From: Camillea tinctor
Taxonomy: Eukaryota; Ascomycota; Sordariomycetes; Xylariales; Xylariaceae
Direction of reading: 5' to 3'
DNA: 64,000 bases
NCBI GenBank assembly: GCA_022578605.1
Contig: MU394064.1
Span: forward strand, 310,001-374,000
The first letter of the stretch is position 1, and every line of letters starts with the position of its first letter. This document shows positions 1 through 64,000 of this stretch, piece after piece. The position numbers and the translations under genes are program-made. A model generated the notes under the pieces. That model made no database searches, had not been told where the DNA came from, and saw only the letters and a program-made list of their open reading frames with translations.

Positions 1-1768
1 TAGAGGATATATCTTTAGAAATATATAGGGTATATAGCAAGTAATCGATTTAAGAAAATAACCAATTGGTTTTGTTTTTTTTCTTTCAGGAATATTCTTA
101 AGATGTGGTAGTAAGTGGTATAAGTAGGTATGGTATAATGGGAATATAATACTGATAAAATATGTAAGTAGGTAAGATAGATAGCAAGGTAATTATGTAT
201 TTTGAAGAATTATAAACTCAACAAAATCCCATCTCTCTCTCCTCCCCCGATTACCGGTATTGGGCAAGTTTTTAATTCGGAGCTATCGAAAGGGCTTTTG
301 GTGCGGGTTAATTTTCATGATGGGCTTGGATGGTTTGACTTCAAGCTTGGTGGCTTTGCCCCGCGCCGCCGTTACTTGAAGGGAGCTTTTTTAGCTCGGG
401 AATCTTTTAACCCCACCATTCCGAAATCGGCGAGCTTTCAGGTACGTACCTTAGCCTACCTCAACCTTTTTTTTCAATTTGCTGTCGTGTGATAGGTTAT
501 CCTTATAACCATAACCTACTCTATGTGTTACCAGCATACCTCATAACCTATATCGTATACGAAGTGATTTATATATTAAATTAGCTAGACCAGTAGTCTT
601 GAAATCTTTCCGACTTTCCATTCCTAAGTTCTAGCCCCTCCACACATACACATAGGTATAGCACATGCCAAAACTACTATCCTACTTCCCATAAAAAAGA
701 GAAAATATATTCCTTTATATAATCAAACCGCCTTATAATCCAATCCAGTCCAACCCATCAGCCCTCTTCGTCCCTCCCCTTATATCCCCCCTCCCTCATG
801 CACAACCCCCCTCACCAAATCTAGCGCTCTCAAGGTCTTACACACCACCACCATCACCACCAAGCCGGGAACTGGACCCAACCTACCCTACCCTAAGCTC
901 TACCTAACCTACACTCCATCTACCCTACACTCTATCATATATATTGTACCTATGTAACCCCCTTCCCCCTCCCCCTTCCCTTTCCTCCCCTAGCTCTCCA
1001 AAGGCGGGAAACCTTAAACCCACCATTACCCGGGCACTATTAATCCATGTCTATAGTATAAACCAAACCAAACCAAATTTCTTTTTGCCGTCTAATCCGT
1101 CCGATTTACCGAAGCACAGACAGACAAACAGACGTACCTGAACGGACGTATGTTAATTTCATCTGATGTGATGAACTAGAACTCCAGTAGTGGACTGTAT
1201 GAAATATCAAATCGTCAGAATATTCATATCATGTCATACCCAAATAAGAAGTAAAAAAAAAGGAAAAAAAAAGAAACATATAAAAGCGTCACGCATTTAT
1301 CTTCAAATGGATGGAAACAACTATCGACGTATTTCTTCTTCCAAAGTTCTTCAATACATATCCGACTTTCTTGTTATTTATTGCCTAATAAGCATGCTAC
1401 TAAAGAGGTGGGTATCATACTATCTGTGTGTAGGTATGTATATGTATGTGGTGTGTGTATGCGTGCGCATATAAAGGACGATGTTCTTTCGGATACTATA
1501 ATCCCATCGAATCTAGGTAGATCATCTTGTGCTTTTGCTTTTGCTTAATCGATTGCTTCTTTCCTTCTTTTCCATCTTGTCTCTAATATTCCCGACAAAA
1601 AAAAAAACCAGCGTTCTATATTTCCTCATTTCCCTTTCCAGAAAAACAAAACCTTCAGCATAGTAGTAATCCATTCGTGGCTTATGGTATTAACCATGCA
1701 CCGATGAACATCTCCCTCTGTGGTTATAATCCGAGTATACTTAACTTTAAAAAATACCCTTGAACAAA
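1..1768. other. Gene-free left edge and 3' flank of the PHD gene
   Basis: AT-rich and CT-rich low-complexity sequence with poly-A/T runs and many TAGGTA words. An open frame at 202-492 (+) has no recognisable domain and runs straight into a GTACGT donor-like site, so an exon fragment cannot be excluded. Nothing else is supported. The part next to 1768 should hold the 3' UTR of the minus-strand PHD gene. Confidence 0.6.
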
Positions 1769-4247
1769 TCACCTAAATGATTTGAACGACGACTTGTGCG
1801 CCAGCGGCGATGTGGCCGAGATGCGCGGGTTCGACCCTCCCTGGGTTCTCCGTATCTCGCGGCCACGCATACCGTGGGCATTAGGCGTGTTCGCGCAAAA
1901 GGCACATATATATACTCGCGGGAGCGTCTGTCGTGTAATGTTAATGCATTTACCATGGAGCCACATTTCACATGATTCGCTACAGTCGTGTCAGTTATCA
2001 CATGCGATTCAGGGTATCTGGATGCAAGGGAAAAGGGGGGAGGAAGGGAGGTTGCTATGTACCATTGGACCATATAGCCATCTCCATCGATATGGCTATC
2101 GGTTGTATTGCAAACACATCGAATTTGGTTACCCCCATCAGACGAAGGTGTGGGAAGACTAGCTTCTGTGATGCTTGTCGAGGACATGGTCGGGTTAGCG
2201 CTGTACGGCTGCCCCGGCAGGAAGCGTTGATTTGTGTTTAAAGCTATTCTCTTCTGGCGATCTTCAACCACTTTGCGCAATTCACTGACAGCATCGCCAC
2301 GGCTACTTTTACCAGGAATGTTCATCATCGTCTCTGCATCACTTCCCTCCTCATTATGAGGAGAGTCAAGATCGTAGTAGATTCCGAGACTGCTAGCACT
2401 CTGTCCACTTGGATGCTTTTGAGGCGAACGGCTATGGCGTGGGACCGACGGGTTTTGCGGCGCTGGCACAGCAAAAGAATTGTTTCGGCTAGGAATGATA
2501 ATGGGTTCATCATCGGTGGATGATTCGTCGTCATCAGACGAGTGCAAACCCCGGCTGCGGCTACGCCGCTGCCCTTGGGGTCCCATCGAGGATGCTCTGG
2601 GTTCTGTATCATCGTCAACAATTACCGTGGTTTCAGCTCGGGCTCGTCCCCGAGAATCAATCGTGAATTTAACAGAGGTCCGGGTGCGTGGCGCAAGAGT
2701 TTCAGGAATCGACGACAAGCTAGATAGGCGGCTATGGTCGTTCTTTAAGGGAGACGTCCGTCCGTTGGCCCTGGCCACTTGGGATGCTAATCTAACATTA
2801 CTCGGTGGGGGCCCGGGACGAATAGCTGGGGCTAGGTTAGGGAGATTCGATGCTTTACTACCAGGCTTCCGCCCACGTGTCTCGCTAACGCTTCGTGACA
2901 TGTTGGGACGACCATTAGACTTCACCGGAGAGCTTGCAGATGCACGGTCTATCTTTTTACCAGCCCCCTTTTCTTTGGTACTCGCCGATCTACGAACCTG
3001 TCCACGTTTCGACTCCTTGGCCGGTTTTGCGGGGGCCGGCAGTGGCTCTGGTGGAGGGAAAGTCTGCATTAGCGATGACTGCCCCATAATATCGAAGGGA
3101 GCTGGCTCCATGCCCGAGGATGGTGGCCGGGTGAAGAGTAGCCCGGGGTCGACGCCGCCGCCGCCATGGTTCATCATGGAGAAGGGGTCATCGACTGGGG
3201 CCGAGAAAGGGGGGCCAAACATAGATGCGTCCACCATGCTTGTGTCAATGCTCGACATGGGAGGCTTAGGGGCTAAAACGCGCTCCTTTTTAGCGGGAGG
3301 GTTATTCTCTTGGTTTTGAGGAGGCGGTGCCGGTCTAGTCTCCTGGAACATTTCATTGGACTTGCCCCAGTCTAATGAGTTCATAGGCCGGTGGCCGGAA
3401 GTCTGGAACATAGCACCAGCAGAGAAGTCAAGATCCATTCCACTCATATCCGTATCCCAAAAAGGACGGTGGTCACCAAAACCCGGGGCGGCAGCCGGCG
3501 CCGACAGGGGAACTCCATACATATCAATTGGGGTGGTGGCGAAGGTAGCCATGTGCTGCTGCTGCGGCGTACCGCCTACGATAAAGTCCTGTTCGAACTC
3601 GTCATTTTGCATGGTGACTGTCTGGAGCTTCGGGGCAAGCCGCCGTCCCCCCTTATGAGCAGACGGCGGGGGCGTGGCCGTTTGGGTCTCGATCTCTAGC
3701 CTAGTTGTCGACTGTGATCTGCCCGACTTTGGGTGGGCAACACTCTGAAAGTCGTGTTCTGGTGGGTTGAAGCCGGCAACGGATAAGGGGACGGGCGACG
3801 ACTGAAGCCGCCGGGAGGGGTCGACAGGAGGCAATGGCAGATTGGAGTTGGAGGAGAAGTGATTAACATGGGTCGCTATCTCAACAGCAATGTTCTCGGC
3901 AGAAATAGGGAGTTTGGGTTCGGACGAGTCGTATGGCGTGGAGACGGGATAATCGAGAAAGGGACCCTGAGAGCCACGTAGGTTCCCCGGAGTGGAGTTG
4001 AAGACAGAATATTCCTCGGCAAAACGAGGTGTCCAACCAGACGAGTCCTCGAAAGAGGCTCGATTGTTCTTCGGGGTTTCAAGAACGGGGCTCGGAAAAG
4101 CAGCGGAGGTTGGGGTTTGTTTCGGGGTGGGAGGCTGAGCGTTTGGGTCACCAAAGCTATAGACACAGGGCAGGTCAGGACAAACGGAACGCAGCGAGGG
4201 TTGGGGGGAGAACCGGCTTACCTGGACGACGGCCGATCTTCACTCAT
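1769..4247 (-). CDS. PHD-finger nuclear regulator, 776 aa
   Basis: Three exons read on the minus strand: 4247-4222, 4156-2063 and 1979-1769. The introns are 65 bp (4221-4157) and 83 bp (2062-1980), and both have CTGAC branch points. The start is the short first exon beginning MSEDRPSSS; splicing keeps the frame for exactly 777 codons including the stop. Most of the protein is long, disordered and Ser/Pro-rich, with basic patches. At the C-terminus (about residues 687-735) there is a clear C4HC3 PHD finger: it opens RCVCNTTDSHIDGDGY, continues QCESCEMWLHGKC across the second intron, and closes with CAFC. PHD fingers of this type read histone H3 tails, so the likely role is a chromatin-bound transcription regulator, probably a subunit of a histone-modifying complex. 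The specific complex cannot be named from sequence alone. The very long upstream spacer fits a regulated gene. Confidence 0.88.
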
Positions 4248-5887
4248 AGCAAAGACTCAATTATAGCCTAGGAGATGTACAATATCATAGCAATTGCCTA
4301 TCCGGAAGAGACTGTGTTAGGTTGATGGCAATGACAAGTAGTGGTGTGAATTCGGCGAGGAGCGGTGGCCAGACAGGGCGGGTCGGATGGCTAGGGTATT
4401 AATCCTTCAGGGTAAATTGAGTTTCTGAAAACGTGGTCTATTATCGAGTATTAGATCTATAAACAGGAAACGCTCGTAGCAAGCTTCGAATCCAGGTAGG
4501 GAGAGCACACCTATACCACGAAACTTCTTGTTAGCGCACTGCGTTTGCACCCACCAGATTCACGATAGTTCAACAGTGAAGGATGTTAGAGGTATTATGA
4601 GATTTGCTATAAACTTACAATAATAAACAGACTCGTTAAAACATCATTACTCATGAAGCTCCAGGTTGGGAAAACCGATCTCAAAGGGAACGAAGGAATA
4701 ATATACAACAACCAATGGATGGTAATGGGGGTAAGATGTGAAGAAGAGGTGAAAGTTGAGAAGACGTTCCAAAGGTGAGAAACTAAAGTAGGTTAACCCA
4801 GAGAAGAAAACAGGCTAGGGTCCGGTAAATTTTAAGAGATGGACAGGTCTGTGCTGGGATTGTTGCTAAAGTTGGATTCCAATTGTAGGCGGATCGACAC
4901 AAACTGGCGGGGGGAGGAGGAGGAAGGGTTGTCTCTTTTTTTTTTTTGGTTTCCAAATCGGGCCACGGGATATTCCAGATGGAGGACGGTATAATGTAAG
5001 TGAGTTTTTTTGGTTTCTTTTTTTTATGATTTTAAAATCGAAAAAAAAAAATCCGTAAAAAAAGGAAGAGAAGAAGAAAGAATGTTAGTTAAGCTTCTTA
5101 GGTAGACCTTTTTGACAAGTCAGCCCAGGTCAATTCAGTTCAGCTCAACTCCTGTTCTGAAGTAGAGCGAGGGAGGATAAGTCAAAACTTGGTTGGAAGG
5201 GAGTGAATTTCAATAAAAAATTATTGGCTGGGAGGAAACTTGACCAAACCCACACACATACACACATACACATACAGGACTAGGACAGACAAGAAGTGAA
5301 GTCAAGTCAAGTGAAGCGAATTTTATGAGCGCTTGTAGAAGAAAAAGATCTATGCAAAGGGGAAAAGGGAAGGGAAGAAAAAAAAAGTCATAAAACTTCA
5401 CTTGGTAAGAGAGGAGAAAGAAAAAAAGATGATTTCGGCAAAAAAATTATAATAAAAAATAAAGTAAGAATGAGAAACGTCCGGGATGTGTTTTGAAGCT
5501 GGATATCTGAACTCAAACCGGGATTATCCCCGCATGTTACCTGCTCTATATCTGGGAAATCAAGGACTTTTGGCAATAACGTATATAAGGTTAGGGGAAT
5601 TTGATAGTACTTTGATACCCCAATAGCCAGCCCAAGCCCAAGGTTACCCCCCCAAGTTTGACGAAATCCGATCTGTCCGGCTCTAGCCTGTATCTTACGG
5701 CTATAGCAACAGCCAGATAAGTTTATCTGGTCCAGGGATATACGTTTTGTTTGTTAGTGTATTGTGCAACAGCTTATGTTGTAGTGTTGTAGCAGAACCG
5801 AACTAGATTGGAACTGCCACATACAAATTAGCGCTGGGAAGTAGGGACCGTTCAAGTTGGATCTACCCAACCAGAAGGGGGATTCTG

Positions 5888-5945
5888 CCGTCTTCTGCCT
5901 GCTCTGCCTGCTCTCTGCCTGCTCTGCCTAGTAGACCTAGTAGAC
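5888..5945. repeat. Short tandem repeat, CTGCCTGCT unit
   Basis: CTGCCTGCTCTGCCTGCT-type units are repeated about four times. They are followed directly by two copies of CTAGTAGAC. This is a simple tandem array in noncoding DNA; no function is visible. Confidence 0.75.
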
Positions 5946-8900
5946 CTTGCATGCTTAGGGACTCTGGACCTGCAGCAGAGCACATGCTTTTTTCCCTTTC
6001 CTCACACAAGTTCCCAGTTAGCGTATCTGTGCTCGCTGCATAAATTGTATGATAGTAATCGGGGACAAGATCGAGTCCGGCGGAATGTCCGCAAAAAAAA
6101 AAGAAAAAAGGACAAGTCATGAGTTGTCAATTCGTATGCGTATGTATGCACCAAGTAAAATAAGATGGCAGAATTACCCTTCACCCTTTTCTTGTTCTTC
6201 TCCTCATCTTTTTTCTGACATATAAATTAAGACATCTCACCAAGTCAGTGGACACAGCGTTTAAGAGAAGACCAAAAAAAAGACGAGGTTGTTGTTCATG
6301 GGAATTCGGTAATATGGGTCGTTCTATGGGATTCCGAGGATTAGGTTGGGGACGGTGAACCTGCATGAATATGGAGCACCTTTTTGTGAGTCAACCCAAG
6401 TGGTGCTATTATGTACAATCCAGGTAGTAAAGTAGTATGTGCAGGCCCCACGAAAAAGAACTAACTGCATTGTTGGGTGAGCCTTTAAGAGGAGGTATCG
6501 GCGCGGGGTTTTATTTTCTTTAGTCAGGAACATGCCGCCACAGAGTTATATCTGCCTGTCTGCCTATCTATCCGTCTGTCTTGTCAAGTAATGCCGATGC
6601 TTACCATCAGTACTACTATGTAATGTAGTAACCTAGATAAATGTAAGTAGAAGAGGTACCTAAGTATGTACTTCGTATAGGTTACACACTTTACCTGGGT
6701 TTAGTATGTAGATAAGTTTTGATGTCGTCAATGTGCAACATCAACTCAACCCCTGAAAAGCACGAGGGCTAAATTGTTTTTTTTATTATTTCTATTTTTT
6801 GTTCCCTTTCCCTTTTTACCACCCTCTCCCCTTTCTAGGTTCTTTTTGTTTTGTTTCCATCATAGACAGCCCACTGATAGGGCAAATAATCGCCTCATCA
6901 TATCATCCGAGGACTGCATCTGGCGTCAAGATCAACCCCCTGATAAGCTACCAATTCATGGCTTAAGGTATCATCGCGCCAAACCGTACCACATGCCAAC
7001 TTCGACAAGCGCCAGGGTTGTTGACTTTTTTGTTTTGCTTCGTATGAGAGCAGTGTAACCTCCCCACGAGTTGATATTATTAGGTTAGAAACGACGATAG
7101 GAAACGAACAAAAAAACAGTTGGGCTTGAAACAAGCTTGAACCTAGTCGATAGGTTCTGGATGTCATGTCTTGTGCTGATGTCTCGTGTTATTATACAAG
7201 AACAGAGAACAGAGGACTAGACAAAGGACTAGACCTCGACCTGCCTGACTAGCTAAAACAGCCGGCATGGCTAAAGCACCAATGGTCAGGGCCGTGGCTA
7301 AGCACCATTTCCTGAGTGGGAAGGCCAGTGACGTCGGATTTGCATATCTCAGCTGCATCGCAAGCAGCTCATTTAAATCTTTTATATAAAAGAAAGCATT
7401 GTCATCTCTTAAATACGAACATTTCAGCCATATCTAACCGGCATGGAAAATAAACCATTGCATATAAATGTGAGTGAGGCTGCAGAACTGCTATGTAAGC
7501 AGACCGGTGAAGGGTGAAGCAGTGACCTATAATCTTACTACCTTAGGTATGGCTTCATGTTGTTGGGGATCAAACGGGATCAAACGGGATCAAATGGATG
7601 GGGGGCAGGAAAAAAAAAGGGAAGAGGGGTGGAAAAGAAAGATGCTAACCTAAAATCTATCGGTGGCTGGAGTTGTTCTAAGTTAGGTGCCTATCTATCC
7701 TAAAGTTTTTACCAGCCAGCAGCCTACATACAATTACATTACCGTACGTAGGGTTTAGAATGGGTTTCTGAGGGGTAGGATTGGAGATGGCCGTACCTGA
7801 TTGGTGCATAGGCCTTTTAACTAGTTCCCCCCAAAAAGTATCAATTAAACCTCCACATTCCCCATCCCGAAGACTAAAACTAAGACTAACCTAGGTTAAC
7901 TGCTAACTTTCACTTTTGTTCGTGCTGTTGGTCCGGTGCTGTCAGCGAACATTAGGTTTAACCTAGTTCAAATAGGACCATCTTTTGTTCACTAAATGCT
8001 GTACGCTCCGCCATCCGCCGGTATCCTCACCGCCTCAGAACCATTAACCCTTAATCCTCAAATCGTATAAACTCCAGGTATACTCCGTACATATTACATA
8101 ACCTCTCCGCTCTAAGACTAATAAGAATAAGATCCAGATGTCAAGTAACACTCAGTTATGCCCAACCCAGGGATTACGTAGCACACCAACCTCCTCCCTA
8201 GGGGCCACTGCTTATAAGACATCGATTGATAGTTATAGTGCCACGGCAATAACCGTAGAGACAACAAAACAACATCAACTAGGTGATATATAATTTAGTC
8301 AAGTAGATTAGACATAACTCCACTAGCGCTTAACTGGTAAATTTGGAAACTCACATGTCCTCGACATAACCCAACCTATACCTAAGCATAGCTTCGTAAT
8401 GAACAACATGTTTTCTCTCTATCAATGCTCAAAAATAATCCCAACCTGAAACTCTAGTCAGGTCAGAACATCCCACCGGGAGAGAGGCCTAAGCAAGTTC
8501 AATACTGCAAACCTCCGACCTCCCCCCTTTTTTTCCCCAACCACAACGTTGCTAAGCCACGAACCACATAATAACCGATAATAATGTCTCAACTATACGC
8601 CCTTTTTTTTTTTCTCATGTTGTGACCTAGTAAGAAAGGGGGGACCTTCGGAGTTGGTATAAATTTGGAATGATGCTACACAGCGCAGCGCAGGATGGAC
8701 AACCCTCTCTGTCTCATTCCATCGAGGACACCACATCTTATAGAGCAACCTAAGCGCCTATCCCCCTCCTCCCCCCTTAGAGGTTAAAAAAATGGAGAGG
8801 AATATCCCGTGAATATGCCGTGCGACCCCCGGCCTCTCGTCCTACACTTTAATTTATCCCCGGAGCAGCGCCGACCTATGCTCCGGCCCCCTCCCTGTTT

Positions 8901-9926
8901 TTTTCCCCTTTTTTTTCAGATGCCTTTTTCTGGTCTCTCCCCCCTACTTCACTCCCCACGTGCGGGTGCATCCAAACACTAATATTCCCTTAAAGTTACC
9001 ACGTAAAGATGTCGGCGGCGTCGCCAGTGTAACGGCGGGAGGCGCTTATAAGAAGAAAAAAAAAAGAAAAACCCCAAAAGACCAACCAACCCGCCCGTCT
9101 AGCTAATTCGGCGGCAGTGCATATTTTTCCAATTCCCTCGTTTCATATCAGCCGCGGCGGGATGGAATGCGATGGGGTGTCTGGGCAGAATCAGTATATC
9201 CGGTCCCCCTTTTTTTTCAAGGTGTGCCACATCACGCAGCCCCGTGGCTGGAACACGCCGGTGACGCTGCAGAAAGATTTGTCGTCAGGGGTTGTTTCTA
9301 TTTTATCTGAACGGGAAGCCCATTGGCGAATTGGCCTGCGTCTATGATGGTGGATGTTTGGTTTCGACTGCTGCTACGGGGGACTTTCAGCCTTTCGTGC
9401 TCTTCGCCTGGTGATCACTTCCATTGGCTGCTTTGGTTCTACCATACATCTCCATATAAAACTAAAAGGGGCACGTCGCCATCGATTAGTCAATTGGCAA
9501 AATAGGAGCATGTAATTGTCGCGAGCCTGGTATAGCTATTCTTGGCCCCTGCGCATCTACATATCAAAGTCGCACTATCAAGTACATTAGTTGCCCATCA
9601 TATATTTCTCATGGAATCTGTCAATATATTCTATAGCGCAAAGCCCTTGTTTGCTCCAGATTACACAAGTCCGACAACATAACGCCACCAACGTCTCCTG
9701 GAAATTATGCTCCGGGAACGATTGGATGGTACATAGACTACAGAGCATTTTATTGGTGGCCATGCGAAGGCTCTTCCATGGCATGAGTCCGAGAAGAACA
9801 GGGAAAGAACAAGAATGGAACTACTTCTATGAGTTCCTTGTTTTATGTAGCACCACAAGGAGACTTAGTCGTGAAAACTGTCAGTTTATGGTAGGATTTA
9901 CGCCTGAGATTGATGTATCCCCTGAA

Positions 9927-9998
9927 CACGTGTTAGCCCACGTGTGATAAAGACGTGGAAATGACGATATCCGGGGAAATATATTGACGTACCACGTG
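9927..9998. promoter_or_regulatory. Cluster of three CACGTG E-boxes
   Basis: Perfect CACGTG palindromes lie at 9927-9932, 9939-9944 and 9993-9998. CACGTG is the core site of bHLH factors (SREBP/Pho4/Cbf1 types) in fungi. No start codon of a supported gene lies within 1 kb downstream on either strand, so its target is unknown. Confidence 0.4.
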
Positions 9999-10393
9999 AT
10001 GAAGGCAGTGATCGGTAATATCCATATAGCTGCTTCGATGCCTATATAAGCCGCTTCAGAAGTATATAGGTGAGATATATCATATTTACATATATAATGT
10101 AGCATGCGTGGAGATAAGGCAGAACGTCCGCCGTCAAACTCGGTGTTCCTATAGAGCATAATGATACTTATGCTTATTATGATTAATTTTTAGGCGCCTT
10201 GGAGCCCATTATGATTATGTGGTGCATGATGTGTTGCTGAGATACCCCCTCCTCTGTTCCCCTCCTGCGCCATTCTACAACGCCCTAGGTAGCCAAGTCC
10301 CAATAGCCATATGTTCCATCACCGCCGGTGGTATTTACATTCGATCAGGCTTGTCTATGTCCGTAGCGTAGTAAACAGCAAGAGATGAGCCAA

Positions 10394-11191
10394 TCAAGCC
10401 AACCCCCTTATCCTTCCGAAAACCCCCAGATTCCTCATCGCCCCGGACGACTGCGTCTCGCCGACAGGAGATCCTGCTTCCGTAGCCGTCCCCGAGATCT
10501 CAGCAGCAGTAGCGGTAGCGGTAGCAGTAGTCGACGCCGTGTTCTCCTCAGCCCCGAAGACATTGACCAGTCCCCTGCCACCGCAGAACGTCTCGTTGTC
10601 GCCCGCGCAGGGCGTGTTGCAGTCCGTCTGGTTGTCCGCCCAGTTGCCGGCCACGTAGCTGCTGCACCAGCACTGGTTCCCGTCCTGCACCCCCGCGAAG
10701 ACGTACGCCCGGAGATAGCACGCGTTCTCGCACGCGGGAACCGTCAGCGCGGCGTCGCCGCCCGCGGGGCTCACGCGCTCCTCGAGGATAGGCAGCGAGG
10801 GGTCCTCCACGTAGCACCCCCTCTCGGCCCAGGAGGTAGGCGAGGGTCCGGGGGTGGTGGCCGTAGAGCTAGTAGACGTTCTTGCTGTCGTCGAGGAAGA
10901 AGCAGATGATGAAGTGCTCGGGGTCGTGTTGTTGAGCCGCGACAGCGTCACGATGCAGTACGACTGCCACTCCCAGGGCTGGCAGTCCAGCCCGACGGAG
11001 GGGTTCCATGCGTGGAACTCCTCGGCCGTGATCCCGAAGTAGTCGCGCACGTACTCACATGACTCGCCCGCGCTGTTGTTGTACCACTCGACGCAGTCTG
11101 CAGCTGTCGCTGGATCCCATTGCAGCTGTGGGGTGGCGGTCCCGCAGGCGCTGCGGAGCGCCACGAGCAGGAATAATAGGGAGGCCTTCAT
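10394..11191 (-). CDS. Secreted LysM + WSC carbohydrate-binding protein, 265 aa
   Basis: Single exon starting MKASLLFLLVALRSACG, a typical signal peptide. Residues of about 30-80 form one LysM module (DCVEWYNNSAGESCEYV, then FHAWNPSVGLDC), which in fungi binds chitin or related glycans. A Ser/Thr-rich linker (about 90-120) follows, then a WSC domain (about 123-215) with the usual Cys pattern, including ACENAC, QCWCSS, CNTPC and FCGG. The tail is Ala/Thr-rich, with no obvious transmembrane segment or GPI signal, so the protein is probably released or wall-associated. LysM plus WSC suggests glycan shielding or wall organisation; an effector role is possible but not shown. The coding region is much richer in GC than its flanks. 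Confidence 0.88.
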   Translation of the reverse strand: MKASLLFLLVALRSACGTATPQLQWDPATAADCVEWYNNSAGESCEYVRDYFGITAEEFHAWNPSVGLDCQPWEWQSYCIVTLSRLNNTTPSTSSSASSSTTARTSTSSTATTPGPSPTSWAERGCYVEDPSLPILEERVSPAGGDAALTVPACENACYLRAYVFAGVQDGNQCWCSSYVAGNWADNQTDCNTPCAGDNETFCGGRGLVNVFGAEENTASTTATATATAAEISGTATEAGSPVGETQSSGAMRNLGVFGRIRGLA

Positions 11192-11841
11192 GGCGCGAGG
11201 AGTGGACGAGGGACGATCGGCGGTAGGACGAGGAACGGATGTCCAGCGATGGTTGGAATCATGGGCAGAGATTACGGTTATAACTAGTGATCTTTCTTCG
11301 CTTGCTTACTTCTGTTTTTTTTCTTCTTTCCATCTTTCATCGCTTGGCGCCAAGCATATCTCATCTTACGGCTCATATCGGTGTTAGTCTAGTTGTAGTC
11401 TAGAGTCTGAGTCAAGACCGAATAAGCAGGTTCCTCCTTGCAACGACACTTTACGCTCCCTATCCGCTTATACAGTTTCCGGGCGTGTGATCGTATAAAG
11501 GGTAGCATGTAACAGTTCGAGCAAGTTTGTGCCACAGCGGCTGTGAGACGATACTCAGCGAGGGGCCAACAATGTCTTTGTAGATACCATTCCCTAGATA
11601 TCAAAGACGGGTGACCATATACAGGTCACAAAGGTGAATGAGATTCGTCAGCGTAGTGGTAAATAAAATCATGTTAAAGCTAACTATTCACTTCAGAACC
11701 AACATCCATATATTTCCTCACATGCTATCCTCTGACTATTAATAGCTGTTGGCAGCCTTTCTCCTTCCGTTTCGAGTTACGAGCCGCATACTCACTTCGC
11801 TGTCTACCTACGCTGAGCCCTGCTCTTAGGAACCAACAACG
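11192..11841. other. Divergent promoter region
   Basis: 650 bp between the minus-strand LysM-WSC gene and the plus-strand 2EXR gene. It should carry both promoters. A CT-rich tract with a long T run lies at 11310-11345 on the plus strand. No further gene is seen. Confidence 0.6.
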
Positions 11842-12441
11842 ATGTCCACCTTTCATTTATTTTCACACCTCCCGATCGAGCTTCGCCTTCACATCTGGGC
11901 CTCGACAGTGGAGCCTCGTATTGTAGAGGTCCGCGTCGTATATAAATGCTACGGAAGTGTCCAAAAGCTTATCACGCCCACGCCAGTTCCGGCAATACTC
12001 CAAACCTGCTCAGAAGCTCGGAACTTGGGTCTATACAAGCAGGCCTTCTCCGAGATCGCTGACACCAGGGCCAACGTCGCCGAAGGCCTCGATTCGCGCT
12101 ATGTGTGGCTCAACTTGGACATCGATATGGTTTCTATTGGGAACACCATGTTCCACGTTTTTGAACACGTCGCAAAATCCATCAAGCGGCTGAGGTTCGA
12201 GCGCGAATACCAGAAGACATGGTTCTACCACTTTGAAAAAGAGAGACTCCGGAGTTGGGTAAACGTGGAGGAGATTCATGTGGTTTGTGCAGATGGGATG
12301 GGGGCATGGCACAAGGCTGTAGAACGAGTCCCCTGGCCTTGCGCCCTAGAAAACCTATGGTTCTTTGATACGAATAATGGTGGAATGATGAAAGGCTCCG
12401 ATATGCTACGTATGCTGCTTAATGAACAGCAGGGGTATTAG
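11842..12441 (+). CDS. 2EXR domain protein, 199 aa
   Basis: Intronless frame starting MSTFHLFSHLPIELRLHIW. The pattern F..LP.ELRL.IW followed by EPRIVEVR and then ILQTCSEAR is the signature of the fungal 2EXR (F-box-like) family, which is greatly expanded in Pezizomycotina and has no established biochemical role. The length is usual for short family members. The frame is intact. The stop at 12439-12441 is followed directly by a reverse-oriented copy of the small dispersed element (12443-12500), which probably lies in the 3' UTR, and then by a decayed NLR. Confidence 0.85.
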   Translation: MSTFHLFSHLPIELRLHIWASTVEPRIVEVRVVYKCYGSVQKLITPTPVPAILQTCSEARNLGLYKQAFSEIADTRANVAEGLDSRYVWLNLDIDMVSIGNTMFHVFEHVAKSIKRLRFEREYQKTWFYHFEKERLRSWVNVEEIHVVCADGMGAWHKAVERVPWPCALENLWFFDTNNGGMMKGSDMLRMLLNEQQGY

Positions 12442-12442
12442 T

Positions 12443-12500
12443 CGTGGACGTTTTCAAAGTAATAGCAGGGTAAGCTATTAGCATGCGCTTTTGCTTAATA
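12443..12500 (-). repeat. Small dispersed element, copy C (degenerate)
   Basis: Read on the minus strand this segment starts TATTAAGCAAAAGCG and continues through GCTAATAGCTT to GCTATTA. This matches copy A at 18719-18779 almost base for base over the first 24 positions after the terminus. The terminal TGTCA of copy A is TATTA here, which is a G-to-A and a C-to-T change and so fits decay by transitions. The right half is more diverged and no clear target duplication remains. It sits 2 bp downstream of the 2EXR stop codon. Confidence 0.7.
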
Positions 12501-12556
12501 GAATCATAGGCCAAGCAAGGATATGACTGGCCGAGTAGTCGGAATTTCTTCCCAAA

Positions 12557-14330
12557 GTGCCGGGTATTGAAAAGAAATCTAAAGCTGAAAAACAATTGGA
12601 ATCCTTGAGTAGGGAAGGCCAAATGATCTCACAACAACTTCTAGATGTAGTCCAGAAACTCATGTCTATGGAACGAACGACGAAATGGGATACCTTCATT
12701 CAGGCTCTGGCATGCGTTTGGAAAGAGGCTGAGATTCGTGCGCTCGCAGATAAAGTCGAGTAGATTCGCAAACAACTCGACACTAGGACTTGACCCCTAA
12801 GGCGTTTGAGCAATGATACGATTTATACAATGGAGGACGCTCGAATAACTTATGGGAATGGACGTGGTTTGAACTAAGGAATGCCTCAAAAGCTGTGCTA
12901 TCAAACAACTCCCGAAAATATTTCGTAGTTGTGGATGGGTTGGTCGAACTTGAGGACACCCAAGAGAGAACAAGAACCAAAGAGACTGAAGAAGTTATTG
13001 AGCTCATCTTGTGGATGGAGAAACTTCCTCACGCCAAGGTCTGTGTTTCCAGTCGGCCGTGGATGATTTTTGAAGAAGCTTTCAACGGGCAACTGAGTCT
13101 TAATATGGAATATCTTACTCAACCATTATCACACTGTATGTTTCGGACCATTTGACGGGCAATGATTATTTCTCAAAGCTCAAAAATCAGAACTTCAAAT
13201 TTGCCTTTGACCTCATTGCCAATATTGTCGACCAGGCAGTCGGGGTGTTTCTTTGGGTTAACTTGGTGGTTAGATCGCTTTTGACAGGACTCTCTAATTC
13301 AGATCGTATATCAGACCTACAACGTCGTCTTGACGATCTGCCATCGGAGCTTGAGGGACTCTTTGATACAATAATTGAGAGCCTAGATCCGTACTACCGT
13401 GCTCATGCTTTCGAGTTGTTTCAACTTGTCGAAGCCCATGTAACAATGATGGGGGATGAGGAAATAGCCCCTTTAACATTGTTAGCTCTGTTCTTTGCTG
13501 ATGATGAAAACCCCATGGCAGGTATAGATGCAAAAATAGAACAGTTGAGCCTTGAGAGCTCGAACGATATGGAGGAGAACATGCGTCGACGACTTAATAG
13601 CCGATGTAGGGGCTTGCTGGAAGCAACTGAGCCTGCCGCGGTAGACACGTCTCTAGCACCGAGAGGTCTCTAACCATCTCGCCGAACTCAGCACGGCAGT
13701 GTAGTACGCTACCTGTATAGAACAACAAGATATTATATACGGTCTCCTATAATGTGGAATAGGATATTGACCGAGACAAAACCTTCCTTCGACCCGTTTC
13801 TACGTATCTCTAATTCTCTTCTAATATAGATGAAAGTTTTGAATTTGAAAATAGCTAACTCATACGAGTTCTTCGTTAGAATTTACACCTGCATCTGCTC
13901 AATCGACCTTGTTAAATCTCGCCCCATGGAATTCATTATCAGATATGTGGATGAGATCGACAAATTAGCAAGTGTTCTCATGCGGCCATCTTGGGGAGAA
14001 GAATTGCAAGTGGACTAACCTAATTAGATTCAGCTTTTCACATCAGTTCCCGTCACATCGTTCCTTGACTATGCTATCATCTGTGAGCCAAATGCTTTTT
14101 TACAATTAAGAATGCCCGAAAGAGCAAAGGACAATCACATTAACGCTGTCTTGTCGAGCTATGCACGTCATAAGATCCAAAGCATGAGTCCCTTGGACCA
14201 AGATATGGCTGTTTTGTGGTTGAATAAATGCCAGTCGGATGAAATAGCAGAAGCAATCAAAGCAGCGTGCCCGGGCATTAGAAAGGTGTTGGAAACTCAA
14301 AAACGACTATCCAAGAGAAGGGGTCTTTAA
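12557..14330 (+). pseudogene. Decayed NACHT NLR (P-loop lost)
   Basis: Fragments in order and in the same orientation match a fungal NACHT NLR: a helical N-terminal piece (12557-12763), the second half of the NACHT domain (12850-13122), the helical region after it (13152-13673), and C-terminal pieces (13830-14018, 14112-14330). Recognisable motifs are the Walker B region FVVVDGLVE (usually DGLDE, so the second Asp is Val), VCVSSRPW, and VGVFLWVNLVVRSLL. The Walker A part is missing between 12763 and 12850. At least one frameshift lies near 13140 and stops fall near 13671, 13828 and 14016. Fungal NLRs act in non-self recognition; this copy should not encode a working switch. A multi-intron gene seems unlikely because the P-loop cannot be found. 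Confidence 0.82.
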
Positions 14331-14630
14331 ATATGGAAGTACCGACAAGTAAAGGAAATGATAGTCTAATGGAAACGTTTGTAAATAACAAATAGTTCCA
14401 TTACTGTACCCATATAAAATCTGAATAGCTTCTGATAACTGTCATTTTTGCTTACCTAGGTACCTAGGTAGGTACACTTTCTTGTAATAACGGGGAACTG
14501 TACTTTAGTTGTGACATGATTTTTAAGGAAGGATTTTCGTTTAAACGTAGAGATTATACTATTTTGGCGTGACAAATATTAGGCTTGTCCGCCAGTTCAA
14601 GTGTTCAACATCTTTTTGATATCCATTCCG

Positions 14631-15446
14631 TTATCTGGGGTCTCGCACCATAAAAAGAAGTTCTGGTTTCCTTCGTTCGCTGAATTCTTCTCCAATGTCG
14701 TCGAATGCCATCTCTTCTATCTCTAAGAGAAAGCCACATTTCTCGTAGAGTCGTCGTGCTACTGGAGTACCTTCGACTACAGCCTATATCATGGTATTGT
14801 CAATTATTCTGTAAAAGAGTATTATTTAGAGACCTAAAGGTTGAAAGAAACATACCTTTACTCCATGCTTGTCTGCTTCATCAGTGCCCCACTTGACGAG
14901 AGAAGAACCAGCACCTTGGCGTTGATACTCTGGATTGACTCCTAACAGTTCCAAAACTATTCACAGGAGGTGAGTAAACACCATATCTGTATTTCACCAG
15001 CCTGGGTATTTAAGCTTACCGTAAACTCCTTTTCCATTTGAATCTTTAATAACCTTGGTTCGCGGTATCACGTAGCTTCTCCATATGCGACTCATATATT
15101 CGCGGTCCCCTTCGTTGGGCCAGACCTCCTGAATATTCTCCGCCTTGACAAGCTCCGCCGGTGGGGCTTCCTTCATAAACGTCCAAACGGCGAAGCCGAT
15201 GATACGTTCCCGCCCCCCTTCTCTATCGCGCGTAACCGCCTTCAAGAATGTGGAATTGTCGCAAGACTGTTTCCACGCCACTAGACGTTGGGAGCCCTGG
15301 CCGTGCCCCCCTAGTGTATCGTGATTCGGGAAGTATATATCGAAAAACGGTGCATCGTGGCCAAAGCTCTTTGAGAGGACTCCGAAGCAAGCAGGTATAT
15401 CTTCATAAGCAACTTGACAAACGTCTATGTGATCCGTTGTCGTCAT
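14631..15446 (-). CDS. GNAT family N-acetyltransferase, 226 aa
   Basis: Three exons on the minus strand: 15446-15020, 14956-14856 and 14783-14631. The introns are 63 and 72 bp, and the joined length is exactly 227 codons including the stop. The start is the ATG giving MTTTDHIDVCQVAYED, which suits a GNAT N-terminus; the open frame upstream of it looks non-coding. The acetyl-CoA motif A is rebuilt across the first intron: VLELLGVNPEYQRQGAGSSL, with the R/Q-x-x-G-x-G/A loop QRQGAG. The last exon gives the usual RRLYEKCGF motif. The substrate is unknown; members of this fungal group acetylate small amines or protein N-termini. It lies between a dead NLR and an AAA ATPase on the same strand. Confidence 0.88.
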
Positions 15447-16128
15447 TTTCTTTTCGACTGACAGTCGAGTGTGATTCAGGCTGAAAGGAAACCGGAGACG
15501 TGATTTGAGAGCGTGCGTGCAGTGCAACAGTATTTTATATAAACCGCCAAAGCGGGGGTAAATAGGTTCCGGACGGCAGGCTGTAAGCAGCTTTGCAAGA
15601 CTCTCGAATGTGATCGAATTCTGTAATATATGCAGGTAACATAAGCACCCTAAACGAAGAGACAATCTCCCCAGGTTGTCTTCGAAAAACCACAATAATC
15701 CTGCTCCTCCAAAGCTTAGCGCCCGCCACTTTACGGATTACCTAGTCCGAGTCTTAGGAAGGATTCCCCTGGCCTGGGCTCATAAAGAACCGGTCGTCGC
15801 CAAGACATTATTAAATGCAAGGAGGCAATTTGAAGTTAGTGTCTCTAACCAATGATCAAATTCTAACACTCTAGTTTACGAAATAATTCGCTCTAAAAAT
15901 ATTATGAATTGAAGGACAGTTTTATATAGATATGTCTCGAATATCTATTACATTCAGACTGGGTTCATAGTAAAGGAAAAGCCGGTCGAGCGCTCTTTGA
16001 AAGGCGTTCACAGGCCTATTGCAGGGGGTAAGTTGACTAGATTCAAAAGGAATCGTGAACCAATATGAAACGTATCTAAGAACATAAGAATATCGACGTA
16101 TCATTTCTTCGCACACTCGCACACCTTG
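15447..16128. other. Spacer, nothing coding seen
   Basis: About 680 bp between two minus-strand genes. It contains the promoter of the GNAT gene near 15446-15700 and the 3' end of the AAA ATPase near 16128. Open frames here are short and without motifs. Confidence 0.6.
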
Positions 16129-18159
16129 TTAACCATCACTTCCTTCAAACGTGTCTCTTCTGGCAATTGGGAAAATGCCGTCCTTGGCCATATCTGTTTG
16201 CTGCCGCTTGGCACGCATCTTGTTGAGGCTTGTATCAAACTCCCGCCTTGTTTCTAGTAGCATGTGGATATGCCTGGCCACCAGTTTCTCGCCTTTAAAG
16301 CGAGCTAGAGTTCTCGCGGTATTGATACAATTGGCGATCTCACGACCGTTGACTTCATCGCGCAGGAACTGGTCCATATCTTCCTCGATGTCTAGGCCAA
16401 TTTCGCTTGGTGGGATAGCTGAGAGATATTGCGTCCAGATACGTCGCCGGATATCATAGTCTGGGGCCTTGTACTCAAGAGCGAGGTGGATACGGGATTT
16501 CATAGCCTTATCGAAAACGAGAACACGATTTGACGTTAGGAATATGATTCCTGGGAAATATTCTAGATATTTGAGGAATACAGCCACGAGAGCGTTGTGG
16601 CCTGTTGCGTCGCCAACAGCTTCTGATCTCCCCTCTAGGAAGACATCGGCTTCATCTAATAGAACAACCGCCCTCCATGTAGTCGCATATTGGAGTATAT
16701 GTTTTAGACGCATTTCGAAGTAATGAGGTTTTCTCTCTTGATCAAGCTCTCCTAACGTAGCTGTTATGAGAGGTTTTTGAGTTGCTTCTGCCACGGATTC
16801 TAGACTTGATATATTAGAAGATACACGTAGATACAATTCGGAGATTCATTATGACCAACCTGCGGTCAAAGTCTTCCCACTCCCGGGGCTACCGTGTAAC
16901 AGCATCACCAACCCTTTTCCTTTATGTTTTGTCTGATCTCGTGGAGTATCTGGGAATTCATGGGAGAATATTAGCGCTTGCAGAATGGATTTGCGTTCCT
17001 CATTGAGGACCAAGCCATCCAGCGCTGATCTGTTCCAAGTGATGTCATATATATTGTCAATGTAAAACCTGCACCACATTTTCCGGGAGAGGGAAAACCC
17101 ATAAGCGTAGGGTGGGCAAAGAAGGCGCATCTGTTTCTCGTCGGTGTTCATTGGGAACACGGAAACTCCTTCAGAATAGTTTTCTTCTTTGAAGGTTTTT
17201 GGGTCTAGAACTATACGTCCAGTCTCCTAAGTCAGATCAGTAAATGAATCTTACAACGACTAGAAAGAATGTATTCTCACCGTGTAAGATGGCCAAACAG
17301 CGTTGAATTTATCCATATTTGGATCATACCAACTACTTGGAGGGTCTTTCTTGTACGTAGCGAGCCCATCATAGGCTTTCACTTGAATTCCTCCTATACC
17401 TAGAAACCTCATACCCCTTTCCAAGAGTTTTTCCTGCATGTCTTCTGTTTCAACCCATTTAAAAGGTTTCACATTCAGTTCGGCAATTTTGCTAGGATTG
17501 TCGGCTGCAAAACGCTGCTTTTGGATAATGTGAATGATACATGTAGCTTGTCCATAGCAGTGACCATCGTAGTCTGTGTGTACACAATGGACTTCCATGA
17601 ACTTACCTACCTGTCTGTTTTCCTCGTATGCTGTCTTCTCTAGTCGGAGAACCCATGGATAAGAGTTCACTTCGGTGTAAACCAAGCAACCAGGCTTGAA
17701 TATAGTCCACATGTTTGAGAAGCCAATAACGTCGCACTCAAGCATGGTTTCCAATTGCTCTTTACTTGGACCCATTTCAGTCTTCATGAACTCAAGCAGA
17801 AGCCTTAGGTGCATCCGTGCATCGTCTCCTAGTGCATCATTGTCCAATTGATCATGTAGCTCATCCCAGTAGTGGAATAGCATCTGAAATGGGCCTTTCA
17901 TCTGGAACGGGGAATTAAAATTGGCGGGTATTGCAGGATAGTACCTAACAACCGACTTGAAGATTTTGAGCAAATGCGGCGAGTTGATCTGTAATACTGT
18001 GCTTTCGAGCATATTGTTCTCCTTGTACCGTCTTTCGAGAACTATAGCGTATGAGTTCCCTTCTGGGTTAAGACTTTTGAGGCCATATTTAATAGTGCTG
18101 GCCCCTCTTGAAGGGATATTGTGTATTTGAATTTCGCATTGTTTCCCACGATCTGCCAT
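16129..18159 (-). CDS. AAA ATPase with N-terminal DUF7025-type domain, 638 aa
   Basis: Three exons on the minus strand: 18159-17281, 17226-16860 and 16799-16129. Introns are 54 and 60 bp, and the frame closes at 639 codons including the stop. The N-terminal half carries the DUF7025 pattern, with a WDEL segment, SNMWTIFKPGCLVYTEV and then a VHCVHTDYDG region. The ATPase half has Walker A GSPGSGKT (residues 405-412), the conserved TLTAESVAEAT just after it (split by intron 2), Walker B VVLLDEAD (460-467), the sensor strand FLTSNR and an arginine-finger region AMKSRIHLALEY. This domain order is common in Pezizomycotina and often accompanies incompatibility genes, but no substrate is known. All key ATPase residues are present, so it should be active. 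It is divergent from the NLR at 19310 across about 1.15 kb. Confidence 0.9.
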
Positions 18160-19309
18160 CGTGGCGCGAACTAGCTTAGTGCCAGAATGGAAATCGTTTG
18201 GCCGGTACCTTTGGAAGTTAGGTTTTTATATTGTGTATTATATCGACATGTAGAGCTTAAAAGAATAGGCAGGTAGCTAAATGTAATGTTTTCTCGCGGC
18301 TGGAGGGAATATATATAATACAGAATCGGAGAACAATGAGCACTCGGTTCTTGTAGAGAATTTTGTTTCTCGGTTTAGTTTTCTGTTCCAAACCAATTGT
18401 GACATGTCATATATAAGGATCTACGTGTGTGGTAGACACGTAAGCAAGCTTGATCGGTTCACAATATCGAAGGATGGGATAGGAGGCTCAGGAAAGTGCA
18501 AAAGTATATGATCTACTTGTATGTACAAATCAGTTGCGTAGATCTGCCACGACGACCATTTATTGGTCAATATTCACATGTTCTTCAATCAAACTATTCG
18601 GCGTGTATTGACATCCTTGGTGATAGAGTCATCATTAAGATAACAGCCAGGACTGCTGTTGCCTAATAAGCAATGCTCTACATCTGCAAATAAACAGTTT
18701 AACTTAGCTATTGTATATTGTCAAGCAAAAGCGAACGCTAATAGCTTGTTGGCTATTAGCTCATATATAGCCCGTGACATATATCTATTACTTTTTGGCT
18801 TTTATTCTTAACTCAGCAGTCAACACTACAAAATCTGTGCTAACAAGAATACGAAATGGGAACCTACGGGAGATCACAAACCTTTCACGGGAGATAGTTA
18901 CGTCAACTCGTACGTACAAATTTTATTGTACCTATACTTCTGGGTTGCATAATCAGGTTTGTGTCATCGTTAATAACTAGTTCATAATACAGCCTTGCGT
19001 TGAAATAGTAATATCGCCCGGTTTGTTAGCACTTCTCTTACATATTACACGCACCCATCCGAGCAATATGCTATAATGCGGCGTACGTATCGATGGTAAC
19101 CCGACTTATCATCTTATCCCTCTTTACTCAGCCAAGCCGTTGAGAAGAGCTTTTAACCCAATATCACATGGCACACATCAAAAGCTTACCTACCTTATAC
19201 CTGAAATACTCTCTCTATTCCTCGGGGACTGTTGCGCTTATTGTATCCCTTTATCTGTCACATCATTTCTTACTTGTCATGTTGCAGCTTAAGGAAAACG
19301 AGTCCCGGC
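18160..19309. other. Divergent promoter of AAA ATPase and NLR
   Basis: 1.15 kb shared upstream region between the minus-strand ATPase and the plus-strand NLR. It contains copy A of the small element at 18719-18779, roughly midway. An in-frame ATG at 19232 would add 26 residues to the NLR but reads as a hydrophobic, unconserved leader, so I place the NLR start at 19310. Confidence 0.6.
18719..18779 (+). repeat. Small dispersed element, copy A (61 bp, with 5-bp duplication)
   Basis: The element begins TGTCAAGC and ends CCGTGACA, giving TGTCA/TGACA inverted ends. TATAT stands immediately on both sides (18714-18718 and 18780-18784) as a possible 5-bp target duplication, although TATAT is low in complexity. 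Inside are arms GCTAATAGC and GCTATTAGC around a 6-base loop, which would form a stable hairpin. It matches copy B inside the HET gene end to end. It has no coding capacity. TG...CA ends with a 5-bp duplication also recall a very short solo LTR; a MITE is the other option. Confidence 0.78.
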
Positions 19310-22300
19310 ATGACTAGTACATCACAGCCTGAGACTCCATTTTCCAGAGCCTTGCGGCAATGGATACTGGAACTAGAGCATGACCAAGGAAAGAAAACCC
19401 TGTTCTACGAGAAAGTGCTGACGGTCCGAAATGATCTATCCGGTATAAGCGGACATGAAGCATGCGCGAAATATGCTAAAGAACTATCCGATTATATCCA
19501 AGTGTTAGAGACTACCAAACGAAAAACAAGCAAATCCCTTAAGCTGTGCTTAAAACTTGAACCTTTTGTCAACAGCATTGCCAGTCTTATGAATACTTGC
19601 GGTAATCTTGTCCAGGAGGCTCATATTGGAATTCAGGTCGCATTCTCAGGAGCACGCCTTGTGCTCTACCTGGCTGCCGCACTCCCAGAAATTTTTAACA
19701 AAATTGTCGACATCATGGTTGAAATTTCAAGAAACCTAAAATATTACGATAAGTTGTCAGTTGCATACGAGACATCAGAAGACGTCCAGGAGCTGCTTCT
19801 TGACGTATATAAGACAATAATTGGATTCTGGAATAGAGCATCTCAAGTTTTGAGTCGAAACTGTGTGTCTTCGCCATCTCCAAAAAGTATTTACACATCC
19901 AATCCTAACAGTAATCACAGCCATAAGAATTTCAGCTTCCAGTCTGGCAAACCCCATAGAATCAGAATGGAAAACATGCCTTGATAAGCTACAGAGGAAT
20001 TCCCAAGCAGTCCTAGCACTGGTTCAAGCTACCAATGCTACTGAGTCTCGAGAGAACCAAGCATGTAAGCACTCATACATGATTTCAGATCAAGCGAACC
20101 ACTATTCTCTTATTCTATCTATATTCATAGTATATAATCGTTCAATACTAATTAGCTAATTCCGAATCCAGTGCATCTGACAAAAAGGATAGCCAAGTGG
20201 ATCATGGGAGGAGAAGATGCCTCAAAACTGCTTTGTCAAAATGATCTGGTCGAGAGCCGTAATATGCGTCAGGATGGTACTTGTAACTGGATTTTTGAGG
20301 ATTCAATTTTCGAATCCTGGTACAAAGCTTCAAAGAATGTCGTGGCTTGGTATAATGCACCACCTGGTTCCGGGAAAACAGTCCTATCCGCTGCGATAGC
20401 TCATCACCTCGAAAGAACAGACCAGTTCGTATACTACCGCTACTCTTTCGATGACAACACTAGAAGCAGCCCATTAAGTGCTATTCGATCAATAGCCCTT
20501 CAACTTAGGTCAATCACAGGCAATGTTCCGGACCTAGTAAAACAGAAATACCACCAAGAAGTCGAGAGGCACATATACCAGTTGCAAGATCTTGAGATAG
20601 CAACCGAAGTGATGCAAGAATTTATCAAAGCGATACCTAAGGTTCATATTATAGTTGATGGTTTGGATGAGTGCTCTGATGTGAGGAAATGCCTCGAACT
20701 CTTTCGTAAAGTCATCCAGTTCAAGACATACGGCATAACAAAATGGTTCTTCACCAGCTGCGATCTGCCAATTATTGGAGACTTCATGGAGGACATACAG
20801 TGCATGAAGATCAGCCCCGCTCCAGGTGTGATCATGAGGGATATTACAACATTCCTTGACGCCCAACAGAATCAACTGGTTTCAAAGAAATGCGTGGAAT
20901 GCATTCAATACTGGACTGCAACATCAGAGGAGAACTTCCTTTACTCTAAGCTCATGTTCGATATTATCTGTGGGAACGGAGTTACTTGCAATGACGAGAT
21001 CATAGAGGAATTAAATAAGTTCCCCCTGGGATTGGTTGGTTGCTACACACGCTGTCTTCATAACCTTTCTACGAGGACAGAACTCGAACGGAACCTAGCA
21101 AGGTATGTGTTAATAGACTCCTATAAAGATTATGATGATCTAATTTTATGTTTTAGGCGGATGTTCGTCTTCCTAGTATGCACACTAAAGCCACTCACTA
21201 TCAACGAACTGCGTAATGCTCTAGCCATCAAGATAGGAGAAAGGTACGATGACTACCAGCCAGGTCGTGTTCCAAGTCTTGAGCTCGTCAAATCCCTTGG
21301 CGGATCCCTGATTCGTTTGGAGAGTTCCGAAGATGAAAATGATGATTGTAGAATAAAATTTGTTCATAAATCCGTGCTGGACTTCTTAAAAGAAGATCCG
21401 GAGAAGCTCGGAATAGCATCAAATCGACCTGATTTACGATACTTCTTTATTGACGAGAAAGAAGGTCACCTGGAAATTGGGCGGAGCTGCTTAAAGTACC
21501 TTCAGTTCAAGCGCTACCAAGCCAAGGTAGACATGCCCACGGTCTTGTCTAACCGCGACGAGCATGCTTTCCTGAGGTATTCTGCAGCATTCTGGTTTGA
21601 ACATCTCCAACATATTAACCATTCAACAGAGCTCTTCTCCGAAGTCAAATCATTCTCTGAGAGCTTATCGTTCTGGACGTGCCTCGCGGTGCAACTCAAA
21701 GTGAGACCTCATCTGTTCGCTCGGTACACGGGAATCGGTGGGACTTCGTTTGTGCCTGGGACTCAAAGAGGAACACTAGATATTAATGATAATATTGCGA
21801 TTCCACTGCCACACTGGATTGAGGCTTATAAACCAGAAGGATACCGTATCTCTCGAAAGTTCTACGACTTTATCAGAGAATGGCATGAAGTACTTGTTTC
21901 ATACCCGGAGGCAAGCGACCAGTGCATGATTGACGGAATGGGAAAGGATACCTTTCCCGGGGTTGCATCGATGATGTCAAAAATGATCAGAATGTCTACC
22001 ATCAATGCACCTAAAAAGTCTCTTACTCCAACATTGGAGAGTGTCTTTTTCCGCAAGTCGAAGCTATACACCCGGATAACGTACCTAGATGAAAGCACAG
22101 CATGCTGGCAAGAAGGTCCTATTTCTGCTAGCGAGCCATCAGAACACGGCATTATCACCATGCTAGCACCAGACCACAAGAAACCGGGAGAATTAATCCG
22201 ATTCAATTACAACACTCAGACATCATCCTCCAGTCACTCTGTAATATGGTCTTTCTCATTACAGAGCCTTGATGCGCGACGTTTCTCCAGTGGAGAGACG

Positions 22301-23563
22301 GTGGCATTCACTGCAACTAAACCAGGTTTCATACTAGAAGACCCCAAAGATCTCACAAAGCAGTGGCACCTTGTCGTAGAGTCACAATCTGGAACGTATC
22401 GTTATTCAGCATTTTCATTGCACCTTAGAAATGCGGGTTTCGGAGGGACGAAGAAACGAGAGTCGGATTCGGGGTACAACACCGATTCAGACTCAGAACA
22501 CGATTGGAGCAGCTCTGATGATGAGTCTAGCGACGATTTGGAGCACGACACCAACCACGAGACCATGGCGTCTGATTGCTTGGTAATATGCTGCAGCGGC
22601 GAAAAGCCGCTTTGGATTCCTTGGACTGAACAGTCGACTGGCCAACAAATATCTTGTGCTTTCCATCCCTTGCGTCAGGTTGCAGTGTATTCCCTGCGTT
22701 TGGGCCAGCTTCAGGTTATTGATTTGAGTACAGGACACAAATCCTGTCTGGAGATAGAAGAGCCTGCTGCTGCAAGTGTGTCGGCACCTATCGAATGCCG
22801 AGGTAAGAGGCAACAGATTACATGAGGCCCTGTAGCTATGAGAGTTCACTGACGAATTTCTATAGAAATGCGCTTCTCACCATGCGGCAAATATCTCTAC
22901 TACCTGCTAATTATGATTTCCGACAGTGGGGGCGTTGGGTCTACTTGCCAAGCTTTCTTGTCTGTCTTCCCATTCGGGGAGCCAGGCGAGGATAGCTTCC
23001 TGCAGCCGTGCGCTGAGACCCAGCGCTTGACTTACAAGTTCAGATTGCCAATTGACAGACTTCGGGCACCATACGTTCTATCACACTGGGATCCTGATAT
23101 GCTTTATCTATGCTTACCGTTGCTATTCTGCAATCCCAAGGTGGCAAGATTCCACCTTAAAGGAGAGAGTCAACCTGGGTCGGAAGAGATGCAGATCCGA
23201 ACTCTGGCCAACCCCATATTCTTCCCTAACTCGACACCTAGTCGTAGCCCTAGGATATTGTACCGGTCCTCAAGGACTTCTAGCAAGGATATTTTCGTCC
23301 TAGCATTAGATAGTTCCGGTCAAATAGACCAAGGAGGAGGTGAAGACAGCTACCCGCCTGTGGTACTGGAATGGAAGATTGATAGAGAAGAGGGGTGGAG
23401 GATCTGGAATGAAGATTCGGATGGTGAAGAACCTATGCTGGTGGAGGAGAGTAAAACATACGCACAGCTCAGGGGAGATTTTATCGCTGCCGATCGAAGA
23501 TTCAATGTGGTTGTGCGAAATGGACTAGATTGGACTAGGAAGGCGTTTTTATCGTGTACGTGA
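19310..23563 (+). CDS. Goodbye-like/NACHT NLR with beta-propeller-like C-terminus, about 1,336 aa
   Basis: Four exons: 19310-19862, 19936-20064, 20172-22802 and 22866-23563. The first donor could instead be at 19887 (adds 8 residues); both choices keep phase. Residues of about 1-220 form a helical N-terminal domain of the fungal STAND 'Goodbye' type. NACHT follows, with P-loop APPGSGKT (about 290-297) and Walker B VHIIVDGLDECS (about 385-396), then a helical region ending in FVHKSVLDFLKED. The C-terminal half is not a string of obvious WD40, ANK or TPR repeats. It has a unique segment, an acidic Ser/Asp linker (near 22470-22555), and a beta-rich part with WD-like pieces (SCAFHPLRQVAVY, MRFSPCGKYLYY). 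NLRs of this kind sense non-self and trigger defence or cell death. No stop interrupts it, so it should be functional. Confidence 0.82.
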
Positions 23564-23977
23564 TGACTTAGGGGATGCGCCGGAAAAAAGGGGGGAGGGG
23601 GGGCTACTTAAGGTCAAAGTATACATGGACCGCTATTAGTTTCATAGTCAAAAGTATAAGTATACCACGATGTCACTAAATCATAAATTATTTGATCCTA
23701 GTTACTATATCACTGCCTCACATTTACCAGAGTGAACGATTACAAGAATTCAATATGGGATTGCTTTGACACTACGAGCGACGTGAGACGAAACAAGTTC
23801 AATATAAATTCATAGGAACTCCATATCAAAGTCATATAATCTATTTTTTGTAAGCCATTTTTTCAAAAATCACAACACCCAACCAAGTTCCATTTTCCCA
23901 ATATCTACACCCTAATAATCATGAAGATAATATCTTCGGCAGCAAGACCAAGTGAGTTGTAGTCCCAAAGCCCAGCT
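23564..23977. other. Convergent 3' spacer
   Basis: Short spacer between the 3' ends of the plus-strand NLR and the minus-strand cupin gene. It holds a G-rich run at 23585-23605 and otherwise AT-rich sequence. No gene is seen. Confidence 0.6.
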
Positions 23978-24725
23978 TTACGCGAGCCACTGGTCAGCGA
24001 GCTCCTTGTGACTGCCGGCCTGCTCAACGGGAACCTTGTTGGGGGCCGAAGACAGCACAACAGCGAGAACCCTAACCCACTCGTTGGTGCGGTTGGAAAG
24101 TCTAAAAGAAAATATGTCAGCATGTTGAAATTTCGAGAACAGCGGGAGAGGGGTGGGGGCCGCTTTGGAAACTTACCCGTGCATCATGCCGCGCTGGGCG
24201 ACAACGTCACCGGGCTGGCAGACGGTCTCGACGAGTTCGCCGCAGGTGGGCTTGCCGTCCTTGATGTGGTAGGACTCGGCCTTGGGGGTCAGCAGGCTGA
24301 GCTTGCCGGAGATGACAACGACGTAGTCGGTCGAGGTGGTGCGGTGCAGGGTGCCCTCGGTGTTGGGGGCGATGTCGAGGTAGTACATGTTCAGACCACC
24401 GGGCAGGACGATCCCGGCGCCGGGGATGTCATCGAGAGCAAGGTCTCCGCTGGAAGAGAGGTATAAGTAGGTATGTCTTTTTTTTTTTTGAACGAATGAA
24501 ATTGGAAGTCTTGACTTACTGTCCGTCGTTGGTGGTGGGGATCTGCTTGCTGGTGGCGACAACGGCGCGCACTAGACTGCCGTCGAACAGAGGCTGGCAC
24601 TCGAGGGCCTCGTCCTTGACCTCGACACCGGGCTCGGCGTGCTCATCGTTGGCGTGGTGGGAGGGGAGGGGCAAGTTGGAGGCAGTGATTCTGCGGGGAG
24701 CAGGGAGGTTGTATGAGGACATCAT
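23978..24725 (-). CDS. Small cupin-domain protein, 200 aa
   Basis: Three exons on the minus strand: 24725-24520, 24449-24177 and 24101-23978. Introns are 70 and 75 bp. Two ATGs stand in tandem (24725 and 24722); either works. The protein runs MSSYNLPAPRRITASNL at the start, followed by a single cupin_2 barrel in the middle: IAPNTEGTLHRTTSTDYVVV, then CQPGDVVAQRGMMHG at the first motif of exon 2's end, and LSNRTNEWVRVLAVV after the last intron. The single His in the first cupin motif and the final MMHG suggest a metal site, but the substrate is unknown. Similar small fungal cupins are often found near biosynthetic genes. It is about 1.8 kb from the SMP-30 gene, so a link to the isocyanide locus is possible but weak. 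Confidence 0.87.
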
Positions 24726-26483
24726 CTTGAAAAGAGTAAGGTGGTGAAGAGTTGTTATTGAGATAGTAGTGTTGGTGATGGTGGAGGAGGTAGTTTAGCG
24801 GTAGGTGGTGAAGTTGAGAGAGAGAGAGAGAGTTGATGAAGATGTAAATCTTGATGTGATAGAGGTATTGGTGTAAGTGTCTTTGTTGTGAGTGTGTGTT
24901 CTCTTTCAAGATGTTGGGTATGAAAGTAGCGCTTGACCCGACTTATATAGAAAGTCTGGCGCAAGGGAGTATAAGTCAATTGATTATAAATGGCAGCGCT
25001 TAATAATAACACCTAGGCTAGGTAGGCTAGGTAGTTAGTATTCAGCTTATGTGACATGTGTGTAACACTGTTATTTTGGACTGACGGGGCGGTGGAAGGA
25101 CAAACAGCCTTCGATGTAGTCAGCTTCCTTCTAACCTACATTGCGACCTGGATGCAGATGTCTCTAGTAGATCCATGCAAGAAAGCTTTGAAAGGAATTG
25201 AAACATGGGTAAATTGCCAATTGATTGGTGGCCTTGTTCATTCTACAAGTAAATTGATTTAGATAACCTACTTGCTTATAATTAATTCCATGAGATTGAA
25301 TAAGAAACATTTAACGCACAACTACTAGTTACACGCATCTTCTAAACGTCAGGTTGAAAATAAGGTAACCTAACCTCTCTTAATTGATGTAACCGTAAAT
25401 GTGCAACTAGATAACGACTACCCAATAAACCCAATTAAATCCATTTTAATGGAATTGAAATCGACTATAATTCTTATTATTCAAACATACACTACATCAG
25501 CGCCATTACCTAATTATGTGGAAGGATACGATCTGTCAGAGTCAGCAGAATAGAAACTGACCGTTATTCTGTCAGATTTCGGGAGGCCCAGATACTAAAT
25601 GTAGAGAGACACATGCATCCAGTCAGACATGATTATAGTTAACTTACCAGCTTGCATATCCGGGGATTCAATGAAGAATTGATAGGCACTGGTAGGCACT
25701 TGGCTTGACCGCCTACATACTAAAACCCCCTAGCTCCGTCAGCTTACCCTCTGTGACCTTAAAGATCCCCCAAGAGATTTTGTTCTAGAATTACCCTTCT
25801 CGGAGGGGTCTCGGATTTTGATTGGTCAATTCGAAAAGGGGCGGGATCACCAAAAGCCCTACTACCCCTGGCCTCCGCCACACTGAACCCCAAAGGATGG
25901 GACATTTTTGTGCTTACCATTGTCTAACTTGCGCATTAAGCGCCTAAATATTTACCTATACGAACCTAGTCAATCAGATGCAGTTGGATCGCCAAGTTGC
26001 ATCGATCTCTTAACTCACGGCATTTGAACCGCTAGTGCAGTTATGTAGTTAGGTGCTTAGGCTCCAATTTGCTAAACTAACAAACAACAAGGGAAGAGTT
26101 GTTAGGAATGCCCCCTTGTTGCTTGCTAACATTGAATTGGTAATCTCAGCCTTAGGTAACGCGGGTTCTTAATTCCCCGGACTATATACGCCTAAGCAGG
26201 TGGTGACAGGGATACTTTTAATAATCAGTTATATAGTAAGTAAGTTAGATATCTTCACGTAACTAATGATGTAAGTAATTCAGTTTAATTGGATTTAATA
26301 ATCAGATAATCAGAGACTATGTACAGGATGATGGGATTGTACACTCTATCTAGACTAACACCAAAGATCTGCAGTTTCTATATACGTCTAAGTAAAATAC
26401 AATAATGATAACAGCGCAACTATATACATATTTTGTTGAAAAGAAAAAAAAAGTGTAGAAAAAGTACAGTATCATCTAAACCT
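24726..26483. other. Spacer, nothing coding seen
   Basis: About 1.75 kb. The first 250 bp next to 24725 are rich in GA repeats on the plus strand (CT-rich 5' UTR/promoter of the cupin gene). The rest is AT-rich, with CTAGGTAGGC words at 25011-25035. The open frame at 25056-25262 has no motif. Confidence 0.6.
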
Positions 26484-27860
26484 CTAGTTGTAATAGTTGG
26501 CTAGATCAGGGCCAGCGAGGTCAAACTCGACCTTGGTGATGCCTCCAATACCCACCAGCCACAGAGTCTTCAAGTCGTCCCCGGACCACTGAATGTTCTC
26601 CACCGGGTGGCTCGTCTGGATCCTAGCAATCTGGTTGCCAAGCTCATCAGTGATGTCGACGCCAGCAGCCAGTCCGCCCGCGATGACCAAGTACCCGTTC
26701 GCCGCGATCTTGAGGCCGTCGGGCGCGCCCTCGAGCGACTGGAAGACGACGCGCTTGCCAGTGATGACCGGGTGCGTGCCGTCCTGGCCCTTGCGCGCCA
26801 CGTCCCAAGCAAACACGTTGCGCGGACCCGTGCTGTTGAACTGGATTCTGATCGGGTAGTTGTAGAAGTCGCCTGCGCCACGAGTAGGTACCGGGTTGTA
26901 GCTCTCGAGACCAGAGTCGGCGACGTAGAGCGTCTTGCCATCGCGCGAGAACTGGATACCGTTCGGGTAGTCCAGGCTGGTATCCATGACTTGCACTTGG
27001 CCCGTCGATGGGCGGTAACGCCATGTCGCAAGCTGCAGCTGCTTGGGCGACTCGGACACGCCAATCACGTAGGCGTAGTCGGTGTCAGTGAACCAGATGT
27101 CTCCGACAGGGTCGATGGTCAGATCGTTGGGTCCTGCGAAGTTGAAACCGTAGTAGTTGTTGACTAACCACTCGGCCTTGAGAGTCTTGGGGTCAAATCG
27201 AGCGATTCCAGCATGCTGCTTTTGTCCGTTTGGCAGCGAACCATTATTTCCATGTACAGCAAGATAAACCATGCCATCCTTAGGGTTGTAAAGACCGCCG
27301 GTAGGTTGGTAAATCGGCGGGTCTGTCTCTATGAGCGACACAGCAGGTGGGTCGGTGTTGAGGTCGAGCTGCAGCATAGACATGTTGCCAGGAGGGCCAT
27401 CCTGCGTCACAAAGAGCTTGTTGATCCCTGGAACGAAGACAGGCGCCTCGTGTATAACGTTCAGAACTGGGATGATTCCACGCGAGATCTTGGGTGCCGA
27501 TCCAAGAATCTCTAAGCCGCGCTTTTCGTCAAATAGCACAAAGTCCGCATTTTGCACCAACGACCACGATGAGTCGTCTGGGACTTCAGCACCAGTGTAC
27601 CCAATGGATGGATCAGGGTCGCGAGAATAGGATGGGGGTAGGAGAGAGCCATAGCGGTTCAAACAGGTAACGTTGGCAGTGTTTGGACCGCATACGCGCG
27701 CCATAGGACTCGATGAGGATGAGTTACCCGGTATGGATGAGTTGGAAGTAGCTCTCATAACGATACTTCCAGGCATAGCATGCGCTACCTGTGACACCGA
27801 CGAAGCAGCAGCCACGAGGAAGGCAGCGAGAAATGAAGACGACAAAGCCATGATAAGCAA
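26484..27860 (-). CDS. Secreted SMP-30/gluconolactonase-like beta-propeller, 458 aa
   Basis: Single exon. The start gives MLIMALSSSFLAAFLVAAAS, a clear signal peptide; the second ATG at 27851 is equally possible. The mature part carries several N-glycosylation sequons and the SMP-30/LRE-like pattern: NVIHEAPVFVPG, GPNDLTIDPVGDIWFTD, LDYPNGIQFSRDGKTLYVAD and EGAPDGLKIAANGYLVIAGG. In this family a Glu, an Asn and an Asp from these blades hold a divalent metal, and the enzymes open lactones or related esters. The substrate is unknown and the protein should be extracellular. It lies on the same strand as the MFS transporter and about 5 kb from the isocyanide synthase, so it may belong to that locus as an exported tailoring or detoxifying enzyme; this is an inference from position. 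Confidence 0.87.
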   Translation of the reverse strand: MLIMALSSSFLAAFLVAAASSVSQVAHAMPGSIVMRATSNSSIPGNSSSSSPMARVCGPNTANVTCLNRYGSLLPPSYSRDPDPSIGYTGAEVPDDSSWSLVQNADFVLFDEKRGLEILGSAPKISRGIIPVLNVIHEAPVFVPGINKLFVTQDGPPGNMSMLQLDLNTDPPAVSLIETDPPIYQPTGGLYNPKDGMVYLAVHGNNGSLPNGQKQHAGIARFDPKTLKAEWLVNNYYGFNFAGPNDLTIDPVGDIWFTDTDYAYVIGVSESPKQLQLATWRYRPSTGQVQVMDTSLDYPNGIQFSRDGKTLYVADSGLESYNPVPTRGAGDFYNYPIRIQFNSTGPRNVFAWDVARKGQDGTHPVITGKRVVFQSLEGAPDGLKIAANGYLVIAGGLAAGVDITDELGNQIARIQTSHPVENIQWSGDDLKTLWLVGIGGITKVEFDLAGPDLANYYN

Positions 27861-29282
27861 TACACTAAAAAGAAAAGGAAAGTGTGTACAGAAGAGCGTT
27901 TGAATGCGTTTGATGCTATCCTAATTCTCGAAGAACAGGAAGATCCTGTCCCTTTTCTAGCAATCTCATATGAGTAGTGCTAAACTATCCGTACTTCTGG
28001 CGACTATTCTTGGATAGCTTACTATGTCTTGGTCGAAATTATATTGCGGCTGAATCATCCCAATCCGGCAACCCAGTACCATTACGGAGTGTGCGACTGC
28101 TACGGATAGATCCTTGAGATCTAGTCGGCTATGTTCTGCCGCCCTAAAATGCACGTGTGGTTACAGTAGTTCGTCCCACGTAATAAGAGAGCGGTGGACG
28201 GCCCATAGCTGAAGTAAGCTCTACTCAGCAACACGGAAAATTCAGTACCCAATCCGTGCCGCTCAAGTGCATATAGTGTATGTGATGATGAAGCAACCTA
28301 TATACCTATCCTCTACACAAGAGATTCTATCATATGGGACCCTGCGTGATCCTGGCCAGTAGGACTAGTTAGGGAGCCCTACGTAGAGAGAATAATAGGG
28401 ATGAGACATAGAATATCGGTGTGCTGTGCCCAAAGCATGCCTGCCAAAAAATCCATTATCTACCACATCCTAGCTACAGAAGTATTACCTAAGTTCTGGT
28501 GATGGGGTCCAAAAACAAATTGATATAGTCAGGAAAGCCAACACAAATTGGTTCCTATACACTTCGCCTCCTTTCAAAGGATCGCTCTCTCCGTAGCACC
28601 ATCCAGCCAGCCATAGTGGCTTCATTTGCCCCTATTCTTGTTTTTTATATGTGCACAAGTACCACCAGCCACTAAAGCTGAAGCGAAAGGAACGCTCCTT
28701 TGTGTATTTGGTTATGTGGTTATTGTCACAGAATCTAATCATGGCGTATACGCAAGTATACACAACTCTCGCATCATCACGTATAGGGGTTGAGAGAGTG
28801 CAATGAGCAAAATTGACCGGGAAGGGTCATCTGGAGTAGCTCACTACACTTTGGCTACAATGGTAAGTGAAATATTTTATAGCAAGTTATACAGAAATTC
28901 ACACAAATACGAATATCATTGCGCACGAGCGATTTCCTTTTCTTTTTAAAAAAAAAAAAAAAAAAAGATGGAGAATACCTAAGCATTCAGATACTGATTT
29001 TTTCTAGCCATATGATTATGCACCAGCACATCAAGTGTAATTTGCTATCCAAAAGAACACCCTATACCTTAAAATCAACCAACAATCAATCGCCCAACTC
29101 CGCCAGCTCCACTACCCCTTATTTTATATTTACAGGTATGTGTACAATATAGTCCAATCTATAAGAGAGAAGAAAAAAAGTTTTGGAATCCCCGCGTTTG
29201 ACCTGAAGCTGATCGACTTAGGATAAAAGCCATAGAAGCGTACGGGAAGTACAGAGGCTACTTGTCTAGAGATTGGCCGATT
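27861..29282. other. Spacer, nothing coding seen
   Basis: About 1.4 kb between two minus-strand genes, holding the SMP-30 promoter and the MFS 3' end. A poly-A run lies at 28949-28967. No convincing exon. Confidence 0.6.
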
Positions 29283-30745
29283 TTATCGACTCCGGTTCAG
29301 AAAGGAACGGGAAATACCCAAAAAGATAAATCCGATGATGACAGAAAGGCCACCATAGATCTGCATGTACTTGTAGCTACCGTCGCCAAGCTCAATAAGC
29401 TCACCAGCAAGCGGTGGGCCAGTCAGACACGCCAAACTACCGACACTAAATACCATGCCGACCCGTTGGCCCATCTTGCTTGGGTCTTTAGTCAGACTTG
29501 ACAAGGTTGAAGGGAATAATGTCTGCACTGCGTTCGAGCTAATGCCGTAGAGTGAGACAAAGGCGTAAAAGCTCGCGGTGCTGTCAATTCGCATCCAAAC
29601 GAACAACAGAATGCTAGAGATAGCGACAAAAGGCAACATGGTGTTGAAAGGACCGAAGAAACGGTCAGCAAGAAGGGCCGGAATCAAACGCCCAGGAATT
29701 CCCACGGCATTGAGCACGATAAGAAGCGTCAACGAGTCCTCCGCGGAAATTCCAATGACATTTCGCCCATACGTTGATGTCTACACTAGTCAGCAACAAT
29801 TCGCTAGGCGAAGTAGGGGTGCAGCAGGAACAAAACTCACATAAAAGTAGGCAATGTAAAGACCCCAGAGCGTGAAGAAAATTCCAATAGCGAAAAACAG
29901 GTACACCGGCTCTTTGAACGCTGAAGGGTCTACCAGAGAGCGTTTCTCCTTCTTGAACTTCCGTGGTCGACCTAGGGCCAAAATGAGGACCGTATTGAAC
30001 ACCATAATGAAGCCCATGATTCTGATTGTCCAGGGATAGCCAATGTTACCCGAGAGTTGACGAGAGATCTACCAATGGCAAATTAGTAATAGTTTCATTC
30101 ATTCTGGGGCAGGGGTGAGATTCTTACCACGGGGAAGATAATTCCACCGACGGGAGCCCCACAAGCAGCCAGACCGAGCGCAACAGCTCTGTTCTTGGTG
30201 AAGTATACAGAAACCAGCGCTACACATGGAGTGAACAACAGGCCATTTCCTATACCTTGTACCAGACCCTGGGCCAGGATCAGTTGCCAGTATTGGGACA
30301 CGGCCGACGTCGAAAAAGCACCGAGAATCTGAAACGAGCAACCGACAATGACTATAGAGCGGAAATGACCCATATCCATGAGCAGTCCTGAGAAAGTTCC
30401 CAGGAAGAAGAGCAGGAAAAGCGACAGTGAGCCAACCCAGGCAATATCTGAAGTTTCTGCGTTCAATACTTCCGTCCAATGTGACTGAAACAAGCCAAAA
30501 GATGAAAAGTAACCGAATCCGTTAAAGACAAGCAAGAAGCTGACAAATACTTGTGACCAGGCAACGAACCCGCCGTTGAGCTGTACATCTTCGTCTCTAG
30601 CATGCTCTTGTTGTTGAACGAGGGGAACATCGTTGAGTGAGAGTTGAGACTTTTCGGGGATGGTGCTAGGAACGGCGCTCCCCGAAGAATTTGGTGGGTG
30701 CATATGTACCGGAGAGTCATACGGACTTTGCAGATTCATAGCCAT
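29283..30745 (-). CDS. MFS transporter, monocarboxylate-porter-like, 447 aa
   Basis: Three exons on the minus strand: 30745-30128, 30068-29841 and 29780-29283. Introns are 59 and 60 bp, all phase 0. A cytosolic N-terminal tail of about 60 residues precedes twelve hydrophobic segments, six before and six after a basic loop (RPRKFKKEKRS). The first helix motif GGFVAWSQVFVSFLLVFNGFG and the GNGLLFTPCVALVSVYF segment are typical of the fungal Mch/MCT-like group. Such proteins move small organic acids or secondary metabolites across the plasma membrane. It is transcribed away from the isocyanide synthase, with which it shares a 1.95-kb promoter region. This is the usual arrangement for an exporter dedicated to a pathway, and recalls the S. 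cerevisiae DIT1 neighbourhood, where DTR1 is an MFS exporter. Confidence 0.9.
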
Positions 30746-32695
30746 TATGAGATGCTCTAAGTAGAAATTCCGAAATTGAGAAACCCAGAACTGATATGAA
30801 AGAGATTTTCTGGGAAAGAGACCAGTAGGTGAGATATGAATATGAGAACTCTATAGTTGCCAAAAGAGAAGTGAAAGAAGGAAAGGAAAGAGAGAAAAAA
30901 AGACCTGAGCAAAGTTTCAAGAGCTTCGTATGAAGTAAGTATCACGAACTTTTGAAAGAAAAAGAATATGGGAAGAAAAAAAGAAAATCGAACAAAGTGA
31001 AGGTAACACCTAGGAATTGAATATTCAGATTCTTGGCTCTACGTCGAGGAGGTTCAGATGTTAAAGAAAATCTCTATGGTCACTTCTAGTCTATGAAAAA
31101 TTGCGAACAAAGTACACGGAAAGTCAGAGATACCATTAATACATTGGATTCGGCGGAGTAATGCAGTGATCTAGACTAAAATACAACATCTCATCCTCTG
31201 TTTTGCCCGACGCCAATATGGATTTCAAAGCATTCCAAAATAATAAACCCGAACGAACAGCTCGGGCCATCTTAATAATCGAGGGAATAGCTTAGTAGCT
31301 TGTAGAGTCGCATTACACCACGGGAACTCCTTCACTCTTTCAGCTTAGAACTCCAAGGGGATCCTCTATTAGGTAACCGCGTTTTCAGCGACGCAAGGGG
31401 GGGCGAAGATAGTTTTCAAGCCTCAATGGCGTCTAAACCATAAGATCTGTACGACAATATTCTTACATCCGAGCATACTAGAACCGTGCATACCCACGGC
31501 ACTTGGTAGGACACCGACTTTTCAGATAATATGATATTAAATTATCCTACTACGACTGTATCTCACGGAGATGCTTACGGCCGTTTCAGGATCTCCGCGG
31601 GCCGTCAAATCGGCGTGGCGTCGAGGACGGGGAGGCCGGAGGATCGAGTAAATAGAGATCGTTCCTGAAGATCGTGAAGATTCGCTATAGGCCTCTGTAT
31701 AATCTCAGAAACGGAGGATTCCTGAAACATATACAGAGACTGCGCATCTCACGTGTATGCTATTTTACCTAAGCGGCGGTTTCTGGGTTAGGCTACGGCA
31801 CTTATGCCTCTTACCCGCATTGCATGCAGAATACTCGGGAGCGAGGACCGAGCCAGTAGGTATAAGCACAGTAAGCGACTAAGGGTTTTTTCTACGCACA
31901 TAGTAAGAAAATAAACAATACTAAGGACAAAAATTGCTGTATTCTGTATTCCATCTCGTAATTAAGTAAACATGGAGGAAATAAAGTGCGTGTTTCTGAT
32001 ATTCGTTTTGTTGCTATTGGGAATACTGTACAGCATAACCCCCAAAATGTGTTAATTTGGTGTATATTGTCCCCATGCCATATGTGTACTTTCGGCACTA
32101 TGGATATTCCTTTCCATATTACTATATTGCTACGTTGTTATTGGTTGCTCTTGGTGGTTTTTAAAAATTGAGGCTCAATCACAGCACAGTATACACCCCC
32201 TGCAATTCAGCTTCTGAAAAGAGTAATTAAGTTCGATGTATCTTAGTCGGGGCCGAATCCAGGCACAACCGAGAACAGCCACGTGCTTATGATATGATAT
32301 AGCTAATACAAGGCTATACTGCTGACATTATCTTCTGAAAATAGCTTCATGATAGGATCTAGACGACTTACACAAAATTTCTGTATCCTATACCATTGTA
32401 CGTAATTAGAACTATCAATACTACTTGGAGATGTTTACTTTGTCGAATGCCTCTATTCTCTCGAATAGAAATATGGCTTCGATTTCCCTCGTTGAAGGTC
32501 TATCTTTCTCATCATCATCATCATCAAACCATTCAAACACATCTCCTTACAACCAACTAACTGCATCATCAACCTCATTCACCTCATCTCCAAAGATTTC
32601 CTGAGTTTCTTCAAACAATTCACTTATATCACAATCATTCCTCAATACATTCACTTACACCACAAAAACCAAATAACAACTCCCAAACGATCACA
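30746..32695. promoter_or_regulatory. Divergent promoter of MFS and isocyanide synthase
   Basis: 1.95 kb without an open gene. A GC-rich island near 31575-31655 stands out in AT-rich surroundings. It contains the palindromes ACGGCCGT (31577-31584) and CCGCGG (31595-31600) and the everted pair CCG-N6-CGG (31602-31613), the kind of site bound by Zn2Cys6 factors. A CACGTG E-box lies near 31751. The last 200 bp before 32696 are CA/TC-rich, as expected for a fungal 5' UTR. Binding is not shown. Confidence 0.5.
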
Positions 32696-34147
32696 ATGGA
32701 ACACCAGCGCCAGCAGTTTGCTCAGGAGCAGAACGCCCCGGCACTGTTTCTTAACAGCTACACCTACATCACTCCTTCAACTGTTTGGGAAGCCAACAAG
32801 GTTATCAGGAACTGGGACAACGATGTTCTTGAAGTTGAGAAGTCTCTATCGAAACTTGATCTAGAGCAGGATGAGAAGAAGGGAGAACTTCGTGAAGAGA
32901 TCCGGGAAGTTGAGCTCACACCTCCTACCTTGACTCCTCGAACGGCAACTCCTGTCCAGGACTTGGAGGAGCTTGCTAGTGATATCCTAGACGTTATCCA
33001 GCGCTATGGCCAACATCTAGCTCCGAAAGATGGCGAGGAACACTCCGGTGAGTGGCTTGGCAAGCCCCTTTTCATGGGCAAGGTCAAGGCACAGCTAGAG
33101 AAGAACCAGCCCATCCGCCTCATTCTACCTGCATTCCCCTGGAAGAGCGTCAACAAAGTCGACAAAGTCACTGGCACCCTTCCCGACTTTGGTGAGGAGC
33201 TTGCGCTCTTCCGTCTAAACCAGATGTGCGAGGATATCAAGACTATCTACCCCCTAGGTGGCCAGGTCTTCATCGCTACTGATGGTCTTGTCTTTGACGA
33301 TGTCGTGGGAATCCCCGACGAAGACACCTGGGCTTACGGAGAGGGCCTCCTAGAGATGGCTCGTGAGCATGGCCTCAAGAATGTCAAGCTTCTCCGGGTC
33401 ATGGATATCCTTGGCTACACTGAGGGCAAGGCCCTCGACAAGGAACTCTACCTCTCTCTCTCTAAGAAGTGCCGGGAGGAAATCCTCGCCAGCTATGGAC
33501 GCACAGAAGCTGAGGTCCGCCAGATGATGAAGGATGACCCTGACACTCTTCTCACATACTGCGGTTTCATCCGCTTCCTCGAGGGCGACCTGAAGTTCAG
33601 CCCTATCACCGCCAGCTCCAAGGCCATCAGCGGCAACGCTTACCGCAAGATGGTCAAGAAGGTAGCGATCCAGATGATGATCCGCGCCGAGTCCTTCACC
33701 AAGCTACTGCAAGCGCGCTGCCCTGAATACGTGCGCCTGTCGATCCACCCCTCCACCGGATCCGTCAAACTCTCGTTCCCGCTCATCATCCAGCAGTCGG
33801 GCGACTTCCCGCGCTCGCCATGGCACTCGAGCTTGGCCATCAGCGTCGACGGCGCCTACACCACGGTGCACTCCAAGGACGTGCGCGAGACGCACGACCT
33901 CATCTCCAAGGATGGCCGGCCTTACTACTTCCGCGAGAAGTCCGAGCTCTGGAACCTGGGCGAGGACGTCATCGTCGAGCCCCGCTACCCCAACCAGCTG
34001 ATCGTCAAGCCCGCCAGGGCAGAGCTCTTCGGCACCCGCGCGCTGTCAGCAGAACAGATGGAGAAGATAGCAGCTCTCCGGGCGGCGCACACGGCAGGCC
34101 CCGTCGTCACTAAGGGCTTCGCTGAGTTGGTCCGCGCACGCTTGTAG
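32696..34147 (+). CDS. Stand-alone isocyanide synthase, DIT1/PvcA family, 483 aa
   Basis: Intronless. Residues of about 90-430 form the DIT1_PvcA domain: RLILPAFPWKSVNKVDKVTG, LPDFGEELALFRLNQMC, VFIATDGLVFDDVVGIPDED, and a later RLSIHPSTGSVKLSFPLI block. Enzymes of this family join the amino group of tyrosine or tryptophan to ribulose-5-phosphate C2 to give an isonitrile (PvcA, IsnA, XanB); yeast DIT1 uses a related reaction for dityrosine wall precursors. The protein ends soon after the domain: there is no fused 2-oxoglutarate dioxygenase (as in XanB-type) and no NRPS-like region (as in CrmA-type). The first 85 residues are a helical extension. Neighbours are an MFS transporter, a laccase and an MDR oxidoreductase. 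The 3' third has higher GC than the 5' third. Confidence 0.92.
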   Translation: MEHQRQQFAQEQNAPALFLNSYTYITPSTVWEANKVIRNWDNDVLEVEKSLSKLDLEQDEKKGELREEIREVELTPPTLTPRTATPVQDLEELASDILDVIQRYGQHLAPKDGEEHSGEWLGKPLFMGKVKAQLEKNQPIRLILPAFPWKSVNKVDKVTGTLPDFGEELALFRLNQMCEDIKTIYPLGGQVFIATDGLVFDDVVGIPDEDTWAYGEGLLEMAREHGLKNVKLLRVMDILGYTEGKALDKELYLSLSKKCREEILASYGRTEAEVRQMMKDDPDTLLTYCGFIRFLEGDLKFSPITASSKAISGNAYRKMVKKVAIQMMIRAESFTKLLQARCPEYVRLSIHPSTGSVKLSFPLIIQQSGDFPRSPWHSSLAISVDGAYTTVHSKDVRETHDLISKDGRPYYFREKSELWNLGEDVIVEPRYPNQLIVKPARAELFGTRALSAEQMEKIAALRAAHTAGPVVTKGFAELVRARL

Positions 34148-36102
34148 ACGAGCCGCTCAGGGGAAAGGATTGAAGGAGCATTAGAATTGTATAAACTTAC
34201 TGCACATACATTTTAGATTAGACTGTACAAAGCCAGGATTCCGCTGGAAGGATTTGTCTATTATTTCTTTTGTTTTTAGATTTCGGTATATATAAAAAAG
34301 AGGGAGGCACAGCAATTGGGATTCAGTTCCAGGATAGATAAAAGGATTCAAAGCTTAACTACAAAGCTTGTCTATTAAATAAAAGCTTGTTTTTTGTTCC
34401 CATCAATTATTTCTTTTTGATCCCTCAATTGATTTCCTTTACTATAAAGTTATTACATGTGAAGCTTTACACGCGATCACGGTCTTGATCATCCAACTAC
34501 CTAGGTAAGCACGCTTACAATATAACTCCTTAACCCCCCATTGATGCATATTTATGTTACATACATATGTCGATCATATTGATTCTATAATACCCCTATT
34601 ATTCCTTCAAGCTCTAGGTTAAGTTATTAGGTATTGACTATACAATGTTCATAATATGTGATGTGAGAAAATATAGTGCAAAAATATAATCATTTTACAT
34701 CACCGTCGTTCTCTCAACTATACATGAAAATCACTAACATTCGATACCACGAAAATTTCATATATACTTGACTTGCTACCAAATACTAAACTCGAATTGA
34801 AGCCTGTCCTTAGAATGCACGACGAAAATCACTACCTACCGAATTACCAAATCAACGCCATTAAACAATTTCAGATATTTCAAACTATCACATCCACCAC
34901 CGAATCTACCAAATTAGATATAACTTCTCTTTCTCGCAAATATCGAATGTTTTACAGTATTTGAAATGACACACTCATAGTTCCTATACGAGAATTGGGA
35001 GGATGTTAATCCGTAAACTACTACTGCCAGTGGGTCCCATACTACAGAGATCCATAGGAGTGGGCTTCACCGATGTTGCCATGTGGACAGCCACCACATG
35101 GAAAGTAAGATGTTACATTTAACTCTATTTTCCCTTCTATTCCTGTAGGTATTTATGTTTCGGACCCTAGCGACGGCCTAGAGTATTACGTTGAATAATC
35201 TTCCGGGCTTGGGTCGGTCAGACCGTGTTACGCCCCATATAATATTTGTATATGTTGATATTCATTTTATAAGCACTATGCATTTAAACCCTGACATGTC
35301 TACTTCTGACCAATGAGGTAATTGAGGCTCAGATGGGGGGAGGCCTACTAGCTCCTTCACTATATTACTGTCCAAGTGGTATAATCCTTTTCATAGCGTC
35401 TGCTCACACATTCTGACAGGTCTGGAACAATTGGCACGCCTTATGGTCTAGCTGAGAAAGAACCGTGCGTTCTGTATGGCCAGCAAGTAAGGCGACCTTA
35501 GCTTACTGAAATCTATGAAAGTGTCGTTTCAGCTATACAGCCACATGGAGACCTAGAATAAATCCTGGGGTCTTATTTTCTAGTAAGTTTTTATTATAAC
35601 CTGAAGTCCTATTACTTGCTTGTACAAGCCTCCTTCTGGGTATGGTATCTTCCCACGTTTTCATAATATGGCAGTTCAAATTCCTATTATTGGGCATTAC
35701 ATGGGCCTATGGTTCGATTCGTCGTTCTCCTGCGTGCGGCACGTGGCCAAGAGCTTACAACTTCTAACGCCCAGTTGCAATCGTAGCATCCTTTGAAGGA
35801 GGCGTGAAAAGGGAAACACAGTCATCTACATTCATGGCGATGTTGGTCTTTGGGGATGTGAATATCGTAATTGTGTATGGAGGCCTTTTGAAGTTGGGTG
35901 AAGGATGGAGGTATGAATATGAATATATATAGAGGAGGATCTTCACCAGGATGGGAAGTTATAATACCAGATCACTATTCAGCATCAAGGGAGTTTACAA
36001 TACAATCATCATTTCCATTTCCTATCGTCGTTTCCTTTAAGCTTCTGTATATTATAGAATTTTCTTGTATTTTCTTAACTCTCTTTCCTTTTTTCCTTTC
36101 CT
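34148..36102. other. Spacer between isocyanide synthase and laccase
   Basis: About 1.95 kb, AT-rich, with no domain-bearing frame. It holds the isocyanide synthase 3' UTR and the laccase promoter. The last 100 bp are CT-rich, as in a fungal 5' UTR. Confidence 0.6.
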
Positions 36103-38056
36103 ATGTCGGTCAGGAAGTACACGACCGCTGTTGCGGCCTGCTTAGCCAATGTGATTGGCGGCGTTCACAGCACAATGCTGGCAGCTCGTATGCCGCAGAA
36201 TACAACTAATGGGTATGTTTTATGATGAATTATCACATTTAACTCTTAGAAACTGAACTAACCTTATAATAGCAATTCAACCTGGGGTACGCTCGGGGCT
36301 TCTACCTTTCCTGACTTCCTCACAGACAATGTAAGACAAGTTAACCAAAGAACTCTTCTAAGTCACAACTAACATCTTAAAGCCATTACCAAGCGGGAAA
36401 CCGTGGGGTTATCGAGACGGTCACGACAATAACCCATACCTCAATGTTCCAGTTACTGGAGTTACCCGCTACTATGACTTCGACGTTCGCCGGGCCATAC
36501 TAGCTCCTGACGGTTTTGAAAAGAGCGGTATCTTTGTCAATGGACAGTTCCCTGGCCCAGCTATTGAGGCCAACTGGGGTGATTGGATTGAAGTTCGCGT
36601 GCACAACAACATTGAGGATGTTTACGGCGAGAAGGCCGAGGGCACTGCGATGCATTTCCATGGTATTACTCAAAAAGGAACGCAATGGTTCGATGGTGTC
36701 CCAGGAGTGACCCAATGTCCCATTGCTCCTGAGTCTTCCTTCACCTATAGATTCCGTGCTGATGTGTATGGCACGTCATGGTGGCACTCGCATTTCTCTG
36801 CCCAGTACACTGCAGGTGTTTGGGGACCGATGATTATCTACGGACCAAAGCACGTTGAATATGACGTCGATCTCGGACCCGTCATGTTGGGTGATTACTA
36901 CCACAGCGAGTATCATGATGTTGTCCAAGCGGCTGCTAGCAACTCGACGGACTTCAATGTCTACGTCCCCTGGTCTGACAACAGTTTGATCAACGGCAAG
37001 AACAACTACAACTGCTCTATGGCTCCAGAAAACTCGACTTGTTTCTCGCAGGCTGGTCTCTCCCAGTTCCGCTTCCAGCCTGGAAAGACCCACCGTCTTC
37101 GTCTTATGAACACTGGTGCTGCTGCTCTTGTTCACTTCAGTATCGATGGACACAAGATGCAAGTCATTACGAACGACTTTGAGCCCATTGTCCCTTACGA
37201 GGCGGATTACATCACTTTGGGCGCTGCTCAGCGAACCGATATCCTGGTCACGGCTGATGCTAATCCCGATGCGACCTACTGGATGCGTTCAACCATATCG
37301 CTTAACTGCTCCGTCAGCCACAACACTGAAGCCAAGGCCATCATCGCCTACGAGGGCAACTCCAACATCCAGCTTCCCAATAGCACCATCAGTGCCGCTG
37401 CCGCTAAAGCAGATGACAAGGCCTTCCTGTGCAAGAACGACGACCTCGAGAAGACGGTCCCGTACTTCCCTCAAGCGGTTGATCCTAACCCAGACACAGT
37501 AGAGACCATTGAAGTTGACCTCTTCACCAACGCGACCGGCCACCACGTCTGGATCATGAACAACGCCACACAGTACACGGACTACAACCACCCGGTGATG
37601 CTCGAGGCGTACAAGGGCAACTTCAGCTTCCCGGACCCGCGGGCCAACGTGTACGACTTCGGCACCAACCGGACGGTGCGCATCGTGCTCAACACCGTCT
37701 ACCAGAGCGCGCACCCGATGCACTTGCACGGCCACAACTTCCAGGTCCTGGCCGAGGGGCCCGGCGCCTGGGACGGCAAGACCATCGTCAACCCCGAGAA
37801 CCCGCTGCGTCGCGACACCCACATGCAGCGCCGCTACGGACACTTGGTCATCCAGTTCACGACCGACAACCCGGGCGTGTGGTCGTACCACTGCCACATC
37901 GCTTGGCACGCATCCATGGGCTACAACATCGTCATCCTTGAGAGGCCGGCCGAGCTGGCTAAGACGCAGATCCCGTTCGTCATGGACCAGACATGCGATG
38001 ACTGGAACAAGTGGACTAGCAATAATATTGTGGACCAGATCGACTCTGGTATATGA
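36103..38056 (+). CDS. Secreted ascomycete laccase (multicopper oxidase), 613 aa
   Basis: Exons 36103-36212, 36273-36330 and 36383-38056; introns of 60 and 52 bp; exactly 614 codons including stop. MSVRKYTTAVAACLANVIGG is a signal peptide. The four copper motifs are all present: HFHG (147-150), WHSHF (190-194), HPMHLHGHNF (500-509) and HCHIAWH (559-565). The protein ends in IDSGI, the DSG-[L/V/I] C-terminal plug of asco-laccases. Laccases oxidise phenols by one electron and reduce O2 to water, acting outside the cell. The residue ten after the T1 Cys (position 570, axial to the T1 copper) is Tyr, where Leu or Phe is usual. Many sequons are present. It follows the isocyanide synthase on the same strand, so it may couple or oxidise a tyrosine-derived product; lignin or melanin roles are alternatives. 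Confidence 0.9.
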
Positions 38057-39846
38057 TCACGTTGTCTAGCACAACTGCCTTGAATAGGGTTTACATTTTG
38101 TATATATAGAGGGTTTTGTTTGTACGGTTATTTTATGTATCTATATGTATTTATTTGTTGTATTGTTAGAGTCTGTATATTAGGAGGGTGGGTTCATTTT
38201 GTTGAAAAGAAAAAGGGGCCTGTATAATTGTATAATCTTATGTATATATATAGGGGCTTCGCCCACTTAATAACCAGATTCATCACTGTTTCATTACACT
38301 CTATCTAAATATCTCTATCTTTCTATCTCGTGCTTTTAACATCTTCAACACAAGTAAATGTAATCAACGATTAAATTTCATCGTTGCGCTTTTGCGATAG
38401 CCCCTTATGCCACTGAATGACATAGGTTATGCGTTTATAGAGCACATTTTTACACCAGTGTAGGTAGAGCGGTATACGCCATATGCAAGGAACTTCAAAT
38501 GGATTCTAGAACGTTGGGGGCCTCTGTACGGCATTACCAACCAACAGGATGCGTTAGCGTCCCACCATCTGAGTTATCACATCAGCCGAAAAGGCGGCCG
38601 TGAGCTTTTGCTGACTAGCAAAGCTAGGCCTATAATGAGGTAACATTCTTGGGGGGCGGTGTGCCCAGGAAAAATTTAACATGCTCTGCATATGGATCTA
38701 CATAAGTTCGGCGGCGATCCCTTGGGAGTGAGGGATGGGGAAAGCTTGGTGTCAATATGTAAGACTCCAACATGCATATGCAGTGCTAGCATCGATATGT
38801 TGACAATCCCATATGGATTGAAATAGGGGAATATTAGAGCTCTAGTCTATGCTTAACAAACCCAGAAGAATACCATATGAGATTCGAAAATCATGACGAA
38901 AGTCACAGTAAGATGTCGTGATTTCAATTGTTAATCTAGAGTTCCTTGTCAGAGTAACAGGTATCTATCACGATGTACGCCTCAGAAAGGGGGAAAACGT
39001 AGTTATTGTTGCGTGAAGAACTAGGGCTAAAGAGACAGTGATCCAAATTCTATTTCTTTGTCTGCCAGGAACCCTTGTGTCCTAGGATCACTAGGCTCAC
39101 TTCCCAGTTCTCAGCTTCCAGCCTCATCACAGTACTGTATTAATCATCCAATATCCCCTACCGAAATACGATACAGAGACACTATGATAATTGAATCCTA
39201 ACTTATTATTAATAAACATGATTAGTTTACCAGATATAGACCAAGATGTCCCTAGTAGTTTAATATGACAGCCTTACAGAAGGATCTCTGGTTACCTGAG
39301 ACAGCGTGGTAGCAGCGTTCCCTGTCAGCTTACTCACTTATGAGGAGAATTTTTGATCCCGCCTAAAGACATCATACCTCCTCCTAATGGCTGGTTTAGA
39401 TCATTCAATTGATTAAGCTATAGAAACTGTCCATCAGGGTTAGATAAAAGGTATGGCGGGCTATTAATCTCCCTGCTGTGTATAGCTGCGTACCACGGCT
39501 CTGCAGTCAGCTTATAAATCTTCAGCCTGTTGGCGGAAGGATGCATGCATGTAAGGGAGATGTACCATATCTTATTGCCCCAGCAATGCAGCAGGGCTGG
39601 TATCACGACGTTGGATGCGGTCTCACCGCGAGTATACTCGATTTAGAACTTGCTATGGTGTTCATACTATCGAGTTCGAGTTCTTATATAATTCTATACT
39701 TCAGCAATTCTCTTGTCAATGCTCGGCAATAACACAGCACAGAAATCCATACCTCCATAACTCATCTCATCTTTTTTGCTTAAAGTTCTACAGGTCTTCT
39801 TTATTTTACAATAAATTATACAAGCCGAATCAACCCTCCAGAATCA
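38057..39846. other. Spacer, nothing coding seen
   Basis: About 1.8 kb between laccase and oxidoreductase. Short open frames on both strands (39418-39606, 39478-39732) mirror each other and carry no motif. The region should hold the oxidoreductase promoter. Confidence 0.6.
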
Positions 39847-41030
39847 TGGCTAAAGTTATGCGAGCTGTATGTCGCTCCCTATTTCGTTAGCCTGCGATCG
39901 AGTCCCCACTAACTTAGAGCCTTCTAGGTTGATGTGAAGAACGGAGCCGGGCCTTCATCTGCTCTGTTCATCAATGAATCCACGCCGATCCCAGAAGTGA
40001 AGGCTGGCGAATGCCTTGTAAAAGTCAAGGCCTTTGGCATCAACCGTGGTGATATCTTGCAGCGTGATGGCAAGTATCCCGGGATCGCCCACTTGACTAA
40101 GACCATGGGCCTAGAGTTCAGCGGTGTCATAGCGCGTCTAGGCGAAGATGACACCGGCGATGAGTGGAAGGTTGGGGACGAGGTGTTTGGGTTGCTCTAC
40201 GGTGGTGGATACGCGGAATACGTCAACGTCAACAAGAGAATGCTCATTAGGAAGCCCAAGGAGCTCTCTTTTGAGCAGACTGGTGGACTCTGCGAGGTAT
40301 GCTCTCTTGACTTACACTTTTATACCTGGAAACTTTACTGATAAACTTTCACTATGTGTAGACATGGTTCACTGCGATGCAAGCACTCCACTTCGTTGGC
40401 CAGTACAGCCCTGAGACCACGCGGTCGATTGTGTGGCATGCAGGTGCATCAGCGGTGTCTGTTGCCGGTATCCAGCTCTCCAAATATGCTCACCTGGTGG
40501 ACTCTCCGAGCTCGCCCGCACCTAAAGTCTTCGCTACGGCTCGCAAGCAGGACAAGTGCGACTTTATCGTGGAGGAGCTGGGCGCCACAGGTGCAGTGAA
40601 CATGTCAGAACACCCTGATAAGAAGAGTTGGACGAGCGAGATCAAGGCCAAGAACGGTGGCCAGGGCGTCGACCTCGTTATTGACTTTTTGGGAGGTCCC
40701 TACCTCGAGTCAAACCTTGATGTGCTAGCTATCGATGGAAGTATCGTGCAGCTGGGTTGGCTGGATGGCCCGAATACTCAGGGCAACGCCAATATCGCAG
40801 GTTTCCTGACCAAGCGTGCCCGTGTCCAGGGGAGTCAGCTCAGGTCTCGAAGCCTAGAGTACCAGATCCGCCTTCGTGACTTTTTCGAGGCGAATGTTCT
40901 GCCTGGGCTGGTTGATGGGCGTTTTAAGCACGTCATTGAGCGTGTTGTACCATGGGAGCGTGTGCACGAGGCGCATGAGCTCCTTGAGAGCAACCAGACC
41001 AAGGGTAAGGTTGTATGTGTCATTAACTAA
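39847..41030 (+). CDS. NAD(P)H quinone oxidoreductase-like MDR enzyme, 352 aa
   Basis: Exons 39847-39867 (seven codons, MAKVMRA), 39928-40296 and 40362-41030; introns of 60 and 65 bp, all phase 0. It is a medium-chain dehydrogenase/reductase of the zeta-crystallin/PIG3 group: GECLVKVKAFGINRGDILQR and GLEFSGVIARLG in the catalytic fold, VGDEVFGLLYGGGYAEYV, then the nucleotide-binding part with GASAVSVAGIQLSK and a final VPWERVHEAHELLESNQTKG. No zinc ligands are present, as expected for this group. Likely reaction: NADPH-dependent reduction of a quinone or enone. The Rossmann Gly-rich turn is altered (HAGASAVS rather than HGASGGVG), within the range seen in PIG3-like members. Position after the laccase suggests a reductive partner for quinoid products, by inference. 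Confidence 0.88.
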
Positions 41031-41928
41031 GAGGCGCATCAGTTGAGGAAAAGTTGATAGTATATATTTATAGCCTTCGTGAGATATAGGGTGATATGAA
41101 CCAAAGTTACCTACCTGAGTAGATGGGTGGTTCGGTACAAGGTATAGGAAAGGCACAATGACTTTGATTAAAGGCGGGCGTTCAACGGATGGTGAATAAA
41201 ATAGTAGTATGAACAATTGACAAAGTTACATACCTAAAAGTACCCCTTTCTATCGAATAGATAGTCTCTGGAAATACTCATCCGGGTTCAGAAGTATGCC
41301 TGAATTTTTATTATTTATTATTATTTTTCAGGTGGATCAGCCCGGCCCGGACCGTATGTGTTAATTCCTTCCGGTTATTACTATTATAATGTTTTCATTA
41401 CCTAAAGTAAAAGGGGAAAAGATGCCATCGTAAGCACTACCAACCTAGTAGCCTATGTAATTATTTCCAATTCGGCAGTCAAGGGGCACAGACCTTTACA
41501 CACGTCATTCTCTATCAATAACCCAAAGTTGAACTGCTCGTAATCAATAGATTCTAGAAACGATGACCCACTTGGTCAGACATGGACGATTTGATCAGCT
41601 ATGGCTTGCAGATAATCTTAACTTCAAGTTGTCTAAGACTCAATATATGCCTATTAATACAGTTGCTCAGATCAAGGTTTTAGAACTAAATGTTAACGGA
41701 CTCCCCGCGTTCATTACAATTATCAATAAACTCGAATCCAGACCCGGAACATCACATATAGTCTTTGGCTATACCTATCAAGTCTAGGTAGTAAATGACC
41801 GAGCTCAGATAGTGACTAAGTCGGACTTGTAACTAGAAATTTAACCCTATCGACTAAAAGGGTGCACTTTATAGTTCTCTTCTGTGTCAATCGAAGATCC
41901 ATTGAGTAGTTCATGTTCAATCAACTAG
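41031..41928. other. Spacer with one weak open frame
   Basis: About 900 bp. A 74-codon frame at 41563-41787 (+) starts MTHLVRHGRFDQLW but has no recognisable domain and no neighbouring exon I can support. Otherwise AT-rich. Confidence 0.55.
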
Positions 41929-42000
41929 TCCCATATAGTGTAACGGCTAACATACCGCGTTTTCACCGCGGAGCTCGGGGTTCGATTCCCCGTATGGGAG
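41929..42000 (+). tRNA. tRNA-Glu (anticodon UUC)
   Basis: 72 nt fold into a complete cloverleaf: acceptor stem TCCCATA pairing with TATGGGA, D arm AGTGTAACGGCTAACA, anticodon stem CCGCG/CGCGG around TTTTCAC (anticodon TTC, glutamate), variable AGCT, T stem CGGGG/CCCCG with TTCGATT, and discriminator G. There is no intron. It reads glutamate GAA codons. A poly-T stretch (TTTTTT) follows at about 42012-42017, as expected for Pol III termination. Confidence 0.96.
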
Positions 42001-43617
42001 ATAGAGATTTCATTTTTTGCCACATGCCGTGGCGGTTAGTGAATAGGCTCGAATTCCAATGATCGCCAACTAGCTGTCATCAACGACTGCCTGCGAACTG
42101 GTAGTGTGGTTAGGTGGTTTAGGTGGCTGGCGGAACCGCAGAGTATTCTGACACCAGTATGCTGGTTTACTTGTGACAAGCCCCAGCGCTGGTGTAGTGG
42201 TCCTTTTGTTGTTCAGCTACCTACCGGCAAGATTCCCGAATCTGACCTATCTAGCTAATCGGACGGTCCGCAGGCAATGGTTGAGGCTCTGTGGGAAGTG
42301 GAATTCTTCTCTGCAATCGCGGTGCATATAATAGCTAATATTCCACTCGCCAATAGGTAAACTATGCGGCGGAAATATCTAACCAGAATAAAAGCAATAT
42401 AACAATTTATGTGCCTTTTCGGAGTGATTTTTATAGATTCAAAGGACAGGAAATGGTACAGATCGCCTGTCACACACTCTCTTTTTCAAACTACTTACTG
42501 GTATATTCATGTCTTAAGACTTAATTACTATTTCAGTATATCATTAACACATACTTTCAAATATTAATCAAGTCTCGATGTCCTGCATGTGCTTCATATA
42601 TCTCCTACATAACTGTCAATCTGATCTCAATTTCTTCGATCACTTCAAGTGCCCGATCCATCATATCCCATTGATCACCTCGTGGTTTTGTGTTATTGGC
42701 TACTTCGCTTAGATAGAGCTACTCAGCTGTTGGTAGGATAGTGGTCGTGGTCCAGTAGCAAACTTATCTAAGGAATATTCATTATTAGGCAGGAGCCAGT
42801 AATCACGATTTTAAAACGCCTTGCATCTACCATGGAAACTTATCTTCATCTTGCAAGTGAAATGCGTGCTGTACGTTGTAATCCCCTTCTACACCAACCC
42901 CATGGTTCCGGGATAATGCAGTCAAGCACTCGCAAAGGCGGCAGACACAGATCACCCAACAAGTCAACTTTGCAGTCTTTTTGTAATTAAAAAAGCAATA
43001 TGATTGAATTGCACGGCCCCGCCTGTTTTCCGAGGGAACATTATTGATTGCAAGTATATAGGAGTTCTGGTGAAATACGTGATAAGGGGTATCTGTCAAG
43101 GTACAAGTACAGGTACAAGTACAAAATGTATCCGCAGCTATATGTATATAAGGGACAGGTCCTCCCGTCGTCCAGAGATAAATATTCACCTAATTAAGCA
43201 ACCTCATAACCTCAATCCAACAGGTTCGATGGTATCATTGTGTTGGCATTGATCTTAAGACCATCTTATTATCGAACAACACACTCATTATCCTGTTGTG
43301 ACAAGGGGTCATAGCTTGGAACAAAGAGTCATATTCAACTAATAATTCTCTTATGGTCTCAAGGAGTCTTAAGGTTCTAAGTTCTCCTGGATCCCATGTC
43401 GAGAATAATGCTCCTATTTATACACATACATTAAGGCCTGAGGTATCCATTCCTTATGCAAGTTGGTTATCTATAAGCATGACCAATACATGTGATCCGA
43501 AACAGGGTATCATATTTACCAACCAGCCTTGGCAGTGTCCACGTATGACACCTGTCCACTTCTTTTCCATTACATTATCACTATTAAACTTCAATCGATT
43601 CCGTGGTCTATAGCACC
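42001..43617. other. Spacer downstream of tRNA, nothing coding seen
   Basis: About 1.6 kb. It includes a short GGTACAAGTACA-type direct repeat near 43100-43125. Open frames at 42827-43252 overlap on both strands and have no motif. The last 200 bp may hold the old promoter of the HET gene. Confidence 0.6.
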
Positions 43618-45677
43618 ATGAGCGGTCAACTCCCAGCACCATTCCAGTTTTCCCGGGTGACCCCGGGTTGCTTTCGACTTGTCACCCTTCTTGCATGCCA
43701 AACCGGCGGACAGATATCATTTAAAACGGTAGATGTCACACTCGAGAAAGCAAAGAAACTCAAATATACGGCGATTTCTCATTCATGGAGCCACTTCAAA
43801 CATGTAAAGCTAAAAAACAAATGCTAATAGCTTTTGGCTATTAGCTCATATATATAGTCCGTGACAAAACACCTACCGAAAGAACAGATCCTTGTGAATG
43901 GTGCTTCGTTCAGAGTGCCTGCGAGCCTATATCGTCTGTTCAGGCAATTATTACAAGAGAATACCCATGATATTAACATGTGGACCGATGCCCTTTGTAT
44001 CGATCCCAACAATATGCAAGAGAAGTCGATACAGGTCGGAATGATGGCTGAAATTTTCAGCCAATCTGAGAGTGGGATTATGTGGCTAGGGATCCAAGAT
44101 GAACGGGATGCAGCAGAGGACCCAAATGGGAGATATCTGAGCAGCGCATTTGCCATGATGACGCTCCAGGGCGAAGAATTTCGGGATTGCTTTGAGATTG
44201 GGCTATATGGTCGACCCCGAATAGGGGGGGAGCATCGAAATCAATACCAAGCCTTTACAAAATTGCTCAGCTTCAGTTGGAGGCAGATTTGGGTGGTACA
44301 GGAAATGGTCCTGCCTCCTAAAATTGAATTTCGTTATGGAGACAATCGATTCCGGTATGAGGACTTGATGGAGGTGAAAAATGGTTTGAGACGTCATGAT
44401 GAAGAAACCAAGAAGTTCACAGATAGTTTCATCGCCGATGAATTCGACCCCCTACTGAACTTTGAACAAATCGTCCCACCGATGATCACTACCCAAGAAG
44501 ATTGGCACGCCCGCCGTGGATTAACATTGCCTGAACTTCGGAGAGATTTGCGACTTCTAAAGCAGGATGGCATTAAGACCTTTTCTATGGTCTTCTGGGC
44601 ATGGTTCGGGATTGGGATCATGCAGGACGACTACAGCCAGACTACACCATTCATGAGACGAAAGCAATAAGACAAGCTATCCATCACTGCTTGATCGTTG
44701 AGGGCGACCTCCAATTTCTTTGAGGTCTGCGCCTCCGCGGGGCCATGAGCCCAGATTCCTCATGGGTTGCTGATTTTCACGCCCAGTCAATGTCCTCCAA
44801 GATTGCCTGGGGGGAGCTGAAGCGCTTTCAAATGACCGCAGTGCCTAGACCAGCCAAAGATGCAGTGCCTAAGCCTCAATTACTAGATCGTGGATCACTT
44901 CTTCTAGAAGCAAGTCAGGTGTCCCCAGTGAGCAAGGTTGGTCTGGCGTGTGATCCTCAAACAGATCTCGTCAATGTCATTTCTGTGCTTGAGAACTGGC
45001 AGAACTTGGTATTCGGAACTTCTGATATGGAATGGCCGAAAGGGATGCCGGCCGAAGGAAGCGATCAGGATCAATTTTGGAGAGCCATCGTCAACAACTG
45101 CGTTCCTGCTTTGGAGTATGGGATATATGACTAGGCCACTGACACTCAATATAATACATTGAGACAGCTATGGGGGCTTTGTACCATGAGATTCTTGGGG
45201 CTCCCTCTTTGGGAGATAGTCCAAAGATTTCTGGAGTTACCACGTCCGTCTCTTGGTCGGGTCCAAAGAATGGCTTTGGCACTTTGGGCACTGGTCACAT
45301 CGCCCTGGGACGGCCTCTCAACTCTTCTGGGTGACAATGCTAACGCCAATATCAAAATCAGCGACCACGAACAGAGGCAAATCGAGAGTATCATTTTTGG
45401 TCATGCACCGGAGTTAGCATATCATCTTCTTGTATGCCTCTAGGGACGAAAGATTATTGTCACAAAGGATGGACATATTGGCTTAGCGCCTGCTGCAGTC
45501 CAAAAAGATGACATTGTCTGCTTGTTCAAAGGGTCTAAAATCCCGTTCATTGTCCGAAGATGTTGTGTCAAGGGCCCGAAAGAGACATACGAGATTATTG
45601 GGGACGCCTATATCTGCGAACTCATGAAGAAGAAAAAAGAATCATCTCGAGAATGGAAAGAAATGGAGATACACTAG
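43618..45677 (+). pseudogene. Broken HET (heterokaryon incompatibility) gene with element-borne intron
   Basis: A HET-domain protein can be followed from MSGQLPAPFQF through YTAISHSWS, ILVNGASFRVPASLYRL, MWTDALCIDPNNMQEKS and GIMWLGIQDE to the usual C-terminal region ending VTKDGHIGLAPAAVQKDDIV and EIIGDAYICELM. Exon 1 is 43618-43803 and exon 2 starts at 43858; the 54-bp intron lies wholly inside copy B of the small element. The frame then breaks: a shift near 44646, followed by in-frame stops TGA 44721, TAG 45132 and TAG 45441, before the natural end at 45675. HET proteins trigger cell death when unlike strains fuse. This copy should make at most a truncated 269-residue-plus N-terminal product (stop 44668), so it is either dead or a short HET-only form. 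Confidence 0.85.
43803..43866 (+). repeat. Small dispersed element, copy B (64 bp) containing a whole intron
   Basis: Starts TGTAAAGC and ends CCGTGACA. It is flanked by AAACA on both sides (43798-43802 and 43867-43871), a clean 5-bp target duplication. The hairpin arms GCTAATAGC and GCTATTAGC match copy A. The element plus one duplication is 69 bp, exactly 23 codons; removing them rejoins the HET frame as HFKHLPKEQ. Inside it, GTAAAG at 43804 is a donor, GCTAAT a branch site and TATATAG ending at 43857 an acceptor. Splicing removes 54 bp and leaves five extra codons in frame; without splicing the frame stops at a TAA within the element. Confidence 0.85.
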
Positions 45678-46697
45678 ACTCTGATGTTCCCAAGTCACGG
45701 TGTTAGAATCAGGTGGCTGGGGTACATACGCTTCACAAACAATGTGAGGAGCTGAACTTCTGAAGAGATGAACACTAGCTTGGGATCAGAACCACGAAGC
45801 TATTCGTATGTAAACAACCACGCTACTCTACGTCGTCACCTAGGTAGATTGATTCATCGCACAACAAGAATAACATTTTCTTGTATCTTGGGGTTCGCAT
45901 TGCGATAGAAGAGCTAGAGCACATATATAAAGTGATGAATTTCAAGAGAGTTCTTTTCTTAAGGAGTTATTTACATTCCACAAGATATATATATCCCCAT
46001 AATTTTGCTATTCATTCTCCCTTTAACTCAAATTGTATGATAACAAGATGTTGTAGATTGGTGATATACATTAGTCACCCTCATCGCCTCATATAACCAA
46101 GGGTAATTGGTCTCCTTATACCAAGTTCGTTAGGTATCGTGGTGAAATACTCTTATTTGATAACGGGTTGAATCCCTATTCGCCAAAATGATGCTGAAGT
46201 GTTTTCATTCTATATCTGGGTTACAGGGGATATATCGTGTCATCATCAACGTAGTAGTCCGGTGGGGGCCAAACCACAACAGCTCTTCATGCCAGCCAGT
46301 AGCTAATATTATATGTAGGTAGGTACCTAGGTAATCAATGAACCCGGGTGGATACATGACAGATAGATTTGACGAAGTTATGAAGGGGCCATCTAACACA
46401 ATCTTATCATATAAATCTTCCGCGGTATATGTACTGTTTAATAGTAGTCTCGAATATAATAGCCATTAGGTTGTCACGATATAGTGTTGCATCCATTCTC
46501 AGGCTTTTGCAGGAGGATTAGTTACTAAATATAGAGTGGGGGGGAGCGCGAAAATATTACTTCAGCTTTGACTGACATGATATATATCTATACTCGCCTC
46601 TCCATGAGCAATCCTTTTTAAAACCACTTTTCACATTCAATCATAGACTAGAAGAAGCCTGTACAGTGCTTTAGAGATATGTCAAGTCCTTCACACA
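45678..46697. other. Spacer, nothing coding seen
   Basis: About 1 kb of AT-rich DNA between the HET pseudogene and the ankyrin-type gene, with a GTAGGTAGGTACCTAGGTA cluster near 46315-46333. Short frames have no motifs. Confidence 0.6.
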
Positions 46698-49600
46698 ATG
46701 TCAGAGACACTACAGACAGTTGGAAGTGCCATTGGTATCGTCTCTCTTGGCATACAGGTTTGCCAAGGCCTTGTCACATACTTCCGATTAGTGGATCATA
46801 AAGAGAAAGAGATCGCGACTGGGTTAAAAGAGATTCAAGCTGTAGTATCGATATTTCATTCATTGAACGAAACCCTACCACTTATTGAGAAAAGAGCGCC
46901 CGTCGACTCTATCGTTATACGACAATGCCTTCAAGATTGCAAGGAAGGGCTTCTAGAGCTCCAAGGATTTCTGGTTGATTTGAGGGGTCCAGATTCGGAA
47001 TGCTCCCCCGATACTAGGGAAAGCCTAAAGAAGACTGGGAGCTCGTTAATATACCCACTTCGAGAAGGGAAGTTGAAACTGCTTCACAAAACAGCACGGG
47101 GACTTCTCGACAACTTAAACTTAGCAGTCCATATTTCATCATTGTAAGGTGGTATTCTGTTCTTCGGTGAGTCGACCGCTGATATTGTTCATTTATCAGA
47201 AAGTTTGATTTGGCGCACCAAGACGTAATTCACGCCGTGGAGGAGTCCATCGAGAATGTTCAAGCCGGCCTCCACTTCCAAAATGAAATCATGAACGACT
47301 TACACATACGAGTTCAACACAATTCTATCCAGCTTCAAATATTACAACGGTCTGTCAGTGAAACCCTCTATGATATAGAAGGCCGACTAGCTCGGACAGA
47401 ATGGAGAATCAAAGAGCTTCATGGCGATATCAACGGATCGCTTAGATTAATACAATCTGATATCCGGACAGTTGCTTTAGGATCTCAAGTAACTTCTGAG
47501 ATAGTGGCAGGATTGGTAAAAAAGATGGAAGCACAGTCGAAACAAATCTCGGGAATGGTACTATCCTCCAACCATTAGCTTCAAGGGCAAATTAATTAAA
47601 GCTAACATTATGCTTGATAGTCCTTTCAAATTTCCCAACTGCATAAGAAAGACCAAGAGAGACATACATCAACGAGAAGACAACTTGCTACCAAGTCGCC
47701 TTTGAACCGATCTTTACTGCAACATAGTTCTATTATCATACCACCTACTGACACATACCCAACTAAGAAGGTTATACCAAAGACAAGTACAAGATCACCA
47801 AGATGTGATTGTTTGACAGAAAGTCACTCGGCTACGTACTGGTATGCTTGCGCAGGATTTGCATTTCGATTCAAACAGAAAACCCCTATATCGCATCACA
47901 GGAACTGCAAGTTACAGAACGTTTCTCAGAAGACCGAATGGACCATGCAGGCACAAGTCCAGTTGAAGCTTGGTTACTTTTTGGATCGTATTGCACAGCT
48001 CTCTCTCTCTTACACGGCCGGTAGTGGGGATCTGGGGTTGTCAATCCAGTATAATAACGTTGTCCCACGGCGACAAAGCCCTGTTTTTGACGAGATGAAC
48101 AAGATGAAAACGTGGATCAAGTTCCGGTCTCGATCAAGCGAAGATATAGTCAGACGGCTTAAGTCATGCGAGAATGCCATTCTCTCCATGTATCGAGATG
48201 GTAAGGCATCGCCCAGTGACCGAGATGAGTACGGAGAAAGCCACGTTACGGTGATTATAAACTACTGATCCCTATTACGGGCCATAGTATTCTGACAGAG
48301 GAACAGTATTTCATCCAGAGAATGATGCCATATATTGGCATATTTAGTCACATATGCTCTGACAGTGCTGTCATGTCGGTAGTCCTCGGGATCTTGCGGA
48401 CCTTACTGCAAGTCGTTCAGCCTACAGATGAGAAGATGTAAGCTTTCATACTTCAATCAGTGTAACATGTGTATGTTGACATATGTTATTTGAAACCAGC
48501 GCTTTGAGCGACCTGATCCGTTACTTGCACAAGTTCCTTGGAGATACATCTCGAGAAGAGTGGATCAATGGGCAGAGTTTGATCACTTGCCTCGCAGGCA
48601 CATTCGAAGTAGACTTCGTTGATATCGTACGGCAGGCGTTATGCGAAGATATAATTCCGGTTATAGGACACTTACGAGATGTTCTGAGTGGTATGTATAC
48701 ACACGTTAAATAATTTCTCTGGCTATCACGATTCCAAGCTCACACGAGGACTTATGCCTATAGACTTTGAGCTCTCTCCAATAACTCGTGCGATTCTTTC
48801 CCGGTCTCTGGAAGATCTCGATGAAATAATTTCAAACGATCCTTGCGCACCATTAGAAAGAGTATTCGGTCTGACAACCCTTCAGCTTTGTTCTACCTGG
48901 CCACAAGGATTAAGCAGGCTCCTGAAAACACAGGCAAGATCATTGGTAGACGTCGGTGACAGCCATGAGATACGACGAAATAAGTATCTCCAACCCATTC
49001 AACTGGCCGTTCGCCTGAACTTTACTCGGTCCGTCGATCTTCTTTTAAAGGCAGGGTGCGATGTGTCTTTCAACTGTGATACAGCAAAGCTCTTTGCGTG
49101 GGCATCACATGAATGTGTTAATGTTATTGCAGCAAACTTGGCGGAAAGGAGACGAAATCTTCTCCAACTAGCCCAACAAAAGCTGGGACTAATGAAGCAC
49201 AAGAGCCCATACCATGTTGCAGACGGCGAAGCAGTTTTTCTATGCAAGGCTTTGGACAGTGCGGGTGTCCATATCCCAAGGCACCTGAGAGTACCGCCGG
49301 GATATAAGACGATATACCTTTTCCCTGGCATATCCGCCCACCACTTTCCGGCATTCTTTGAAAATGGTTTTCGGGATATTGACTCCCATAATCCTATAGG
49401 ACTGACGGCTATCATGATCTCTCGTGGGACCTACCGCCTACGGTACTCCTCCAACCCGAAGCAGAAATACTCCATCGCTCTTTGGACAATCAACCACGGC
49501 ATGGTCGATATAAAAGCTAAGGACCCATGGAGCATAGGGCTCAACACAACGACGGCAGGTTGGAATTATGTCAGCAGTATGTATGGGTCAGGTCGTATAC

Positions 49601-50559
49601 AATATAGCGACACTAAGGATACTCAGCCCCTATTCATGTGCAATCTCATGAAGGAGTTGGCAGCCCCTGGCTATCGCGATGGTTGTGTCTGCTGGTGTAA
49701 CCCTCAGGGCAAAGGATGTTCAGCATTCAAATCGATGTGGAAAGCACACGTAGACGAAGGCCCAGGGGGCGGCATAATGAGCCAGGAACGGAGCAAGAAG
49801 CGAAGAGAACAGCTGGTACGCCACATCGTGTTCCACGGCACCATCAATCCTACGGGTGTGAAGAGCGACAAAGTTCTGGAGCACTCGCTAGACCTGATTC
49901 GGTTTCTCACGTTCGAAGCTCTCGACATGACACATACTTGTTGTTCCTTGAAGGGGATAGACGAGGAGAACCGCTGTTTGGCAAGTCGCGAAGATTATCG
50001 CCCGGGTATGACCTTCGCCGTCGCAAGTTGCAACGCAGAAAAGGCAGAAAGGATCAGATCTGATAAAACGGAGCAGGAGAATTCACGGCTTTTGGAGGCC
50101 CTGATGGATGAGTTTCGCTATGAGATGACGGGGGGTGATGCTACATCAGCTAAGGGTCTTGAGATGTTCGTCTGGGGATACTGGCGGCGTCGCATATCAG
50201 AGCTCTTCACAGTCCAACCCTTCCTTGTGGAGGACATGAGGCAAACTGCAAGTCAGGTTAGAACACGTAAGTTTCTCTCTCTCTATCTCTCTATCTCTCT
50301 GTCTTCTACTTTCTCTCCAATGACCTAGTATGCATGATGAGATTCCTGTTAACATGGGCGAACCCCTGAACCCCTAGATGTCCTACCTGAGCGGGTTTCG
50401 TACTTTCTCGGGTCCGATTTTGATATAATCAAGCCGATGAAAGATGATATTAAGCAACAACACGACAACAGCATGCACTATATGGATAATAGCAGGGCGT
50501 TACATCATTGCCCCTTTTGTGATGTGCAAGGAATAAGGCGAGATATGGATGAAAGTTAG
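46698..50559 (+). CDS. Large fungal SesA-like/ankyrin-type protein, possible frameshift
   Basis: Exons 46698-47143, 47200-47557, 47621-48437, 48500-48690, 48764-50266 and 50378-50559; introns 56, 63, 62, 73 and 111 bp. The N-terminus (MSETLQTVGSAIGIVSLGIQ) is the helical SesA/NACHT-N-terminal type domain. The middle carries a conserved block with CDC and HHRNC Cys pairs, then an FDEM and SPSDRDEYGES segment. The last long exon has an ankyrin-like unit (IQLAVRLNFTRSVDLLLKAGC) and a C-terminal Cys-rich motif DGCVCWCNPQGKGC. Exon 3 does not keep phase: either one base is missing or gained near 48250, or a further intron GTAAGG(48201)-ACAG(48298) is removed. Such proteins occur with NLR/HET genes in fungi and are thought to act in recognition; the function is unproven. 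Treat as intact only if the extra intron is confirmed. Confidence 0.68.
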
Positions 50560-51466
50560 GTAGAAGTGGCTAGGTTATGTGATTACTTACTTCCTACTCA
50601 CCTAACCTTCTCATCTGGAAATGTGAAGTTCACGAGAAACTTACACGATGCATAATTTTGATATTCAAACAGCGATGTATTATTGTGTACCTATTTATTA
50701 CATGTATTATATATATATATATATATTAATTGGTTCAGACATTTCAAAGAGTTTCCCTATTTATAATATAGCATTAGAATTGGATTTTTATTTCTGTACT
50801 TACCTACACAGATCAAGATACTACTTACTATATGAGGACTTACAAACGCAGAATGTGACCTCTACGATGTGATATGCCGTTGGTCTGCGTTTGCACGAAC
50901 CTGCACGACTAGGGTTTACTCAATGTAGGGGATGGAATCCAGTACAAGTTGATTGGTCGGCAGAGTGAAATTTAATCTCCCGAAGCTTAATGTCGCGTCA
51001 GGCACTGGTAGGCTTGACATCAACTAACCTAGGGCGCTAAGTCAGAGAGCCACTCCACAAACTCTCTTTTTTTTTTTTGTCTTCTTTAGTATATCTCCAC
51101 TAATCTACCGTACACACACTAAACGACTTATACCGCTTTGCCCCATAGTGGAAGAAGAAAAAGTTTAAAAAAAAAAAAATGAAGTGCCCAGAATATCCAC
51201 AATTCCCCGATTAGGTATTATCTGCTTGCTTTATCGGTGGTTATCGGCCAATCCATCCCACTTTCTAGTGGTCGCATAGAGAAGAAATTCTTTCTCGACC
51301 CAATTGAAGATTTGAAGCTCCTCTCTCTCTCTCTCATCAACACCAAAAAAATACATATACACACACCAATCAACTCTCCAACTCCAAATCCGATACACCA
51401 TACTTACACGCTATACATATCACACCACACTACACTGTAAATACATTCACAACTACAAAAACAAAC
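50560..51466. other. Spacer and RIM1 promoter
   Basis: About 900 bp. A (TA)n run lies near 50709-50727 and a poly-A run at 51167-51179. CA-rich sequence from 51350 to 51466 is the likely RIM1 5' UTR. No gene is seen. Confidence 0.65.
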
Positions 51467-52124
51467 ATGTCCGCCTCGCTCTTCACCCGCCGTCTCGCCG
51501 CCGCACCGGCCATGCGCACTTCCATGTCCCGCGCATTCAGCGCCACGGCTCCCCGCGATGTCGCTAAGATCACTTTGATCGGCAACCTCGCCGCTTCGCC
51601 TGAAGTCAGAGCCACTAGTACCGGCCGCGAAATGATCGAGTATGCCGTCGCGAGCAACCACGGACCCAAGGACAATCGCCAAACCAGCTGGTTCCGCGTA
51701 TCTACCTTCGCCGAGGAGGGGCCGCGCCGTGACTTCATAACCAGCTTGACTAAGGGGTAAGTTAAAACTATGCATGGGATGAGAAGACGATATAGCATGG
51801 CTAACGCAAGATTCTCTCCCTCCCGCACTCTAGCACCACTGTCTACGTTGAGGGCGATGCCGTCATGAAGACTTACACCGATGGTGAGGGCAAGACGAGG
51901 ACGTCGTTGAGCATCTACCAGAGTAAGTTATACCTACATCCGCCCTCTTCTCTCTTCCGACGTACCCCCATTACCTTCATCCCATGTAAAGGGGGAGGGA
52001 GGGGAGGGCAAAAAGATGAAGAAAAAGAAAACCTCAAAGGATGATGAACCATCACTAACGGAACGACCCACACGTTATAGAACAAATGGAGGTTATCCGC
52101 CGCCCGCCACCCCCTAGCGAGTAA
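51467..52124 (+). CDS. RIM1: Mitochondrial single-stranded DNA-binding protein, 140 aa
   Basis: Exons 51467-51756, 51834-51922 and 52081-52124; introns of 77 and 158 bp; 141 codons including stop. The N-terminus MSASLFTRRLAAAPAMRTSM is Arg/Ser/Ala-rich and lacks acids, a mitochondrial targeting peptide. The OB-fold follows: KITLIGNLAASPEVRATSTG, IEYAVASNH, QTSWFRVSTFAE, and TTVYVEGDAVMKTYTDGEGK after the first intron. It ends SIYQKQMEVIRRPPPPSE. This is the Rim1/mtSSB family, which coats single-stranded mitochondrial DNA during replication as a tetramer. The fungal length is usual. Single-copy housekeeping gene. Confidence 0.95.
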
Positions 52125-53527
52125 ACGGGACACGGCAGACGCGGCGACCTACGTAGGGGAGAAGAGGAATAACATAGCAGGGTAGGAGAGAAGAGAGAGA
52201 TAGAGAGAGGAGAAATTCCAAAATAAAACCCCAAAAAGAGGAACAACCCAACGCAGCGATGAAAGCTAGCTAGTCAGTCAGCTACTTACCTGCCTTACCT
52301 ACCTACCTACCTCCCGTTAGTTGCCGGGTCTACGATACCAATATATAAACTAGGAACAAAAGCTTGGTCAAAAAATCCTCCTATTTCTTCTCTCTTCGTC
52401 TCCCTTTCCACGCCGTCATCCCCCATCCCCCTCAAGGTATCCGAGCTAGCTAGCTACGCTGCACATGATGAATGGGAACCCTCTCCACTTTTTGCCCAAC
52501 AATTCCCGCCATGTAATCTTCTTGATGATCCTTCTATTATAGGAGAGATTCTTTTGTCTATTCCTCCCTTTTTTTTTCCTCTTTCTTGTATGTGTATGAT
52601 GTAAGGGGAGGGGGATTCTTATGGCTGTAAGATATCACGGATTATCACGTGTATAGTAGGAGTGGAAAAGGTCTGGTGCTATAGGATGTATGTACTGATT
52701 TTGTTTTTTCCCTTATTTTCTTCTATCTAGTCAAGTTCTTGTGTGAAGAAAAGGGGTATCATGTTAGACTTGAGTTCTATGTCAGGAACAAAAGAAAAGA
52801 AGAAAAGAAAAGCTTATACTAATCAGCAATCGGTAACCCCACGTTCTACGCTTGGTTTTCTGGTTTGAAGACGGTTCTCGCTAAAGTAATACCAGGTAGA
52901 TGTGCGATGATCAAGTCTACTAGCAGGAGGCAAGCTAGTTCCGCACATACGTCCTGCTACCCCTTTATCTCCGCTAGCAGCCGTGCTACCATATTGGATT
53001 ATCAGGCCTCCCAACTCCGTGTATCATCCAGGTCAGGCTGTATCATACCTATTCCCGGCCATCCGAGATGAACGGTTGCGGCGATCACGGGTCTGGTTTA
53101 TCCACTGAATGGTAGCAGAGCACTGTGGTTCCACTGGTCTAGGTAGCGTATACCCGTGTGATCTTGTCTTATTAGAAAGCTAGCATCCACAGTCAGAAGA
53201 TAGAGGTCTGAAGATGCAGAGGGTCCTCATACTATTCCCTGTCGCCGCGTTCTTTTTTATATAAACAGACCTCAAGACACATCTACACCCCCTTTTTCTT
53301 TTTTCTTATTAGTTCCAGCATTACAGCTTCTCTTTTCCTTTTTTCCCCTCTACTCCTTCTCCACTCGATTTTCACTTTTGCAAAACCTGTCTCTTCTTCT
53401 CCACACCCTCACCCCCCTTCCTTCCCACCATACTTACCCACCCTCCTCAGTTCCCCTTTCCCCTGCGCCGTCTACACGCCTGCAACGCCGCGGCTTCCAT
53501 GCGCGCGAGCGGCTCCACGAACGCCTT
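52125..53527. other. Convergent 3' spacer
   Basis: About 1.4 kb between the RIM1 stop and the 3' end of the minus-strand gene at 53528. It contains an ACCTACCTACC run (near 52297-52312), purine runs and a T-rich tract. The last 80 bp (53447-53527) stay open in the frame of the gene at 53528 beyond its stop; see findings. Confidence 0.6.
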
Positions 53528-54469
53528 CTAGACGATGGCCCGGAACGCGTTTCTCCTGCCCTTTTTCTTTGCCTGCTTGTATTGCTCTTTGGTCTGGTAC
53601 TGCTCTTTCGTTTGGAATCCAGGCTGGGGCTGGGGCTGGGGAGTGAGCTCGAGGCGAGGGGTCACGGGATACGCCAGCGACAGCCGCGCCGGGGACGCGA
53701 AGAACCCTGTTGCTGGCAGCGCGCGCGCGTTGATCGGCGTCCAGCCCGAATGGGCGGGGAGCCCTTGCGCATCCGCGCCGTCGCACGTTTCTTGGTCTTC
53801 GTCTTCGTCCACGGTGGCCTCCGAATCGACCTCCGTGGCTTCCGGATCGGCATCCTCCTCCGCGGCGGGAACACCTAAGCGTGTATCCAACCCCGTGGCC
53901 TGCCGCGCGCGGCTTTCGAACGGGCACGCGGTCCCTTCATTGGCAGCAGAGCCCGGGGATTCCTGACCCGTACTGCTGCTTTTACGCTTCTTCCGCGGGC
54001 CGGCCGAGCGGAAGATACCCTTGCGCGGGAGCTTGGGGCGGGTAGCGCCGGCGCCGGTGGTAGAACAGGAGGGGATAGTGGTGGGAGTAGGAATAATAGA
54101 AGTAGACTGGCGGGAGCGGTCGGTCGGCGGCGTGATATAGGGGTTCGCGCGACGGGCGCGGGCTCTTCGCTCGATGCGCTGCTGCTGGTGCCGGCGGAGG
54201 GGGATGTCCTCGCTGTCTTCGCTGTCGGAGAAGGTGGGGTTTGCTTGGTTGTGGATGCTCGCGGCGTGGTGTGGGAGGGGTGGGTTTTCTTTTGGGGTTG
54301 TAATATCATCTTGGGATGAAGAAGCGTGAGGTGGGTTGGGAGTTGCGGGTTGGAGGGGAACAGAGGCTGGTGTTGAGGGTGTTGGCTGGGCGCGCGAGTT
54401 GTTGCAGATATGGTCCCCGTCATGGCTGCTTTGAGCCGGCGACTCGTTGAGTAGGAGTCTGATGTCCAT
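53528..54469 (-). CDS. Disordered basic/acidic nuclear-type protein, 313 aa
   Basis: Intronless, GC-rich frame starting MDIRLLLNESPAQSS. The MDIR-LLN start is shared with several fungal nuclear regulators but is not diagnostic. The rest is mostly disordered: Ser/Pro/Thr-rich N-terminal half with a DSEDSEDIPLRR patch, an Arg-rich stretch (HQQQRIERRARARR), a bipartite-like basic signal PRKKRKSSS, an acidic stretch (EEDADPEATEVDSEATVDED), and a Lys/Arg-rich C-terminus KQAKKKGRRNAFRAIV. No zinc finger or enzyme domain is seen. It is probably nuclear; the function is unknown. The antisense and shifted frames over it are artefacts of high GC. The TAG stop is followed by 26 more open codons. Confidence 0.75.
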   Translation of the reverse strand: MDIRLLLNESPAQSSHDGDHICNNSRAQPTPSTPASVPLQPATPNPPHASSSQDDITTPKENPPLPHHAASIHNQANPTFSDSEDSEDIPLRRHQQQRIERRARARRANPYITPPTDRSRQSTSIIPTPTTIPSCSTTGAGATRPKLPRKGIFRSAGPRKKRKSSSTGQESPGSAANEGTACPFESRARQATGLDTRLGVPAAEEDADPEATEVDSEATVDEDEDQETCDGADAQGLPAHSGWTPINARALPATGFFASPARLSLAYPVTPRLELTPQPQPQPGFQTKEQYQTKEQYKQAKKKGRRNAFRAIV

Positions 54470-55596
54470 AGTAGGTATTTAGTGACTCGTGCTAGGTGAG
54501 TCGGGGTTAGTGTGGTGAGGAAAGAGAGATGTTCGAAGGTACGATGGAGGCGTTTCGGTATGAAAGTATAGGACGAAAAGAATGTTGGCGCGTGAATTGA
54601 GTGTCGGAGGGAAAATAAAGAGTGTAGAGAAACCCGATACGCCTACCCGCGTAATGGGTAAGACTGTGTGTCTACTGACGAAGAGGTAAAGAGTTGCTCT
54701 ACGTGCAGAGAGGCAGTGAGAGGAGTCGAGTGAGAGGTAGGGTGACTTCCACTTGGCAGAGATGCGAATCCTCCCTAGACGGTCAAATCTCAAGAGCCGA
54801 CTAGTAAAGCCCTCCTGGTCGGTAGATAGGGATTGTCGAGCTACCAGGGAATATATTTTTTGTTGATCTTCTGGTAGAGATAGGTTCTCGTAACCTTGAT
54901 TCTACACCGGGGAGTCGGCGTCTGCGTTGGCATTGGCGTTCAGGTTAACAGCAACTAAGCAGGTGCTCAGTCAAGTTCAATAGCATCAACTTTTATATAA
55001 TCCTGTCGGAAAGTAAGCTTAAGGCGCAAGATTATAGGCGTTATCCTTTTCACATTGCATGTACCTACCGGAGGAAGGCGAAGTATCTGAGAGTCCGAAA
55101 TGAGGCGTCGACTTTAGACCAGGGACTCTCCCAAACGTGAGCACTGGGGTGTCGAAGTGTTATTGTTCTCTAAGGAAGACCAGGAAGATAAACACACTAA
55201 AAGAAAAAGAAGAATAAAAAGAGAGTGAGAGCGAGAGACGACACCATATGGCTTGCTTGCTACTCTGAAGATGAGAAGGCACTGGGCAACGGGTGTCACT
55301 AGGTACATCAGTAAAAAGAGAAGTGAATAGTACATAGTAGAGTATCCGACCCCACCAAAGTCGTTGCGCGGCAGCACGTTTGAGTAAAGAAAACAGAAGG
55401 CACATATTTAATTCCAGGGCAGAGGAATACTGCTAGGCCGAGTCGCGTTGCTACGGAGCCAAACCGCCACCAGCGGATAGCTCAAACCTAGCCGGACAAA
55501 TTCTAAGCGTAGGTACAATTCGTCAAGTAATAGATGCTAATCTTTATATACGCCCCTATTGTAGGGTCCCTTTATAACCATGAGATCTTGGATAAT
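54470..55596. other. Spacer, nothing coding seen
   Basis: About 1.1 kb between two minus-strand genes. The part next to 54469 is the promoter of the disordered protein. Short frames have no motif. Confidence 0.6.
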
Positions 55597-57255
55597 CTAG
55601 ACTAAAGTGCAGCTGTCCATACACCCAAAGCCTGCCGCAACACCACCCTCTTCACTCTGGTCTCCTTTCGTTCGGAGGAGGTACCCAGCCTGCTCATTGT
55701 GAGATATCTCCTTAGTGTTCTGGTCCCAAATGCACGTCCCGTAGATACCGAGCTCGCAGATGACTCCTCCATGTTCCAGCTTTCCAGTCCGAAGGATGGT
55801 ATTCTTGATTGGAGGTGGAGTAATCAGTTCCATGAGGATATAGGAGGGCCAGTGTGCCTCCGGTACCGTCTTCAAAAATTGAGGTATCGCGGACCGGTAG
55901 ATGTTGTTTCCACCCCCTTCTCGCTGGGGCTTGAGTACATAGGCCTTGCAAAGCTCAGGGTCGGTAGCGAGTTTTCGTGCCTTGAGGCCAGCCTCTGTCT
56001 CGTCTAGGGGATATATATTTGTAAAGGTACTTGTCAGGTTAGATATCGATGCGGCGTCAGTAGACATATAGCGTCCGAGAACGGAAGGGTTCGATGGGGT
56101 TTCTGGTGTTGCTAGGACTTGCTGGACTTTCTTCGTGCCAGCGACCTGAGTCAGAACAGTCGGGCACTTGATAGCTGCTGACCGCTCCAGATGATAACGA
56201 GCTTCCCAGGCCGACTTGTCGGGATAATCATCAGGGCCGTACCCACATCGCATATAAATCACAGCAACCTCGAAGGTGTGGTTAGGTAATTGCGGCGGTC
56301 GATATAGCAACTGTCGACCAGGCCCATCTACTGTATTAGTATGCTCTAAAGTCTGCGAAAATGGAAGGCGGAAAACAGGAATCGATGGCTCCTGAGATTG
56401 CTGGAGCTCGTATTCGATATGGCGCTGGTCAAAGACATTTCTCTCGCCATCCTGAACGAGGAAGATAACACATTTCTGGTTTCCAGTGACAGAAGGGCCA
56501 TATTCGATAAAGGCCTGGTGGATGCCCGAAGCTAATCCGGAAGCGCTGTGGTTTGGAGGCAACTTCAACGAGCCATGCTTGATTGAGTTCTCTAGCAACG
56601 GATACTCAGTGGAGGCAAGGTACTTATGGAGCAAAGATGTTTGCGATGAGAGCCCGCCAAAGGAGGCAGCTATGGTGTTGAATTCAACCTGCTTAATCTG
56701 AGGAGTAGAGCCGGCGTGATCCTGGTGGACCATATAATCAGAACGGAATAGTCCCAGAGATTTCGGCTGCGAGAAAGTTAGTCATGGCATGAGGGGAGGG
56801 GAATGGTCGAGTATGAGACATGACGAACTTGGACATAGCCCTCCGCTTTGACCCGCAGATGAACTTTCCACAGCTCTGTTATAAAGGTATCACTATCTCC
56901 TATTCTGTGGACTGTTAGCCCTTCCCCGCCAGATTGAGTCTCCTAACCCTGCTTGGTAGCCTTACTCCTTCACAATATGGGCTAAAAAGTCCTCGTCTTG
57001 ACTGATGGAGGCGTAGAGCTCGTTATAAGCCCGCTGAACTGCAACTCCCTGGTCGAAGCAGACTTTGGGGAACGGGCTGGGAAATAGGGTGACTGGAACA
57101 GCAGTAGAAAGGATTCCAACAGGGTCTGCTTCAGCTGAGATGATGGCTGGGGGTGGCCGGACTGTGAGTCCATGAGCCAAGGCCCAGTCTTTGGCGACCT
57201 CGGTCAGCCTGTCGCCCTCGGCGGGTGTCACCTCAGGAGGATAGCTAGCAGCCAT
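55597..57255 (-). CDS. GSH2: Glutathione synthetase, 511 aa
   Basis: Three exons on the minus strand: 57255-56966, 56904-56829 and 56766-55597; introns of 61 and 62 bp, the second with an unusual GTTCGT donor. The frame closes at 512 codons including the stop. Family marks run the full length: MAASYPPEVTPAEGDRLTEV, DQGVAVQRAYNELYASI, SDYMVHQD, VEFNTIAASFGGLSSQ, CGYGPDDYP followed by ERSAAIKCPTVLTQVAGTKKVQQ, the Gly-rich ATP loop LKPQREGGGNNIY, LLRTKG, and the A-loop EGGVAAGFGCMDSCTLV at the end. It joins gamma-glutamylcysteine and glycine with ATP to make glutathione, in the cytosol as a dimer. Length is normal for fungi. It is divergent from the SNF2 gene over 1.57 kb. Confidence 0.96.
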
Positions 57256-58829
57256 GTTTTTGTTGGTTCACCTAGACATAAATATTAACCAATCAAGATC
57301 ATACGAGGTAATTTTAGGGGTTGCAATGAGTTTCATAGTCCTACCCAGGATTTATAGTCAGCTAATACGAGTGAAGCTACCTATTGTAGGTACATGGATG
57401 TAGGTAGGGAGTTTGTAAGGAGGATGGAGAAGGAGGTATTTTAATAAGTCGCTAGGATTATTAATAACGTACACAGGCTAAGCCCCGGGTCTGCTAGCTT
57501 AATTGCCTTTAGAGTGACCTTAGGTATGCAGGTAGGTAAGGTTAGAATCATGTACACAGGTACACACATGCAGCACCTGCAGCAATTTGAGTTGCTTATG
57601 AAATCATGTTTTACTTAGCGCTATGTACATTGGATAGTACATGGAGGAGTAATCGGAACCCCACCATGTAACCTCTTTAATGTACAACTGCACCAACACC
57701 TCGAGACCCTCGTACCTACCTTAAATATAGTAATTTGTGAATGTAAATGTAAATGTATATAATACTTTTATGTGAATAATAAGCTGTACCTTATGGTAGT
57801 ACTTATTTAAGTACTCAATACGTAAGTTATAAGTACCCTACCCCAATGTTAGCAGCTGAGATGGCGTTGCCCAGGTTATCAACGTCAACATACAGGTACG
57901 TACTCTGTAACCCCTCCAAGTCACGTGCGTTTGAGATTACCCCCTCCCCCGTTCTTTCTCTCTCCACCAAATTACCTGGGCAACTATTAAGGTTACCACC
58001 TTCCGCACCTAAAAGGCTTTGCCGTGTGTCGCGACAACGGACTTCTAATGTGAACGCGTGCGTGCACCTCGACAAATTTACATAATCACCCTATTTACCT
58101 AACCTACTAACCTAGGTTAACCTACTTACCTAATCTACTAGACTTCCAATTGGAACTTAATCTAAGCTAATGGAATAAGGTCTCACTTTTCCACCTTGCA
58201 TACCCAATCCACCCCATCAGCACAGCACAACACAGCATAATACGGCAAAGCGCGAGACGCATTGCAATGATACACAGTTACGAGCAATAAGTATCGCAAT
58301 TTTCACGCGCACAGTTCACGACTTTTGTACATTGTTATTCATCGCAAAGACCGTCTCCTCAGAAGTATCTTGCACGTCTGTCTTGTTTGGCTGTCTGTTT
58401 ACCTAAGTACCCAGGTGGGCACCTAACCTACCTACCTATCTAGTATACCTATCACCTAATCCCTCTTTATTAATCTTGGGATTATCTGTGGTAAGTGATC
58501 GACTTCTATTTATTTTTCTTTTCTTTTGTCAATTTTCCCCATCAAACAATGACCCGGGAATTATTGTGGAATTATTGGTAAAATTCACACGTGGTGATGC
58601 AAAACATTTATGTATTTATTTCACTTTATCCTCCCAAACTATCCCCCACCTCCACTTCACCCCCCTCCCCCACCCTCCTTCCCCTTATTCTTATACCTAA
58701 CCTTAAGGTTATTGCATTACCTAGGAGACTAACAACATAAGCAACATAAACAGTGCAGGTAAACAGTCTGATGCTTCGCTTCATCGAAGCGCCAATGTGT
58801 CTGTAGATGAACTGAGTTCCATAGGCACC
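57256..58829. promoter_or_regulatory. Divergent promoter of GSH2 and the SNF2 gene
   Basis: 1.57 kb with no supported gene; the frames at 57827-58085 on both strands mirror each other and have no motif. Dense ACCTACC/CCTAGGTT words lie at 58090-58140 and 58398-58450. A GTGATGC-AA region and a CT-rich tract at 58630-58690 precede the SNF2 start. No specific factor site can be named. Confidence 0.55.
58771..58806 (+). promoter_or_regulatory. Upstream ORF and hairpin in the SNF2 leader
   Basis: A 12-codon upstream frame (MLRFIEAPMCL, stop 58804-58806) ends 23 bp before the main ATG at 58830. Its first third forms a perfect hairpin, GCTTCG and CGAAGC around CTTCAT. A GTAAAC donor at 58760 and a CTGTAG acceptor ending at 58806 could remove the whole uORF as a 5'-UTR intron of about 48 bp. 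Either way translation of the SNF2 mRNA could be tuned here. Confidence 0.45.
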
Positions 58830-61800
58830 ATGGACGACCCATTGGATTGGGACGTGGAGAGGGTTGTCCAGGAGTTATGCTCCCCTAACCGAACGTGGAC
58901 TCCATCCTCCTCCCTTCTGAAGTTCCCACCTCTTGATCAGTTTGAGGCCCTTCTTCGCACTCATGAGGTGGATGGTGAAGTTCTCCTCACCTATGACCAC
59001 CCCGACCTCTGTGCCGAGCTGGGCCTGAAGATCTTAAAACATAAGTCTTCGTTGAAGAGTGCTGTTCAGGACATTCGCCTACTCAGCCCCAAATACCGTC
59101 TTCGTCTAAAGAGACAGGCCTCTGATCTTGACCAGGACTCACAGCCTACAGAAAACACAGGCATCCCGGCAATTGAACTAAGTAGCTATGCTAATCTGAA
59201 CCACCCAACATTGCATGCATCCAACGCCAGTTCTCATCTTGGAATGGGTGCGGGTGCGGGTGCGGGTACGCCCACCCCTGCACCTGCTTTCCAAACTGAT
59301 GAACCTCCTACTATCACAGAAGATCCACCGCCCAAGAAACGGCGCCTTGTCCCAACAGTAGTCTCGACTGAAGTTGACCCTAGTATTATACGCAACATAC
59401 CTACCGAAGCCGATGTGATTTCCTCACGGAAAGGACCGCTTACTCAGTTCCCCGATAGTCTGATCATTCACGACCCTGCTAATCAGTACCTTGGGAAAGA
59501 TGCTATAACTAGGGTCGAGATCCTGGATGGTTCTAGTTATGCAGAAATGAACATATTCCAAGGAGGCGTTTTACCTCGTGGGCGATACTTACAATTGCAT
59601 CGACTCATGAAGCGTTACCTATTGCGAGGTCAGGAATACCAACGAGGTCTTCTCATCAAATCAGATGTGGTCCCTGGTGCCGATAATCCCGACCATGATG
59701 AGGTTCTTCCCCTGTATGGCGATTCTGATTCTGATTGCGATTCCGCCACGTGGAATGAAGTGGAGGCCGAGGAACAAGCCAAACTAGCAGCCCCCAACCG
59801 GGCGCAAGGTCTTACCACTGAAGAAGTCAACGCGGTCCTTGACGAGACCATAGAGCGCATTGCCTCAGACTGGAAAGAGTATAAGCTTCCCAAAGTCTCT
59901 TATAAGGCTAACAGACTCTGGAACGAAGCTCGGAGATTCGGGCTGAGAAGAAAGATTGAAGCTGTTCAGAAGGATCTTAGAGATTTCGAGGCCCGAATTA
60001 TGAAGTATCGAGAAGAATTTCAAGGGCCTGGACAAAAGTGGCGCACGGAGGAATTGAAGCATATTGCTGCCGCTATTCTTGACCAAACTGTTGAGGATAG
60101 AGAGTATTCCTCGTGGCTTCTCAATGTCCTAACCTGTCCCAACGAACCCCAAAGAGTGACACGCCCGTCCCAGAAATCCGCTAGAAAACCCCGAGTTCCG
60201 CGTCCCGTCGCGGAGGATGATGAGGAAATCTTAACGACCGACTCAGAGGGTGGGCTTAACGATTTCATCGTTGAAGATACCATTGAGGACCAGTTGCCTG
60301 CTGTCCCTGAACACGGTTCGCCCATGGAGATTGTAGAAGATGCTGTACCAGTGCATGGCGTGGATGAGGACGATGAAAGCACGATCCCCATGGATCTCAC
60401 TCAGATCAGTGGTCCTAGCACACCTTCCAGATATCAAAACTATGATGTTATCGACTTGACCACTCCTTCAAAGCGAATTTCTGCACCCAGCACCCAATCC
60501 GGTTCTAAAAGAAAGGCCCGGGCCAACAGATTTTTCATCAAAAGCCGAACTTCTACTGCTCAACACTCCATTTTTGGGAATGAAGACAGACCATCCAAGT
60601 TGATCATGTCTATTAATGACCTTGAATCTGCCGAAAAAGGGGTCGCTCTTGCACTGACAGAGTATCACCCCTGGTACCTATCCTTTATATTCACGATGGC
60701 TACAAAGCTTCCACCAGACAACATCTGGTTAGATTTCGTGCTTCGAGTGTTGGACAACGAGAATTTCCCTCGAGGACCTTATAACACAAAGGACAGAAAA
60801 TATGCCCTTACTGCATACATCATGATTCGTTTATTCGAGATGTACAAGGATGATACCTCGTATCGATTGAGCCGGTATAAGAAACTGGACGAATCAGGGA
60901 AACAAAGGATTCGAGACCTCAGATCCAAGGACAATGCCCATGACTTCGAGATCTTCATTAATTTTCTCGCCAGACTATCTGATCGGTTTGATTGGGCTCC
61001 GTCTGAAGACCAGGAATATGGACAGTTAACACCCGTTCCAGTCATAAAGGAACAGAAAGATAAAAGTGTTGCATCCACCGAGTCAAGTGACTCTGATACC
61101 GGCAGCGATACGAGTACTCGTAGGGATAATGAACCGTCCTCCTCAAAAAAGCGCAAACGTAAATTAGTTCGGAATCAGGAAGCAGCAAATCTCCGAGAGA
61201 GCGACCAAGCACGAATCGCAGAGCAAGCCCGCCGACGACAAATTCTGCGTGAAAAAATTGGACGAATGCAAGCACTAGGTGAAATAGATCCTAGCAGTCA
61301 GACGACCATGATTATCAATGAAAGCAAGGCGGATGATCAGGGGTTCATCTATGTACATCCGGAAATTGCAGAGCGCATAAAGGAGCACCAAGTATCAGGG
61401 GTAAGGTTCATGTGGAATCAGATCGTTGATGCTGAGACAAAGCAAGGCTGTCTGCTGGCTCATACTATGGGCCTCGGAAAGACCATGCAGATAATCACTC
61501 TCTTGGTGACCATTGCGCAGGCTTCGCATTCTGAAGACGCAACAATCCATTCGCAAATTCCGGAAGAACTACGAGAATCGAAGACCTTAATTCTCTGTCC
61601 TTCTACTCTCGTCAACAATTGGATGGATGAGCTACTCTTTTGGTCCCCTGAAGGGCACAACCTTGGCGGGTTCTACAAATTAGATTCAACAAGTTCCTTC
61701 GATGAACGGGAATACGTCATACAACATTGGGGTGATCTCGGCGGAATTCTAATTATCGGCTATCACCTATTCAAGGAATGTTTGAAACACGAGCATTTCG

Positions 61801-64000
61801 CGAAGATCTTACATCAGAACCCAAATATCGTGGTTGCCGATGAGGCACACATGCTGAAAAACCCGAGATCCCAATTGCACGAAACAACAGCAAACTTCAA
61901 GACAACAATAAGAATAGCCTTGACGGGATCCCCCTTAGCAAATAATGTTGAGGAATACTATTCTATGATCAATTGGGTTGCCCACAATTACCTCGGCGAT
62001 CCTCGCGAATTCCGTGCTCGATATAGTGAACCTATCAAAGTCGGCCTCTCCATCGATAGTACAAGCCATCAACGCAGAAAGGCATTGAGGATGTTGCACG
62101 TTCTGAAGTCAGAGGCAGCGCCAAAGGTCAGCCGTATAACGATTTCGGTTCTGAAAAACGATATACCAGTCAAAAAGGAGTTCGTTCTCATGGTACCCCT
62201 GACCGATCTACAAAGACAGGCATATGAAATCTACATCACGCATCGAGGGCAAGAGAGAAGCAGCACCGGGACATTTGCTGCCACAGGCACACTAGGTCTC
62301 ATCTGTTCTCATCCATATGTTTTTCTGCGCAGGTTGAGAGAGTTGAGAAAAATTCAGGAGAATGGTAGCATTGGCAAAAAAGCCCATAATGGCAACCAGC
62401 CTGTTAATGTCACCTTGCCTCAGCAGCTCATAAGCGATGAAATGACTCTTCTACAAAATGCTGAGCAGGACAAGAATATCGATGAATTGACACTCTCTAG
62501 AAAAATCCCTTTACTGTTTGCCATTCTTGAGGAATGCAAGAAGGTAGGCGACTCGGTACTTTTGTTCTCTCATCAAATCGGAACTCTTAACTACCTTGAA
62601 GCCACTCTCCGAAAAAAGAAGTACTCCTTCTCACGGCTAGATGGGAACACAAAAATGAATCAACGTCAGTCCCTAGTCAAAGACTTCAACAAGGGCGAGG
62701 TGGACATTTTCCTCATCTCTACAACCGCTGGTGGCCTAGGACTGAACATCGTAGGAGCTAACAGAGTCATAATATTTGACGTCAAGTTCAATCCTCAAGA
62801 AGAACAACAGGCTGTTGGACGAGCATACCGAATCGGGCAGAAGAAGCCGGTTTTCGTTTACCGTTTTGTCTGCGGGGGCACTTTTGAGGAAAAGTTGTTG
62901 AACCAGGCTATCTGGAAGATGCAATTGGCCTCACGGGTGGTTGATAAAAAACACCCAATCCCGAAAGCTCAGCGTTTCAACGAAGGTTTCGATATGCCAG
63001 AAGAGCCCGCACAGCAAGATCTAAGTGAGCACCGCAACAAAGATGCTGTTCTAGATCAAGTCCTGGACAAATACGACACAGCTATCAGGTCTATTACGAT
63101 GATGGACACCTTTGAAGAGGAAGCACTTGAAGATGCCGAGTTGACACCTGAGGATCGCCAAGAGGCTAACAGGATAATTCGTGAAAACGAAGCCCGTAGA
63201 CTAGGAAAACCTATTCCGCATCATGTCATAGAAGGTACTCACGATGATGGATTGCAGGGGGCTCAAGTTCGACTTCCCTCAAACGCCTCGATTTTCGTTC
63301 CACCACCTTCAGCACGTCCAAGCCGAGACCTCAACAATTGGCAAACTTTCAAGGGCGAACTTCGCCATGCTTTCACCAAGAATGCAGTTGGCGATGAAAA
63401 GGAGAAGCGATCAGAAATTTCTCAGGCAGTTGGGACTAAAATTTGGGAGAAGACAGAAGGTCAGAGCAAAGAGCTTCGAGTTGCTAGTCGATGGGCCATT
63501 CTGAACGCATCATCTTCTCAGCGCTTCGTCGAAGCGGTTTGTATGGGCATCGTCAATCCAGATCAGCTAGCACTCATGTCCGCATCTGAGATTAGAACAC
63601 AACTAGATTCATGGAATCGTATGACGGATGCAGAATGGGGAGCTTTCAACCCTTCCAAACACCCTCAAGCTTCTAAAAGTGACCCAAAGGTAAATCTACC
63701 CATCCCGAATCGACACTAAACCTACCCGCTAATACATCCTAGCATCTTGAACAGGTTCTCCAGAGAATGCCGTCGAACTCTGGCAAATCGCACCAGATAG
63801 ATGATCGAAGAGCTGTGGAAGCTGTTATGGAGCGTAGGAAGGCCCAACAACAGTCTTTGCAGACGGCTACACCAGATCTCCCCGTTTGGGCCAAAAATGC
63901 CCTGGCTAAAGGCACGATGACCCCTAAGCAAGGACACATCGCGGCACCTTCTTCCTCGGTACCGTCTCAGTCTAGGCCACCATCACGCCCATCGGCTAAA
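58830..64000 (+). CDS. SNF2-family ATPase, ATRX/RAD54-like, with SAM-like N-terminus (partial)
   Basis: Starts at the ATG giving MDDPLDWDVERVV; the open frame extends 33 bp upstream but without an ATG. One long exon (58830-63689) is followed by a 65-bp intron (63690-63754) and an exon that runs past the window end. Residues 1-95 resemble a SAM domain (WDVERVVQELC, FEALLRTHEVDGEVLLTY, CAELGLKILKHKSSL). A long acidic/disordered part follows. The SNF2 motor has motif I HTMGLGKTMQ (near residue 880), DEAH-type motif II (near 1004), TGSPLANN motif III, and the helicase C half with STTAGGLGLNIVGA and QAVGRAYRIGQ (near 1326). It should remodel chromatin or clear DNA-bound proteins. Fungal relatives are annotated as RAD26-like; the exact orthologue is uncertain. 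Confidence 0.9.

Follow-up and report, generated by a model that had tools for sequence, protein, structure and literature searches.

A 64-bp mobile element was found inserted in the coding sequence of a HET gene in the window analyzed here, a single stretch of 64,000 nucleotides of the Camillea tinctor genome, and 54 bp of the element could be read as an intron. On the sequences compared, the insertion and the element family are solid, while the HET intron is a possible candidate. We interpret the family, with a probability of roughly 0.75, as a DNA-type, non-autonomous micro-element with incidentally splice-competent ends; the HET copy would then be a latent intron and not a proven introner. 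The features on which this interpretation is based are listed in Table 1.

Table 1. Features of the HET gene, its inserted element, and the other family member located in the window (positions are those of the window).
Feature	Positions	Strand	Basis or remark
HET gene, first coding part, ATG to candidate donor	43618..43803	+	runs up to and includes the first T of the element
HET gene, second coding part	43858..44670	+	opens with nine bases of the element, followed by the right AAACA
Mobile element copy, subfamily B, 64 bp	43803..43866	+	sequence; aligned with 48 other copies
Target-site duplication AAACA, left	43798..43802	+	sequence
Target-site duplication AAACA, right	43867..43871	+	sequence
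Candidate intron GT...AG, 54 bp	43804..43857	+	frame analysis and homologue
Candidate donor GTAAAG	43804..43809	+	weak: no +5 G, no +6 T
Candidate branch site GCTAAT	43823..43828	+	A 30 nt before acceptor, within hairpin stem
Alternative branch candidate CTCAT	43845..43849	+	A 9 nt before acceptor
Conserved 9-bp hairpin	43823..43845	+	arms 43823-43831 and 43837-43845
Frame change (frameshift) in HET homology	44565..44580	+	against the 652-codon paralogue L081; exact place is our reading
Stop codon in downstream HET homology	44721..44723	+	
Stop codon in downstream HET homology	45132..45134	+	
Stop codon in downstream HET homology	45441..45443	+	
Other family member in the window (61 bp, subfamily A, TATAT duplicated)	18719..18779	+	site does not look coding

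A preliminary description of this DNA had reported a 64-bp element with TGT/ACA ends and a perfect 5-bp AAACA on both sides, with a 54-bp GT...AG interval wholly inside it. The sequence at 43798-43871 bears out the element and its duplication, and the interval coordinates agree as well, with GT at 43804-43805 and AG at 43856-43857. The copy itself (43803-43866) reads TGTAAAG...CCGTGACA. Unspliced, the HET frame stays open for 79 codons only. Removal of 43804-43857 restores it to 342 codons from stop to stop, including five extra codons (SVTKH), and removal of the element with one AAACA (69 bp) leaves a single open frame of 337 codons across the empty site. The earlier claim that taking out these 69 bp rejoins the HET frame is thus correct, but it is weak as evidence, since splicing with this geometry leaves 15 nt that contain a stop in only one frame in three.

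Translation of the spliced sequence from the ATG at 43618 gives a product of 332 residues, which belongs to the HET family by its match to PF06985 (65.5 bits against a cut-off of 22.5, whole profile, residues 50-211). A protein search with this product returned nine proteins, one of them the window's own. The closest other homologue, P0002 (39% identity over 83% of the query), is without exactly five residues at the insertion site, and the next 33 residues align gap-free. The other six proteins spanning the site are seven residues shorter there; P0001 and P0008 begin past it. HET matches are numerous in the organism's own genome (24), in line with a filamentous ascomycete. The nearest relative there, L081, consists of a single open frame of 652 codons and is also seven residues shorter across the site. 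Judged by these alignments, the HET exon at the insertion site is continuous in relatives.

The 44.7-Mb genome was searched for further copies with five mismatch-tolerant patterns, which matched 74, 47, 75, 51, and 24 places (the sets overlap), with zero matches for the reversed controls of all five. A loose pattern matched 108 places vs. 39 for its reversed control, and its remaining matches were not counted as copies. Where element ends were set by sequence alone, the 5-bp duplication was perfect in 56 of the 73 copies with flanks, agreed at four of five positions in 10, and at fewer in 7; the 56 perfect duplications comprised 51 different words. A wider census covered 124 copies after exclusion of 3 of 127 sites with more than two mismatches at the left end; it contained 80 perfect, 31 four-of-five, and 13 worse duplications, although the choice of ends could favor the duplication in these counts. 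Duplications found family-wide in this way exclude a chance origin of the AAACA repeat.

Copy length was 59–66 bp in 120 of the 124 copies. Four subfamilies were distinguished by the left end: TGTAAAG (B, to which the HET copy belongs), TGTCAAG (A), TGTGGAG (2), and TATGGC (C); their labels in the 124-copy census are rough, two mismatches having been tolerated. The right end and the hairpin are common to all four. As read from the alignment, the terminal inverted repeats of subfamily A measure about 5 bp (TGTCA/TGACA) and those of B about 3 bp, while C has imperfect ones. The duplication has a fixed length of 5 bp, as the definition of a MITE or non-autonomous DNA transposon demands.

Several arrangements of copies were observed in addition. 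At L016 (1464-1844; G000 C14:446515-446895), two identical 63-bp direct copies enclose 255 bp, with the duplication TCTCC on the outside only, which gives the impression that both copies were transposed together. The interior has no match in the genome except itself; a degenerate tRNA-like stretch was seen in it by eye on the minus strand, and neither ARAGORN nor Rfam reported anything at this locus. At L056 (2416-2549, minus strand), one copy each of subfamilies B and 2 are separated by at most 8 bp, and each has its own duplication. L048 (G000 C91:40409-40437) carries half an element: after the left 29 bases, which are those of subfamily B, the sequence is unrelated, and the matching right end was not found in the stretch examined. 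Sequences of about 52–55 bp that start with TGTCAGGGGTTAG and end with GTGACA were present at L104, L105, and L070, in the last case upstream of its copy; they may represent another tiny family whose ends are of this type.

The internal hairpin was analyzed in 48 distinct copies. Its nine pairs were standard in 93.3% of cells (shuffled mean 87.5%, maximum for slid positions 54.6%), and the covariation score of 0.177, vs. 0.088 in shuffles, was reached by none of 500 shuffles, which related sequences can nevertheless beat even without structure. In two of the pairs, both partners differ between subfamilies, a count equaled by 400 of 500 shuffles, and the count of further pair types was matched by 493 of 500; neither is informative. 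The RNA of the HET copy folds at −14 kcal/mol, with 5 of 200 shuffles as stable, and the fold of a subfamily 2 copy is less distinct (27 of 200). By eye, the left-end motifs and the hairpin apex seem to vary jointly by subfamily, with GGCAA in C, GACAA in 2, and GCTAA in B; the joint change involves alignment columns 5-16 and 21-44, as if one subfamily-specific protein bound both.

The geometry that makes an intron conceivable is a property of much of the family. GT at bases 2–3 together with an AG that leaves 10 element bases was present in 69 of 124 copies, including 43 of 47 in subfamily B. The residue after splicing would comprise 10 element and 5 duplication nucleotides, i.e., 15 nt or five codons, and since only one frame in three of this residue hits a stop, the frame would be restored for two thirds of such sense insertions. 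A clean frame is therefore to be expected for most of them, the geometry being common to the family. In subfamily C, 20 of 22 copies have the AG without the GT; thus, the family probably retains the AG for something other than splicing.

The splicing signals of the HET copy are less convincing. The branch site GCTAAT had been assigned to the hairpin region in the preliminary description; it is located there, but inside the stem and 30 nt before the acceptor. The alternative CTCAT presumably fits a branch consensus. The proposal that the left end of the element supplies the donor GTAAAG holds for the GT; the hexamer as a whole is a weak donor that matches the fungal consensus GURWGY (PMC8469720) at positions 1–4 only. 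Five donors of local introns, read by hand in actin-family genes, were GTACGT (twice), GTAAGT, GTATGT, and GTACTT. An intron finder written for this analysis was set aside, as none of its 22 candidates, of which four exceeded the cut-off, had a fungal-type donor. Splicing of the HET element at a useful level has, in our judgement and not by computation, somewhat less than an even chance.

A second sense copy in coding sequence was found at L025 (G000 C39:280272-280334), in a gene of AMP-binding type. Spliced likewise, it would add five codons, and the C51 paralogue, 49% identical across 119 alignment columns, has exactly five residues fewer beside the site. Both confirmed sense coding copies, HET and L025, share the same codon phase with the frame restored, as expected of an introner, and in both, the element lies in an exon with GT at its base 2 and AG near its right end. 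The L025 gene retains its start and a part matching AMP-binding positions 293-384 at 29.5 bits, just under the cut-off of 29.9; we estimate that a large deletion has removed roughly 200 residues between the retained parts. A subfamily 2 copy (L073/L109, G000 C43) is in antisense orientation to an open frame that spans 156 codons once the site is emptied, and a search by hand found no in-frame GT...AG in it. L111 is the third sense insertion site whose open frame is long, but by eye it does not look coding. A home-made coding score, weak in itself, ranked L073, the HET copy, and L025 highest among 73, all three with modest values. None of the copies examined presented a candidate intron in an intact gene.

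We propose that the family consists of very small, non-coding, MITE-like elements with TGT...ACA-type ends, an internal hairpin, and 5-bp duplications. Most likely, a transposase or integrase encoded elsewhere would have moved the element via a 5-bp staggered cut. The HET copy would have entered, in sense orientation, an exon that its relatives keep continuous, as the duplication and the homologues indicate. The spliceosome could then excise 54 nt and leave the five-codon residue, an arithmetic that the sequence satisfies. Splice competence would be a by-product of the element's sequence and not the family's way of life. As the HET gene is decaying, the insertion need not have been harmless.

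A reading that overlaps with this one, and to which we give only slightly less than an even chance, is that the same mobile element is never spliced: the HET copy would simply have mutated an already dying gene by its insertion, and its GT...AG would be incidental. The weak donor and the placement of the branch candidate in a stem of −14 kcal/mol argue for it, as does the antisense L073 copy, with no in-frame GT...AG by hand. The state of the host genes points the same way: beside the large deletion in the L025 gene, the HET gene has a frameshift and three downstream stops (Table 1). RIP was considered as the source of these stops and set aside at a TpA/ApT of 0.49 over 43618-45680. On the other hand, no other defect interrupts the spliced HET frame over its first 332 codons, which would allow a short HET protein. 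Both of the two confirmed sense insertions are also in frame, though two of three frames would permit this by chance.

The distribution of copies bears on whether splicing sustains the family. An open frame of 120 codons or more across the empty site was found for 4 of the 112 copies with enough flank (HET, L025, L111, and the antisense L073); in the other 12 of the 124 copies, the flank was too short for 120 codons. Random window sites reached this length in 14.8% of cases at GC below 0.45 (n = 2000) and in 37.4% with no GC limit (n = 3000). The median flank GC over 124 copies is 39.9%. Against 603 window sites of GC below 0.40, the copies reached 80 codons in 24/112 vs. 19.7%, 100 codons in 7/112 vs. 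2.8%, and 120 codons in 4/112 vs. 0/603, all controls coming from one 64-kb window and the open-frame test being blind to copies between short exons or in UTRs. The idea that the family avoids coding DNA was dropped, as there was no depletion relative to these equally AT-rich sites. The family sits in AT-rich, mainly non-coding DNA, and coding sequence is neither preferred nor clearly avoided; this habitat may reflect AT-rich DNA only.

That the element is a true introner, kept and spread partly via efficient splicing, with the HET copy as a working new intron, appears distinctly unlikely to us. This was the central claim of the preliminary description, and much of its basis stands: a mobile element with a duplication, GT and AG near the ends, and an exon that is continuous in relatives. 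The 15-nt residue, the two in-frame sense coding copies, and relatives exactly five residues shorter also agree with it, and long open frames are commoner at empty sites than at equally AT-rich sites at the 120-codon threshold. A parallel exists in the introners of Aureococcus, which carry both splice sites and add 12 bp (4 of element and 8 of duplication; PMC9860276). The claim falls short in the absence of a coding preference and in the donor, which is weak next to the five local introns. Few copies lie in long open frames, whereas published introners show enrichment in genes in 161 of 175 genomes (PMC9860276). Both host genes are damaged, and the AG right end is shared by subfamily C, which mostly lacks the GT. 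The genome-wide search proposed earlier did reveal a family of 124 copies, but the expected coincidence of many copies with introns was not seen: two of 124 lie in sense in homology-confirmed coding sequence, a count that would miss copies between short exons or in UTRs. The introner label thus fails the one family-wide test run, that of copies on introns or in coding DNA. The element, described earlier as unusually small for an introner, is not so; median sizes of introner families range from 30 to 654 nt (PMC9860276).

It is very improbable that the family represents solo LTRs left by a minute retrotransposon of the TRIM/SMART kind: TG...CA-like ends, 5-bp duplications, and the two-copy direct unit at L016 with TCTCC outside only would fit, but this unit is the sole one of its kind, its interior matches only itself, no tRNA primer site after the first copy or purine tract before the second was seen by eye, subfamily C begins with TATG, and a TATA-like stretch lies near the 3' end.

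Among known systems, MITEs are short, non-coding, and present in many near-identical copies with a duplication of fixed length. The micro-element family is like them in all these respects and differs in being only about 60 bp long, in having terminal repeats of about 5 bp or less, and in its internal palindrome. Giroux et al. reportedly described in 1994, going by the title, a Ds-created intron in maize, i.e., an intron made by a transposable element; the likeness lies in this, while maize Ds is, we assume, a larger hAT element than the present family. PMC3443670 names transposon insertion as one of the ways in which introns are gained, with 35 events from four genera. With Aureococcus-type introners (PMC9860276), the family shares a duplication-bearing element that has both splice sites and adds whole codons (4 + 8 bp there, 10 + 5 bp here); it differs in its 5-bp duplication, in having most copies outside coding DNA, and in that its splicing is inferred only. 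The introner-like elements of ascomycetes and the sister introns of Hypoxylaceae (PMC9860276; PMC8469720) are similar in being short fungal repeats with internal symmetry and exon insertion. According to these papers, however, such elements are without duplications. The ascomycete introner families are described as an outlier in having neither terminal repeats nor duplications and have been interpreted as RNA-based, and fungal introners are biased to genes (PMC9860276); the Camillea family has duplications and no gene bias was seen. Three stretches of the element's letters matched nothing in an open-licence literature library, and titles and abstract openings gave no fungal introner or minute element with duplications, most subscription papers being outside both searches.

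Mobile elements that make precise duplications are seldom as small as this family, whose internal hairpin is kept across subfamilies. A duplication-bearing element in an exon with usable splice sites offers a tangible example, open to testing, of how DNA transposition may give rise to an intron in a fungus. If splicing were proven, the case would be notable because reported ascomycete introners are without duplications. A DNA-transposon-type introner in a filamentous fungus, about 60 bp long, with 5-bp duplications, its sense insertions leaving a multiple of three bases once spliced, and making introns and adding five codons while spreading, is unlikely in our estimate, a little less so than the full introner reading above; if true, it would represent a class reported absent from ascomycetes. 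As interpreted here, the element shows the step that precedes an introner, in which its ends would already permit splicing.
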